64,000 bases of DNA, from contig OW203773.1 of the NCBI GenBank assembly GCA_934045905.1, forward strand, positions 20,261,246 through 20,325,245, written 5' to 3'. This DNA comes from Leuctra nigra (Eukaryota > Arthropoda > Insecta > Plecoptera > Leuctridae). The translations under genes were made by a program, and so were the position numbers. The notes under the pieces were generated by a model. The model ran no database searches and was not told the DNA's origin. It saw nothing but the letters and a program-made list of their open reading frames with translations. Shown here piece by piece: positions 1 through 64,000 of the stretch (the stretch's first letter is position 1; each line of letters opens with the position of its first letter).

Positions 1-983
1 AATTCTTCTGGAATCCGATTCGGTGTGATGTTAATCAAATTGCCGTGACTCGGAATCCAGGAGAATAGGGAATTTAAAAGTTCTAGAATATGACCACTGT
101 ACGACTTAGGCTACGACCCATGATAACGAAACCAATACACACCTGGCTACGACCTCAGATATGTTAACAGAGTCAGGTACACTTGGTCAAAGTAAGAACG
201 GTATTCGAAGGATAGAGATTGGCTGATAAAGATTTTATGACACCATCCGGTGAAGCCTCGTCATTCTCAATAAGGAAGCTCTGATTACATTGATAATAAC
301 GAGGATTGATTGTCAAGGAACCGACCAGCAGCCAATATTATTATTATTTATTAGAATGTGCTCAAGGGCATGTGAGGCTAGTGTAGGGCGATATCAATAC
401 GCTCAAATACCGTTTTTAGTTTTGTTAAGTGTACCTCAACAGATGGCGTTATAACCACATATCATCAAAATAAATCCAATATTCGATTACAAAATAACGA
501 CATTTAAAATTCACAAAAAGATTTCTATCGAATTTTATGACACATTATTATACGGACGCAACGCGCCATAAAATAAAAAATACCACTACCATAACAAACA
601 CTTGTGACGCCTTCGCAATCCGCACCCCCGATCGAGTCCTATCTCATCACTGACGATTGGACGTCCCGACGAAATGACCCTAGGGGATTCGCCATAAATC
701 CTATACGTGGCGGTGAAAATGTGGTAGTCATAAAGGCATGTGTTTTCGAGCCATTATACGCCTGTTTATTACTGACTCGCTCTCAGCGTTTAGCAAACGA
801 ATTTAAATCAATTTCAGAGGCGTTCTTTCGGGTTTAATTTTGTGAATTTAAAGGGTCAAATTTAAATATTTAAGTAGATCAATTTTTATGATGTGTTGAA
901 AATTTGTTGCTAACATAAATGTTTACTCCTTGGGTGGTTTTAAGTGAAATCGCACACTTATTTGCCGCCATTTTTGTTCCGTT
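1..983. other. Anonymous DNA with a fragment of interspersed repeat R1
   Basis: No gene is supported here. Positions about 201-337 match a dispersed repeat called R1 here, seen again at 3711, 44452 (inverted), 45891 and 58185; its mark is the stretch around 'cattgataataac' followed by 'ttgtcaaggaacc'. An open frame near 604-837 has no ATG start and no splice context, so it is not called. Confidence 0.5.
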
Positions 984-1222
984 TTTTAGTTTTATTATGT
1001 TTAACGTCGCACTTTTCTACAGCTAGGCTAATGGCGACGGATGAATGATTATGATGATGATTGGGAGATGATGGTGAAGAGTAGGTAAGGATGGAAGGTG
1101 GGAAGGAGGCGGTCGTGGCCTATTATAGGGAACCTCCGCAGCATTTGACGCTCGACTGAGGGAAATCATGAAAACTCAGTCAGGAAGGATGACCTGGGAA
1201 TCGAACTAAGAACCTCGGGGAT
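984..1222 (-). mobile_element. SINE-A copy, diverged, nearly full length
   Basis: On the minus strand the order is a diverged tRNA-related head, the conserved core and the 3' tail next to position 990. The head is damaged in its box B region near 1195-1215. The reference copy for the family is at 13806-14070. Confidence 0.8.
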
Positions 1223-1861
1223 TTGCGTCAGAGAGATATTTGCTTAGATTTACGCGAAGTAAACAAGCAATGCATACGAATTTGGTGTGTTTAAAAAGTT
1301 TTTTTTGTGAGTTAATTATAAACAATTATTTAATAAATGCAAAATTAAGTAATCTGTCAATGAAATTCATACAATTTATATGCAAAAATAATGAAAAATT
1401 AATGATACCCAGTATGGTAGGTATAATTTGTAAACATGTTGACAATATTAAATAATGGCATGCAGTCAGCCATTATTTTGGCTTTGCCAGACTGTAAGAG
1501 TGCTTTAATTAATATTTGTTAATCATCAAAAAAAAATGTTCATCAATTGGGCCTTTTAAGAAGCCAAACAAGCTTAACTCAGCCGTTACTTCAGAAATCA
1601 GGGATTGGGTTTATCTTTAGGGTGCATTATTTAACTGTTGTAAATTTAAATTTGCTATTTCAGATCAATTTTAAAAACATATTTAATCAAGCAGTAAAGT
1701 GAAAATCACTTTACGCTTCAAATAACGTATACATGCAATTATAAACTGTAACCATCTCTTACCTCATTAACAAAACCCACCAATTAATTAGCTGCTTCAT
1801 CCCGCATCTCTTACCTCGCACATCCATAGCACACCGTGGGAACCGAATACCGTTGCATCAC
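1223..1861. other. Anonymous AT-rich DNA
   Basis: I see no gene. Two donor-like minus-strand sites of the form GAG-GTAAGAGATG occur near 1757-1770 and 1815-1830, but no open exon leads into either of them. Confidence 0.4.
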
Positions 1862-2374
1862 CACGCCTATACGCTCTCCCAGCTAAGTTCGGTCTCCGGC
1901 GACACGGGCTATCCCTGTAGTGCTCTCTCAACACACCCCACTACATGGGAACAGACTGTAGGACACGCCTATACGCTCTCCCAGCTAAGTTCGGTCTCCG
2001 GCGACACGGGCTATCCCTGTAGTGCTCTCTCAACACACCCCACTACATGGGAACAGACTGTAGGACACGCCTATACGCTCTCCCAGCTAAGTTCGGTCTC
2101 CGGCGACACGGGCTATCCCTGTAGTGCTCTCTCAACACACCCCACTACATGGGAACAGACTGTAGGACACGCCTATACGCTCTCCCAGCTAAGTTCGGTC
2201 TCCGGCGACACGGGCTATCCCTGTAGTGCTCTCTCAACACACCCCACTACATGGGAACAGACTGTAGGACACGCCTATACGCTCTCCCAGCTAAGTTCGG
2301 TCTCCGGCGACACGGGCTATCCCTGTAGTGCTCTCTCAACACACCCCACTACATGGGAACAGACTGTAGGACAC
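1862..2374 (+). repeat. Tandem array, 102 bp x 5, copies identical by eye
   Basis: Units start at 1862, 1964, 2066, 2168 and 2270, each beginning 'cacgcctatacgc'. The period is 102 = 3 x 34, so one plus-strand frame stays open through all five copies and gives a 34-residue peptide repeat. That frame has no ATG start and no clear splice sites, so it is treated as a consequence of the period rather than a gene. I see no difference between copies, which suggests recent expansion or a collapsed assembly. Confidence 0.95.
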
Positions 2375-2415
2375 GGTGCAGTCGTGACGAGCTGTCTACA
2401 GTCTGTGCCGTGGAA

Positions 2416-2448
2416 CATGCTCGGTGTAACGCGTTGATGAGCGAGCCT
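2416..2448 (-). mobile_element. Helitron-like 3' end, degraded
   Basis: This matches the conserved terminal block (GCTCGCTNATCAACGCGTT on the minus strand) found near 9605, 53420 and 61160. The final CTAG is lost here. It lies about 40 bp right of the 102-bp array. Confidence 0.4.
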
Positions 2449-2473
2449 TCATAGTGCAGCTGATTTTTGTACC

Positions 2474-2958
2474 TTTTGCGATACGATTGGAGACGAAATG
2501 GGTAGTCCAAATTATTTGAAATTTTAATCTTGATCAGATCAAAGACAAATTTAGGGTTATCCCTTGGTACATTTTAAAATTTTTGTTTCGTTAATTAGTA
2601 ATAATTAGTGGATTTTTGGTGAAAAATTAGCTATTTTCTCGTCTACCTGGGCGCCGTATAAAATTAAATTTAAAAAATGTGCCAAGGGATAACTCTAAGT
2701 TTGTCTTTCATCTAATCATGATTAAAATTTGAGATCAATTGGTTTACGGGTTTGGTCTCCAATCGTATCGCAAATTTCATCGTTTTGCGCGGTTTTGTTG
2801 AATAACCGGCGCCTAATTAACGATGCAATAAGCGAAAATTAAAAAGGGCTACTAATATACTTTCAGACTGATCATGTGAACATCCTGTAAAAGTTACACT
2901 CACTTATGAAACAATTTTTCTCTCTCAATTTTCTAAAACGGCCGAGCGCTAGTATCAC
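2474..2958 (-). mobile_element. TTAA-type foldback MITE (family F1), inverted copy
   Basis: This is an inverted, partly truncated copy of the element at 3087-3613, separated from it by about 130 bp. It is itself a near-palindrome: 'tttgcgatacgattggaga' at about 2478 is answered by its complement at about 2756. Its inner end, beginning GGTGATACTAGCGC on the minus strand, stops at 2958. Confidence 0.8.
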
Positions 2959-3086
2959 CAATTAATAACCGAAATTCCGTAAAATCTCAGTAACTTATCA
3001 CCTGGACATAATAGGCTCAAAATTTCCAAGAACACAAAAAATTGTTGGCGCCGACAACCGTTCAAAATTTGAAGTTGATCGGTTAA

Positions 3087-3613
3087 GGTGATACAAGCGC
3101 TCGGCCGTTTTAGAAAATTGAGAGAGAAAAATTGTTTCATAAGTGAGTGTAACTATTACAGGATGTTCACATGATCAGTCTGATTGGATAATAGTAGCAC
3201 TTTTTAATTTTTGATTATTGCATCGTTAATTAGGCGCCGGTTATTTAACAAAACCGCACAAAACTCAGAAATTTGCGATACGATTGGAGACCAAACCCGT
3301 TAACCAATTGATCTCAAATTTTAATCATGATTAGATGAAAGACAAACTTAGGGTTATCACTTGGTACATTTTTGAAATTTAATTTTATACGGCACCCAGG
3401 GAGACAAGAAAATAGCTAATTTTTCACCAAAAATCCACTAATTATTACTAATTAACGAAACAAAAAATTAAAAATGTACCAAGGGATAACCCCAAGTTTG
3501 TCTTTTATCTAATCATGATTAAAAATTCAAATAATTTTGTCTACCCATTTCGCCTCCAATCGTATCGCAAAAAGTGTTTACGAAAAGCAGGAAAATCGCT
3601 CGCTTGCAGCACC
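3087..3613 (+). mobile_element. TTAA-flanked MITE, family F1, complete copy
   Basis: TTAA lies on both sides (3083-3086 and 3614-3617). The termini are GGTGATACAAGCGCTCGG at the left and, on the complement, GGTGCTGCAAGCGAGCG at the right. The 527-bp body has no coding capacity and contains its own internal inverted repeat. TTAA duplication is the hallmark of piggyBac and some Kolobok elements, so a transposase of that type is the likely mobiliser (inference). Confidence 0.7.
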
Positions 3614-3710
3614 TTAAACGGTTCCAGTTTAAATAAAATAAAAACATCGCAGGTACAAAACTATAAATGACCGATTATGACATTAGTGAAAAGATAAAAA
3701 AGATAAAACT

Positions 3711-3893
3711 GTATTCGAAAGAAATGGATTAGCTAAAAAGATTTGATGGCCTCGTCCCATGAAGTAAGTCGCCTACTCGTTATCTAATTCTAGTATGAGC
3801 TCTGATTCATTGATAATAACATGGATTTATTGTCACCTGACAAGCCGCCAATACGTTTTGTTCAAGTACCGTTTTACGATTTGTTGAGTGTAC
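3711..3893 (+). repeat. Interspersed repeat R1
   Basis: It aligns by eye with 58185-58372 over its whole length, including the block around 'gagctctgat' and 'cattgataataac'. The end structure is not resolved, so no class is given. Confidence 0.6.
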
Positions 3894-4019
3894 AAGACTT
3901 CAGATCGATTGGTTGAACGGTTTGCCCTGAACAAACAAACGATCAAAGGGAAGTGTCAAGAACCGATGGTGCCGCTCTCTGCAATGTATCCCATGATTAT
4001 GAGGAGACTGCGGCTTGTA

Positions 4020-4460
4020 ATCAGGGCCGTATTAAGACCATCGTAGCCATAGGCAATATTTTTTTCGTAGGCCCCTCCCCCCCCCCCCCCCCCCCCAAAA
4101 CGAAATAATTTAATTTTTTCAGTGGTTAATTTGTAAAATAATAAGCGGGGAGACGATCAATGATCTTTAGTGTTATGCTGAAGAAAACAATGGGCACATG
4201 GGCGTCCGCAGGATTTCTGCCAAGTGGGGGCAAGGCAAGGAAAACAATATTTGACGGGTTAAGGGGAATGTGGGGGCCCCGCAGGGCGTTTTTTGGTTAT
4301 TAGACAATTTGAAATCAATTTTGAGACGTTATGAGGTGTATTTTGTTGAAATATTGAATATTTTTATAATTTGGGACGGTGAGACACTTGTTCAAACCTG
4401 CCCCGCAGGGCATTTTTTGGTTATTTGACACTTTGAAATCAATTTTCTGGCACTTTCGTA
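4020..4460. repeat. Poly-C tract and direct duplication around 'gccccgcagggc'
   Basis: A run of about 22 C stands at 4074-4096. Two diverged copies of a block of about 60 bp, each starting 'gccccgcagggc' and followed by T-rich sequence with 'gaaatcaattttg', lie at about 4275-4330 and 4399-4455. The same 'ccctgcgggg' core recurs at 36263, so this is part of a dispersed repeat. Confidence 0.55.
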
Positions 4461-4475
4461 ATGAACTGAATGGAA

Positions 4476-5195
4476 TGGAATGGACTGAGTTTAGCTGGGA
4501 TACAGTGTGGATGCTGGAGTCTAATGTACCTATCCCATGACGGCTTGTAATGGAATGAACTGAGTTTAGCTGGGATCCAGTGTGGATGCTGGAGTCTAAT
4601 GTACCTATCCCATGACGGCTTGTAATGGAAGGAACTGAGTTTAGCTGGGATACAGTGTGGATGCTGGAGTCTAATGTACCTATCCCATGACGGCTTGTAA
4701 TGGAATGAACTGAGTTTAGCTGGGATCCAGTGTGGATGCTGGAGTCTAATGTACCTATCCCATGACGGCTTGTAATGGAATGAACTGAGTTTAGCTGGGA
4801 TACAGTGTGGATGCTGGAGTCTAATGTACCTATCCCATGACGGCTTGTAATGGAATGAACTGAGTTTAGCTGGGATCCAGTGTGGATGCTAGAGTCTAAT
4901 GTACCTATCCCATGACGGCTTGTAATGGAAGGAACTGAGTTTAGCTGGGATACAGTGTGGATGCTGGAGTCTAATGTACCTATCCCATGACGGCTTGTAA
5001 TGGAATGAACTGAGTTTAGCTGGGATCCAGTGTGGATGCTGGAGTCTAATGTACCTATCCCATGACGGCTTGTAATGGAATGAACTGAGTTTAGCTGGGA
5101 TCCAGTGTGGATGCTGGAGTCTAATGTACCTATCCCATGACGCCTTGTAATGAAATGAACTGAGTTTAGCTGGGATCCAGTGTGGATGCTGGAGT
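4476..5195 (+). repeat. Tandem array, 75 bp x 9.6, with higher-order pattern
   Basis: Units start every 75 bp from 4476. A site reading gataCAG or gatcCAG alternates in copies 1-8 (A,C,A,C,A,C,A,C), then reads C,C. A second variant, 'ggaaggaac', marks copies 3 and 7, exactly 300 bp apart. The array therefore seems to have grown by copying blocks of two and four units. Confidence 0.95.
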
Positions 5196-5948
5196 CGTGA
5201 TCGAGTTTACCTCGTGTCGTGGCTGATCTCTCACTGTTAGATTAATGTCGGCCTGGGAAGCGACGCAACGAGTCGGTGCCGAGGCTTAACGTGCTCTTTA
5301 ACAGCGTGCTAGTCAGGTCGGGTGGCGCAAACTGTTTTGTATGTTTTGGACTCAACAAACCGACTTCTCAATAACTTTGAGAGGCTGTGACAGAGGTTTG
5401 ATAATTTAACATGTCAAGATATTATCTGTCGCTTCTGATGATCGAAATGTAGCCTAAAGTGTTGTTATTTTCTCTGATTTGTTGGTTCATCTTAAACCAT
5501 AATTTATTTGTCCGATCGGTAACGATTATTGAAAACATCGTTTCATTATGCTGTAACCAAATTTCGTTAAGAATGCTATAACAGTCAATTATACATACTA
5601 ATTACAATATTTGGGCAGACATTTTAAATTTTACAGCTATCTTGATGCAAAATTTTGGAAGTTCTGACATTTTTTCTCTTATGACCACTATAAACTACGA
5701 GGATATTGACCACAATTGTCCGAAATATACGTTCAACTTTCCTCCAAATTCTATAAACAAAGTGCAATATTTAATTGCTCTCTTTCCAACCTGATACTCA
5801 ATCGCAACTTTAAATTAATCATGTAAACTCGTGTTTTTGTACCTCATGCTAATATTTATTGAAAATTACGTTTATCGCGTTACGATCTTTATTGACATGA
5901 AGTGATTTGAATCAGTAATCCTCTAAAGGTTTTCTCTATAATCAATTA
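5196..5948. other. Anonymous DNA, GC-richer at its left end
   Basis: 5196-5340 is GC-richer, apparently single-copy sequence directly right of the 75-bp array. The remainder is AT-rich. No exon or RNA gene is recognised. Confidence 0.4.
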
Positions 5949-6119
5949 TCAATCAATGACTGTCTTCACTGCGTTCTCCCGTTGTGTTTGAATTTGTTCG
6001 ATGTATTGTACGCTGAGCTCGCACGGCCGAGTCATGTTAGCTTCTTCTCTGTTCCTTGCGTTCATCTCGGCAGATCGCGCGGTGGGTTGACCCCAGCGCA
6101 GATTCCCACACAGACTCAT
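5949..6119 (-). other. Short open frame in GC-richer DNA, doubtful exon
   Basis: On the minus strand an ATG at 6117-6119 opens a 56-codon frame ending in TGA at 5949-5951, in DNA noticeably GC-richer than its surroundings. It lies on the strand and downstream side of the KLF-like exon at 6841-6991, so it could belong to that gene. I see no convincing acceptor and no zinc-finger motif. A chance frame is at least as likely. Confidence 0.2.
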
Positions 6120-6133
6120 CTTCAGTTCATCTA

Positions 6134-6143
6134 GTCACGTGAC
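6134..6143. promoter_or_regulatory. E-box palindrome GTCACGTGAC
   Basis: This exact palindrome is the form of E-box preferred by MiT/TFE-type bHLH-zip factors (known for animals). It recurs at 11680-11689 and 61364-61373. Function here is inference. Confidence 0.3.
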
Positions 6144-6238
6144 AGCAACAGGTGAGCTACACTCCGGCCACTGCTAACAGATGCAGGAGCATCTTCACTT
6201 GTACACTCCCGCCACTGGCAAGATATGCCGAGTAGCAC

Positions 6239-6335
6239 TCGTGTAACTTAACTCTTATGGGAGAATAACATTGACACGTCATAGTCGATCGATATCAAAG
6301 TTGAGTCAATGCTGATCTCCCATAAGAGTGGTCGA
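6239..6335. repeat. Small inverted repeat
   Basis: 'actcttatgggaga' at about 6250 is answered by its exact complement at about 6317, with about 50 bp between. It may be a short MITE; its ends are not resolved. Confidence 0.5.
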
Positions 6336-6840
6336 TCGTTTGTCCAGCAAAGTTTGCAGTGTAGGTAAAAGTTGCAGAACGTGAGTAATTTAGCTAGATA
6401 TTGGCCTGACAGATGTAGAAAAATAGGTGACTTCAGACTTGAATAAAATTAAGGGAATTTATTTGTATTTACACTATGAAACCTTGGACTTGGGACTGTT
6501 TTTTCTCGTCTTATTGTTTTATATAAAAGTTAATTCAGGAATTCTCCATGACACATCTAATAAAACCCTTGATTAATCAAACTAAATCTGAAGTGACTTC
6601 TCTTGTTTGGCTTCTGTGAGGCCCATAATGTTCAGCAATCGGAAAATTTCGAAATAATTTTGAGTTCTCCAACTTTGACTTATTTGTTGAATGTACGAAT
6701 ACCATTGGACGCTATACTTAAATCAACCCTTAAATGTTATTAAATTTGCTCTTCATATTAAAGCAAAGGAAACGCGTAAGCTCAAATACATAATGAATAA
6801 AGGAGGCGACAGCACAGCACCTTGCTGAACTCCGTCTTAC

Positions 6841-6991
6841 CTCTGGGCTGCGCGAGCCGCGTGTCGCCATTGGTCGGCAGTTGGGGGCTGTATCTCGGCA
6901 CCTGCAACAGCACGGTGTGATGCTGTTGCGGCTGTTGCGTGGGCTTCACACTCAGGTCCACGGGCTCCAACTGCACCGGCGGCCCAGCAGC
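6841..6991 (-). CDS. Internal exon of a Kruppel-like factor (KLF3/8/12-like)
   Basis: The exon is read on the minus strand. A pyrimidine-rich acceptor ending TTCCAG precedes position 6991, and a strong donor, GTAAGA, follows 6841. The 151 bp give about 50 codons in the open frame, starting in phase 0 and ending in phase 1. The peptide contains VQLEPVDLSVKP followed by a Gln/Pro-rich stretch. PxDLS is the binding motif for the CtBP corepressor, and an EPVDL(S/T) setting of this kind is typical of vertebrate KLF3, KLF8 and KLF12, nuclear zinc-finger repressors of GC/CACCC boxes. The C2H2 fingers would be on later exons, which I do not see in this window. The frame stays open to an ATG at 7066, so the exon could start further upstream. 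A different CtBP-binding protein is the main alternative. Confidence 0.6.
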
Positions 6992-7129
6992 CTGGAACAT
7001 CAAGAACATCGAGTTAGAACTCAGGCTTTCTTGACAATCATATGTCGAAATCGTAGCGCTCGGCATAATGGTCAGACTAACTTTTCTCTTCCCAGAAAAC
7101 GGGTATGATAACTAAGAATCATCCATAGA

Positions 7130-7195
7130 GCATGATACCGGTAATCTAAAGGTGGTGGGTTTGAATCCCACCGAGGTCAAATCTTTTCAATTTGC
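7130..7195 (+). repeat. tRNA-related fragment (box B-like)
   Basis: A T-arm-like hairpin with GGGTTTGAATCCC follows a stretch resembling the middle of a tRNA-derived SINE head. There is no intact acceptor stem or D-arm, so this is a relic and not a tRNA gene. Confidence 0.4.
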
Positions 7196-7207
7196 AGTTC
7201 ATATAAG

Positions 7208-7750
7208 AGGGGGGTCATATTCGGGGACTCAAAGGGTTATATTAGAGATATAAGTTTCTAGAGCACATAGTTCAATTGTGTGACCTTTTTAAGGCATATA
7301 CAAAATTTTAGTATAATTGTGTCCTTATTGTATACGTTATCGCCAAATAAGTAAGTCTAGAAGAACATTTCAATTGACACAATTGAGTGTTTGTACTGTC
7401 ATCAAGTTCTTTCAAAATCAATGAAAATCCCCTCAAACAGTATTGGAAGATATTTTTCTAATGAAAACCATGAAACAGTCCCCGTAAACACTAAAATCTC
7501 TTCCAAAACTGTTTGAGATGGTTTGAGGTGTTTTTCCTTGATTTTGAATGACTTTAATGACTGCGCGACACTAAATTTGACAATTTGAATGTTCTTGGAG
7601 GTTTACTTGCATATTCGGCGATAACTTACACAATAATAACACAATTATGCTAAAATTTGGTATATATGCCTAAAAAAGGTTACACAATTGAACAATTTGC
7701 TCTAGAAACTCACAAAACTTTAAGGCTGCGAATATATAATGACCCCCCCA
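7208..7750. mobile_element. Foldback MITE of about 540 bp
   Basis: Two arms of roughly 265 bp face each other around about 7480. The left arm starts 'ggggggtcatattcg' and the right arm ends in the diverged complement 'atgacccccccat'. Inner landmarks match as complements, for example 'aattgtgtgaccttttt' and 'aaaaaggttacacaatt'. There is no open frame. The target duplication is not resolved. Confidence 0.7.
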
Positions 7751-8520
7751 TACATAACATAATCCCATTTGAGGCTGGCAGAAAATTTCGTCATTCTATG
7801 AATCGTCCAAATTTGAAATAAGAAACAAACATTCCTAATTCGACATAATTTATATTATCGTGGCATCGAAACACACATCAATCACCAGATTCATGAAATG
7901 ATTGAGGATGTCAAAAGACGACTGAACAAAAAGACATGAAGCGCTTATGGAAATTAGGTAAACTAGGATGCACTATATAATTTTTTAGAACAATTTAATA
8001 GAACTGAACTTCAACTATAGGCAAATGGCGATGGATGAAGGATTATATACAATGGATGTGGGGAAAGATTAACATGCCTCAGACTTGTCTATGAGAAATA
8101 AAAGAAACAGTCAAGAATGATGGTGGCTGGCATTGAACGCCGGACCTCGATAGCACATGTCAGGGCAGCAGTAAATGAGTAAACCTTATCCTTATTATTC
8201 CGCTAATAAGATGACATGCGAATGTGTTAATCGTTTAGTAGGTGCGACTTTTCTCACGGAAATAATGTATTTACTTTCACTGATTTCCTTGGAAGTGTGT
8301 AATTTAGTATAATGGAGGGTGTTAAAGTGAAATGTATTGAACGATTTCTTACACATGCGCTCGAAGTATATCGTGAGAAGATTCTGTCAACTATAGTCAA
8401 CTCAGTACTAATCTCTATACTTAGTGACACTTCACATCCAGACTGGAGCAATGATTGGGTTCAATCAAATCTGTACATCAGAGGTAGAAGGATCTAAGTC
8501 CAATTTCTCGATTTACGTTG
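7751..8520. other. Anonymous DNA with a degraded SINE-A relic
   Basis: A heavily diverged minus-strand SINE-A piece is recognisable at about 8020-8150 by its 'aatggcgatggatgaaggatta' core. Open frames on both strands around 8254-8497 overlap each other and show no exon signals. Confidence 0.4.
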
Positions 8521-9005
8521 CATTTGGACTGAAGCTCTATTAATTGCAATTTAACTGATGTCAACAAATACAGTTACCTATATTGAAGTATTCTCTTACA
8601 CAATGACTCATGTCAACATTACAAATATGATTGGATGAAGACAGAATTAGTTTTTTTTTATCTGGGGCTTAACGTCGCACTGTTCTGCAGCGAAGCTAAT
8701 AGCGACGTATGAATGAATATGATGATGATTGGGAGATGATGGCGAAGAGTAGGTAAGGATGGAAGGTGGGTAGGAGGCGGTCGTGGCCTATTAGTAGGGT
8801 ACCTTCCCAGCATTTGCCTGTCGACTGAGGGAAAACCACGAAAAAACCCCAGTCTGCAGGAAGGACGGCCGCGGGAATCGAACCCGGGCCTCCGGAATAC
8901 AAGTTCAGAGTGTTAACCACTCAGCCAACCTGTTCCGTTTTGAGCTTACCACAAGAATCATTGAAATTGACTTCCGCCCTTCCACCACTGAGTTAACGAT
9001 ATGTG
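8521..9005. repeat. Interspersed repeat R2 split by a SINE-A insertion
   Basis: The flanks 8521-8650 and 8938-9005 together match 26275-26470, which lacks the SINE. The shared order is 'gatgccaacaaat', 'cacaatgac', 'ccatgtcaacattac', then 'aagaatcattgaaat'. Inverted or partial copies lie at 37715-37870, 29590-29650 and 31530-31590. Confidence 0.6.
8651..8937 (-). mobile_element. SINE-A, full length, inserted in repeat R2
   Basis: It runs from the poly-T end (tail complement) at 8651 to the tRNA-head start 'cggaacaggttgg' complement at 8937. It keeps box A and box B. Comparison with the uninterrupted R2 copy at 26275 shows the insertion point just after 'agaattag'. Confidence 0.9.
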
Positions 9006-9039
9006 GACGAAGTTAAATCAAATGGACTTTCAATACAGA

Positions 9040-9226
9040 GGTTCAAGGTTCGTTTCCCAGGGCTGTCCAAACTGACTGAGGTTTTTCATCGTTTCCCTCA
9101 GTCGAGTAATTTCTAGGGAGGTTCCCTACTAATAGACCCCGACCGCGTCCTTTCCACTACTTACCTATAAGCATCATCTCGCTATCATCATCATAATCAT
9201 TCATCCGTCGCCATTAGCCTATATAA
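9040..9226 (+). mobile_element. SINE-A, diverged, 5' part reduced
   Basis: It starts within a damaged box B ('ggttcgtttccca') and continues through the core to 'cgccattagcc'. The 3' tail with 'gacgttaag' is missing. Confidence 0.75.
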
Positions 9227-9244
9227 CTAAACTAATTTTGACAC

Positions 9245-9385
9245 TTTTGGAGGTAACCTGCGAAATAAAAACGCGCACCCCGACTGGGAATCGAACCCAG
9301 ATCCTTCGGGTTTCCGGCCCTATGCTTTAACCATTAAGCTATCGGGTCGCATTCTTCGTTTTTATTTCGCAGGTTACCTCCAAAA
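9245..9385 (-). mobile_element. Small TIR element carrying a tRNA-like cloverleaf
   Basis: Perfect 29-bp inverted repeats (9245-9273 and 9357-9385) enclose a minus-strand sequence that folds like a class I tRNA (about 9275-9350). It has a near-complete acceptor stem, a D-arm with GCTTAATGGTTAAAGC, a 7-base anticodon loop, and a perfect 5-bp T-stem around TTCGATT. The anticodon would read GGA, but base 33 is C instead of U and one acceptor pair is A-G. It is therefore more likely a mobile tRNA relic than a working tRNA gene. A rearranged relative is at 55497-55580. Confidence 0.6.
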
Positions 9386-9602
9386 CACCATCCCTAAGTG
9401 AGAGATTCACTAAATTTTCCATCATTATCATCTAATTTTGACACTTTCAGAAAAATCTGAAATAAGCTTCAAGAGTTATATTTCAAAAGAATTATAACCA
9501 GGAATATTTCAATATCAAAATGAACCAACCAAAGATTTTTTTTTCACGGCTTCTTTGACGAATTCATTTGATCAAGAATTGTAGAGGAACAAATTTCAAT
9601 AC

Positions 9603-9644
9603 GAAGGCTCGCTTATCAAGGCGTTACATCGAGCGTTTTCCTAG
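9603..9644 (+). mobile_element. Helitron-like 3' end, CTAG terminus
   Basis: The conserved block starts 'ggctcgcttatcaa', is followed by 'gagcgttttc', and ends CTAG at 9641-9644 with T after it. See 61160-61195 for the best copy. Confidence 0.45.
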
Positions 9645-10311
9645 TGTAGAAATCACTAAATTCATTATGTAAATGTTTAAGTTTTACGAGCTTTTAAATC
9701 GTAATAAAACTCTAAATAGCAGACTCAACTTGATACAGGTATAATTGATGTCATTTCTTGATGACAACTTGATACTTGTTATAAATCCATTAATATCATT
9801 TAAACAATTTTATTCACCTTCTCAAATAACCAGAAAGTACTTATTTAAATACGTTATTGCATGTGTAGTTATAGATTTAAAAATATGATACACACATGAA
9901 TAAATAATAAGTCACACACACATTAATAATTACGAAAGTAAATATTAAGCCACCGGAAATGCAGGGGCGTTTCGTACGAAGAACAGAAGGACTTCTGGAG
10001 ACAGTCAAAAAAAGTGCCAGCCTAATTTGCAGAGTCATCAAACATGTAATTTACGAAAACCCGAGAAGGTGTTATAACAAGACGTATGGTTTTACTCGGA
10101 ATATTTGTAGCATTGACATGCAATCCGTGCATTGCATCTAATTAATTCCCATACTTTATTGATGTTCCCAACTGGTTATACGCAGACAACAAACATAATA
10201 TATTTATATGATTTGAAATTATTATAATTACGATATCTTGCCATATAAAATATACGAGTTTCATTGGAATTGTAGTAATTACTTAAGAATAATCTTTTTT
10301 GTATAGGTGTT
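9645..10311. other. Anonymous AT-rich DNA
   Basis: I see no exon, RNA gene or repeat that I can define. Confidence 0.4.
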
Positions 10312-10850
10312 TGGTGCTTAACGTCGCACTGTTCTGCAGCGAGGCTAATGGCGACGGATGAATGATTATACAATCAAGGGCGTATCCAAGGATGAAATTT
10401 CGGGGGGGGGGGGGGGGGACATTACTAATATTTTGAAAAATCAAAGTGCAAAACAGGGTGTTCGGGTAATTTTTGGTTCAAGGTCATTTATTTAGGTGCA
10501 ATTTTGAATCGCAATGTATCTATTTTGGGGAATTATAAATGTCAAAATATCAAAAAATTGGTCTAAGATTATTGAACTCATTAGGATATTCAGATTTTTG
10601 GGGGAATTTTATAAATTTCATTCTAAACAATTTGGAACGTTTTTGACATGATCTGTCTATTATTAATTTTTTTTCATATATTATTTTAAATGTGCTAATT
10701 TTCTTAGATGAAATCCTGATTTCGGGGGGGGGGGCATGGCCCCCCGGCCCACCCCTGAATACGCCCTTGATTACAATGATGATAAAGAGTAGGTAAGGAT
10801 GGAACGATTGGAAGGAAGGGGTCGTGGAATTTGAGAATAGGGTATTCACA
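10312..10850 (-). mobile_element. SINE-A copy interrupted by a hAT-like MITE
   Basis: The 3' tail and core lie at 10312-10374 and the rest of the core at 10770-10850. The tRNA head is lost or unrecognisable beyond 10850. The break falls inside the 'gattatgatgatgattggg' core of the SINE. Confidence 0.8.
10375..10769. mobile_element. hAT-like MITE inserted in SINE-A
   Basis: The termini are CAAGGGCGTAT at the left and its exact complement at the right, followed inward by G-rich runs on both sides. The flanking 8-mers read TATACAAT and ATTACAAT and share TACAAT, which fits an aged 8-bp hAT duplication. There is no coding capacity in the 395 bp. Long G and C runs sit just inside both ends. Confidence 0.6.
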
Positions 10851-11640
10851 GCAAATTATTTGAATCGGGACTGAAACTACGAAAAACTTGTGTTGATAAT
10901 TGGAAGTAATTAAAAGTGTTAAATTCGGCTGTGAAAAAGTGAGCTATATGTGCATGCTACATGCAATGCAATGTGTAATAGGTAGGTTTGATATTTGGAA
11001 TGACCTCTTGTTAAAATATCTCTAGTTAAGTAATTGAATTTGTTTAGCCTATTGCTGAATATGACATATTATTAAAGGCGTTAAACAATTTTTTAAACAA
11101 TTTAAACAAAAACACATAATTATCAGAAAAATAAAGTACCTAAATAGCCGAGAGATTAATTTGATAAATGCTAAGAAAATCAGCAAGTAGGGATAATGCA
11201 CACCTTAGCACACACCACTTAGCAGCACCCACTTAATTGTGTTATTGCTCTTCGATTATTCAATTTTAAGGCTTCAAACATTATATTGATTAAAAATATT
11301 GTGCAATTTTATTTTATTCAAACCTTGGCAACAATGATATCGAGTAAGGGGTTTATGCAAATTATGAAAAGTAATTTAATAATTAATATTAACCCCAATC
11401 ATAATATTATTTGTAATCTAGTACAAAATAAACTATATAAAGCAGCACCGATAATAGATTTTTGTGAACATTTTCAGTTTTAGACTCGATTTAACGAGTA
11501 TCAACAAGCAGATTGAAATAATTACACAAAAACGAAATTACTTCATTATTTCATACGTCAATTCTTGCTGAATAATAATCATTGACAAGGGATATAGTTG
11601 TCTGATTTGAGCAACTCTGCACATAGGCTTGAGGTAATCC
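10851..11640. other. Anonymous AT-rich intronic DNA
   Basis: No gene signal or definable repeat is seen. It lies inside the presumed KLF-like intron. Confidence 0.4.
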
Positions 11641-11678
11641 GTCGGGCAGGTGTTTGAACTGTCTGGCTGGAAGTTGCA

Positions 11679-11690
11679 AGTCACGTGACT
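11679..11690. promoter_or_regulatory. Palindromic E-box AGTCACGTGACT
   Basis: A 12-bp perfect palindrome holds the GTCACGTGAC core, in a GC-richer patch (11580-11850) that looks single-copy. It could be an intronic enhancer element; this is inference. Confidence 0.3.
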
Positions 11691-11851
11691 GTCAATTAGG
11701 ACCTAATCAACAGCCGCTAATTGCGTGTCTGGTGTCATCATTATCACACGCAGAGCTTCCTAGAGGCATCTCGTATCAATTGGTCCAGAACAATAGGACG
11801 ATTCTCCTCCATGGCCAGAAGTGTTGCAAATGGGTGTCTTCGAAATATTTT

Positions 11852-12131
11852 TTGTCTGGGGCTTAACGTCGCACTGTTCTGCAGCGAGGCTAACGGCGAC
11901 GGATGAATGATTATGATGATGATTGGGAGATGACGGTGAAGAGTAGGTAGGGATGGAAGGTGGGAAGGAGGCGGTCGTGGCCTATTAGTAGGGTACCTTC
12001 CCAGCACTTGCCTGTCGACTGAGGGAAAACCACGAAATAACCCCAGTCAGGAAGGACGGCCGCGGGAATCGAACCCGGGCCTCCGGAATACAAGTTCAGA
12101 GCGTTATAACCACTCACCCAACCTGTTCCGT
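11852..12131 (-). mobile_element. SINE-A, full length, young-looking
   Basis: It runs from the tail complement ('tttttgtctggggc') to the head complement ending 'cctgttccg' at 12131, with intact box A and box B. AATATT occurs on both sides (about 11846 and 12133) and may be the target duplication. Confidence 0.9.
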
Positions 12132-12168
12132 AATATTATTAATCTAATAATATATAGACGGTTTTGTT

Positions 12169-12395
12169 TTATCGGAAGCGAACGGGAATCGCACGGTTCG
12201 TCAGAGCATTTTTTTTGAAATTGTGTCTTCCCACAAAATAATTTTAAAAAATCAGATAGTAACGACCCATGAGAGCCTAATAGACTAAATAATGCCGCAC
12301 ACTGGAGTTCATTATGACATCTGGTACGACCTCAAAGTGTTAAATACGATATTTTTAAAAATAATCGCATTCGTAATCGTATTATTTAACATTCG
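12169..12395 (+). mobile_element. Solo arm of TTAA foldback MITE, family F3
   Basis: It matches the left half of the complete palindrome at 51748-52132, starting 'gaagcgaacgggaatcgc' and ending in the AT-rich centre. The right arm is absent. Confidence 0.7.
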
Positions 12396-12939
12396 AGCAT
12401 TCTGTTGGAATCGATATGTTCTTTTATTATTTGTGAAAAAATTATTTAGTACTTTCTGGACGTAACCATTCTGCAAATCTAATAAGTGTTAACAAACCAC
12501 AAAATTAGTGGTACCAACATCCTGATTATATATACACACACCAACAGTTGATTTTTAGTTCGAAATCTTAAAAAATCGACCAATTATTCTGAATTCAAGC
12601 ACATTTTATTCGATACCTGGAAATTTTCTCTTTTTCACCACAAGTCGAACAATTTTATGAGTGCTTGAATATATACCTCTTTCTTGGATGCAATTATGAA
12701 TTTTTCTTCGCGATAAAAACTATTTATAAACGCATAATAATTGGATCGAAAGTTACCTTCAGAATTATAGAAATCTGATGCTTTTATTCAATGTTATTGT
12801 GAACATGATCTAATGGTAGTAAATCATTGTGATATTAACTATGGTTTTGTAAGACTATGATCTGTTAATTGAGAACAAATCAGACTTTAAATTGGTGTTG
12901 GATAACTTTGTAGTCTAGAATAATTGAACTAATGGTTAA
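12396..12939. other. Anonymous AT-rich DNA
   Basis: I see no exon or definable repeat. Confidence 0.4.
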
Positions 12940-13463
12940 GGTGGCTGGATCGATCGATATATACAAAAATATTTTTTTCTTGAATGTATAAGTTAAAAAA
13001 AGTTTTCCAGTATTTCAACTATATTTAAGTTACATATTCTTTTAATGTTCTGTACTTTGCAACTCCCGCCCAATAATGTGTTTTCAATTTTATGTCTTTG
13101 AAAATGAACAAAACTTTGACATGGGAGGTATAGGAAAATCATTGCGAATTTGGTTAATATAACTTTAAAATAGCACACGTTGGTATTGTTTTAAATTTTT
13201 TCCTGAAAGTACGTCCGTAATCTACAAGAAAAAGTTTTTTGTTCAAATTTATTTGCACAAAAAATTAGAACTTCATTATAGCTTAAAAATTTAACGATTT
13301 TATTTGGCTGCCTTAGATAAGATAGCTTTGGGGAGAAAACTCAAATTATTTTAGAAACTAAACGCGTGAAGTGTATAATTTTTTCAGGGATTGTGCATTA
13401 ATATCAATAAGTACACAAAAAATTAAGAAGATCTGAGACTATGCCTCGATCGCTCCAGCCACC
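12940..13463. mobile_element. TTAA-flanked MITE, family F2 (diverged member)
   Basis: TTAA stands at 12936-12939 and 13464-13467. The termini are GGTGGCTGGATCGATCG and, on the complement, GGTGGCTGGAGCGATCG. Its interior resembles 49339-49883 and 55667-56204: 'ttgcaactc', then 'gttttcaat', 'atgtctt', and a 'ggaggtat.ggaaaat' block appear in the same order. It is 524 bp long and has no coding capacity. Confidence 0.75.
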
Positions 13464-13467
13464 TTAA

Positions 13468-13805
13468 TCCCGGGCAGATGTTAAGGTGCATAACGACCAA
13501 TCACCGTGCGCTACTGTATCTCCGCGTGGCGATCATTATTGACCAATCAGAGACCACCTGGTCGGGAGTCTGATAGTCATCGAAGCATGACTAACTGATC
13601 TGCTACCTGGTCCAGTGGCTGTGTTCATCTCGACTATACTAGATCAAGCTGTCATCTGCTGTCAGAGCAGCCGAGATGGGGGATAACAGCTTCACACTTG
13701 GGAACTACAGGATTTCTTGTCAGCTTTATGTCACTTCATATTCAGATTGGAGGACAAATGTTTACAGGCTAAAAATAATAGGTTAATCACAATATTAATA
13801 GGTAA
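13468..13805. other. Single-copy, GC-richer DNA with two CCAAT boxes
   Basis: ACCAATCA occurs at about 13497 and 13553. A block starting 'tgactaactgatctgct' at about 13587 recurs at 14890, in both cases followed by 'tggtccagtggctg'. This shows a local duplication of at least 35 bp. Function is unknown. Confidence 0.4.
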
Positions 13806-14070
13806 ACGGAACAGGTTGGGTGAGTGGTAAACGCTCTGAACTTGTATTCCGGAGGCCCGGGTTCGATTCCCGCGGCCGTCCTTCCTGACTGGGGTTTTTT
13901 CGTGGTTTTCCCTCAGTCGACAGGCAAATGCTGGGAAGGTACCCTACTAATAGGCCACGACCGCCTCCTTCCCACCTTCCATCCTCACCTACTCTTCACC
14001 ATCATCTCCCAATAATCCTCGTAATCATGCATTGCAGAACAGTGCGACGTTAAGCCCCAGACAAAAAAAT
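13806..14070 (+). mobile_element. SINE-A reference copy: tRNA head, core, tail
   Basis: This is the clearest plus-strand copy. The head (13807-13885) has an RNA polymerase III box A-like 'gggtgagtggtaaac' and a box B, GGTTCGATTCC. A linker follows, then a core marked by 'ccctcagtcgacaggcaaa' and 'taggccacgaccgcctcc'. Next come repeated ATC triplets, 'cgacgttaagccccagac' and an A-run. The order is that of a tRNA-derived SINE, moved by an unknown LINE. Copies differ in head completeness and age. I count about 26 copies or fragments in 64 kb on both strands. Confidence 0.9.
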
Positions 14071-15233
14071 TGTACTGTCTTTATTAGAGGTTTGGTCTAT
14101 GAACAGGTTTCGCCAAGGGGTCTGATAGCATCTTTAGGTTTCTGTTTGGGTTATGACGGGTTGAGAATTTATAAAATTGTCATCTCATATGAGTATTTAA
14201 TTTGGAAAATATGTATGGATACCTATTGTATACCTATTGTAAGACTATTCTCTCGTAACTACTTTCTTTCTTACAACAAAATACTTAATCGCTGTTAATA
14301 TTATGATATTGGTGGGTAGCTGTGGATCTGTTAACCTATCCTCCTAGCTTTTCCATGCGTTCCAAGTTTAGCATACCAGATCAAGTTCTTTAAACGTTAG
14401 CTAGAGATAAAATTAATAGAAATTTAGGTGATACTGATAGCTAATTTCATCATGGCAGCTATTATCAAGAACTTTGGAAAGAGGTCTTGTAGGAGAAGAT
14501 GACAGAGTTAGATTTAAAAGTGGTCTGGATTGGCCACTTCCCGCCATTATGAATATAAATGCGCGTAGGAACTACTTTTATCATGGGGGGGGGGGGGGGG
14601 GTCTGGGGTGCGAAGCGCCACCGTTTAGCGTATTTTAGAATTTTACCAATTTAATTATGGGTCTCTAAAATGCACAAACTGAAGCAACACTTCTGGGACG
14701 CGAAACTTAATATTGTAAGTGCGAATCGACTGCTCGAGTGGGAGGATAACCCCTCTTTCCTACACGCCTCTGAGTCTCTTAATCTCGTATCACATATCGA
14801 GCTATAACACTGGGTGCGCGCCAACTCATGTGCTTGTGACAAGATCATCATAGCGACCTCCTGGACAGCATCTTGTGAACCATCAGCCCGTGACTAACTG
14901 ATCTGCTGGTCCAGTGGCTGCGGCTTAACGACCAGAACACCTTGCGTTACGAGTAGTATTTTAACACCCGGCAGATCAACTTGTCAACTCTTGTCAAAAC
15001 AGAACTACATAGCGACAGCTGGCCACGAGGTTTCAAGAAAGTCTCTACACGTTTATTTTGTGAGCTTTTCTCCACTTGTATAGTTTTGAGAAAAACGCTC
15101 CGATGTTATAATATACCTGAATTTTGAATCACATATTCAAAAAAGGGCACAAGTAGTGAAAAGTAGTTTTCCCAAGTAGTTTTCAAGTTTTTTCAAGTAG
15201 TTTTCCAAAAATAGTGAAATTAACTTTTTTTAA
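14071..15233. other. Anonymous DNA with a poly-G run
   Basis: A run of about 17 G lies at 14585-14601. A duplicated block at 14889-14925 matches 13586-13625. A purine-rich direct repeat around 'aagtagttttc' fills 15150-15215. No exon is seen. Confidence 0.4.
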
Positions 15234-15424
15234 ATCGTGGTTTTCCCTCAGTCGACAGGCAAATGCTGTGAAGGTACCCTACTAATAGGCCACGACCGCA
15301 TCCTTCCCGCCTTCCATCCTTACCTACTCTTCACCTTCATCTCCCAATCATCATCATAATCATTCATCCGTCGCCATTAGCCTCGCTGCAGAACAGTGCG
15401 ACGTTAAGCCCCAGACAAAAAAAT
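15234..15424 (+). mobile_element. SINE-A, 5'-truncated, intact tail
   Basis: It begins in the linker ('cgtggttttccctcagtcg') with no tRNA head and runs to the complete tail 'agccccagac' plus an A-run. Five-prime truncation is the usual outcome of target-primed reverse transcription. Confidence 0.9.
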
Positions 15425-15571
15425 AAAAGCATGAGGATACACATTTTAGCAAGAAAGGGCTTCAGTTCCAGTACTCCCTAATGGCTAAAATTCGCTCTTA
15501 ATTAACGAAATTTTGCAGGAATGGGCATCAGTCCAGATGCCCGTCTCAAAAAACGGACACAAACGTCTCAG

Positions 15572-15678
15572 TCAAAATTCCCTTGTCGTCTCTTATCAAT
15601 TGATACGGCGTCACTACCATGTTAAATACCTAAGCAGTGAGACCGTATCAAATGAAACGAGACGACAAGGGAATTTAG
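15572..15678. mobile_element. Short foldback element of about 107 bp
   Basis: 'aaattcccttgtcgtctc' at 15572 is matched by its complement ending at 15678, with further inner pairing around 'gatacgg'. There is no coding capacity. Similar arms are not seen elsewhere in the window. Confidence 0.6.
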
Positions 15679-16487
15679 AGTTTCCCTCCAGGACAGTTTA
15701 TCACATGGCCAGATTAATCTTGACAAACTCAAATACCTATTAATGAACTTCATTAACAAAGCTAGTCGCTATTGATTTATTTTAAGTATGAATTATTAGA
15801 TGTACATTTCAAATAAATTAATGACGTTATATAATGAGATGGGTACCTAATGTAAACATTAAAATAATATTATTAGTGATAATGTAATTTTACTCCGCAT
15901 TTCTAAAACTAGTTTGAAATGAATGAATGAAACGGTGACTATTATGATAACGTTAAAACATTTTTATTCGTTTTACGATCGAGTAAAATCTCAGCTCAGT
16001 TATAATGGTGTGAATTTATATGTGCATCATAAATGTTAACGTTTCTCACAAAAAAAATATCGTGTACTCCATATTTGAACTTAAAGTTCCTGCTTCTGAA
16101 AAAACGACACAGGTATAAAAGTTCCGTTCTTTATTAAATACACTTTTGTCGTGTAAATACTGTGAAATAGATGATCTTACAATCCTTCCGTGGCCAATCC
16201 AGAGGATAATTCTAGGTTAATGTCGACGGATGAATGATGCTGCAATTTCACACCATATTCTGGCTCTATAAAGACATATTATTACTTCTTTTTGCTATCA
16301 TTTCATTTATACAAATTTAATATACGACTATGAATATAGTTGTTTTGTGCCAGGTATCCCTGCAATCTGGTAAAATGTAAGACGATCTCAGCCGTACGAG
16401 TGAGGAATATGACCTTAGTCTATATATAGAGGTTTATACGTAAGAACGAGGCGGCGTGCTTTGTCAGCAGACATCGACGACATACTT
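15679..16487. other. Anonymous AT-rich DNA with a tiny SINE-A fragment
   Basis: A 26-bp scrap of the SINE-A core is recognisable at 16214-16240. Nothing else is supported. Confidence 0.4.
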
Positions 16488-16500
16488 GCCAATCCCAAAT

Positions 16501-16940
16501 TAGATTAGATTATTAGGGTTTAATGGCGCGTCAACGACGAGGTTATATTGCGCACATTAATTGTTATATTTAATTTTGTTGATCATAATTGGAGGGCAAG
16601 GGGAGGGGGTCGACCTAACGGGCCCGCTCCGGGGGAGTCCAGCACTAGTGGGAAGGCCAGGTCGGAATGGGGACGGACCGGGGGGTGTGAGGATTCGGGC
16701 CGGCTGAACCCGATTTCAGGGGGATCACCATCTCGAGGGGGGAGGCCGGCCCGAGGGGACCGCAAATTCAAGGGAGGGCATGGTTAGGCCGACCCTGGCT
16801 GCTCTTGGTCTGGGCCTCACCACTGATCTGTCCGGCATGAGTAACCCTTACACATGAGCATATGCTCGCCGGCGTAGCTGCAATGGATCATTGGCCAACG
16901 CAAACCCCACCACCGCGCTAAGGTGGCAGCCATCGGTGGG
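16501..16940 (-). mobile_element. SINE-B (GC-rich retroposon) with 13-bp target duplication
   Basis: GCCAATCCCAAAT stands on both sides (16488-16500 and 16941-16953), which fixes the ends. On the minus strand the 3' end reads 'attaaaccctaataatc' followed by a 'taatcta' repeat tail. The body is GC-rich, with 'ggcccgaggggaccgcaaat' (plus strand) as a landmark. The 43471-43859 copy is a close relative. The frames open in both directions are by-products of GC content. Confidence 0.9.
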
Positions 16941-17067
16941 GCCAATCCCAAATAAAGAATCGTAAGTCAATATATGAACGTTGTAAAAGTTAACTCCTGG
17001 TTGGTGTATAATATGACGCCTACGGAAAGGCTCGCACCCTAGCCCATGACCATGAGTCTGTACTCAC

Positions 17068-17154
17068 CTCTCTGGATGTGGGGTGCATGGAGGGTGGCGA
17101 GGGCGCATTCCCCGACCACCGGCGACTCCCCTCGAGCTCTGACAGGGTTTCATC
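17068..17154 (-). CDS. Internal exon, probably of the same KLF-like gene
   Basis: On the minus strand a textbook acceptor (TTTGTTCTCAG) precedes 17154 and a strong donor (GTGAGTAC) follows 17068. The 87 bp are 29 codons, open in frame 0, with a peptide beginning DETLSELEGSRRWSG and continuing Pro/Ser-rich. It ends in phase 0. That fits the phase-0 start of the exon at 6841-6991 on the same strand, so the two probably join across a 10-kb intron. No domain is recognisable in the exon itself. A second frame is also open but gives a less natural peptide. Confidence 0.5.
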
Positions 17155-19168
17155 CTGAGAACAAACAAACACTCGTCAATTTCAGATGCTTGGGGAGTGA
17201 TAGTAATTCTGGAGTTCCACTGATGAACAACAATCTGTCAAGACTTTGAAAAGGTAAAGAAAAAAACATAATATTTTTTAAAATGTATATCTAAAACTCT
17301 AATAAAATCTCACAAGAGACAAATAGAAATCACATTATTTAATAATTGAAAAATAAAATAAAAACATTTTTTTTAAATACCTTTTTTTAAATATTTTTTT
17401 TTAAATATTTTAATTTTTTAAATATATTTTTTTTAATACCGAATAACCAAGGTAAGAAAATTATTTTGCTTCACAAATATAAAGATTTGTCTACACTTCG
17501 ACATTAAAAAAACGTGCAAGTCTACCCAACGAAATTAATCGTTCTCAGAGCATTCCATTCCCATTCTCTTGGGGCAAAAAGAGATGGGATAAACAGTGAA
17601 GGCTAGATCTGATTCTGGTGTGAACAATACCTGATGCAACGTACTTCGATTTCGTAGGAAATGGGTTGATTTGAGAAACAGGGTTCGATTCCGGCCGGGA
17701 GTAAAACAAACTCATTCCAAAAGCAATGGAACCTGTTTATATATAAGGGATATTCAATCTTGTCAAATTATATGAGAATCACTTCAAAACGTCAGTGAAA
17801 AGTATATAAATTACCGCCACATTAACACGAGCTCTAATACGTACCCAGTGTAAACACAGCTGGCGACAGTACGTAACCCTGAGGTACGCTCTCTGTTAAT
17901 ATCGGCGTCTATTAATCCATCAAAACGATAATCCACTAACGCGCGTTAGCAGAGCCGGACCTCGCTGTTAAGTGAACAAATAGCCATGGGTCTAGCGAGA
18001 TCGTGCTCCATCGGTTATCTCCAGATGAGATCATGTACACTCGCGGCAGCGAAGCAGGGACCTCCCTTGAAGCACATCGCAGCGCATCTCTAAGCGGACT
18101 CTTTAGTTTCACTTCATATTGAAAATAGAATAATTTGATTTTACGTTCATTTTAAATTTGAGCTTCGGTTAAAATTATCTAGAAAACTCAAGATATTTGA
18201 AAGTATTTTGCGAACATAAGACTTTACGGTTCAAATAAAAAAACACTTAGAGTGACGGTGAATGCGGTGGTAAAATAGAAGGCAAAGTGTTTTTGAAACG
18301 TCATGTTTTATGTCTTAATTATTTATATAGTTGCACTTTCATAATATATCCTGGTGAATTGTAGAATTAGCTGTTGGAAATCGACAATTCCTTGCACGTT
18401 CAAATAAGTTTTCAACACAAAATTTATGATTTTTGCTGGTAGGTCTAGTAGGTATCTTGAATGTTACTTTTGAATTAATAAAATAATTTTGAGATCGTGA
18501 TGATGCTCCAAAATGTTTGAACAAAAAAAAGAGTATTAAAATCACGAACATAGCATATGATTATACATCTATAATTATTCCGTAATTTTGCTATAGGTAT
18601 TATATTTGATCCGTTCTTTATTTGAGTTACGTTAATTTCTAAGTATTCATTAAACTTTTTCTCTGCTCTTTAAATGGTAATAGTAAATAAATTATGTATT
18701 TTTATGGAGTTTTTACTCCTGAAGAAGTCTGGGGAAATAGAAGAAATACAGTAATTTACCATTTATTGAATTCAGAAAATGTTCAAATGAAAAATACTAT
18801 TATTTTGGGGGTTTATTTTCGAACATGATTTTATCATCCATATCCTTCCAACATAATCATATTTGGCAGATATTTGGATATATGACGTAAAATTCGTACT
18901 CATTCTTAGGTAGAATCCTTATATTTAAAGAAAGATGCTGCATAACTGGTCCATTTACCAGTTCAGTAATTATAACCATTTTCGCAACACTTTCCGTTAA
19001 AATTACCCACCAAAAATTCTTCGGTTCCAGAATGCATTTCCAAATTCATATAATTATTAGACGTTTATTTTATGTTTCAGCAATTCTCCACCATCATCTC
19101 ACACTAAGCATCTCAGACCTTCTTCTACAAAACACTATTGGGTCGTTCCGGGTCAAAACACGGAAGGA
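17155..19168. other. Anonymous DNA, partly T-run-rich
   Basis: 17340-17440 is dominated by T runs and 'aaatatttttttt'. A tRNA-like box B scrap (GGTTCGATTCCGG) lies at 17682-17694. 17870-18110 is GC-richer and looks single-copy, but no frame or splice pair stands out. The rest is AT-rich. Confidence 0.4.
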
Positions 19169-20354
19169 TTTGCGTCACCCCTTTTGATTTCGACCAAACT
19201 TGGTAGGATTGTTCCATATACAAAATAAGCGGACACGTATTTTTTATTTAGGGCTTAACTGCCACGGGGTCGGCCCTACAGCCCCTTAAATAAATTCAAT
19301 TTTAACTAAGGGTGGTTTATATAAACTCTCATAACTTTGTAACCATATGACATAGGTTGATGATCTTTTTTAATAAATGTGTATAATAAGACGCGCTTTC
19401 ATAATATTATTATTTTGTTTTGTTTTATAATACATTAAGGGGTGACCAAATCACTTTTCGATTTTAAAGGGGTGGTTTTCCCAAAAAGGCCACTTTTAAA
19501 ATTTTGAAAAAAAAATATATTATTTGTGGTTATAATGTTTAAATTCTCTGAAAGTTTGGAAGTGGGCAGACTTTTCGTTAAGGCGCTAGAGACAAAAGTG
19601 TATAGTAACGTCACTCTAGCATACAACCCTATACTGCAAAAAGTTTGTCAAAGACACCATGGTAAAACATTTAAAGTAGTACGAGCACTTAATCCTTTTG
19701 TGTAATTGTAAGCAACAATAAAGAGTTAAAAAACATTTAAGAACTACAAATCCCCTCCCCACCCCACTCCCGCCCACCCCTTCTACCAATATTTATTCAA
19801 ATAGCGTCTAACGTGAGATTGGACTTTCATATGGAGAGAGGATGTTGACGGCAACTAATTAGTCATTTATTTGAAAGCAAATTGACTTCGTATCGTACGA
19901 AATTTTTCTTTCAAAATTGGGGACATAAAGTAAACTGATATTTAAAGAAAAAATGTGGCAGGGGTGACCATTTTTTAAAATATATATTCTAGTATCTTTA
20001 GAGGGATAATTCTCCAATGAGGGCACAATTCTAAATGATCAGAAAAATAAATGCTATTAATGCCATTGTTATGTACACATTCTCAGCACGTTTGAATTGG
20101 GCCGTTGCTTGATTAAGAGCTAAACATTATATGTAGTCATGTTTGTGTGAAACTTGCTGGAATCGCGCTATTTACGTTGCACTCTTCTCCAATTAGGCTA
20201 ATGGTGACAAAGGAAGGGTTGTGAGGATATTTACGACATTACCTATGAGAAAAACGGAAAGAATTGATGGTGGGAAGGAGATGGTCGCTGTCTATTAGTT
20301 AGGAACCTTCCCAGCATTTGCCTCTCGGCTTACCAAATCAAGAAACAGGGAGGT
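19169..20354 (+). repeat. Left inverted arm of the 5.2-kb transposon
   Basis: It pairs with 23230-24414. Near its outer end are 'ttcgaccaaacttggtagg' and 'aactgccacggggtcgg'. The inner end is a diverged SINE-A (20165-20350), after which similarity stops abruptly. A C/G-rich run at about 19747-19775 differs slightly in length from its partner. Confidence 0.9.
20165..20350 (-). mobile_element. SINE-A relic inside the left arm
   Basis: The SINE-A core is recognisable through 'aggctaatggtgacaaaggaa', 'ggtgggaaggagatggtcg' and 'ttcccagcatttgcctctcg', with an altered middle. The same altered copy lies inverted at 23240-23425, so it was present before the two arms became identical. Confidence 0.8.
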
Positions 20355-20876
20355 AATTCTCTACACTTCTATGTAATAAAAATATATTTAAAAATCAAGA
20401 AAAATATATCCATGAAATAGACCATATATATTTAGAATAGTTTATACACTCCTCGAATAGGTTGGCAAATGATAGATCCCAATGGCCTTCCAAAAATCTT
20501 TCGGACCTACCTTTCTTCTCACCATGCAGAAGGGTGGATTCCAAGCTTTATTGCTTTATTGCTCTCCCCCCTTGAAGACAAAGGGTGGCTCTCAAGGCGC
20601 GGTTTCGCTCTCCGAAGGGATGCCAAATGAACAGACAGCATTTTAGTGCGATTTTGAAGCTCGACTCGTGAGGTTGTGTATTATCTACTGTACCTACTTC
20701 TATTGGCATTTGAAAGTGATTTAGTGAATTGATTAACTTGACAGTTGATTTTCATCCGATTTTAAGAAAATGTGTTAACTTTGTAAACTCTGTAAACTCT
20801 TACCAGCGTATTTTGTAATTTTTTGAGTTCATACGTGTTTGTGTTTATTTTTGTTTGTTTTGGCATACTTGTTAAT
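20355..20876 (+). promoter_or_regulatory. Presumed promoter and 5' UTR of the transposase gene
   Basis: This unique sequence lies between the left arm and the start codon. It contains a GC-richer patch at 20500-20660 and T-rich DNA before the ATG. No TATA box or initiator is clear. Confidence 0.3.
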
Positions 20877-22991
20877 ATGCCAAAACAAGAGAAAACGTCT
20901 AAGGTGCTCTTCAGGTCAAGATGTTGCAACCCCTTCAACATTCAGCATCACAGAGTCACGAGAGGACTGCGTCTAATTTCAACTTTGTTGAGGTTGAAAA
21001 CACCTCAGCTTCCTGAAGGAAGTATGGTTTGTCGTCCGTGTCGAAGTAAGATTGCAAGTGACATGACTCTGCCAGATCTAGGGCCAGATGAACCGTCTCC
21101 AGCCACCCCTGCGTCAGTTCCCAGCTTGTCTTCGAGTTCAGACGGCGCTGATCCTGCACAGGTCCTCAGACCCTCAGTTCTCCCGGCAGTCGCGGGCCGC
21201 ACTTATGAGCAAGAAGTTGTTGTTTCGGCTTTGAACGAAGGTTTGGCGCTGCTTCCAATATCTCCTGTCGTGCTTAAAAAACTAACGCAAGGGAAGTACC
21301 CGCTAGCGAAGCAGAAGGAGATTGCCAAGGCGATAGAAGCAGTACTTGTACCAACGGCATCGACGTCAACAGCTGAGCCTGAAGAAGAAAGCGAGGAGAG
21401 TGAAATCATTCGACAGTTAAAAGAAAAGTTCAAGTCTACAAAAGACAGGAGCGTGCAAGTGCAAATACTGACAGTACTTCCACAAAGTTGGTCACGTGCG
21501 AAAGTTCAAACTGTGTTTGGAACAACCGAGTATATGGCACGCTTAGCCCACGATCTTGTTCTAGAAAAGGGAATCCTCTCGTCTCCTAATCCCAAACCAG
21601 GGAAAACTCTCTCTCAGAAGATCGTTGATGACGTCATATCATTTTATAATTCCGATGACGTCAGCCGATTAATGCCTGGTAAAAAAGACTGCAAGTCAGT
21701 GCAGCGCGAGGGCAAGCGAGTTGTGGTGCAGAAAAGACTTATTCTAAGCAACCTTCGCGAGCTTTATCGAGTGTTTAAAGATCAATTTCCAGACCATAAA
21801 ATAGGATTTTCCAAGTTCGCGGACCTTCGTCCCAAGGAATGTGTGTTGCCAGGAGCAAGCGGAACTCACAGCGTATGTGTCTGCACAATACATCAAAATA
21901 TGATATTGATGATGATTGGTGCGAAAATTGCAGACATTTCGGCCCAAGATGAGATGCCTTTAAAAACATTTAAAGAATGCATATCGGCTGTCATATGCAA
22001 CAACCCGCAAGTGTCCTGTTACTTCGGCGAGTGCCCAGCGTGTCCTGGAGTAACGCACCTCAAAGAGCACCTACGAGAACGCATGGATGAACATGCATAT
22101 GAAGACATTACGTTTAAAAGGTGGGTGGCAGTTGACAGGTGTTCTCTGGAAATAGTGACAATGAAAGTGGATGATTTTCTGGACAGCTTTTGCGACGCAT
22201 TAGCCATCTTAGTTCGTCACTCGTTCACCGCCACAAAACAGTCGGAATATCACAAGGAACTGAAGACCAAGCTTCAGCCAGGAGAGTTCCTTGTGATTTG
22301 CGATTTCGCGGAGAACTATTCGTTTGTGTTGCAGGACGAAGCCCAAGGGTTTCATTGGAACAATTCGTCGGCCACGATCCACCCATTTGTAGCATACTAC
22401 AATGAGGATGGCGAACTGCATCATGTCAGCCTTGTTGTAGTGTCCGATTGTCTGACACACAATACGGTGGCCGTACATTTGTTCCAAAGAAAATTAATTG
22501 AGCTTCTTACCAGTGTGTGTAACACCAGACCAACAAAAATCTTCTATTTTTCTGACGGCGCTGCGTCGCAATACAAAAATAGGAAGAATTTTGCAAATCT
22601 GTGCTGTCATGAAGAAGACTTTAACATCAAGGCAGAGTGGCATTTCTTTGCGACGTCGCATGGGAAAGCAGCATGTGACGGGGTTGGAGGGACCGTCAAG
22701 AGATTGGCCGCTCGTGCCAGCTTACAGCGCCCCTACGATGACCAGATAATGACCCCGATGCAGCTGTATAACTGGGCGAACACGAACATTCAAGCCATCA
22801 ACTTTGCTTTCTGCACTGAAGCGGACCACGAGACAGAAGCAAATGTCCTCAGAGATCGGTTTTTGCGATCACGAACCATTTCTGGTACGCAAAAACTTCA
22901 TTCTTTCATTCCGATTTCAAATTCAAAAGTTTTAACGAAAATATTTTCCTCCGCACTTCATTCAAAAGAAGAAACTGTATTCAGGAAGTAA
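20877..22991 (+). CDS. Probable DDE/D-type transposase, 704 residues, intact
   Basis: The start is the ATG at 20877. The 18 codons upstream begin with TTG, encode a hydrophobic run and are discarded. The N-terminus has Cys16-Cys17, His24-His25 and Cys52-x-x-Cys55, a likely zinc-binding DNA-recognition domain. A low-complexity Ser/Pro and acidic linker (about 70-180) follows. The middle holds CxC..H (334-339) and a second Cys cluster (381-389). The C-terminal part has three Asp-containing motifs of an RNase H-like fold: DFAENYSF (Asp476), FSDGAASQYKN (Asp560) and SHGKAACDGVGG (His595, Asp601). These are proposed catalytic residues by inference. The gene lies between the inverted arms and has no intron, frameshift or early stop, which suggests recent activity. 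A domesticated protein is the alternative. I recognise the motif set as a widespread uncharacterised animal family but cannot name the superfamily with certainty. Confidence 0.8.
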   Translation: MPKQEKTSKVLFRSRCCNPFNIQHHRVTRGLRLISTLLRLKTPQLPEGSMVCRPCRSKIASDMTLPDLGPDEPSPATPASVPSLSSSSDGADPAQVLRPSVLPAVAGRTYEQEVVVSALNEGLALLPISPVVLKKLTQGKYPLAKQKEIAKAIEAVLVPTASTSTAEPEEESEESEIIRQLKEKFKSTKDRSVQVQILTVLPQSWSRAKVQTVFGTTEYMARLAHDLVLEKGILSSPNPKPGKTLSQKIVDDVISFYNSDDVSRLMPGKKDCKSVQREGKRVVVQKRLILSNLRELYRVFKDQFPDHKIGFSKFADLRPKECVLPGASGTHSVCVCTIHQNMILMMIGAKIADISAQDEMPLKTFKECISAVICNNPQVSCYFGECPACPGVTHLKEHLRERMDEHAYEDITFKRWVAVDRCSLEIVTMKVDDFLDSFCDALAILVRHSFTATKQSEYHKELKTKLQPGEFLVICDFAENYSFVLQDEAQGFHWNNSSATIHPFVAYYNEDGELHHVSLVVVSDCLTHNTVAVHLFQRKLIELLTSVCNTRPTKIFYFSDGAASQYKNRKNFANLCCHEEDFNIKAEWHFFATSHGKAACDGVGGTVKRLAARASLQRPYDDQIMTPMQLYNWANTNIQAINFAFCTEADHETEANVLRDRFLRSRTISGTQKLHSFIPISNSKVLTKIFSSALHSKEETVFRK

Positions 22992-23229
22992 TGATCCATA
23001 GAATTCAAAACTTGCACATAGATTCAGAACAGTGGTTTTAAACCTTTCCACTTGAAAAAAAAGACCTCATACATTGGTTGGGACCTTGGCGAGGTTATGG
23101 GGCTTATACCAACGCCAACCAATTACTAACCATTACTTATATAATATGTCATGGAAGTAATACCTATGCCTAAGACAGTAATGCTCTAAATTTGCACTCT
23201 GGAGGTGCCTGTTTCATTTCCGTAACCTA

Positions 23230-24414
23230 TACCTTCCTATTTCTTGATTTGGTAAGCCGAGAGGCAAATGCTGGGAAGGTTCCTAACTAATAGACAGCGA
23301 CCATCTCCTTCCCACCATCAATTCTTTCCGTTTTTCTCATAGGTACTGTCGTAAATATCCTCACAACCCTTCCTTTGTCACCATTAGCCTAATTGGAGAA
23401 GAGTGCAACGTAAATAGCGCGATTCCAGCAAGTTTCACACAAACATGACTACATATAATGTTTAGCTCTTAATCAAGCAACGGCCCAATTCAAACGTGCT
23501 GAGAATGTGTACATAACAATGGCATTAATAGCATTTATTTTTCTGATCATTTAGAATTGCTCATTGGAGAATTATCCCTCTAAAGATACTAGAATATATA
23601 TTTTAAAAAATGGTCACCCCTGTCACATTTTTTCTTTAAATATCAGTTTACTTTATGTCCCCAATTTTGAAAGAAAAATTTTGTACGATACGAAGTCAAT
23701 TTGCTTTCAAATAAATGACTAATTAGTTGCCGTCAACATCCTCTCTCCATATGAAAGTCCAATCTCACGTTAGACGCTATTTGAATAAATATTGGTAGAA
23801 GGGGTGGGCGGGAGTGGGGGGGGGGGAGGGGATTTGTAGTTCTTAAATGTTTTTTAACTCTTTATTGTTGCTTACAATTACACAAAAGGATTAAGTGCTC
23901 GTACTACATTAAATGTTTTACCATGGTCTCTTTGACAAACTTTTTGCAGTATAGGGTTGTATGCTATAGTGACGTTAATATACGCTTTTGTCTCTAGCGC
24001 CTTAACGAAAAATCTGCCCACTTCCAAACTTTCAGGGAATTTGAACATTATAACCACAAATAATATATATTTTTTTCAAAATTTTAAAAGTGGCCTTTTC
24101 GGGGAAACCACCCCTTTAAAATCAAAAAGTGATTTGGTCACCCCTTAATGTATTATAAAACAAAACAAAATAATAATTTTATGAAAGCGCGTCTTATTAT
24201 ACACATTTATTAAAAAAGATCATCAACCTATGTCATATGGTTACAAAGTTATGAGAGTTTATATAAACCACCCTTAGTTAAAATCGAATTTATTTAAGGG
24301 GCTGTAGGGCCGACCCCGTGGCAGTTAAGCCCTAAATAAAAAATACGTGTCCGCTTATTTTGTATATGGAACAATCCTACCAAGTTTGGTCGAAATCAAA
24401 AGGGGTGACGCAAA
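23230..24414 (-). repeat. Right inverted arm of the 5.2-kb transposon
   Basis: It is the complement of the left arm. The inner end again coincides with the SINE-A relic. A G-run at 23810-23840 is longer than the matching C-run in the left arm. The outer end reads GGGTGACGCAAAA at 24403-24415. Confidence 0.9.
23240..23425 (+). mobile_element. SINE-A relic inside the right arm
   Basis: This is the mirror image of 20165-20350, with the same diagnostic changes ('gtcgtaaatatcctcacaac' in place of the usual ATC triplets). Confidence 0.8.
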
Positions 24415-25139
24415 AAATCTTGACTATTTGGGTGCTTTGAAATGGATTTACCCTATTATATAAATCACTTAACAAAATTGAGTCATAAATCTAAACTATT
24501 GGCAATTGAACAGAAAACCCAATCAATATTATCAACTTTTATGATAATATTAATTGATAATCTCTCAGACAAATTACGTGCATAAGCCAGCAAGAGTCTT
24601 AATGTTAATTACTTAATAATATACCAGAAGACGTGATTGTTTAAAATCGTGCTAAAGCAAGTGGAAGAAGTTCTTACTTGCTAGACGGGTTTGCTACAGA
24701 ACTTAACTGTTCAGTTAGAATGATAAATGAGATAATGTTATCCATTAGCTAGATTCTAAATGATATTTTACGAAAGTGTTTTTGCCGTGTGTTGGATTTT
24801 CTCGTTCGTGAGAAAAGTTTTGGATTTGTGATTAGATTTTGTAAAGTGTTTTGACGGAGAGTGTGAAGGATTGGAAGATGATTATAGTTGAGCAATGGGA
24901 AAGGAGGTATGTTAGTTGGATATGCATTTACAAGCTTTTGTCCATATTGTGGAACATACTTTCTATCAAATACTGTTGCAGATTGCAATATAATATTTAA
25001 AAAAAAAGTAAAATTGATTTTTTTTTCCAGAAATTGGTTAGATTTAAAAATAACTAGAAAAAATGCTAGATTATTAAATTCAAGTCTGTTTTTTCAATGG
25101 AATACTCTTTGTATATTTTCATATATTATGTCGTTTGTT
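24415..25139. other. Anonymous AT-rich DNA
   Basis: Open frames on both strands near 24749-25169 overlap and lack exon signals. Nothing is supported. Confidence 0.4.
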
Positions 25140-25221
25140 AGCATAAATGAAGGAATATTGGTAAACTAATTATTTTGGTTTATCAAAATAATTAGTTTAC
25201 CAATATTCCTTCATTTATGCT
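25140..25221. repeat. Perfect 38-bp hairpin with 6-base loop
   Basis: 25140-25177 is the exact complement of 25184-25221, with loop GTTTAT. I see no mismatch. If transcribed it would form a long double-stranded stem. Pre-miRNAs usually have bulges, so a perfect stem suggests a recent inverted duplication or a minimal MITE. Confidence 0.9.
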
Positions 25222-25629
25222 CATTTATGTGTTTATGCTACATTTTATGCTAAAATGTACACTTAAAAGTCATATCTGTGAAAATCATGCATTGATTATT
25301 TGCATAGATAATTGTACAACATTTCTTTTTGAGAATTGGTTCGCTCTTGCTTGTAGTACGTCGACCTTTTACTACATAAATTCACTTTCAAAACGTATAC
25401 CCCAAAAATGGAGCCTTCTTATATAGATCATCTTTCACTTTTCTTCTTCGAGTACAGAGAATACGTAAAAAAAAACATGATCCATAACGCCAAACTCAAT
25501 TAACAAATCCATACGAAACGCCATAATAAAACTTTACGTTCTATCGTATTACATAATAATTAAAAAGTTCATTAGAACCTTGTGAGTGAAAAGTACTTCT
25601 GCTTGATTGGACCTCCGTTCAGCCTTCAG
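25222..25629. other. Anonymous DNA
   Basis: Nothing recognisable. The open frame at 25217-25426 is AT-rich and lacks coding character. Confidence 0.35.
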
Positions 25630-25704
25630 ATGTGCACGCCCATTCATTACGTGCATCGTGATGATGCGGTCCAGAGATACAGCAGCGCAGCATCCACCGA
25701 TGAG
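25630..25704 (+). CDS. Candidate internal or first coding exon, 25 codons
   Basis: A CTCCGTTCAGCCTTCAG acceptor is followed by an ATG, then 25 open codons (MCTPIHYVHRDDAVQRYSSA and onward) to GATGAG and a GTAATT donor. The stretch is GC-richer than both flanks and uses a balanced set of residues, unlike the AT-rich chance frames around it. There is no motif I recognise. It could be one small exon of a plus-strand gene whose other exons are outside the window, or a chance match to splice signals. Confidence 0.3.
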
Positions 25705-25849
25705 GTAATTAGCTCATCTTTAATTCAATTGAGAGCGACATTTCAAAACTATGATCCTTTTCCTCGGTTACGCGTTGCACTTTTGGAATGATGTATAGAT
25801 AAGCAAACCGGGTCAATAGACAACATTTACACGAAAAATAATTATAGGA

Positions 25850-26140
25850 TATTATACTTAAAACTCTTTTTAATTATATATAATTATATATATTATAATA
25901 AAATATTATAATCAATTATAGTTTGTAGTGGAAAATTAAAATTTTAATATGAAATTTTTAATAAAAAATTTAATAAATTTAATATGTATAATAATAATTA
26001 TAATGTATTATAGATAATCGTACAAAAACTTTATAATGATAACATTTAATTATAATTAATGGTACAAAAAGAATACAAATAATTAAAATTACAACTAAAA
26101 TTAAAGTATAATATTTATTCGTAAGAAAAATTTAAAATAT
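25850..26140. other. Extremely AT-rich block
   Basis: Long runs of 'taattatata' and 'aaaatttaat' type sequence carry almost no G or C. No gene is seen. Confidence 0.7.
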
Positions 26141-26274
26141 CTTGTTAGCTCGGCTTTTAACTAATCACATGCAGTTCGACGATCTTGTTATATATTTCTA
26201 TTATTCAACGAAAGGTAAACTCGAACTGTATTTTAAATTTTTGAAACGGCAGAAAAAACTAAATAATTTGAATT

Positions 26275-26480
26275 GGTCAAAGTAGTTCCATTTGACTGAT
26301 GCCAACAAATGAGGAGTAATTAGTATTCTCTTACACAATGACCCATGTCAACATTACAAATATGATTGGATTTAGAAAAACTACTGGTTTTTTAGTTCAC
26401 CTCAAGAATCATTGAAATGGACTTCCGACCTTCTACCTCTGATGTACAGAACTTGGCTTGGGGGTTCACTCGTTTGTTTT
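26275..26480. repeat. Interspersed repeat R2, uninterrupted copy
   Basis: This is the empty-site counterpart of 8521-9005. It shows that the SINE-A at 8651 is an insertion. Confidence 0.6.
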
Positions 26481-26569
26481 TGTTTTTCGCATTAGATGTC
26501 AAACGAAGCATTTAATGGATCTGGGATACTTTTTCACAAAAACAATTCATTCCCATTTCGTGTGTTTAT

Positions 26570-26700
26570 TGGTTTTTAGCAAGATCGATATCTTGGTTTC
26601 ACTGATTGAATTCCGCTTTACTGCTGGGTAATCTGAGCGAAAAGCTGTGTTCAAGGTCATCCATGCTCGCTAATATACGCGTCACTCAGCGGAGGCCCAG
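26570..26700 (+). mobile_element. Helitron-like element, degraded body
   Basis: 'ttagcaagatcgatatcttgg' and 'ttccgctttactg.tgggt' occur in the same order as at 55075-55150 and 37680-38010. The 3' block is decayed ('tgctcgctaatatacgcgtc'). Confidence 0.4.
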
Positions 26701-28852
26701 CATATGGATAAAACGTTCTTCACTTGCTTCATGTTTAATACCTATTCTAATTGCAACCTGCAACAAAAAGTAACTATCAATGCATACTTAAAGTAGCATG
26801 TATAATCATTATTATACTTTTTTACAGTAAACTATCATTTAGTGATGCAGTAATTTCGCCTTGACATGTCAATTTGACAAGAAATCAAATTGGTATTAGT
26901 TATTACCCTACTACATTCATATCAATATTGACAAACAATAATATTATCAATATCAATATACCTAAGAAATTTCACTTCATTTGATATGCAAGATTTTATC
27001 TCAATTAAATTTTATGCAAGTTGCAAGAGAGATAAACAAATAATCATATTTGTTATTTTCTGCAAATTGCGGAGTTTACCAAATCATAGATATCAATTAA
27101 GAAGACCACAGATGAAGATGTACAAAATTAAATACATAAAAAGGCAACTAGGTATATACATAAAAAGAAAAATGTAGAAGGAGTGACAAAAATAATTAAG
27201 TACGTTAGTACGTGAAGAATTGCGGATGTAACATGCAATTATTACTAAATTATTTATTTGCCCTTAAAGAAATCTTGCTACCAAATGAATTGAACCGTTA
27301 CAAAAAATGAGTTACTATCAATACATGTAAATGCAAATGGGCTCCCGAAATAATCATCAACTATTCCTCACCTCAATCCACCTGATCGAAACAGGTGTAA
27401 ACATGATCGATACGGTATCATTTAATTTCAAAAACCCCCATCAATAAAAAACCAAACACCACACCACAATCCATCAACAAGTTTACAAAACCAATAATAA
27501 TAAAATATATCCCTTCACACCATAATCTATACAAGCGAACCGATTAATCAAATCAGAATGTTCTGCAGGTCTTAAAGTCCTTTCTAAACATCTTGAATAT
27601 ATTATCCGATAGCCTCTCCTGTAAGCACCATCACTTTTGCAACATAGTCTTACCATAATGGTCCGCTATCATTAATAATTGGTCGCCAAATAAGACCGTC
27701 GTATACGCCATCATGATACATTAATTATATGACCCAAATATAAAAATGTTTTCCGTTGACCAATTAATATTATATTCATTTTACAATTCCTGAACCTGAA
27801 TTTTGTATTTTTTTGATTATTGATTCAAAAAAATTACATGGAGTTTTGGAGGTGGGCACTTAATTTAAGAATTAAGGACTCATCAAAATTCAACCTTTCG
27901 TGTTTTTTGATTTAATACCTATATTTTTTTGATCTACTAAATTTAGTCCCTGATAAATGAATAGTGAAAGTATTTCCAAAGAGAGACTGGGATAATAGCC
28001 TACGCAAAAAGGTTAATTTATTGGGGGATTAATGTTTGATCAGATTTAAGCTTTAAATTTATATCCTGGTTTTCAGACAACTATTGCATATTTCCCACTT
28101 TTGTTTGTTTTCCTCAATATTGTACTAATTGACTCGAAAATAATTACACAATCTATTTTGGAAATCTTTTAAAACAACAGATAATGTTCGCCTTACGTTC
28201 GCTAACTGTTTTAAACAAATCAAAACCTTGAATTTCCCGAATTAAGTTTTGAATCATGAATCAAAATCAAGACTTATTAAAACACACCAACAAATTAAAT
28301 AACTTGGTAGTTTACAGATCTAATTATGATATCTGAATTTCATAAATTAAAGAATATCATTCAAAGGCAAAAAAATATATTTCAATAATGCTTAGATTAA
28401 TTAAGAGCCTTGATTAAAAATCGGACTTGGTAATTTTAATCCACAAAATAAAAAAAATCTTTGTACAATTCAACTCCAAACATATAAAATGTAAATCGAA
28501 AGGCACAACATTCCAAGCACCTAGTTATAATTTAAAACATTAATCCTTGATTGTAATCCACAATCCTAATCACAACATTGATCTCTGTATGTAGTACTTT
28601 AAATTTAATGAGAAGTTTGAATGTAACTAGGAATATACCTACAATAAGGCTATACAAATTAGATAAGTAGGTAGTAAAGACATTTAAAACTCATGCACCC
28701 TAATTGATTTTTTCCGCAAAACTTACGTTATAATTTTAATGATGTAGAAAGCAATGGTTTATTGTATCATTAGAAGTGAAATTATTATTTAATGTAATGC
28801 TTTGTATAAATACAAAGTATTCAGTAATGATTATGCTGTTTTTATTTATTTT
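26701..28852. other. Anonymous AT-rich DNA, 2.1 kb
   Basis: I see no exon, RNA gene, inverted repeat or tandem array. 27360-27560 is slightly less AT-rich but has no open exon. Confidence 0.4.
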
Positions 28853-29030
28853 AGTTTAACGTCGCACTGTTCTGCAGCTAGGCTAATGGCGACGGATGGA
28901 TGATTATGATGATGATTGGGAGATGACGATAAATAATTGGTATGGATAGTCGGTGGGAAGGAGGCGGTCGTGGCCTATTAGTAGGGAACCTTCCCATCAT
29001 TTGCCTATCGACTGAGAAAAACAACGCGAA
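28853..29030 (-). mobile_element. SINE-A, core and tail, head missing
   Basis: It runs from the tail complement through the core and fades after 'ctatcgactgag' at about 29012. It carries a private change in the ATC region ('gataaataattggtatgg'). Confidence 0.8.
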
Positions 29031-29939
29031 AATGTTGGGAAGGTCACGTGCAAATTTACGTAGAGGTCAGCCAGCGGATATGTAGGAAATGGAGGGGGAA
29101 GTTGATTTAAACTGGACAACAAAAAATATCTACATACAACTAATGGACCGATCAATAAACGCTAATAATGAGCGGCATATTCTTTAATCTTTAACAAGAT
29201 CAATGTCTGTCAAACTTTTATCTAATTAGATTTATCATTTTTAACCGAAGTTCTTTAGGTATAGGTACCTACGTAAATGTTGATTTCATTCCACTACATT
29301 TATTTTTAAATTACGTTACTCACCGAAGTTGTTTTTACTCGATTATACGTTGTACAATTTTGTAATCAATCAGGTAACCAATTGCTCTAATCAATTTGAC
29401 TGGATGTCAACAAAATTTACAGTTATATGGAAGGTTTCTCTAAAAATTATTCATATCACCATTACAATTAAGATAAGAAAAAAATCTGTAGTATGCCTGA
29501 AGAAGACAGTCGAAGCACTGTCAAAATATTGACTCTGTATTTTAATGAGCGTTTTTATTAGTACCGGCGTCGTCCAAAGTATTTTTTTTTTTTATAAACC
29601 TCAAGAATCTTTGAAATTTACATATTGTCTTCCGGCCTTCTACCTCTAATACAAAATTATTTTTACTTATTTTTACTGTTGCTATGCGTTGTATTTTTGT
29701 TACATATGCTCCAGTTTTACTCTCAAAAAAAGAAACAAAAATTTATGTATCACTGGATTCAGAATGTCATGCTCTACTAGTTCTGTACCAATCATCTAGA
29801 GATGAATTTATGTCCAAAATATCGCAAAGATAATGTTGTAACCTTTGAGTGATATCTATTATTGATGTGAAAAGTCAAAACCAGTATTTCGGAGATGTCA
29901 CATAATAACTCAAACATCTTTGATCATAATCTTGCGCGT
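29031..29939. other. Anonymous DNA with an R2 fragment
   Basis: R2-like sequence ('cctcaagaatctttgaaat') is at 29597-29650. Otherwise nothing is defined. Confidence 0.4.
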
Positions 29940-30164
29940 CGATCCAAATGTACCCCATCATCCTAATTGAGACACATCTGTTAGCGAGCGGTCACGGCCT
30001 CTACACATGTACGAACACCTTTACGCGATGATTTACGATCGCCGTCACAACACACGCTCTGCAAGTGACCCGTCCAAGGTCACCGTCGGGTCAGACGGTC
30101 GGCGAACATCCATCATCCTTAGAGGTCATCTCGCGGCAACATTTGCATCGTGAAACATGATGCA
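29940..30164. other. GC-richer single-copy patch
   Basis: It stands out against AT-rich flanks and contains CCAAGGTCACC (about 30094), a nuclear-receptor half-site-like motif, beside 'gtcgggtcagacggtcgg'. I find no good exon on either strand. It may be regulatory. Confidence 0.35.
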
Positions 30165-30192
30165 ACTTTGATGCAAGCGCTCGGCTGTTTTA

Positions 30193-31264
30193 AGTGGATA
30201 TTACAATACAATTCAAGTTGGGCAACTCAGATCTTCCAGATTCATTTTTTTTTGTCTGGGGCTTAACGTCGCACTGTTCTGCAGCGAGGCTTATGGCGAC
30301 GTATGAATGAATATGATGCTGATTGGGAGATGATGGTGAAGAGTAGGTAAGGATGGAAGGTGGGAAGGAGGCGGTCGTGGCCTATAGTAGGGTACCTTCC
30401 CAGCATTTGCCTGTCGACTGAGGGAAAACCACGAAAAAAACCCAGTCAGGAAGGACGGCCGCGGGAATCGAACCCGGGCCTCCGGAATACAAGTTCAGAG
30501 TGTTAACCACTCACCCCACCCAATTTTTGAACTCCCAATTCAAATCTTGTTTCTCTGTCTCATTTTCATGGTTTGAGGTTAGGTTAGCTTTATGTTTTTT
30601 TTCATAACAATCGACCTAAACAGCAATTAGCGTTCAATTGTACTGTTAATATGTGATCTTTATACATAATAATGATTGAATTGTTCTCTGTCTCAATATT
30701 TGCTTCAATTCTGGTGTCTATTCATCTCAAATTGTCCAACTGCAGTTGGGAAAATAGAAACGGTTCTAAACCAAGAATTGCCAAGATTTGAATCATTTTC
30801 CCCTATCACACTATAGGCAAATTGCACAATTTCAGTTTTGAAGATTAAAATTGTCCAATATCAATTGTATAATTCAAGTTGTGTGCAACTCAAATCTTTC
30901 AAATTCAAATTGTCACAATTCAAATCTTGTTTTTGAGTCTCACTTGATGGTTTAAGGTAAGGTTAGTTTTATGTTTTTATCATAACAATCGTCCTTAACA
31001 GAAATTCTGCTAATATTTGATCTTATAGATAATAATGATTAAATGTTACGAAGTTGTGTTCTCTTTTTTGATAATTGCTTCAATTGAAGTGTATTTTCAT
31101 CTGAAATTGTCGAATTGCAGTTGGGAAAATAGAATCGATTCTAAACCAAGAATTGCCAAGACGTTGATTTTTCTTGTTGATAAATGATCACACTAGCCAA
31201 ATTGGCCCAATTCTATCGGTAGATTTGAATTGCCCAACTGGAATTGTACAGTGGAATATCCACT
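30193..31264. mobile_element. PIF/Harbinger-like MITE, TTA target duplication, containing a SINE-A
   Basis: TTA lies directly outside both ends (30190-30192 and 31265-31267). The termini are AGTGGATATTACA and, on the complement, AGTGGATATTCCA, followed inward by 'caattcaagttgggcaact' and a near match. Three-base TWA duplications are typical of PIF/Harbinger. Inside there is a partial tandem duplication of the body (about 30530-30850 against 30850-31260). A related solo element with TAA duplication is at 42912-43328. Confidence 0.7.
30248..30522 (-). mobile_element. SINE-A, full length, inserted in the Harbinger-like MITE
   Basis: The tail complement is at 30248 and the head complement ends near 30520. 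The uninterrupted homologous sequence at 43240-43320 (inverted) runs straight through the insertion site. Confidence 0.9.
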
Positions 31265-31505
31265 TTAGCAAATTGAGAGAGAAAATTTGTTTCATAAGTG
31301 GGTGTTAATTTGATAAGATGTTCACATGATCAGTCTGATTGTATATTAGTAGCACTTTTTAATTTTTGCTTCTTGCATTGTTAATAAGGCGCCGGTTATT
31401 CAACAAAACCGCGCAAAACGATGAAATTTCCGATACTATTGAAGACCAAACCCTAACGAATTGATCTCAAATTTTAATAATGATTAGATAAAAGACTTAG
31501 GGTTG

Positions 31506-31690
31506 TCACAGAAATACTGGTTTTTAAGCTCTGATGAATAATTGAAATTGGCATAGGGTCTTCTACCCCCGAGGTAGGACCAGTATTGATATGGCAACAA
31601 ACAATGACATGCTTGGAATAGCATTTTAACAGTTTGTTAGTTTCCATATGCAAATGACGGTATTAAAAACCACTTGTTTTATTGTATAGT
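31506..31690. other. Anonymous DNA with an R2 fragment
   Basis: 'gaataattgaaattgg' and 'cttctacccccgagg' at 31540-31585 are R2 landmarks. Confidence 0.35.
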
Positions 31691-31845
31691 TATGTTGAGT
31701 GCGGCACTGTTACAACTAGGCCAATGGCGACGGATCAATGATTATGATGATGATGATGAAGAATAGGTAAGGATGGATGGTAGGAGGGGGTTGTTGTCTA
31801 TCAGTAGGGAACCTTCCCATCATTTGCCTCTCGACTGTGGAGATA
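31691..31845 (-). mobile_element. SINE-A, diverged core
   Basis: It keeps 'ccaatggcgacggatcaatga' and 'agggaaccttcccatcat'. The tail is reduced ('gagtgcggcactgtt') and the head is absent. Confidence 0.75.
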
Positions 31846-32403
31846 TTACACAAACTCTTCCAGAGAATATTGAAAAAGTACGCTATAGTCTAAATAATTT
31901 ATGTCATGGGAAGCAACCAATCCTTAAATTACTCTATTTTATACTACTAAGCGTGAACGAAATTCAATGGATGGGGAAATCCAGATAAGAGATTGAGTTT
32001 CGAGGGGTCTATAGATAGGCTCACAGCCCGCATGGCCCGCATATGGAGTTTACTTTGATTTTGTATTCCCAAGCTATCAGGTTAGCTGGAATGACTATAC
32101 CTTGGGGGTAAAACAAATTGTTTGGATAGTTTGGAAATATTGTGCCTTTTTTAACGAGATTCTCTATGATTTTTGACAATTAAAAATATAACCGTTTGAC
32201 CATTGCATAGTCATTGGGACCAACATTTTTTTTTCTTACAATGGTCAGACTATATCTGTCCTTCCTTCCAAAGAAACTGAAATATTATGCGTGCTTGGAT
32301 TAATATGTCAAATTTCTTGTAAGATATCAGATTTTTTATCAATTGCTTCTCTGCCATATTTCGTTTCGGTTCTTCCCAAGCAGGAACTTGCAAACGCATA
32401 TCA
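31846..32403. other. Anonymous DNA
   Basis: A short similarity to repeat R4 ('gaccaacattttttttt') occurs at about 32218. No gene is seen. Confidence 0.35.
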
Positions 32404-32444
32404 ATTCACATGCATCAACGCGTTGCACAGAGCGTTTTCCTCGC
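32404..32444 (+). mobile_element. Helitron-like 3' end left of the minisatellite
   Basis: It carries 'atcaacgcgttgcacagagc' followed by 'gttttcc'. The terminus is CTCG instead of CTAG. A second block in the opposite orientation lies beyond the array at 36451-36478. Confidence 0.4.
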
Positions 32445-32610
32445 TACATTTCATCTTTATCAAATGAACGCTCAGAACGCTGGCTGCACTAGGTCATCAC
32501 GGTACTCGAGCCTCTTACATCAACATCGCTCAGTTCCCACGGTGCAGCGCGGCGAGGTAACTAGCAAGTGAAAGTATCAGCGTCGATCATTTCATGGCTG
32601 ATGATCACCC

Positions 32611-35600
32611 AGTCCGCCCTCGAGCCATGTCCTCTGCACTGTGATGACACTTGCAACCCGTCCGCCCGGCAGCATGTCCTCTGCACTGTGATGACACTTG
32701 CAACCCGTCCGCCCGGCAGCATGTCCTCTGCACTGTGATGACACTTGCAACCCGTCCGCCCGGCAGCATGTCCTCTGCACTGTGATGACACTTGCAACCC
32801 GTCCGCCCGGCAGCATGTCCTCTGCACTGTGATGACACTTGCAACCCGTCCGCCCGGCAGCATGTCCTCTGCACTGTGATGACACTTGCAACCCGTCCGC
32901 CCGGCAGCATGTCCTCTGCACTGTGATGACACTTGCAACCCGTCCGCCCGGCAGCATGTCCTCTGCACTGTGATGACACTTGCAACCCGTCCGCCCGGCA
33001 GCATGTCCTCTGCACTGTGATGACACTTGCAACCCGTCCGCCCGGCAGCATGTCCTCTGCACTGTGATGACACTCGCAACCCGTCCGCCCGGCAGCATGT
33101 CCTCTGCACTGTGATGACACTCGCAACCCGTCCGCCCGGCAGCATGTCCTCTGCACTGTGATGACACTCGCAACCCGTCCGCCCGGCAGCATGTCCTCTG
33201 CACTGTGATGACACTCGCAACCCGTCCGCCCGGCAGCATGTCCTCTGCACTGTGATGACACTCGCAACCCGTCCGCCCGGCAGCATGTCCTCTGCACTGT
33301 GATGACACTCGCAACCCGTCCGCCCGGCAGCATGTCCTCTGCACTGTGTTGACACTTGCAACCCGTCCGCCCGGCAGCATGTCCTCTGCACTGTGATGAC
33401 ACTTGCAACCCGTCCGCCCGGCAGCATGTCCTCTGCACTGTGATGACACTTGCAACCCGTCCGCCCGGCAGCATGTCCTCTGCACTGTGATGACACTTGC
33501 AACCCGTCCGCCCGGCAGCATGTCCTCTGCACTGTGATGACACTTGCAACCCGTCCGCCCGGCAGCATGTCCTCTGCACTGTGATGACACTCGCAACCGG
33601 TCCGCCCGGCAGCATGTCCTCTGCACTGTGATGACACTGGCAACCCGTCCGCCCGGCAGCATGTCCTCTGCACTGTGATGACACTTGCAACCCGTCCGCC
33701 CGGCAGCATGTCCTCTGCACTGTGATGACACTTGCAACCCGTCCGCCCGGCAGCATGTCCTCTGCACTGTGATGACACTTGCAACCCGTCCGCCCGGCAG
33801 CATGTCCTCTGCACTGTGATGACACTCGCAACCCGTCCGCCCGGCAGCATGTCCTCTGCACTGTGATGACACTCGCAACCCGTCCGCCCGGCAGCATGTC
33901 CTCTGCACTGTGATGACACTCGCAACCCGTCCGCCCGGCAGCATGTCCTCTGCACTGTGATGACACTCGCAACCCGTCCGCCCGGCAGCATGTCCTCTGC
34001 ACTGTGATGACACTCGCAACCCGTCCGCCCGGCAGCATGTCCTCTGCACTGTGATGACACTCGCAACCCGTCCGCCCGGCAGCATGTCCTCTGCACTGTG
34101 ATGACACTCGCAACCCGTCCGCCCGGCAGCATGTCCTCTGCACTGTGAAGACACTCGCAACCCGTCCGCCCGGCAGCATGTCCTCTGCACTGTGATGACA
34201 CTCGCAACCCGTCCGCCCGGCAGCATGTCCTCTGCACTGTGATGACACTCGCAACCCGTCCGCCCGGCAGCATGTCCTCTGCACTGTGATGACACTCGCA
34301 ACCCGTCCGCCCGGCAGCATGTCCTCTGCACTGTGATGACACTCGCAACCCGTCCGCCCGGCAGCATGTCCTCTGCACTGTGATGACACTCGCAACCCGT
34401 CCGCCCGGCAGCATGTCCTCTGCACTGTGATGACACTCGCAACCCGTCCGCCCGGCAGCATGTCCTCTGCACTGTGATGACACTTGCAACCCGTCCGCCC
34501 CGCAGCATGTCCTCTGCACTGTGATGACACTCGCAACCCGTCCGCCCGGCAGCATGTCCTCTGCACTGTGAAGACACTCGCAACCCGTCCGCCCGGCAGC
34601 ATGTCCTCTGCACTGTGATGACACTCGCAACCCGTCCGCCCGGCAGCATGTCCTCTGCACTGTGATGACACTCGCAACCCGTCCGCCCGGCAGCATGTCC
34701 TCTGCACTGTGATGACACTCGCAACCCGTCCGCCCGGCAGCATGTCCTCTGCACTGTGATGACACTCGCAACCCGTCCGCCCGGCAGCATGTCCTCTGCA
34801 CTGTGATGACACTCGCAACCCGTCCGCCCGGCAGCATGTCCTCTGCACTGTGATGACACTCGCAACCCGTCCGCCCGGCAGCATGTCCTCTGCACTGTGA
34901 TGACACTTGCAACCCGTCCGCCCGGCAGCATGTCTTCTGCACTGTGATGACACTTGCAACCCGTCCGCCCGGCAGCATGTCCTCTGCACTGTGATGACAC
35001 TTGCAACCCGTCCGCCCGGCAGCATGTCCTCTGCACTGTGATGACACTCGCAACCCGTCCGCCCGGCAGCATGTCCTCTGCACTGTGATGACACTCGCAA
35101 CCCGTCCGCCCGGCAGCATGTCCTCTGCACTGTGATGACACTCGCAACCCGTCCGCCCGGCAGCATGTCCTCTGCACTGTGATGACACTCGCAACCCGTC
35201 CGCCCGGCAGCATGTCCTCTGCACTGTGATGACACTCGCAACCCGTCCGCCCGGCAGCATGTCCTCTGCACTGTGATGACACTCGCAACCCGTCCGCCCG
35301 GCAGCATGTCCTCTGCACTGTGATGACACTCGCAACCCGTCCGCCCGGCAGCATGTCCTCTGCACTGTGATGACACTCGCAACCCGTCCGCCCGGCAGCA
35401 TGTCCTCTGCACTGTGATGACACTCGCAACCCGTCCGCCCGGCAGCATGTCCTCTGCACTGTGATGACACTCGCAACCCGTCCGCCCGGCAGCATGTCCT
35501 CTGCACTGTGATGACACTCGCAACCCGTCCGCCCGGCAGCATGTCCTCTGCACTGTGATGACACTCGCAACCCGTCCGCCCGGCAGCATGTCCTCTGCAC

Positions 35601-35967
35601 TGTGATGACACTCGCAACCCGTCCGCCCGGCAGCATGTCCTCTGCACTGTGATGACACTTGCAACCCGTCCGCCCGGCAGCATGTCCTCTGCACTGTGAT
35701 GACACTCGCAACCCGTCCGCCCGGCAGCATGTCCTCTGCACTGTGATGACACTCGCAACCCGTCCGCCCGGCAGCATGTCCTCTGCACTGTGATGACACT
35801 GGCAACCCGTCCGCCCGGCAGCATGTCCTCTGCACTGTGATGACACTTGCAACCCGTCCGCCCGGCAGCATGTCCTCTGCACTGTGATGACACTTGCAAC
35901 CCGTCCGCCCGGCAGCATGTCCTCTGCACTGTGATGACACTTGCAACCCGTCCGCCCGGCACCATGT
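32611..35967. repeat. Minisatellite, 47 bp x 71 copies
   Basis: Units beginning 'atgtcctctgcactgtgatg' repeat every 47 bp from 32627; the ATG of the unit after the 71st complete copy is at 35964. Copies are nearly identical. The main variant is one base in 'cact?gcaaccc', T, C or (twice) G. Because 47 leaves remainder 2 on division by 3 and the minus-strand unit has no stop in any frame, all three minus-strand frames stay open for over 3.3 kb and translate to the same 47-residue peptide repeat. These are by-products, not genes. A SINE-A follows within 60 bp. Confidence 0.98.
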
Positions 35968-36017
35968 TGTCTTAGGCCAGGGGTCGTAACACGGAACAGA
36001 ACGGAACAGAACACGGA

Positions 36018-36243
36018 ACAGGTATGGCTGAGTGGTAACGCTCTGAAATTGTATTCCGGAGGCCCGGGTTCGATTCCCGCGGCCGTCCTCCCTCAATGTG
36101 TTTTTCGTGGTATTCCCTCAGTCGACAGGCAAATGCTGGGAAGGTACCCTACTAATAGGCCACGACAGCCTCCTTCCCACCGTCCATACTTACATACTCT
36201 TCACCATCATCTCCCAATCATCATCATTATAATTATTCATTGT
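36018..36243 (+). mobile_element. SINE-A with intact head, 3' end lost
   Basis: The head and core are complete, with box A 'tggctgagtggtaac' and box B GGTTCGATTCC. The copy stops after 'attattcattg', without the 'gacgttaag' tail. Short 'cggaacagaa' repeats (35990-36017) link it to the minisatellite. Confidence 0.85.
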
Positions 36244-36440
36244 TGAATGTCTAAAAAACGCCCTGCGGGGCAACAATTGGGGGAGCTTCGTCAAAATATA
36301 AAAATTTTCTAGTTATTCAACTTATTATTTTCGGTATATTTTTGATTTCCTCTACTGCGGCTCCCATTATAATGTATTAATTTTTGGGAAATTGGCTCCA
36401 TCACCAAAATTGGTTGACGTCCCATGTACTAGTCCATGTC
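36244..36440. other. Anonymous DNA with 'ccctgcgggg' motif
   Basis: The motif at 36263-36272 belongs to the dispersed block seen at 4275 and 4400. The rest is not recognised. Confidence 0.35.
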
Positions 36441-36600
36441 GGGCGTGTGATATGCTGAACGCGTTGATAAGTGAGCATTGGAAATGCATGACTTTACCAC
36501 AGCTCTTCGCTCAGTTTATCTGTCAGTAAAGTGTGTGGAAACTATATACATTGATTTTCCGGTGAAACCAAGTGTACGATCTTGCTGAAAATCAATAGTA
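36441..36600 (-). mobile_element. Helitron-like element, degraded
   Basis: On the minus strand it runs from 'agcaagatcgtacacttgg' and 'caccggaaaatc' to 'ctcacttatcaacgcgttc' near 36455. The hairpin and CTAG end are lost. Confidence 0.45.
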
Positions 36601-37676
36601 AGACGAATTGGATATAGTAATGAAACCTTTGTAAATAAATTGGCGTGATCCGTGGACTTCATTATAGACCTGTAATGCAACGAGATCAGAGATTTGCGCT
36701 CGTAACGTTTAAAAAATCAACTTAAAAACCGTGCATTGAACTCTCTTGAAAAACAACGTGGTTGTTCTTTAACGAATGTCAATTTAGGGTCAAGTCTCGT
36801 CGTTCTACTCTATATTTATGTTTTTATTTTGAGAATAACATGCGGTGGGTGGGTGACTGGGTGACTATTTTCACCAGGCAGGTATTTTTTATAATGCGCA
36901 AAAGTATAATAGTACGTAGGTATACTTTATGCTTTAATTTTTTTTTAAATTATGGAATAAATTGTATTTTTCTCATTCTTAAACAAATAAAATCCAAAAA
37001 AGCGCCAACATTTACTTATTAAAAAATGAATAACTCTTACATTTAGTTAAAATAATTATGATATTTATTTTACGAGAAATACATGTTTAATTCGAAGCAA
37101 CATAATTTATAGTTCATTAAGATCTAATTTGCTTTCTGCACACTAAACTGCACAGTCTAATGGTGTCTTAAGGTACTCCTAAACACGTATATATAACACG
37201 TTACGTCACACTACAAAATGTTACACGACAGTCCAGCAGAAGACGAATAATAAACCTCTGCGTATAAATATGACAGGGGAAATGCAAATCAGATTCACAC
37301 GCTCAAGTAGGTGTTCAATGCGGCGTGATAATCAAATAGAGAGTAGATTGTCGCCACTCACGCCCTGAGCAGTTCACACGGACAGTTCCTGATCGCTAAT
37401 GTCAAATGCATTTTTAATGACTGGGACTGTCTGGAAAGCAGAATGCATTACATTGGTTGTTGTTTCTCATTTCATGTCAATCGAAGGAGGATCAGGAATT
37501 GTTTTTTCATTAAAGATAATCGTTATTATCTTATATTTTCATATTTTTTTTATTATTTATCACTATCAGTACATAATATAAAAATTTTAAGTTCAATTAT
37601 TTTTCTTAACCGTTACTTAATTCTCGTTTTTTGTTTTTTCGATTTTTCTAATTATCGTATTTATCGTTTATCTATA
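36601..37676. other. Anonymous AT-rich DNA
   Basis: Open frames at 36762-37022 and 37399-37736 are Phe/Ile/Tyr-rich, as AT-rich chance frames are. No exon is supported. Confidence 0.4.
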
Positions 37677-38092
37677 TTTCTAGCAAGATCATTTACTTGG
37701 TTTAACCGACAAATATGTAAAGTTCCTCAGATGTAGAAGGCCGGACATCAATCCCATGATTCTTGAGGTGATCTCAATAACCAGTAATTCTGTTTTCATC
37801 CAATCCTTTTTGTAATGGTGGACATGAGTCATTGTGTAAGAGAATACTTAAATATATCTGTATTTGTTGGCATCAGTCAAAATGGCAATTAATGAAGCTT
37901 GATTACAGCGAAATCGAGGAAAATTTACTTGCTGCCTTCCACATCTGCAGAGTATATAATCCGCTTTACTGATGGATACTCTGAAGTGGTCAAAGTCTCC
38001 CATGCATTTCCAAGGCTCGCTTATCAAAAGCTCGTTTATACGCTCGGTGTACTTTCTCTATTATTTTGGTTTGTTTTGTTTTTGTGAGCAAT
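37677..38092 (+). mobile_element. Helitron-like element with an internal R2 insertion
   Basis: It starts 'tctagcaagatcatttacttgg' near 37678, is interrupted by an inverted R2 copy (37715-37870), and resumes with 'tccgctttactgatgg' at 37960 and 'ggctcgcttatcaaaagctcg' at 38011. Confidence 0.45.
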
Positions 38093-38094
38093 GT

Positions 38095-39140
38095 CTTTTG
38101 AGACAAAAGATATTGACAATTTACGTAAATGTTTTGACTGCTTAGAAAGAAATATTGTTAATTGAAGTTGATATTCAAAGAAGTAAACAATATCAAGAAG
38201 CTCAAAAGATATTGACAATTTACGTACAAATAAATGCTTTGACTCTTTCGAAAGTAATATTTGGTAAAGTAGGTATATATATTAAAAAAAATACATTAAA
38301 AAAATCAAGAAGCTCAAAAGATATTGACAATTTACGTACAAATAAATGCTTTGACTATTTCGAAAGTAATATTTGGTAAAGTAGAGGTATATATATTCAA
38401 AAAAAATATATTCGCACAATCAAGATCAGCTCTGCACTCTAGTGGTGGAGATGTGGTACTAGAGGAAAGGGTTCAACATTCATTTCTCCATAAGGAACCT
38501 GTAGAGTTTGGATACCTCTACTTCATACACTATTAAACATAGAACCCTGAAAAAAGTAACGAGTATAGAAAAGATTATGCTTTATCGATCTGTCACCTCA
38601 GAATTTTTCTCCGAGGTTAAATTGCAGCGTAATAATCATGCAAACATGAAATGCAGCAGCCAATCAGAGTACAGGAAATGGTTCAAAAGACCAATCAGGC
38701 TACAGTATAAGCCGTATTAGCTTCATACGGAAAGTTATTTTATAATTATTTAGACACAATAAATGCATTTCTGAGGTAACAGATCGAATAAGCATAATCT
38801 TTTCTATACTACTTACAATTTTTATGGTTCTATGTTTAATAGTGTATGCTGTAGAGGTATCCAAACTCTACAGGTTCCTTATGGATAATTGAATGTTGAA
38901 CCCTTTCCTCTAGTACCACATCTCTACCACTAGAGTGCAGAACTGATCTTGGTTGTGCGAGAATCAAGAAGCTCAAAAGATATTGACAATTTACGTACAA
39001 ATGAATGCTTTGACTATTTCGAAAGTAATATTTGGTAAAGTAGAGGTATATATATTCAAAAAAAATATATATAAAAAAAATCAAGAAGCTCAAAAGATAT
39101 TGACAATTTACCTAAATGTTATGATTGTTTCGAAAGAAAC
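38095..39140. repeat. Imperfect tandem repeat of about 110 bp, split by a foldback element
   Basis: Copies or part copies of a unit containing 'aaaagatattgacaattta' and 'tttcgaaagtaatatttgg' lie at 38106, 38205, 38315, 38978 and 39092. The third and fourth are separated by the 549-bp element at 38412-38960. Confidence 0.8.
38412..38960. mobile_element. Foldback MITE of 549 bp
   Basis: Arms of about 195 bp start TCGCACAA at both ends and continue through 'caagatcag.tctgcactc' and 'gatgtggtactagagg' to about 38615 and 38770. The central 150 bp is unique. It carries no open transposase. Confidence 0.75.
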
Positions 39141-39178
39141 GTATACGAACGCATCTTCCTATACAGTTCCGCTTCAGA

Positions 39179-39425
39179 AGACCCCCGCTAATCAGCTGCG
39201 AAGAAGATGTTCTGCACGAGACTCCACATCGCGGCCCGGGGCATCGCGCAGAGAGAAGAACCGTAACGCATGGGCGACACGGCGCGGAGACAGACGGCGA
39301 AGATGGGCGTTGGTCCAGACGAGGAAGATGCTGCGCTCGCGACCCCTCCCAACATTCCTTTCCCATCTTCATGCGGAGATGTTCGGTGCTCGGTGTGCCG
39401 CGTTGAGGAGCGAGCACAGAGGCAG
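39179..39425 (+). CDS. Candidate first coding exon in a CpG-rich island (coding from 39270)
   Basis: A CpG-rich island starts right after an acceptor-like TTCCGCTTCAG at 39178 and ends at a CAG-GTAATAGTAAG donor after 39425. The ATG at 39270 directly follows an in-frame stop, so the region before it would be 5' UTR. Its 52 codons are open to the donor, and the peptide ends GDVRCSVCRVEERAQRQ, with a CxxC pair. A plus-strand gene continuing beyond this point is plausible. Two other frames and the minus strand are also open because of the base composition, so the call is tentative. I cannot name a family. Confidence 0.35.
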
Positions 39426-39904
39426 GTAATAGTAAGACTTCAACAGATAGTTGCATGAACTTCTTTTGTTTTAGGCAGCAAAGCAAAATGATTGAATTTT
39501 CCACCAAAGGACGGACATTACGATGATGGGTCAGATTATACCTTTATTGAGGTGAATCGATGTATTTTTGTAATGTGGGTGATTCCTCTTCGTACAAATT
39601 CTCCGGAGATCGTCAAAAAGCAGAGAATCACAGCTATTCTGCGTGCCATCAAGATGGTGACAGGCAACAATGAGATGACATCACGTGCAAACTATGAATA
39701 ACTAAGTATTTACAGATTTAAAAAAAACTCTCCTAGGGCAAAATTTTCAATGATTTGCTCAATTTTAAACAGTTGATGCGGATTATTTGACATGACAACG
39801 AACAAAGCTATTGGTTTCAGTAAACATTGAAAAACATGACCCTTTATCTTTATTCTTGTGAAGCGTTGAAATTACTTTTCAAATTATTAAGTTTTACTAT
39901 TTTA
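39426..39904. other. Anonymous DNA, possible intron
   Basis: If the exon at 39270-39425 is real this would be the start of its intron. No second exon is visible. Confidence 0.3.
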
Positions 39905-40055
39905 TAGTATTGTTTAACGTCGCACTGTTCTTCAACTATTCTAATGTCAACGGAATTATGATTCTGCCTATAAGGATGGACGGTGGGAAGGAGGCGGCCG
40001 TGGCCTATAAGTTGAGAACCTTCCCGGCATTTGCATCTAGACTGAGGAAAACCAC
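39905..40055 (-). mobile_element. SINE-A, core with internal deletion
   Basis: The tail complement is present, but the ATC-triplet region is deleted ('ttatgattctgcctataagg'). It ends in the linker at 'aaaaccacg'. Confidence 0.8.
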
Positions 40056-40940
40056 GTAAAAAAATGTATACACTGAAAGTGTCGAAACTTCCTCTAAGTC
40101 GAAATTGTCCTAAGGTAGACGATCATAATACATGCGTGGTAATGACTGAGAAACAGCATTACGTGCGTGTAAGCTATAAGGCGCGTAAGCGTAAGACCAT
40201 CCGACTATGCTTATGCACCTCGGGCTTGCGACAGTTAATAACTATAATAACTATGTTAAATATCAATTGATAGTTGGTATTTATTACGTGCCTAAGGATC
40301 GCAATTCCAACTACAAATATAGTGATGTAAAACGAAAGTAAGGGAATAATATCTCTTCAAGCTTGGCCCTTTTATATACTTACCTATCAAATACCAATTA
40401 ATTTGTAGCCGACATTTAATTATTGTCGTTCGCGGAATATTTCTGTAGGCAGGTCTTTCTGATTGGATATCGATATGATAATTATACCAATCAATGAGAT
40501 TTTATTACAAAATTAGTGGTTTAAAGGAATGTTTGACTTATATTGAAACTGGTACAATTAAAAATATATTATTTTAATTATGAACAGAAATATAAATGAT
40601 GTTTTGCCGAGTAGATTTATACCACTAACATTTAGGTTATCACTGTTCTTAACTTACTTGGGCTGCTTACTTGTACCTACCGACTTTTTTTTAGAAAAAT
40701 TGCACAATAAAATAGGTATACTAAATGGACTATAGTTCTTGCTAGATATTATGATTATTCATGCCAAGTTTCAGCTTGCTGTTGAACGGTTATTCAGTTT
40801 CGATCTTTTCTGTGAATCGTCTTTGACCAGTTTAGACCGTCCCGGATATTTTTTGACTTTCCAAAATGGGTTGATTTCGCTAAATATCGATCTCAGCTGA
40901 CATCTACTTACAATATTTGCTCTGAAATTCAAAAGTCATA
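40056..40940. other. Anonymous AT-rich DNA
   Basis: I see no exon or definable repeat. Confidence 0.4.
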
Positions 40941-40963
40941 CCCCCCCCCCCCCCCCCCCCCCC
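40941..40963. repeat. Poly-C run, 23 bases
   Basis: An uninterrupted C run lies just left of the F1 element. Runs of this length are prone to slippage and sequencing error. Confidence 0.9.
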
Positions 40964-40977
40964 GGGAATCCCATTAA

Positions 40978-41495
40978 GGTGGTATTAGCGCTCAGCCCTG
41001 TTTTAGAAAATTGGGAGAGAAAAATTGTTTCATAAATAGGTGTAACTTTGATAGGATGTTCACATGACTTGACTGTATTAGTAGCACTATTCATTTTTGC
41101 TTCTTGCATTGTTAATTAGGCGCTGGTTATTCAACAAAACCGTTAAAAACTTTGAAATTTGCGATACGATTGGAGACCAAACCCGTTAACCAATTGATCT
41201 CAAAATTTAATCATGATCAGATAAAAGACAACCTTAGGGTTATCACTTGGACAATATTTTTAATTATTTTTATACATCACCCAGCGAGACAAGAAAATAA
41301 AGAATTTTTCACCAAAAATCAACTTGTTACAAATTAACGAAGCGAAAAATTAAAAATGTACCAAGGGATAACCCTAAGTTTGTCTTTCATCTAATCATGG
41401 TGAAATCTCAAATTATTTCGTCGACCCATTTCGTCTCCAATCGTATCCAAAAATGTGCCTGCAAAACGCGGCAAAATCGCTCGCGCAATAAAATA
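40978..41495 (+). mobile_element. TTAA-type MITE, family F1, right end decayed
   Basis: TTAA at 40974-40977 is followed by GGTGGTATTAGCGCTCAGCC. The body matches 3087-3600 through 'gcgatacgattggagacc' and its internal complement. The right terminus near 'cgctcgcgcaataaa' has lost its TTAA. Confidence 0.7.
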
Positions 41496-42274
41496 CCGAC
41501 GAACTTACTTCCGCGAAGACGACTAAATCTTTTAAACAATTCTTCACTATCCTACTTTTCCACTCGGAAAGAATCTCGCAAATCGATGTCACGACGAAAT
41601 AAAAACTGGCCGCTAGGTTGGCACACGTGCGAGTTGAATCTAGGATGTGCAGTGGTCAGCAGAGTTTGACCCGTGACCTGTGCCCGTGATGGAACCTGTT
41701 GAGTTGACCACTTTCATATCGCATGTGGAATAACAATGATCCATCTTGTTGGGAATCTTTTCCTGTTTCTACCTTATGTGGATAATGTGTTGGTGATAGG
41801 TTATTGGTTGATGCGGAGACAGATAGGCTACGAGATGGAATCTTGTTATTATCGGATTTTTTTGTATTTTTTACAAGTACCTTTCTCTATTTTATTATTT
41901 ATATATAATATCGTTATACACCATTTTCTTAATTTGCAATTATTGTTAGTACCTATCAATAACATAAGATGTAATACGACATTAAATCATTTCAATACAA
42001 ATCAGGTTTGAGACAATATTTATTTGTTTTTTTCCTTTATCGATTTAAATTTTCTCTTATACGTAGATAATATAATATTATGATGCCACTGATAGTTATT
42101 AAAAAAAAAATTAAATTAAATGTGTATAGGTAACTGAGAAGGTTGGTACTGCATACGCTATGAATTTTAAATCGATTATGTAGGAAGTTATAAGTAAATT
42201 TATGTCTTTATGCCATATAAAACTTTTATAAGAAAATAATATTACGTAGAATTTCCTTTTGTAAATCACTCAAG
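41496..42274. other. Anonymous DNA
   Basis: 41500-41700 is GC-richer with no clear exon. The open frame at 41736-42011 is hydrophobic and AT-driven, without splice or start context. Confidence 0.35.
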
Positions 42275-42420
42275 AAAGTATGCACTTATTGCCATTTTTA
42301 AAAACTGTCAGAAATGAAGTATCGAACTAAATTTTTTCCACTGCAATTCAATCTGATTTGCTTTATGTACCAAAGTGTATGGATTGCTAAAGTTTCAATA
42401 AAAACAGATACTTTTATGTT
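42275..42420. repeat. Repeat R4, 3' part
   Basis: 'tgtcagaaatgaagtatcga', 'gcaattcaatctgatttgct' and 'tatgtaccaa' match 46440-46535 in order. Confidence 0.6.
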
Positions 42421-42599
42421 GATTGAGTGGATTATATTTCAATTCAATACAAGTCTTCCTCACATTTTCACTTTGTTGTTAAAATTGACACTGTTTTAGG
42501 AAAAAACTTTTCTCATTTCATTCTAGAAAAATAGCTGCGATTTCTAAAACATAACAGAGGTTAAAACGCACCTCATCCAATCACATTCTTACAACCAGC

Positions 42600-42790
42600 A
42601 TGACTGATTATCTTAGAATGTGCTCACGATCCTCTCGCCATATCCTAGAACTGGATAGATTATGGAAAGAAGAAGAGTTGACCTTTGAGTCTGACCTTTG
42701 TCCGACCTACAACAACTCGGCGATGACCAAGACCTTAGAAACCATTCGACACAATCCATCGTTCATGTCCAAACGTGAATACGTGACGAG
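42600..42790 (+). CDS. Candidate first coding exon, 63 codons
   Basis: An ATG with A at -3 opens 63 codons (MTDYLRMCSRSSRHILEL at the start) up to a GACGAG-GTAATG donor after 42790. Without splicing the frame ends at TAA one codon later. The residue mix is balanced (acidic EEELTFESDL, Ser/Thr-rich) and unlike the Phe/Ile-rich chance frames nearby. No family is recognised. The sequence is not repeated elsewhere in the window, which argues against a transposon source. Confidence 0.35.
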
Positions 42791-42911
42791 GTAATGTGAC
42801 CGCTGCTTATCACTCGCTGAGCGTTGCACTTAATAGATGCATAGCCATTAGCACTGGCGGATATAGCATAGGTTAGACGTGATTCTTTTGTAGTGGTGGA
42901 GGCCGAGGTAA

Positions 42912-43328
42912 AGTAGGTATTACATTATGCAATCCAAGTTGGTCAATTCAAATCTGCCGATTAGAATTTGCCAATTTGGCTAGTGTGATAGACAAGAAAA
43001 ATCCAAATCTTGGCAATTCTTGATTTAGAACCGGTTCTATTTTCCTAACTGCAGTTGGACAATTTGAAATGAATAGACACTAGTATTGAAGCAAATATCG
43101 AAACGGAGAACACAACTTCGTAATATTTAATCATTATTATGTATAAAGATCACATATTAACAGAACAATTGAATGCTATTGCTGTTTAGGACGATTGTTA
43201 TGATAAAAACATAAAACTAACCTAACCTCAAACCTTGAATTGACACATTCAACAAGATTTGAATTGGTACAATTTGAATCTGGAAGATTTGAGTTGCCCA
43301 GCTTGAATTGTATAGTGTAATACCCACT
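42912..43328. mobile_element. PIF/Harbinger-like MITE, TAA target duplication
   Basis: TAA stands immediately outside both ends (42909-42911 and 43329-43331). The termini are AGTAGGTATTACA and, on the complement, AGTGGGTATTACA. The body matches 30850-31260 in inverted order. Its right end abuts the F3 foldback beginning 'gcgaacggg'. Confidence 0.75.
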
Positions 43329-44140
43329 TAAGCGAACGGGAATCGCGCAAGGTTCGTCAGAGCGTTTTTTTAAATTTCTTTTCACGCTAATAAAAAAATA
43401 AAAAATCGGATTGACCCAAAACAGCCAAATAGACTAAATATTCCCACTGTCTGGAGTACCTACTTTATGATTGATTATTGTGGTTTAACGGCGCGTCAAC
43501 GACGAGGTTATATTGCGCACATTAATATTTGCATTTTTGCATTTAACTTTGTTGATATAAGTGGAGGACATGGGGAGGGGTCGACCTAACTGGCCCGATC
43601 CGGGGGAGTCCAGCACTGGTGGGAAGGCCAGGCCGGAATGGGGACGGACCGGGGGGGAGGGGGAGGCTTCGGGCCGGTGGGACTCGATTTCAGGGGGATC
43701 ACCATCTCGAGGGGGGAGGCCGGCCCGAGGGGACCGCAAATTCAAGGGAGGGCATGGGACTAGGCCGACCCTGGACTGCAATTGGTTGGGACCAACTTGC
43801 TATGCGAGCCGGTCCCTTAAGCCCCACCACCGCGTCAAGGTGGCAGTCCATTGGTGAGGCCTACTTTATGACACTTCCAAGTGTCATATTCCAAAGTGTT
43901 AAACTTTTTACACACACCAAGTGTGTACACTTGGTACAAATTCCAAGTGTTAAATACGATTATTTTATTCCAAAAATATCGTATTTAACACTTTGAGGTC
44001 ATAACAGAAGTTACAGTGTAGTCCAGTGTGTAGCATTATTTAGTCTATTAGACTGTAATGGGTCGTTAATATGATTTTTTTAAATTTTATCAGTGTGAAA
44101 ATAAATTTCAAAAAATCGCTTTGATGAACCGTGCTTTTCC
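43329..44140. mobile_element. F3 foldback MITE interrupted by SINE-B
   Basis: The left arm (43332-43458) and right arm (43970-44140) match the complete copy at 51748-52132. Between them lie SINE-B (43471-43859) and a diverged centre with 'ccaagtgt' repeats (43873-43965). Confidence 0.75.
43471..43859 (-). mobile_element. SINE-B with 12-bp target duplication, inside F3
   Basis: CCTACTTTATGA flanks it on both sides (43459-43470 and 43860-43871). Compared with the copy at 16501 it lacks part of the 5' region and has a different short 3' tail ('caataatcaa' on the minus strand). Confidence 0.9.
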
Positions 44141-44184
44141 CGCGGATATAATATCATAGGTTAGACGTGAGTATTTTTAGTAGT

Positions 44185-44330
44185 GTTTAACGTCGCACGG
44201 TTCTGCAGCGAGGCTAATGGCGACAGATGAATGATTATGATGATGATTGGGAGATGATGATGAAGAATAGGTGAGGATGGACGGTGGGAAGGAGGCGATT
44301 GTGGCCTATCAGTAGGGAACCTTATGTAAA
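44185..44330 (-). mobile_element. SINE-A, core and tail
   Basis: It stops abruptly after 'cagtagggaacctt' at 44326, so the linker and head are missing. A 'cataggttagacgtgag' block just before it also occurs at 42875. Confidence 0.85.
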
Positions 44331-44451
44331 AATATAGAAAAATGGTGAAAAAACAACGAAATAACAAATAACAACGATTACCTAAGTTATTAAAATGAAA
44401 AAAAATACATTAAAATATATATACAAAAAATATAGAAGAAATAACATTAAT

Positions 44452-44590
44452 AAAAAACGGTACTTTGCACAAAACAGATTGGCTGCTGGTCAGGTTCCTT
44501 GACAATAAATCCTTGTTATTATCAATGGAACCAGAGCTCACCTTAGCACTTACTTCATGGGATGATACCATCAATCCTTTATCAGACATT
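44452..44590 (-). repeat. Interspersed repeat R1, inverted
   Basis: It carries the complement of the R1 landmarks: 'aggttccttgacaataaatc' and 'ttatcaatgg'. Confidence 0.55.
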
Positions 44591-45076
44591 CCTTTTCTTT
44601 CGAGGTACCTACCGTTTATTATTAGTTAGAGTGTACATTACAATTATAAAATAAATTGAAAATAATTATAAAATCCCTGAAATCATTTCCCAGCTGATAG
44701 GGATTAGCAGTCAGGTCGGTCGCTATTAGTTGCAGAACCGTGCGACGTTAAACACGATTTAATACAAATCGGAGATCAATTTAACAAAGACATTAACGAG
44801 AAAGTTGTCAAACAGGCCTTTAACAACATCCAATTGACAATGCAGTTTCGACCCGCCTGCCCCTTTTGGTCCCAATACGCCCTTGCCGAAACCTATGTAC
44901 CACATACGACAATACAGCCGTCAAATACCTCAACACCTACACGGGCAGCAATTAACAAATACAGCGCTCACTTCAAAGTGAAATTAAATCCAGTATGAGC
45001 TCATCAATTGAAAAAGAAATGCGTTGGCCCTCATGCGAAAAGGCGTCAAAAATAAATATTGTTCTCGTGTATAACT
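44591..45076. other. Anonymous DNA with SINE-A tail scrap
   Basis: A SINE-A 3' scrap (plus strand, 'gttgcagaaccgtgcgacg') is at 44730-44756. 44770-45070 is GC-balanced and single-copy, with no exon found. Confidence 0.35.
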
Positions 45077-45372
45077 AAGTTCAAACCTCCGCACACCCAA
45101 TCGTCATGCCCAGTTCCACCACAAAACATACGTCCCGAGTTGTGAACTTACGAGATCGAGTGAATTAGTTATTGGAGATGTGCAATGTCCACACCTAGGT
45201 TCAGCCGTCCGCACACTCAATCGTCAGGTGATTTCCATTACAAAACGGGCGTCCCGAGTTGTGAATGTACTGGATGTGCAATGTCCACACCTAGGTTCAG
45301 CCGTCCGCACACCCAATCGTCAGGTGATTTCCATTACAAAACGGGCGTCCCGAGTTGTGAATGTACTGGATC
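45077..45372 (+). repeat. Tandem repeat, 96 bp x 2 plus a diverged copy
   Basis: 45181-45276 and 45277-45372 differ at about one base by eye (cacacTc or cacacCc). A diverged third unit precedes them at 45077-45180, sharing 'ccgcacacccaatcgtca' and 'cgtcccgagttgtgaa'. Open frames here follow from the 96-bp period. Confidence 0.9.
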
Positions 45373-46114
45373 TGCGAAGATGATCACACCTTGGCCTCGC
45401 CCAAGCCGGTAAATATTCATATGGAAATATTCAATGAAGTTCTTGGAAGCTGTTGAAGGAATTAGTACTGACATTATGCCGCCAGCCAGCTTCTTCTAAT
45501 AGATGTATTGTGGTTGTTATTGTATAGGCTTTGAGCTTGCCGATAGTGTTATTGGCAGGATATTACGCGATAATATTGGACACGAATAGGAATAGAGCAA
45601 AAATGTTTTCCAGGATCGTTACCAGGGCATGGTCATATTTTTCACAAATAAGTGTTCCATGCCGAACTGAAGTTAGAACCAAAAGGCTTAAGCCCGTCTT
45701 CCATGGTCGCGTATTTTCTTAAATTTTCTGCTAATTTTAAACAGTCGATACTACTATTTTTCCATGATTAATCTATGGCAATCCGTGGAATGACAACTTC
45801 AACTACTGGTGAAAACCGGCCCTTTAACAGAAGATCATGCCCTAGAAAATAATGTTTGGTAAACTTCGAAAGAAAATGATCGTCTGATAAAGCTTGGATG
45901 GCATTATGCGATGAAGTCTGTGCTAACTCTGGAATGCGAGCTCTGATTTCATTGATAAACAAGGAAATTATATCCAATGTGTTTTGTTCAAATGCCATTT
46001 TTCTTTGACCATTGTACTTTTGGTCTGGGAGTCACACATGCAGGATTGTTTATTTAAACATGATAACGAATAGGTATGTTGAAGGCTGATTGATTGTAGA
46101 TCTAATTGCAAAAT
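45373..46114. other. Anonymous DNA with an R1 fragment
   Basis: R1 landmarks ('gagctctgatttcattgata') lie at 45937-45957. No exon is seen. Confidence 0.4.
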
Positions 46115-46570
46115 ACTTCAACTTAATTTGAGCGAGTGACTCCTTTTGACTCTTTTGACACACCTCTGTTTTTTGTTGTTTTTTTGGCTGCTATCTGTAG
46201 CAATGACAGTCGCACCGTTACACCGATCGATCTGATATTTTGCACATGTAGAGACAAACTTTTCTGTTTGCACACCTTAATTTTTGTGAAATCCATTGAT
46301 TTGTTAAAATTTAAATAAACATCTCCTGATAGGCTGAAAAATGAAAATGGTCTTCGATAAATATGAACAAACTCATGTTTTTATTGTCTCTTATTTTACA
46401 AATTTCCATCCCAATCGGTTAAGAACGTATGAACTTATTGACATTTTTATTAGCTGTCAGAAATGATGTATCGAAATGAATGTTTTCCAGTGGCAATTGA
46501 ATAGAATCTGATTTGCTATATTATGTACCATGGTTATAGATGCTATTTTCAAGTTTCGATTATAAGCAGG
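46115..46570 (+). repeat. Interspersed repeat R4
   Basis: It matches 60660-61045 ('tccttttgactctttt', 'ccgatcgatctgatatttt', 'cccaatcggttaagaa'), and its 3' part matches 42275-42420. Subterminal phrases of this kind are common in non-autonomous DNA elements, but no terminal repeats are resolved. Confidence 0.65.
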
Positions 46571-46707
46571 ATGCATGTGTTTTCTGTGCGTTGTGTATGC
46601 ATTTCCGGTTCGAGAATTTGCACGTACCCGTGCTCGGGTAGTTAATTTCATCTGCTAGTTGTACTGCCCAATTCATTCTTGACCCCCTGACTGGGTTACA
46701 CTTGCAG

Positions 46708-46818
46708 TACCGCGTCCCAGCCACCACGCAGCTACATCCAGTAGTGTTCCAATGCAAGATGATCGACCAGATGACCCGCTACTGCTCCTCGCTACCCATC
46801 TGCCGCGCGCAACAATGA
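46708..46818 (+). CDS. Candidate terminal exon, 36 codons
   Basis: An acceptor-like GTTACACTTGCAG (to 46707) is followed by 36 open codons ending in TGA at 46816-46818. The peptide includes HPVVFQCKMIDQMTRYC and three Cys in 20 residues. The exon lies in a GC-richer, single-copy patch (46600-46960). I do not recognise the family. A second short open stretch after 46855 (MRRRKEADAPEEN) shows that the patch is generally rich in open frames, so the call is weak. Confidence 0.3.
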   Translation, partial: YRVPATTQLHPVVFQCKMIDQMTRYCSSLPICRAQQ

Positions 46819-47148
46819 GCTCTATTTAATCTGCATGACAAGTGATTATTGGACAGCACGGCGTTGATGCGCAGGCGCAAGGAGGCTGATGCACCCGAGG
46901 AGAATACTTCCAGTTGGCAGTGACTTGTGTTCCAATTCCAGCAAATAAGCGATTCGAGAAAATAAGGAACACAACTGACCTCTGGTGGATTTTGTGGTAC
47001 TAGGTAAATGGCGGCTATCAAGGGCGCATTTGCATAAATATAAATACAAATATTTGATATAGTTGTTTGTTATGGCCAAGAAAGTAAATTTATAGCTAAA
47101 TATCAATTTTTTTTTTTTTGTTTTTTCACTGCTTTATGGAAACACGAA

Positions 47149-47302
47149 ATGTAAAAACAAACAAATTAATATGTGGACCTGATAGTAGCCATCTTGCCAG
47201 AAGTGGCTCCATCACGTATCACTTATTTGTGGGAATACGTGATGGAGACTCTTCTGGCAAGATGGCTGCTCAGTCAACAGATTAATTTGTTTGTTTTTAC
47301 AT
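47149..47302. mobile_element. Foldback MITE, 154 bp
   Basis: The ends are ATGTAAAAACAAACAAATTA and its complement. 'gccatcttgccagaag' and 'ctccatcacgtat' are mirrored around 47228. Confidence 0.8.
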
Positions 47303-47305
47303 AGT

Positions 47306-47669
47306 AGTGAGCGTGGCATTGAAGAGTTTTTTAAACGATTTTTATCAATATCTTTTACCAATGTAATTGTTAACAAAATAGGGCTTTGTACGAGTATTCA
47401 GAACTGTTAAATGAAAATAATTTCATAGTTTGGAATAAGTTATTAGTTTAATTTGTCCAAAAGATGTTTAGTGCCATTATTTTACTAATTTTCAGGCACT
47501 AAACATCGATGTAGGACAAAGTAAATTTAATAAACCATTACAAGCTATGGAATTATTTTCATTGAACTGTTCTGAATACTCGTACAAAGCCTTATTTTAT
47601 TAACAATTACATTGGTAAAAGATATTGATAAAAATCGATTAAAAAAACTCTTCAAGGTCACACTCACTA
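47306..47669. mobile_element. Foldback MITE (family F5), empty-site copy
   Basis: Arms of about 170 bp run from 'tagtgagcgtggc' to 'tcacactcacta', with 'tattcagaactgtt' and its complement as inner landmarks. It is the uninterrupted counterpart of the copy at 62195-63243. Confidence 0.85.
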
Positions 47670-47680
47670 CCCAGCCGTCT

Positions 47681-47873
47681 AAAGCCCCATTTACACGGAG
47701 CGACTTCTTGTACAACTTCTGTGTCACACTTCTGTGTCACACTTCTTCAATGGAAATAGAACATGTTTTAAGTTCTGTGACAGAAAGTTGCGTCGGGTAA
47801 AGACAAAATTGTATGAAAAATGGAAATGTGACACAGAAGTCGTTCAAGAAGTTGCACCGCGTAAATGGGGCTT
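47681..47873. mobile_element. TA-flanked MITE, 193 bp
   Basis: TA lies on both sides (47679-47680 and 47874-47875). The termini are AAGCCCCATTTACACGG and, on the complement, AAGCCCCATTTACGCGG. A TA duplication suggests Tc1/mariner-type mobilisation. Confidence 0.7.
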
Positions 47874-48074
47874 TAGTGCAGTAAAAAATGAGAACCCATT
47901 GAAATTGAAATTTAGTTATAAATTTACTCTTTTAGCCATAACAAACAAACAACTATAGCAAATATCTTTATTTATGCAAATGCGCCCTTGATAGCCGCCA
48001 TTTACCAAGTACCACAAAATCCACCAGAGGTCAGTCGTGTTCAATTGTTTTATCGAATAGTTCGCACACGGACG

Positions 48075-48215
48075 TCTTCGAGAGGCAAATGATGGGAAGG
48101 TTACCTAATAATAGGTCACGACCGCCTCCTTTCCATCGTACATTCTCACCTCTTCATCATCATAATCATTCATCCGTCGCCATTAGCCTAGCTGCAGAAC
48201 AGTGCGACGTTAAGA
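48075..48215 (+). mobile_element. SINE-A, 5'-truncated
   Basis: It begins at 'cgagaggcaaatgatggg' and ends at 'gacgttaag'. The 'ccccagac' tail is absent. Confidence 0.85.
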
Positions 48216-48837
48216 GGCACAAAAATAGTTCACAGAATAGTAAGAAAATTATTACATTTAATTATTTACCTATATTTTGAATATTTTTTGTATAAAATAC
48301 GGAATGCAATATAAATTATTTTTTTGGAAAAGAATTTTGTTACAAAAATATGCCAAATATCTATGAGTAGGGTTGCTCATGTCAAATTTCAGGTCGACCA
48401 GAGAAACGATTTGACCTGAAGTGACCATCGATTGAATAAAAGCCAAGATAAAACGTGTGTTAACATTTTATTTATAATTACAATCAAAACTTTCTTAGTT
48501 TATCACGTTTCTTTGAAAAAAAATCTCTAAGAACAGATTCGTCAGTTTTTTCTTCTATTGGATCACCCATCTTAAATCGCGTGATCGGGAGGTCAAACCA
48601 TCGAACCGATTAGTTCTCAGTTTTCCTGAAAGCCGTTTAATTCCAGTAGCTATCAATAAAGTTTTATTACTTTTTAATTACACGCCGTTTCCTTGTTATA
48701 GTATTACACATGTAAACAGGATGGGATTCAATAACATCGGCAGGATTATTGATCTGGAACATGAAACTGATTGACAGACACAAAACAGAAAACATCCGAA
48801 AGAAAATATCCTGATTGAAGTTTGAAGGCGTCAGGAA
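48216..48837. other. Anonymous DNA
   Basis: No exon, RNA gene or definable repeat is seen. Confidence 0.4.
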
Positions 48838-49000
48838 TGTGTCACTGTTCTGCAGCTAGGCTAATGGCGACGGATGAATGATTATGATGATGATTGGGAG
48901 ATGATGATGAAGAATAGGTGAGGATGGAAGGTGGGAAGGAGTCGGTCGTGAATTATTAGCACTTAGCAGGGAACCTTCCCATAATTTACCTCTCGATGAA
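48838..49000 (-). mobile_element. SINE-A, core
   Basis: The tail is shortened to 'gtgtcactgttctgcagc'. A 12-base extra segment sits in 'gaattattagcacttagcag'. The head is absent. Confidence 0.8.
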
Positions 49001-49334
49001 GAAACAAAATTAGACAAAACGGTATAATTTCTTTACGATATTTATGCATTTTGTACACATTTTTTTTAGGAAAAATCCAATGAGACCCAGTTTTTTTTAA
49101 TGCATTAGCATTATTTTACTCTTTTTTTATTGTAAACACTTGATTAGGACTATATTGGCATGGCAAACACCAATTACCTTCCTTAAATGACCTTTTAAAC
49201 TTAACTATAAGCTGGTTTTAACAGTTCATTTGAAAAACCGGCCATTAAAGTAAAAGGCACAGATCATCATGAATACGAATACTGATAGTTCATTGAATAA
49301 TAATGATTGAACTTTTCAAATAAGATACAAATAA
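49001..49334. other. Anonymous AT-rich DNA
   Basis: Nothing is supported. Confidence 0.4.
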
Positions 49335-49338
49335 TTAA

Positions 49339-49883
49339 GGAGGGATGCCCAAGTAGATTTTCCGAAAATATTTTTTGTTGAAATGTACGACTTTTATTAA
49401 TTTTTTCAACATTTCAACTATATTTTTATGTAAAAGTTTCATCAAATGTCTTGTAACTTGCAACTCTCGAATTATATTGAGTTTTCAATATGATGTCTTC
49501 GGAAGATTAAGAAATTTTAACACAGGAGGTATTGGAAAATTATTTAGAATTTGGCGCCTGACTTTTAAAAACGTACTGCTAGGTGTATATATAAAAATCT
49601 TATTAAATACCTCTATGTCTAATACACATAATATTAGTTTTTGGAAAAAATCTATCGGTGGAAAATAGTTTAAATCGCGTATATTTACTAGGAAAATTAC
49701 CGTGTTTTTTCGACTTACCATGTTAAAGATAGGGCTAACTCAAATTTATAAAGTGATATATCTTGGAAATTAGTTTGGCTACCCTACTTTTTCTTGCGTT
49801 TATATGGTGCACAAGGAAATTATCTATTAAATAAGCATATTAATTCAAATATCTATCGGAGACCTCTACTTGGGCATCCCCCC
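49339..49883 (+). mobile_element. TTAA-flanked MITE, family F2, 545 bp
   Basis: TTAA occurs at 49335-49338 and 49884-49887. The termini are GGAGGGATGCCCAAGTAGA and, on the complement, GGGGGGATGCCCAAGTAGA. The copy at 55667-56204 is the same family inverted. Its 97-residue open frame is shared with that copy through DNA identity and is not called as a gene. Confidence 0.85.
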
Positions 49884-49887
49884 TTAA

Positions 49888-50377
49888 ATAACATTATTGT
49901 CGGTTTTTCAATGATCTTATATGCTGATAGGACTAGGTGATGGCACACCTGGAATCGCTGTAGCCAATTACTTCGGCAACGTATGTAAAAACTGGAACTA
50001 ATACCTAGATCCGGGACCCCTAAAAGCCGTCCCTCTCACCCACCGCATTAAACTCGCAACACCTACAACCCAGCCACAATATTGATATGTTAAAAACCGG
50101 TAGAAGTGATCCTCGACGTGCTATCAAGATAATACTCGAAGTATTAAATCATCAGTAGTTAATGTCGTCATGCTTTATGCCATTTATCATCCGCCATAAT
50201 TCATTTGCATAATCAGAACATAGCGTGAAATCGAGACGAATTCGACTTATCATTTCAACATAGACGATTTGAGCGCTTACAAAAGAGGACCCGCAGGTTT
50301 TTAATAGCTGGAGATTTATCAAAAGTTACAGGAGTTACGTCTCTTTTTGGCAGTATGAAGCAAGTTGGCTCAGTCGT
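49888..50377. other. Anonymous DNA
   Basis: No gene or definable repeat is seen. Confidence 0.4.
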
Positions 50378-50445
50378 GAGGCAAATTAAGCGGAGGTTAC
50401 CTACTAATAGTCCACGACCGCGTCCTACTCACCGTCCATAATTAT
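50378..50445 (+). mobile_element. SINE-A fragment
   Basis: Only the core from 'ctcagtcgtgaggcaaatta' to 'caccgtccat' remains. It lies directly upstream of a better copy. Confidence 0.65.
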
Positions 50446-50492
50446 GTTCTTAAAAATCAATTGCTTATAAACCAGTTTTATGGTTTAAGTTT

Positions 50493-50705
50493 ATGGTCCT
50501 GACTGGGTTTTTTTTCGTAGTATCCCTTTATAGTCTACAGGCAAATGCTGGGAAGGTACCCTACTAATAGGCTACGACCGCCTATTACCGTCTATTCGAC
50601 CGAATAGGCTTCCCACCTTCCATCCTTACTTCACCATCATCTCCCAATCATCATCATAATCATTCATCTGTCGCCATTTAGCCTCGCTGCAGAACAGTGC
50701 GACGT
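50493..50705 (+). mobile_element. SINE-A with small internal duplication
   Basis: It runs from the linker 'cctgactgggttttttttcg' to 'gacgtta' plus an A-run. A duplicated 'ccgcctattaccgtctattc' segment interrupts the core at about 50578-50610. Confidence 0.85.
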
Positions 50706-51324
50706 TAGAAAAAAATAATACGAAAACCATTGACTAATATTTTACTACATTTGACCAAGTAATTTAATTCTCTATCATGAAAGCTATATTTGCGGTGCTG
50801 GTAATTGCGCCTTTTGATGTTATATTATATTTATTCATATCCATACGATATTAATAAGTAGGATTAGATACATTTGATTTTGTTTTTGTTTTATTTTGTA
50901 TTATACCTACAAGAAATGAAGCGTATACATATTTAAAAAAAATAATTATCTATACCTACTCTTGACTCCAAACGTCCAAGCAGTAAAGTTTCTATTACTA
51001 AGTATTTTATCAAATTTGAAATGGAGCCTTGTTTGGAAGGTTAAATGTACGCTAATCATGGGATAAAAACAATACTTGATACACGTATAGGTACTAAAGA
51101 GTATCGTGAAAAGATGAAAAGAGCAAAAAGTTTCTTCTTCTGTGGTGTGATCATGGTCGAATATGCATAATTTTAATTTTGATGCTGTGACAATAGGCTT
51201 CCACGCTGCCATTTGCTCTCACTGCGGTGCGCTAGCTATAATTGTCCTTTTTTCCTACCACGCATGTCTGTACAGAATTACAGATAGATGACAGCTCACT
51301 TTAAACTTCTAGTTTTGAAATATA
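50706..51324. other. Anonymous DNA
   Basis: No gene is supported. The open frame at 50946-51212 on the minus strand lacks exon signals. Confidence 0.35.
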
Positions 51325-51352
51325 ATGCCAAACTGTTGTGTTCGGAGTGAAG
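51325..51352 (+). CDS. Possible first exon of a THAP-type protein (very short)
   Basis: An ATG opens MPNCCVRSE and is followed by a GAAG-GTAATT donor. THAP zinc-finger proteins typically begin MPxxC(C) with the first zinc cysteine here, often on a tiny first exon. No second exon with the expected Cys/His and AVPTIF-like residues was found, so this rests on nine residues and a donor. Confidence 0.2.
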
Positions 51353-51488
51353 GTAATTGTTTTTAAATGTAACATACTACTTAAATGTATAGAAATAGTT
51401 TCAATTACTTACTTTTTATTACTAGAAGATCACTTTATGTTAAACAACTTCTTTTAAAAATCTAGCAAATGTCTACAACATTTGATCT

Positions 51489-51502
51489 GTTGCCATAGCA
51501 AC
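51489..51502. promoter_or_regulatory. X-box (RFX-type) GTTGCCATAGCAAC
   Basis: This is a perfect match to the palindromic X-box consensus GTNRCC-N(0-3)-RGYAAC bound by RFX factors, which drive ciliary genes in animals. An ATG-led open frame (MKTLSAKRAISSMTHGAVLC) starts 115 bp downstream at 51617, but it runs into the F3 element. The target gene is unknown. Confidence 0.4.
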
Positions 51503-51747
51503 GGGGAACAATCGCACCTAGCTCCCTCCATTCTAAGCTTGAAGTGTAGAGCCCCATTTATAAGGAAAACTAAGTAAGAAAAATAAAATCTGTTGAAGCT
51601 ATCATTATTTTGTATAATGAAAACATTATCAGCCAAAAGAGCTATTTCTTCGATGACTCATGGCGCAGTATTGTGCGGCCGGTTTAGTGCGAGATTTGGG
51701 ATGAAGTATGACATAGTTCTCCAATTGCTCAGTAGGGGTCATTTTAA

Positions 51748-52132
51748 GAGGCAAACGGAAGCGAACGGGAATCGCACGGTTCGTCAGAGCGTTTTTTGAA
51801 ATTGTGTCTTCCCACTTAATAATTTTAAAAAATCAGATAGTAACGACCCATTGCAGCCTAAAAGACTAAATAATACCGCACACTGGAGTTCATTATGACC
51901 TCTGGTCTGACCTCAAAGTGTAAAATACGATATTTTTAGTGAAATAATCGTATTTAACACTTTGAGGTCGCACCAGAGGTCATAATGAACTCCAATGTGC
52001 GGCATTATTTAGTCTTTTAGGCTGTAATGGGTATCGTTACTATCTGATTTTTTTAAATTATTAAGTGGGAAGACACAATTTCAAAAAACGCTCTGACGAA
52101 CCGTGCGATTCCCGTTCGCTTCCGTTTGCCTC
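51748..52132. mobile_element. TTAA-flanked palindromic MITE, family F3, complete
   Basis: TTAA lies on both sides (51744-51747 and 52133-52136). The 385 bp form an almost perfect palindrome starting GAGGCAAACGGAAGCGAACG at each end, centred near 51940. It is the reference for the copies at 12169 and 43329. Confidence 0.9.
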
Positions 52133-52136
52133 TTAA

Positions 52137-52515
52137 GCTAGTCGGGTTTGTTTTGTTTTGGTGTTGTCTTGTCAGTCTCGCCTGAGTAAATCGACCGAAC
52201 GCGTCCGCGAAATATCTCCATCTTCTTCTCTGTGCGGGAAAGTTACGACATTTTACATGAATGTAAGCATGAAACAGTTCGCGCCGTGGATATCGGTGTC
52301 TCCACACATCAAGTGGACTGGAAATGGAAAGGTAAAACAAAACCACGCCGTGAAACATATTGTGAAACACTTAATTACTTATTACTGGCTCATAGAGAAG
52401 AATATTAATTAGTGTACACTCGCAGGGCGAATATAAGAGACCATCATCTATGCCAGTAGAAATGTGGCCAACATGGATTTGTTCAATCGAATATGATAAA
52501 ACGGAAATTACCTTA
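52137..52515. other. Single-copy DNA, doubtful frame
   Basis: An open frame at 52158-52412 (plus) includes a GC-richer part and an AAAG-GTAAAA donor-like site at about 52341. There is no acceptor and no motif, so no exon is called. Confidence 0.3.
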
Positions 52516-52742
52516 CACTGTAAAAACAAGTAGCCAAAATGGGGTGATAATAAAAAACAGCTCCAGTGAATTTTAGGTCTCTTTTTTCCTGAAACGGCCC
52601 CTAAAATGTGAGCCAAAATTGCTATTATTTTCATGGAGCCGTTTTGGCTCACATTTAAGGGGCTGTTTCAGGAAAAAAGAGACCTAAAATTCACTGGAGC
52701 TGTTTTTGATTCACCCCATTTTGGCTACTTGTTTTTACAGTG
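52516..52742. mobile_element. TA-flanked palindromic MITE, 227 bp
   Basis: TA lies on both sides (52514-52515 and 52743-52744). The termini are CACTGTAAAAACAAGTAGCC and its exact complement. Nearly the whole element pairs with itself. The ends and TA duplication fit Tc1/mariner-type mobilisation. Confidence 0.85.
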
Positions 52743-52744
52743 TA

Positions 52745-53414
52745 TTGTCATACATTGTCAAATAAGAATTGATCATAAAACGTAAAATGGCAATGGTAAT
52801 AAGTAGTATTTTCCAATACGGTCAAACATTGTGAAAAAGAATTGGCCATAGGTATACGGAAAATGGAAATATGGTAAATAATAAATAAATAATTATGTTC
52901 AAATATAATGACATAGAAGCTAAAATATAGATAAATGCGGTCCAAGCGGATTATCAAATGTGGTCAAAACCATCGCGCTTTTTTATGTGCAAAAAATTGA
53001 TTGACCATGTACATTTTAAACCCATCATCAATTATTTCTATGTTATTTATTAGCTACAATTTAAAGGGAGCTAATTCGGAAGATCAGTTACCAAACTAGA
53101 GAAAAAACAACACAGAAAAAAACGAATGATCAATCAAAACAGATTATTAGGAACACGAAATAATTTTAAAATTCTCATCACTTTTAATTCCTAACCTTTA
53201 CGAAATTAAAATACGGAAACTAAAGTTCAAATCCAAAGGTCGTCTAAACAAACATCGGTGTATTGTGAAAACCAATAACATTATGTAAATTGAAATGTGG
53301 TTGATAAAAAGCTTCATCGCCCGAAGCATGTGTAATTCCTCATGTAAATAGAACGTTTAGCAGCTCTAAAGACGATTTGGATACATGCGATGCATAAGAA
53401 GTAATAGAGACGTT
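52745..53414. other. Anonymous AT-rich DNA
   Basis: Nothing is supported. Confidence 0.4.
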
Positions 53415-53418
53415 GGAA

Positions 53419-53460
53419 CTAGGTAAACGCTCTGTGTAACGCGTCGATAAGCGATCCTTC
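53419..53460 (-). mobile_element. Helitron-like 3' end, CTAG terminus
   Basis: On the minus strand it reads 'atcgcttatcgacgcgttac', then 'acagagcgtttac', CTAG (53419-53422) and T outside. Confidence 0.5.
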
Positions 53461-54404
53461 GATTATAATGCGTGAAAGTTTGCGTCAATTTCGTATGCGT
53501 CGGCGGTTGCGTCTGAAATTGCCAACAAATCGGTAAAGAAATGTGCTAAGTAATTTCAATATAATTATGACATTTATATGAAATTTGATGTTTGTTTTGA
53601 ACACAAGAAACATAAAATTTAAATAAAATGACAATTGAATTTAAATTGAGAAAGTGCTGAATTGATATTTAAGGAATTTTCATATATAAATTGAAATTTT
53701 ATTGGCTTTTTATGTTTGTTTTAAACACAACATACATAATATTTGAATAAAATGACAATTTAAAAAAAACATTTTCAATAAAACTATTTACTTATTCCTT
53801 GACAATTTACTCTTGAACTTCTTTACCGGTATGACTAAAAATGTTCCAAAACATCCTAAATGTTAGTCCCAGACCAAGCACAACTTTAAGATCGGTCACA
53901 TACTTAATTTTTTATTTTCAACCAATCAATGGATATCCATACCGACAGAGCCCAAAAAAATTTAAAAAGTCCATATACATAGCTAGACTTTTTTTTATTG
54001 ATTTATCCTAATCGTTCACGTTTATCAGACTTTAGTTGACTTATTAATTTAAAAGATTAATTGAGTCATTACTGCGAGTCCCCTCCTAAAGAATCTCGAC
54101 GAAACTTGGCACCAACTTCTGTATAAAACCCGACAACAAAGCCACACATGACAGTCTGTTATCACTGTATGTGACGTCACAGCGGCATTGTTAGATAAGA
54201 GGCTAGTCAACTGGGCGTTTAACAACCTGTGCAGCTGATAACACGGGACATCCGCTCGCACGGCTGCGACGGTCGGCGGTGCCGAGTTGTTGACACAAGT
54301 GGAAAGTTTGCTGATGAAACAACGAATGATGTCCTAATTGTAAAACGCGTTACTTGAATCATTATCTGCTTGAGGGAAGAAGACACATGAAAAGGATCCA
54401 TATT
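53461..54404. other. Anonymous DNA with a local AT-rich duplication
   Basis: Two similar blocks ('aaataaaatgacaatt' preceded by 'aacacaa.a.acataa') lie at about 53595-53640 and 53720-53765. No exon is seen. Confidence 0.4.
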
Positions 54405-54475
54405 GTCAACGCGTTGATAAGCGAGCATTGTAAAGGAGACTATAAAACAATTTTCCGGTGAAACAAAGATATCTT
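54405..54475 (-). mobile_element. Helitron-like element, short
   Basis: On the minus strand it runs from 'ctagcaagatatctttgttt' and 'caccggaaaatt' to 'gctcgcttatcaacgcgttg', with the middle of the body deleted and the terminal CTAG lost. Confidence 0.5.
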
Positions 54476-55074
54476 GCTAGAAATCATTCATTAGTGACGA
54501 ACAGTAGTACAAACTTTTACACACTTTTGAATTCAGGCGCTATATCTACTTCGCGAGGAAGGCGCATCTACATAAAAATGATCCATAATATAGAGTGTCC
54601 GTACAAGAAAAGCATGATGTGCTCAACTGTTCACAGTTTATCGAGATTTTGACAAATTAAAAGTTGTTCTTTTACAAAACATCCTGGAAACCTCTGTGCC
54701 AAAATGATGTAGATTAGATTTTCTTTCTAAACTTGAGATATACTTTGCCACATTAATTAACAGTGTAGGGAATTTAGAAATAATTAATATGGTATGTTAA
54801 CAAGAATAAAAACTATTCTTGTAGCAATACCAATACCCTCTAATTACATAAGTTTTTATCAACATGCATTTAACAATTACAAAAGGAAATTACCGTACAG
54901 TATAATTTACTACTTGCAATCACTCACCAAATTACTCGCCGTTTAACAGCTCAATTTGCAGATAAAAAACATATTCGTTTGGCCATATATAAATAGGTAC
55001 CTACCTTCCAGAGTGAAATAATTATAAAGGCATCATGAAAGAAATAATTCAGTCTATAATGGATTCACAAACGA
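54476..55074. other. Anonymous AT-rich DNA
   Basis: Nothing is supported. Confidence 0.4.
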
Positions 55075-55195
55075 TTCTAGCAAGATCAGGTAATTGGTTG
55101 CAACGGGAAATCGATTTATAGTTTTCATTCCGCTTTACTGATGGGTTCTCAGAAAGTGACATGGATGTCAAGGCCGTAATATTAAATGTTCCATG
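55075..55195 (+). mobile_element. Helitron-like element, 5' part
   Basis: It starts TCTAGCAAGATCAGG and continues to 'ttccgctttactgatgggtt'. The 3' block is absent. Confidence 0.45.
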
Positions 55196-55204
55196 CAGAA
55201 GATT

Positions 55205-55655
55205 GCACTTTTTGGCGCCGGTTCAACAAAACCGCGCAAAACTATGCAATTTTGAATACGATTTGGAGACCAAGTCCGTGCACCCATTGATCTCAAATTT
55301 TACAAGTTATGTTCATGGATGAACTTGGGTTGTTACTTGGCATATTTTTAAATTAATTTTTATACAGTACTTATACCCAGCGGGAAAAAAATCTGACAAA
55401 AAATCAACTAATTATTACTAAACTAAGCAAAAAATGAAAAAATGTAGTAACAACAATAAGTTTTTCACTCACTTGTGGGTGTTTTTAGGAAGGTACATGC
55501 GAAATAAAAACGCGCACCCCGACTGGGTACACGAAGGATCTGGGTTCGATTCCCAGTCGAATAGGTACCTTAAAAAAAAGTTTTTATTTTCAAATCACGA
55601 TAAAAATTTAAAATCATCCACCCATTTCGTATATCTATCCTTAGATCGTCCATTC
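55205..55655 (+). mobile_element. F1 MITE fragment with tRNA-like insertion
   Basis: It matches F1 from 'gcgccggttcaacaaaac' to the 'acccatttcg' region. At 55497-55580 it is interrupted by the tRNA-related element described at 9245, here rearranged: the 3' half of the tRNA-like unit appears once inverted and once forward, making a hairpin around 'cgactggg' and 'cccagtcg'. Confidence 0.6.
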
Positions 55656-55666
55656 GTCCGATTTAA

Positions 55667-56204
55667 GGGGGGATGCCTAAGTAGAGGTGTCCGATAGATA
55701 TCTGAATTAATATGCTTATTTAATTGATATTTTCCTTGTGCACCATATAAACGCAAGAAAAAGTGGGGAACTATTTTCCAAGATGTATCACTTGATAGAT
55801 TTGAGTTAGCCCTATCTTTAACATGGTAAGCCGAAAAAACACAGTAAATGTCCTAGTAAATATTAGATTTAAACTATTTTCCGCCGATAGACTTTTTTCC
55901 AAAAACTAATATTATGTGTATTAGACATAGAGTTATTTATTAAGATTTTTATATATACACCTAGCCGTACGTTTTTAAAAGTTAGACGCCAAATTCTAAA
56001 TAATTTCCCTATACCTCCTGTGTTAAAATTTCCTAATATTCTGAAGACATCATTTTGAAAACTCAATATAAGTCGAGAGTTGCAAGTTACAAGACATTTG
56101 ATGGATCTTTTACATTAAAATAAAGTTGATATGTTGTAAAAATTTATAAAAATTGTAAATTCCAACAAAAAATATTTTCGGAAAATCTACTTGGGCATCT
56201 CACC
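55667..56204 (-). mobile_element. TTAA-flanked MITE, family F2, 538 bp
   Basis: TTAA occurs at 55663-55666 and 56205-56208. It is inverted relative to 49339-49883 and similar along its whole length. Confidence 0.85.
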
Positions 56205-56208
56205 TTAA

Positions 56209-56444
56209 TCTACTATGTGTATATTTTGCGGTTTGAGGTGTTCTGTAGACATGCCACAGCACCGACTTGCCAAGTATCACAAAGCTCTACGACAGTTCGG
56301 TTACAACACGAACTGATAAAGCAATAAATCATGCGGTTGGCACGATGCAAAACCAAGAGACATTCCGGCCAGATACGGAGGCTTCTAGATGTGGAGAATC
56401 AGGATCGTTGTCGGTTCGAACCTAGAGCAGGCAGTGTGCTTATA
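56209..56444. other. Anonymous DNA with a box B scrap
   Basis: GTCGGTTCGAACCTAG at about 56408 resembles a tRNA T-arm. Nothing else is seen. Confidence 0.35.
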
Positions 56445-56575
56445 GGGAAGTTAACGTCGCACTGTTCTGCAGCGAGGCTCATGGCGACGCATGAATGATT
56501 ATGATGATGAATAGGTAAGGATGGAAGGTGGGAAGGAGGCAGTCGTGTGTTATAAGTAGGGAACCTTCATTAGAC
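56445..56575 (-). mobile_element. SINE-A, core
   Basis: The tail complement is reduced to 'gttaacgtcgcac'. It ends after 'agtagggaacctt' and the head is missing. Confidence 0.85.
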
Positions 56576-56655
56576 CCAAAGGAAATTATAAAAAGTTTGG
56601 ACACATCCAGAATTAAGAGTCTACGATACTTGATGAAATCCATGTTTTATGAAGA

Positions 56656-56978
56656 ACAAAAAGGCGGCCCCTACTTTTTTCTAAACGGCTTTACCGATTG
56701 TCTTCAAATTTTCACAGATTATAGATAAATAATAAATCTGTGCCTCTAGTGAGCCAAAAGTGTAATTTTTTGTTTAGAATTTTCAGGGCAGTGGTGCCAA
56801 AAAGACTAATATATTGCCCATGTTAGCACTTCCTCAAAACGAGAAAAAACATTTTTTATAATTTTTTTGGATCACTAGAAGCACAGATTTACTATTTATC
56901 TCTATGCTGTTAAATTTTGAAAACAATCGGTCAAGCCGTTAAGAAAAAAGTAAGGGCCGCCTTTTTATGGTTTTTTGT
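56656..56978. mobile_element. Foldback MITE of about 320 bp
   Basis: Arms of about 115 bp start 'aaaaggcggcccctactttt' at the left and the complement of 'agtaagggccgccttttt' at the right. Inner landmarks around 'accgattgt.ttcaaa' are mirrored. Confidence 0.8.
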
Positions 56979-57181
56979 GGTTTTCAATATTTGAATTAAA
57001 ATAACTTACTTCACAGCAGTATATGCAACATGCAACACACGATTAAATGTCACAAATGTCACGTACAACCCAGAGCTAATGCACTTTCATGCATTTCTAA
57101 GATTTTTTTCACATCGGAATCGAAATTTTCTGCGAGTCCTGTCGACTCTTAAGAGTTCGATGTACCCATATTTTTTGTTTG

Positions 57182-57352
57182 CTTAGCTCAGTCGATAGGG
57201 GAATGATGGGAAGGTTCCCTACTAATAGGTCACGACTGCCTCCATCCCACCGTCCATCCTCACCTACTCTTCATCATCATCTCCCAATCATCATCATAAT
57301 CATTCATCCGTCGCCATTAGCCTCGCTGCAGAACAGTGCGACGTTAAGCACG
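57182..57352 (+). mobile_element. SINE-A, 5'-truncated
   Basis: It runs from 'ttagctcagtcgatagggga' to 'gacgttaagc'. The 'cccagac' end is replaced. Confidence 0.85.
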
Positions 57353-57445
57353 ACAGGGGAGAGAGGGCACAGTGAGACAGGAAAATTGTTTATACATGAA
57401 GTGCTTCATTAATTAAACATGTTTTTAAAGATTCGTGACTATTAT

Positions 57446-57574
57446 TATTAAAGTAATATTGGGATATTTCGTCACGTTTGTGTAAAATTATTTATTTTGA
57501 TAGAAAAATCGAAACTGTAGACAAAATAATAAATAATTTTACAAAAACATGACGAAATATCCCAATACTTTTAA
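57446..57574. mobile_element. Short foldback element
   Basis: 'tattgggatatttcgtcacg' and its diverged complement form arms of about 55 bp around about 57509. Confidence 0.7.
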
Positions 57575-57919
57575 TTGTTTCATTAATTGTTTCCAGGGTG
57601 CTATAATTTTTTTTTTAACAAACATTCAAATCAATCAGACCAATCGTTTAGGTGACACAAAAGTTAGTGATTTAACCTCAAACACCTAGGACATTAATAT
57701 GTAACAAACCTATAGGCTTTTCTCCCACTCTTCCCCTATAATAAAGACATAGAACGATGGTAAAGAGCAAAGGGACATGTTTCTGTAACTGACTGTACTT
57801 CTCTAGTATCTAATGTCTTACCAATGAATGAGCAATCAGGCATTGTAATAAATCCCGTGCAGAACCAATAGTGGTTGCCTAGCGACGATCCTACTCCGAG
57901 AAGACGCTACTACACTAGC
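57575..57919. other. Anonymous DNA
   Basis: No gene or definable repeat is seen. Confidence 0.4.
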
Positions 57920-58086
57920 ACGTTAACGTCGCACTGTTCTGCAGCGAGGCTAATGGCGACGGATGAATGATTATGAGGATGATTGGGAGATGATGGTGAA
58001 GAATAGGTGAGGAGGGACGGTGGGGAGGAGGCGGTCGTGGCCGATTAGTAGGGTACCTTCCCATCATTTGCCTGTCGACTGAGGGA
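57920..58086 (-). mobile_element. SINE-A, core and short tail
   Basis: It runs from 'cgttaacgtcgcactg' to 'cctgtcgactgagggaa'. The head is absent. Confidence 0.85.
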
Positions 58087-58184
58087 ATCAAATCCGGGAA
58101 CTTCAAAATGTGTACTATTTCTGTACGTTAGAAGTAGAAGGCTAGAAGTAAATTTCAATTAAATGTCAAAACACTGGGCCGAAG

Positions 58185-58372
58185 AAAAAACGGTATCGAA
58201 AAATCGGGATGGCTGAAACGTTTTGATGGCATCATCCCATGATATCTGTGCTAACTCGTTATCTAACTCTAGTAGGTGAGCTCTGATTTCATTGATAATA
58301 ACAAGGATTTATTGTCAAGGAACCTGACAAGCAGCCAATCCGTTTCGTTCAAATACATTTTTTTGGTATGAC
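58185..58372 (+). repeat. Interspersed repeat R1, best-preserved copy
   Basis: It contains the complete landmark order 'cggtatcgaaaaatcggga', 'gatggcatcatcccatgat', 'tgagctctgatttcattg' and 'gtcaaggaacctgacaagc'. Confidence 0.6.
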
Positions 58373-60012
58373 CAAATCTTTTTTCTAATTTGTAAAATAA
58401 GTACTTGTTAGACATAATCTTATTTACACAAATCATATTTGTAATGGTGACACTATATTATAACTTTTAAATTGATAGAGCGTGAAATTTTAAAAAATAT
58501 TATACTTCCAGCCATTCTGTTTACAGATGAATCAATGTAAGAAATAGTATTGAATTAAGAAATTTATAGTTAAAATTCACCCCAGTGTAACTCTGCCTTC
58601 GTAAAAAATTCAATTCCAATTCATTTCCAACATAAAATGCTGAAGAATTTGTCTTGTATATTCTTAACATGGCGTCTTGAGAAATTGCCTCGACATGTTC
58701 CGCATGCGAAATTAATCGGTAAATAGAGTTCACTTGTTTTCAGCTTTAAACGAGTGAAAGAAGAAATCCAAGGAAAGAGCACTTGACAAATTACCCTCCA
58801 CTCATACAAGCATATGCATGAGTTCAGGCATGCGCATCAGACGACTTGTATTGCCATTTCAGTGAGCTCGTAAACTATTTGGGAAATAGGTTCGCGCAAT
58901 TATGTAAATGTATGGAATAGAGTAAGTGAAATTGTAATATGGCCTTATATAGATTGACAATTTGTCTTGGGAGTTGAAATTGTTATAAACTGTGGTATGT
59001 GGAGTGACTATGGAAATCACTTTCCGGGGAGTGTGGGGGGGGGGGCATGTGGGGCATCGCCCCCCCCCCCCCCCCCCCCTAGAAACTAGAGGTGTTGATT
59101 TGTTCTTTAAAAAAATACAATTTTTGCACACTACGTAAATTATTGGTAACTTTATCATGAAATTTTCATTGTACATTAGTCTAGAACATTTTAAACCCCA
59201 AAATTGTCTATTTCAGCGTCCCAATTTTTTTTTAAACAGTGTTAAAGTACACACATCTCTGTGGCACATGCTGGGTAGGGAGCAATCCAGCAGGTTTAGA
59301 TTCTATTCGCTTATATACAGATTTACTCACTATTTCTCACTTTTTTCAGGTACAGAAGTCCAAACCCTACTTATAACTAAACTACTGAAGATATCTGGGC
59401 TTCTCCTTTAAAGTACATACGTCTTGTCAGTCGTGTATCCCGTTTAGTTCAACATACAACGATCAACAGGTGGTTGATACTTTCCCTACTGACAAATCTT
59501 GCAAAGATATTGTAAGATTTTGTTATAATTTTCAGAAGTGGTTATAATATTTCTACAAAATTATCTTGTACAATTCATGTTTCGATATTATTGTCTATAT
59601 ATATACATACCTACTCCATTCGGACAGGACCTTTCAGCGCCTGAGGGCAAATGTCTAAATACAATCGCCAAGAAAATGCTGTATACACCTCAGAAACGTG
59701 ATTTTTCTTTGCTTCTCTATTGATATGGGGTGGAATGGAGTGCCAGAAATTTTGCCAAAATTAGCGTTGAAAATATGAATTCCAAACAAAAACTAGATAT
59801 CTCGTTGCTGAAAATTCCGTGTCGAATTTAGGATATTTTTGTAGTTCCTAAAAATATCTAAACATGAAATGTTACATCCATCCATTTCACATTGGAAAGT
59901 TTTGCCATCATGTTCAATGTTTTGTGTGTTTTGTTTTTGAAAGGCACTTATACATTCATTGACAAAAATAAGATTTTGATGACGAATATAGAGATATGGT
60001 AGGTACCAAATG
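58373..60012. other. Anonymous DNA with a G-run/C-run hairpin
   Basis: At 59032-59080 a G-run, 'catgtggggcatcg' and a C-run of about 22 could form a strong hairpin. Open frames on both strands (58521-59723) are AT-driven. No exon is supported. Confidence 0.4.
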
Positions 60013-60620
60013 AAGAATACTGGACAGTGGGCAGACATGGGCAAAATACTCTGTTTCAATGTATTTGGAATACACGATACTGATACTTTTAATTTGGGTA
60101 TCTAAAATACAAGATACAAGATACATTTTAGAGATGTATTTAAAATACAAGATACAAGATAGTATCTTTAGATACTTCAAAAAAGATACATTTAAAGATC
60201 CATTTTTTATTCTCATACATATCATCCAACAGTAAAAAATGTAGTGGACTTACTTTCTAAATTAAATTTTAATTTGTTCTATTTGTAAGGCAACATACTT
60301 AACATTTTCTTGATCGATTCAATACGGCAACTTGTATTATTTGATGATTGTTTGAAATCAAGCAAGAGATCAAGCTATCTTTGAAATTCTAGGCGCATAA
60401 AAATGTATCTTGTATTTTAAATCTTCAAAAAAGATAAAAAAATACTTTAGAAATGGGTATTTAAAATACAAGATACAGATACATTTGGCTCATGTATTTA
60501 AAATACTAGATACAAGATACAAATGTATCTAAGATACGTATCTTAAGATACAAGTATCTAGATACTGCCCATGTCTGACAGTGGGAAGGAGGCGGTAGTG
60601 TTCTATAGAAGAGAACCAAT
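60013..60620 (-). mobile_element. SINE-A fragment interrupted by a hAT-like MITE
   Basis: 60013-60031 ('gaagaatactggacagtggg') and 60578-60618 ('acagtgggaaggaggcgg') are adjacent pieces of the SINE-A core, separated by the insertion. Confidence 0.75.
60032..60577. mobile_element. hAT-like MITE, 546 bp, 8-bp target duplication
   Basis: ACAGTGGG is present directly outside both ends (60024-60031 and 60578-60585). The termini are CAGACATGGGCA and its exact complement. The interior is built of 'gatacaagata'-type repeats. An 8-bp duplication and CA...TG ends fit hAT. Confidence 0.85.
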
Positions 60621-60659
60621 TGTAACAAAGTAATCCCAAATGTTCAAGGCGAGATTTTC

Positions 60660-61045
60660 CTTCTGGTTTCTGATTGAGCGAGCGACTCCTTTTGACTCTT
60701 TTTATACGGACCTCTGTTTTTTTTTTTTTTTTTTTTTTTGATTTTTTGGCTGCTACCTGGAGCAATAGAAGTCACACCGTTTCACCGATCGATCTGAAAT
60801 TTTGCACATATGTAGATACAACCTTCTCTGTTTGCTGATTAATTTTTTTTTGAAATACATTCATTGGTTCATTGGTAAAATAAATATCTCCTGATAGGTT
60901 AAAAAATGAAAATGGTCTTCGATAAATCTTATCAAACTCATATTTTGCATGGTAATTAAGACCAACATTGTCTCTTATTTTCCAATTTTTCAGCCCAATC
61001 GGTTAAGAATGTATGAACTTATTGACATTTTTAATAGCTGTCATA
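60660..61045 (+). repeat. Interspersed repeat R4
   Basis: It is similar to 46115-46460 throughout, with an expanded T-run (60717-60739). Confidence 0.7.
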
Positions 61046-61157
61046 AACTGTTTAACGTTTAATATGGTTTAATCCAGGTTTAATAACGTTAAAACGTTTA
61101 TTAATGTTTTCTTTATTTTAACGCATCTTCGGTTCTATGTTTGAGCACGTGTCCGGT

Positions 61158-61195
61158 GCTCGCTTATCAACGCGTTTCACGGAGCGTTTTCCTAG
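61158..61195 (+). mobile_element. Helitron-like 3' end, best copy
   Basis: The order is 'gctcgcttatcaacgcgttt', then a hairpin in which AACGC at 61169 pairs with GCGTT at 61184-61188, then TTC and CTAG (61192-61195) followed by T. Helitrons typically end in a short hairpin plus CTRR just before a T (known). The family's 5' part begins TCTAGCAAGATC in several copies. Confidence 0.5.
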
Positions 61196-61299
61196 TTATT
61201 TTATCTTACACTTGATTGAACTGTACCTACACAACGTAGTGTCGCTACAACGATGTTTCGATGGGACTTGATGAACAGCGCGGATCGCATTGCGCAACG
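61196..61299. other. Short unique stretch before the promoter-like island
   Basis: GC content rises gradually. There is no other feature. Confidence 0.3.
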
Positions 61300-61510
61300 G
61301 ACATAATACCCGCTAATCACCCCGCCAAGGTCACGTGTCCTGGCGCGTGACGTCACGCGAGGTGTCACGTGACAGGGGGCGTGGCCGGGCAGCAGGAAGC
61401 GCCGCGTGAAGGGGGGCAGCGGGGGAACAGGAAGTGGCAAAGTGCAGCCACCTTGAACCCTCCGGCATCTCCCGCCTTGCTTTGTAGACGCTTCATTGTA
61501 GTCGGAGACC
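61300..61510. promoter_or_regulatory. CpG-rich promoter-like island
   Basis: It is the most CpG-rich single-copy stretch outside the arrays. It contains a perfect CRE inside a 16-bp palindrome (CGCGTGACGTCACGCG, 61344-61359) and two CACGTG E-boxes (61332 and 61366, the second as GTCACGTGAC). It also has a GC/CACCC-type box (GGGGGCGTGGCC) and two Ets-like CAGGAAG sites (61392 and 61427). This mix is typical of broad housekeeping promoters (known). The transcribed gene and direction are not visible. Confidence 0.5.
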
Positions 61511-61554
61511 CTTGTGTGGGTACGATGCGGTCTTTATGACTGAGATTAGAGGGG

Positions 61555-61690
61555 TTTTCCTCAGTCGAGAGTCGAATGCTGGGAAGGTTCCCTACAAACA
61601 GACTACGACCGCCTCCTTCCCACCGTCCATCCTCACCTATTCTTCATCATCATCATAATCATTCATCCGTCGCTATTAGCTTAAAAAAAA
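61555..61690 (+). mobile_element. SINE-A, 5'-truncated
   Basis: It runs from 'ttcctcagtcgagagtcgaa' to 'cgtcgctattagc' and ends directly in an A-run, without 'gacgttaag'. Confidence 0.85.
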
Positions 61691-62194
61691 AATTGCGTAC
61701 CTATTTGCACCTATATTCTAAATTTTCTGCTCATTTTGAGTGGTTGACAACAGTTCATTCACAATTTATTAAATAACAGTAGTTATGTTTTAATCTGTCA
61801 CTCGAGGATTGTCATTAGTTGTTGCTATGGCAATATAGTCCTAAATGATTGTTTAAAAGTTAGCAAGGCATTGAAAGACCGGCCCTTAATGCGATATTTT
61901 TTGCTGAATTTTTATGAATTTGCCATGACAATATACAGTCATATTAATCAACCGTTTAAAAGTTAGCAGAATATTGAAAGACTGGCCCTAAATGTAGCAA
62001 TTTGAAATGGGTGGCTTGAGTAAGACGGGGGGTTATGGGGGTTTTAAAAAATAGTCACGAATAATTATTTAAAATTGATAGGTAGCCATTTTGTTGGATT
62101 GTTATTTTTAACAATGGAGCGCGAAGTGTAAACTTTAGATTCATCGTGGAGATTAGAATGTCACGTAAAATGGGTCCTGAAGAGAGCCGAGTAC
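61691..62194. repeat. Anonymous DNA with a 98-bp direct duplication
   Basis: About 61826-61900 and 61924-62000 are diverged direct copies ('gtttaaaagttagca' and 'attgaaaga.tggccct' in both). A near X-box, GTTGCTATGGCAAT, lies at 61821-61834. Confidence 0.5.
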
Positions 62195-63243
62195 TGAGCG
62201 TGGCCTTGAAGAGTTTTTTAATTGATTTTTATCAATATCTTTTACCAATGTAATTGTTAACGAAATAGGGCTTTGTACGAGTATTCAGAACAGTTCAATG
62301 AATATATAATTACATAGTTTGGAATAAGTTATTATAGTTTTATTTTGTCCAACAGATGTTTAGTACCATAATTTTACTAATTTTCGGGCACTAAACATCT
62401 GTAGGACAAAGTAAATCTAATAAACCATTACAAGCTATGGAATTATTTTCATTGAACTGTTCTGAATACGCGTACAAAGCCTTATTTTGTTAACCATTAC
62501 TAGCCCAGTAATTTAAAGCAAAAAATAGCTGAACCCACCACTAATTGCAACAGAAGGTTTCAATACATGAATCGATTCAGAAAAATGCCCTCTACAACAT
62601 ATCCAAAATCCTTACGAATCCGAGTGCCGGAAGTACTTTTTAATCACTTTTTAAGATAATTTCCCATGTTAATTCCATCCTCAAAAAAAAAATGTTTTTT
62701 CATGTAACTCTGATTTTAACGAAATTTGGCAGAATTGTTCACCATCCTAAATGAACACAAATAGCTCTCTTAGCATTTTCCTCTAAATCTCATCGTTTGG
62801 GAAATATGGACCTCGCAAAACGTCAAATTACACTCAAAGTGGCCTAATCGTCGAAAACTGACAAAAATATTACTTTTTAATGGGCCATATTTCCCAAACG
62901 ATGAGATTTAGAGGAAAACGCTAAGAGAGCTATTTGTGTTTATTTAGGATGGTGAACAATTCTGCCAAGTTTCGTCAAAATCGGAGTTACATGAAAAAAC
63001 ATGTTTTTGGAAGATGAAATTAACATGGGAAAAAACTTAAAAAGTGATTAAAAAGTACTTCCGGCACTCGGATTCGGGAGGATTTTGGATATGTTGTAGA
63101 GGACATTTTTCTGAATCGATTCATGTATTGAAACCTTCTGTTGCAATTAGTGGTGGGTATAATCACAAAATTACTGGACTATACATTGGTAAAAGATATT
63201 GATAAAAACCGATTAAAAAACTCTTCAAGGTCAAACTCACTAC
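62195..63243. mobile_element. F5 foldback MITE split by a 681-bp insertion
   Basis: 62195-62500 and 63182-63243 together match 47306-47669. The break falls at 'aaccattac' / 'tacattgg', where the uninterrupted copy reads 'aacaattacattgg'. Confidence 0.9.
62501..63181. mobile_element. 681-bp palindromic MITE with TAC target duplication
   Basis: TAC (62498-62500 and 63182-63184) flanks the element. The termini are TAGCCCAGTAATTT and, on the complement, TAGTCCAGTAATTT. The two halves are complementary almost to the centre near 62845. 'gaaatttggcagaattgttc' and its mirror are subterminal landmarks resembling the outer arm of the 5.2-kb transposon. Confidence 0.9.
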
Positions 63244-63578
63244 CCAGCCGTCTTATAGTACGGAATGAGCGCAGAACTGATCACATTGAATGATCTGATG
63301 ATTGAAGCGCAGTGCTAAGTTAATTAAGACCTCGTCGCTTAAAGTCCATCACTTGTCTAACCTCAGTGACACGATATCTCCGGCCTTGAGACCAAGGCGA
63401 GGTCGCAGCTTGTGATAGCGCTTATCAGACACTCAGGGCGGAGCTGTCACTGACAGATCATCGGCGAGTCTAGACGGTTCGAGCCCAGGTGCAGCCAGTC
63501 CAGTTGAGACATTCGTCAACATTGTATTCATTTGCACTCAAATGTTGAATTCATTTTGGATCACCTTCACGTTTAATA
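63244..63578. other. GC-richer single-copy DNA
   Basis: 63280-63520 stands out in composition, but I find no clean exon on either strand. Confidence 0.35.
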
Positions 63579-63847
63579 CCCTGTTCACACTGTGGATTCG
63601 ATCATGATCCAAAATCTCGACTGAGTTGTAAGAACGCAATCGAAATCAGAATCATGATCGAACAAAAGAAAACTAAATAAGATCAATGTCAAACCAAAGA
63701 AATTATGAATTTTAAAAATATAAACTTACAAATGCATGCTCTAATTGCATGTAACAAGCATTATAAAGTTTAACTTGAATCTTGCCTCCATTTTGATTTC
63801 GATTGTGATTGAACTGGATCATGATCGAATTCTCAATGTGAACAGGG
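63579..63847. mobile_element. TA-flanked MITE, 269 bp
   Basis: TA lies on both sides (63577-63578 and 63848-63849). The termini are CCCTGTTCACACTG and, on the complement, CCCTGTTCACATTG, followed by mirrored 'attcgatcatgatcca'. Confidence 0.8.
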
Positions 63848-63869
63848 TATCAGGGTTATTCTTAGTGTT

Positions 63870-63946
63870 CAGACCTGTTGAACATTTTCAGACCTGTTGA
63901 AAATTTTCAGACCTGTTGAAAATTTTCAGACCTGTTGAAAATTTTC
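63870..63946 (+). repeat. Tandem repeat, 19 bp x 4
   Basis: 'cagacctgttgaaaatttt' repeats at 63870, 63889, 63908 and 63927, with one base change in the first unit. Confidence 0.95.
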
Positions 63947-64000
63947 ATGAAAATACTCATTTTCAGAGGACCTTTCAGCATATTTACAATTGTTTTATTT

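Follow-up and report, generated by a model that had tools for sequence, protein, structure and literature searches.

Among the described groups of DNA transposons, Sola elements come closest to the element analysed here. As characterised in the account cited, they encode a DDD transposase, generate 4-bp target site duplications, are mostly 2-9 kb in length and carry terminal inverted repeats (TIRs) of 11-1124 bp (PMC10741241). For Sola2-type elements of Dictyostelids, the duplications are described as AWWT (PMC3627910) and the TIRs as only 12-21 bp. Sola2 elements are reported to be abundant in Cotesia congregata, and Sola2-derived MITEs to be present in its bracovirus segments (PMC7822920). 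Among the other groups, piggyBac and Kolobok are described as TTAA-specific, and a C/DxxH motif is placed between the second D and the last D/E in hAT, P, MuDR, Kolobok and Dada (PMC9587614), while termini of the form TGT...ACA are stated for the Histomonas families of IS481EU (PMC10045372).

The present analysis concerns a 64-kb stretch of the genome of Leuctra nigra (hereafter the window), in which a complete transposon of 5314 bp, with termini GGGT...ACCC, occupies positions 19140-24453 of the forward strand. It resembles Sola2 elements, as published, in its predicted DDD-type transposase and its 4-bp duplications; the A/T-centred composition of the duplications, the size, which lies within the 2-9 kb given for Sola, and the long inverted repeats, a feature of part of that group, are broadly compatible with the same descriptions. 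It differs from them in that its arms, at about 1187 bp, slightly exceed the published upper limit of 1124 bp and leave 29 and 39 bp between their outer edges and the tips, and the Dictyostelid elements have far shorter TIRs than these arms of about 1.19 kb. The element is a well-defined new example of a known element type and not a new kind of element; we consider it likely to be an autonomous, very recently mobile cut-and-paste transposon of the DDD type, most likely belonging to Sola (Sola2-like).

Ends, arms and insertion sites of the element

The 536-Mb genome (144 contigs) was searched with the arm, giving 41 matches (40 of 208 candidates scored), and with the protein, giving 64 matches (63 of 571 candidates scored). 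Comparison with eight loci, and then with 20 more, revealed that the sequence common to the copies extends past the arms to 19140 and 24453, which fixes the ends of the element. These termini are flanked by a 4-bp duplication, TATT, at 19136-19139 and 24454-24457. The first-pass annotation had set the ends at 19169 and 24414, positions at which the arms, not the element, stop, and had reported no obvious target duplication; the duplication was missed because the termini were set wrongly, the true tips (left, 29 bp, 19140-19168, forward strand; right, 39 bp, 24415-24453, reverse strand) matching each other only imperfectly. The arms that it described are real, with the left at 19169-20355 (forward strand) and the right at 23230-24414 (reverse strand) pairing over three gap-free segments, 612, 330 and 270 nt long, with complementarities of 96, 99 and 98%, respectively. 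A hairpin at the left tip did not rise above shuffled sequences (z -0.91).

Insertion sites were compared for 18 insertions, namely the window and 17 of the 20 fetched loci, the other three (L021, L023 and L025) being without an end in the fetched stretch. A perfect 4-bp duplication is present in 16 of them and three of the four bases match in the remaining two, and the flanks of the 18 insertions show no match to one another. The sites share the preference Y|NWWN|R, as read from these 18 sites with no separate background set: the base 5' of the duplication is a pyrimidine in 17/18 and the base 3' of it a purine in 18/18, and the two inner duplication positions are A or T in 16/18 and 17/18, with the outer two free, which can be set against the AWWT described for Dictyostelid Sola2. 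A symmetric target of this kind would be anticipated for a reaction in which the two strands are handled by two subunits. Four sister loci from related families (see below) fit the pattern in part (Y 3/4, R 3/4, inner W 5/8). The left flank of one copy, L009, is 90% identical to window positions 62667-62995, and was also matched in inverted orientation.

A 9-mer, AGGGGTGAC, occurs three times in each arm. When the left end region was shuffled 1000 times, 5 of the shuffles contained an equally frequent 9-mer having four or more G or C. All six occurrences of GGGGTGAC in the window fall in the arms (0.9 expected; six reached in 0 of 100 shuffles), the right arm being a copy of the left, so that the counts for the two arms are not independent. 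They lie at 19174-19181 (reverse strand), 19439-19446 and 19961-19968 (both forward) in the left arm and, in the corresponding order, at 24402-24409 (forward), 24137-24144 and 23613-23620 (both reverse) in the right arm. The sister loci L031 and L034 have three copies and one copy, respectively, some of them outside the arms, and none is found in L029, L030, L032, L033 and L035. For part of the clade, we regard this motif as a candidate site of transposase binding.

The transposase and its predicted fold

The element carries a single uninterrupted open reading frame (ORF) of 704 codons with an ATG start (20877-22991, forward strand, as are all its features below), in agreement with the first reading of the sequence, which had also noted an N-terminal Cys/His cluster and three Asp motifs. 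The conservation of these features was assessed in an alignment of 37 proteins (A1), comprising the window protein and 36 of the 120 homologues listed from at least 879 matches. The N-terminal CC...H...CxxC cluster (residues 16-55; 20922-21041) and a second Cys/His-rich segment with invariant C/H columns (residues 331-391; 21867-22049) are conserved in A1 and may bind zinc. Helices resembling a helix-turn-helix (residues 191-231; 21447-21569) are present in the predicted model and are putatively DNA-binding. The model also contains an RNase H-fold core (residues 464-642; 22266-22802), predicted to be of the retroviral-integrase/transposase type, which supports the earlier DDE/D-type reading. 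The three Asp residues, invariant in 37/37 A1 proteins, are D476 in DFAENYSF (22302-22304), between model strands 470-475 and 479-486; D560 in FSDGAASQYKN (22554-22556), at the end of model strand 554-560; and D601 in SHGKAACDGVGG (22677-22679), within model helix 594-617. They form the predicted DDD triad and are putatively catalytic.

Searches of Pfam, NCBIfam and PDB sequences with the window protein and a set of its relatives gave no significant match, all matches being sub-threshold and unrelated. The first-pass annotation had named a confident profile match to a non-transposase host family as one of two results that would overturn its proposal, and none was found in these resources. The relatives listed are labelled 'Cc8L18.2-like', 'transposase', 'hypothetical' or 'unnamed'. 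A Foldseek comparison with the PDB yielded 872 matches at E<=10, none of them at E<=0.001, and one with viral models yielded 581 at E<=10, with one at E<=0.001 (TMq 0.15). Retroviral integrases, Mos1, Metnase, IstA and the V-K CAST transposase are structural relatives, at 7-16% identity over the aligned residues, and this likeness indicates fold and mechanism class, not membership. Scans of viral and GTDB contigs returned 7 and 44 peptide-pattern stretches, respectively, none encoding a relative, in a pattern-based approach that can miss distant relatives.

In the proposed mechanism, the N-terminal cluster together with the helix-turn-helix-like region would bind the element ends, the RNase H core would cut and join DNA through D476, D560 and D601, and a 4-bp staggered insertion at Y|NWWN|R would leave the 4-bp duplications beside GGGT...ACCC.

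Copies, sister families and the C-terminal region

Codons 1-704 are covered at 98-100% identity and without a stop in 32 of the 64 listed protein matches, the window included, so that there are at least 32 intact copies. The 20 fetched loci, which were picked from the best arm matches and are not a random sample of the copies, include 13 that align in one piece over about 5.3 kb at 99.6-99.9% identity; the remaining loci are interrupted, partly fetched or older (arms of L025 at 97.5-98.6%, L027 at about 98%). The 18 ungapped ORFs (the window and 17 of the 20 loci) contain no stop and together carry 14 distinct changes from the majority sequence. The presence of near-identical copies with open ORFs indicates that the element was mobile very recently. 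The initial proposal of a complete, possibly active transposon is supported, and the element is probably active, as judged from the 4-bp duplications, the abundance of near-identical copies whose ORFs are open, and the predicted RNase H core.

Relatives at 54-70% protein identity occur in the same genome, and seven such sister loci (L029-L035) were fetched. L029 and L030 represent a second transposon family of the clade, with an open frame of 809 codons. L029 starts with GGGTCATTCC, which agrees with the left tip of the window element in 10 of its initial 11 bases. L032, L033 and L035 have the common tips GGGTAAAAAC/GAGTAAAAAC and the duplications AATA, AGAG and CTTA; comparison with L033 and L035 led us to reject position 6174 as the right end of L032. 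L031 has the tips GGCTAATTCC/GACTAATTCC and the duplication AGGG, in a register that a G run renders slightly ambiguous. The tips and duplications of these four loci were read by eye. The right end of L029 and the left end of L034 were not found in the fetched loci. Inverted arms of roughly 0.28-0.69 kb are present in six of the seven loci, all but L030. Between the window ORF and the seven sister loci synonymous sites are saturated and dN is 0.28-0.42, and dN/dS is 0.27 between L031 and L034; the transposase is constrained across the families, that is, under purifying selection at the family level.

A C-terminal domain of about 95 residues (GFVTC...WWLACVL...) is present in 35/37 A1 proteins and is absent from the window protein and one homologue (P0106); among the sister loci, it is kept in L029 and L030 and missing in L031-L035. 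PDB profile matches in this domain of the relatives were limited to weak SH3 similarities (best E 0.36). The final 140 residues of six homologues served as queries for a separate C-terminal exon; their matches in the window element end near the end of the ORF, one of them (P0092) extending beyond the stop by about 40 bases. Two alignments in L034 continue through the stop into the start of the domain (E 0.004 and 0.11) and were read as chance matches over a conserved non-coding stretch.

This stretch, at 23030-23106 on the forward strand, lies where the C-terminal domain would come, and its conservation at the DNA level is common to the window element and the sister loci tested, which belong to two families (L031/L034 and L032/L035). 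Its identity is 92% with L031 and 80% with L032, whereas the corresponding ORF identities are 64% and 61%; the best 77-bp windows of the ORF reach 78% (L031) and 79% (L032), so that for L032 the excess is marginal, and identity just beyond the stretch is 41-50%. The stretch is apparently non-coding because internal insertions and deletions shift the frame. BLAST gave no match to it in either L029 or L030, and a search of Rfam gave three element matches at E<=1, all far below the gathering score and none over the stretch. In its consensus fold from four sequences, 0/19 pairs are changed on both sides. It is possible that the stretch serves as a regulatory or end-processing signal, or that it reflects recent exchange between the families. 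One copy of the element, L022, carries an insertion of about 1.2 kb (about 4420-5610 of that locus) at the place of window position 23104; this insertion contains internal repeats and does not encode the C-terminal domain of the transposase.

Placement of the element and alternative explanations

The superfamily, which the first-pass annotation had left uncertain, can be narrowed to Sola (Sola2-like) as the most likely, which falls short of proof. Given that the element is a transposon, we hold its membership in Sola, inferred from the published descriptions, to be quite likely. Several other groups were considered. The piggyBac and Kolobok elements are alike in their 4-bp duplications and do not fit in target specificity, TTAA occurring in 0/18 duplications of the window element. 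The motif of hAT, P, MuDR, Kolobok and Dada is not seen, as residues 560-601 of the window protein hold H578, H589 and H595, none with a C or D three residues before. The termini GGGT...ACCC do not fit IS481EU in the form described. A match to the integrase-core profile is the hallmark of Ginger; for this group and for retroviral-type integrases, no integrase-core family was among the Pfam matches of the window protein, taken to an E of 10, or among the best 25 of the 46 families matched by A1 members.

The alternative that the element is a DDD transposon with 4-bp duplications from a separate, non-Sola superfamily, unnamed in the resources searched, draws on the lack of significant database matches and on the labels of the relatives, and we think it unlikely in view of the broad fit of the A/T-centred duplications, the DDD triad, the 5-kb size and, at the edge of the published range, the long TIRs to Sola as described. 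The names of the relatives bear on the same question. The 'Cc8L18.2-like' proteins of Bemisia tabaci (P0067) and Brassicogethes aeneus (P0092) are 48% identical to the window protein over 93-96% of the query and have the same Asp motifs, differing in the extra C-terminal domain. Cc8L18 names were not found in the literature searched; the name Cc8L18.2 presumably comes from Cotesia congregata, and the abundance of Sola2 elements in that species would then speak against a separate superfamily. A broader proposal, which we put forward as doubtful, is that the 'Cc8L18.2-like' transposases constitute a superfamily of their own, separate from Sola and marked by a DDD triad, a pair of Cys/His clusters, termini of the form G(G/A)(G/C)T, 4-bp duplications and inverted arms of 0.3-1.2 kb. 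In one lineage of it, the C-terminal domain would have been swapped for the conserved non-coding stretch beside the stop, working as DNA or RNA, and the arms would carry repeated sites for end binding, AGGGGTGAC in the present element.

A different question is whether the element moves itself. Its C-terminally shortened protein might be impaired and the element moved in trans by a longer relative, given that nearly all A1 proteins and both L029 and L030 have the domain that it lacks, and the likeness of the left tips suggests that the longer protein of L029 might recognise the ends of the window element. We regard this as rather improbable, since the full ORF is open in at least 32 copies, the frames of L031-L035, two further families, are open although they too are without the domain, and the catalytic core is complete in the window protein. 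The intact ORF and the purifying selection at the family level would also suit a host gene or domesticated transposase lying by chance between inverted repeats; against the many near-identical dispersed copies, their 4-bp duplications and their dissimilar flanks, such an explanation is exceedingly improbable. A self-mobilising Sola-like transposon is the reading that we prefer.

The element is a clean and full-length example, active in the recent past, of a transposase family that is large, with at least 879 homologues, of which two are assigned to insects by name. The copies of Pfam and NCBIfam searched contain no profile for this family, and exact ends, duplication length and target motif are now given. 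The data suffice for building an annotation profile and for testing whether the family can serve in gene transfer, and they make testable the roles of the long arms, of the C-terminal domain that the protein lacks and of the stretch conserved after the stop.

Elsewhere in the window, minisatellites are present at 1862-2375 (102-bp unit, 5.0 copies, 100% match), 4474-5196 (75-bp unit, 9.6 copies, 97% match) and 32626-35967 (47-bp unit, 71 copies, 99% match), the last of which is traversed by three reverse-strand frames open for more than 1100 codons.
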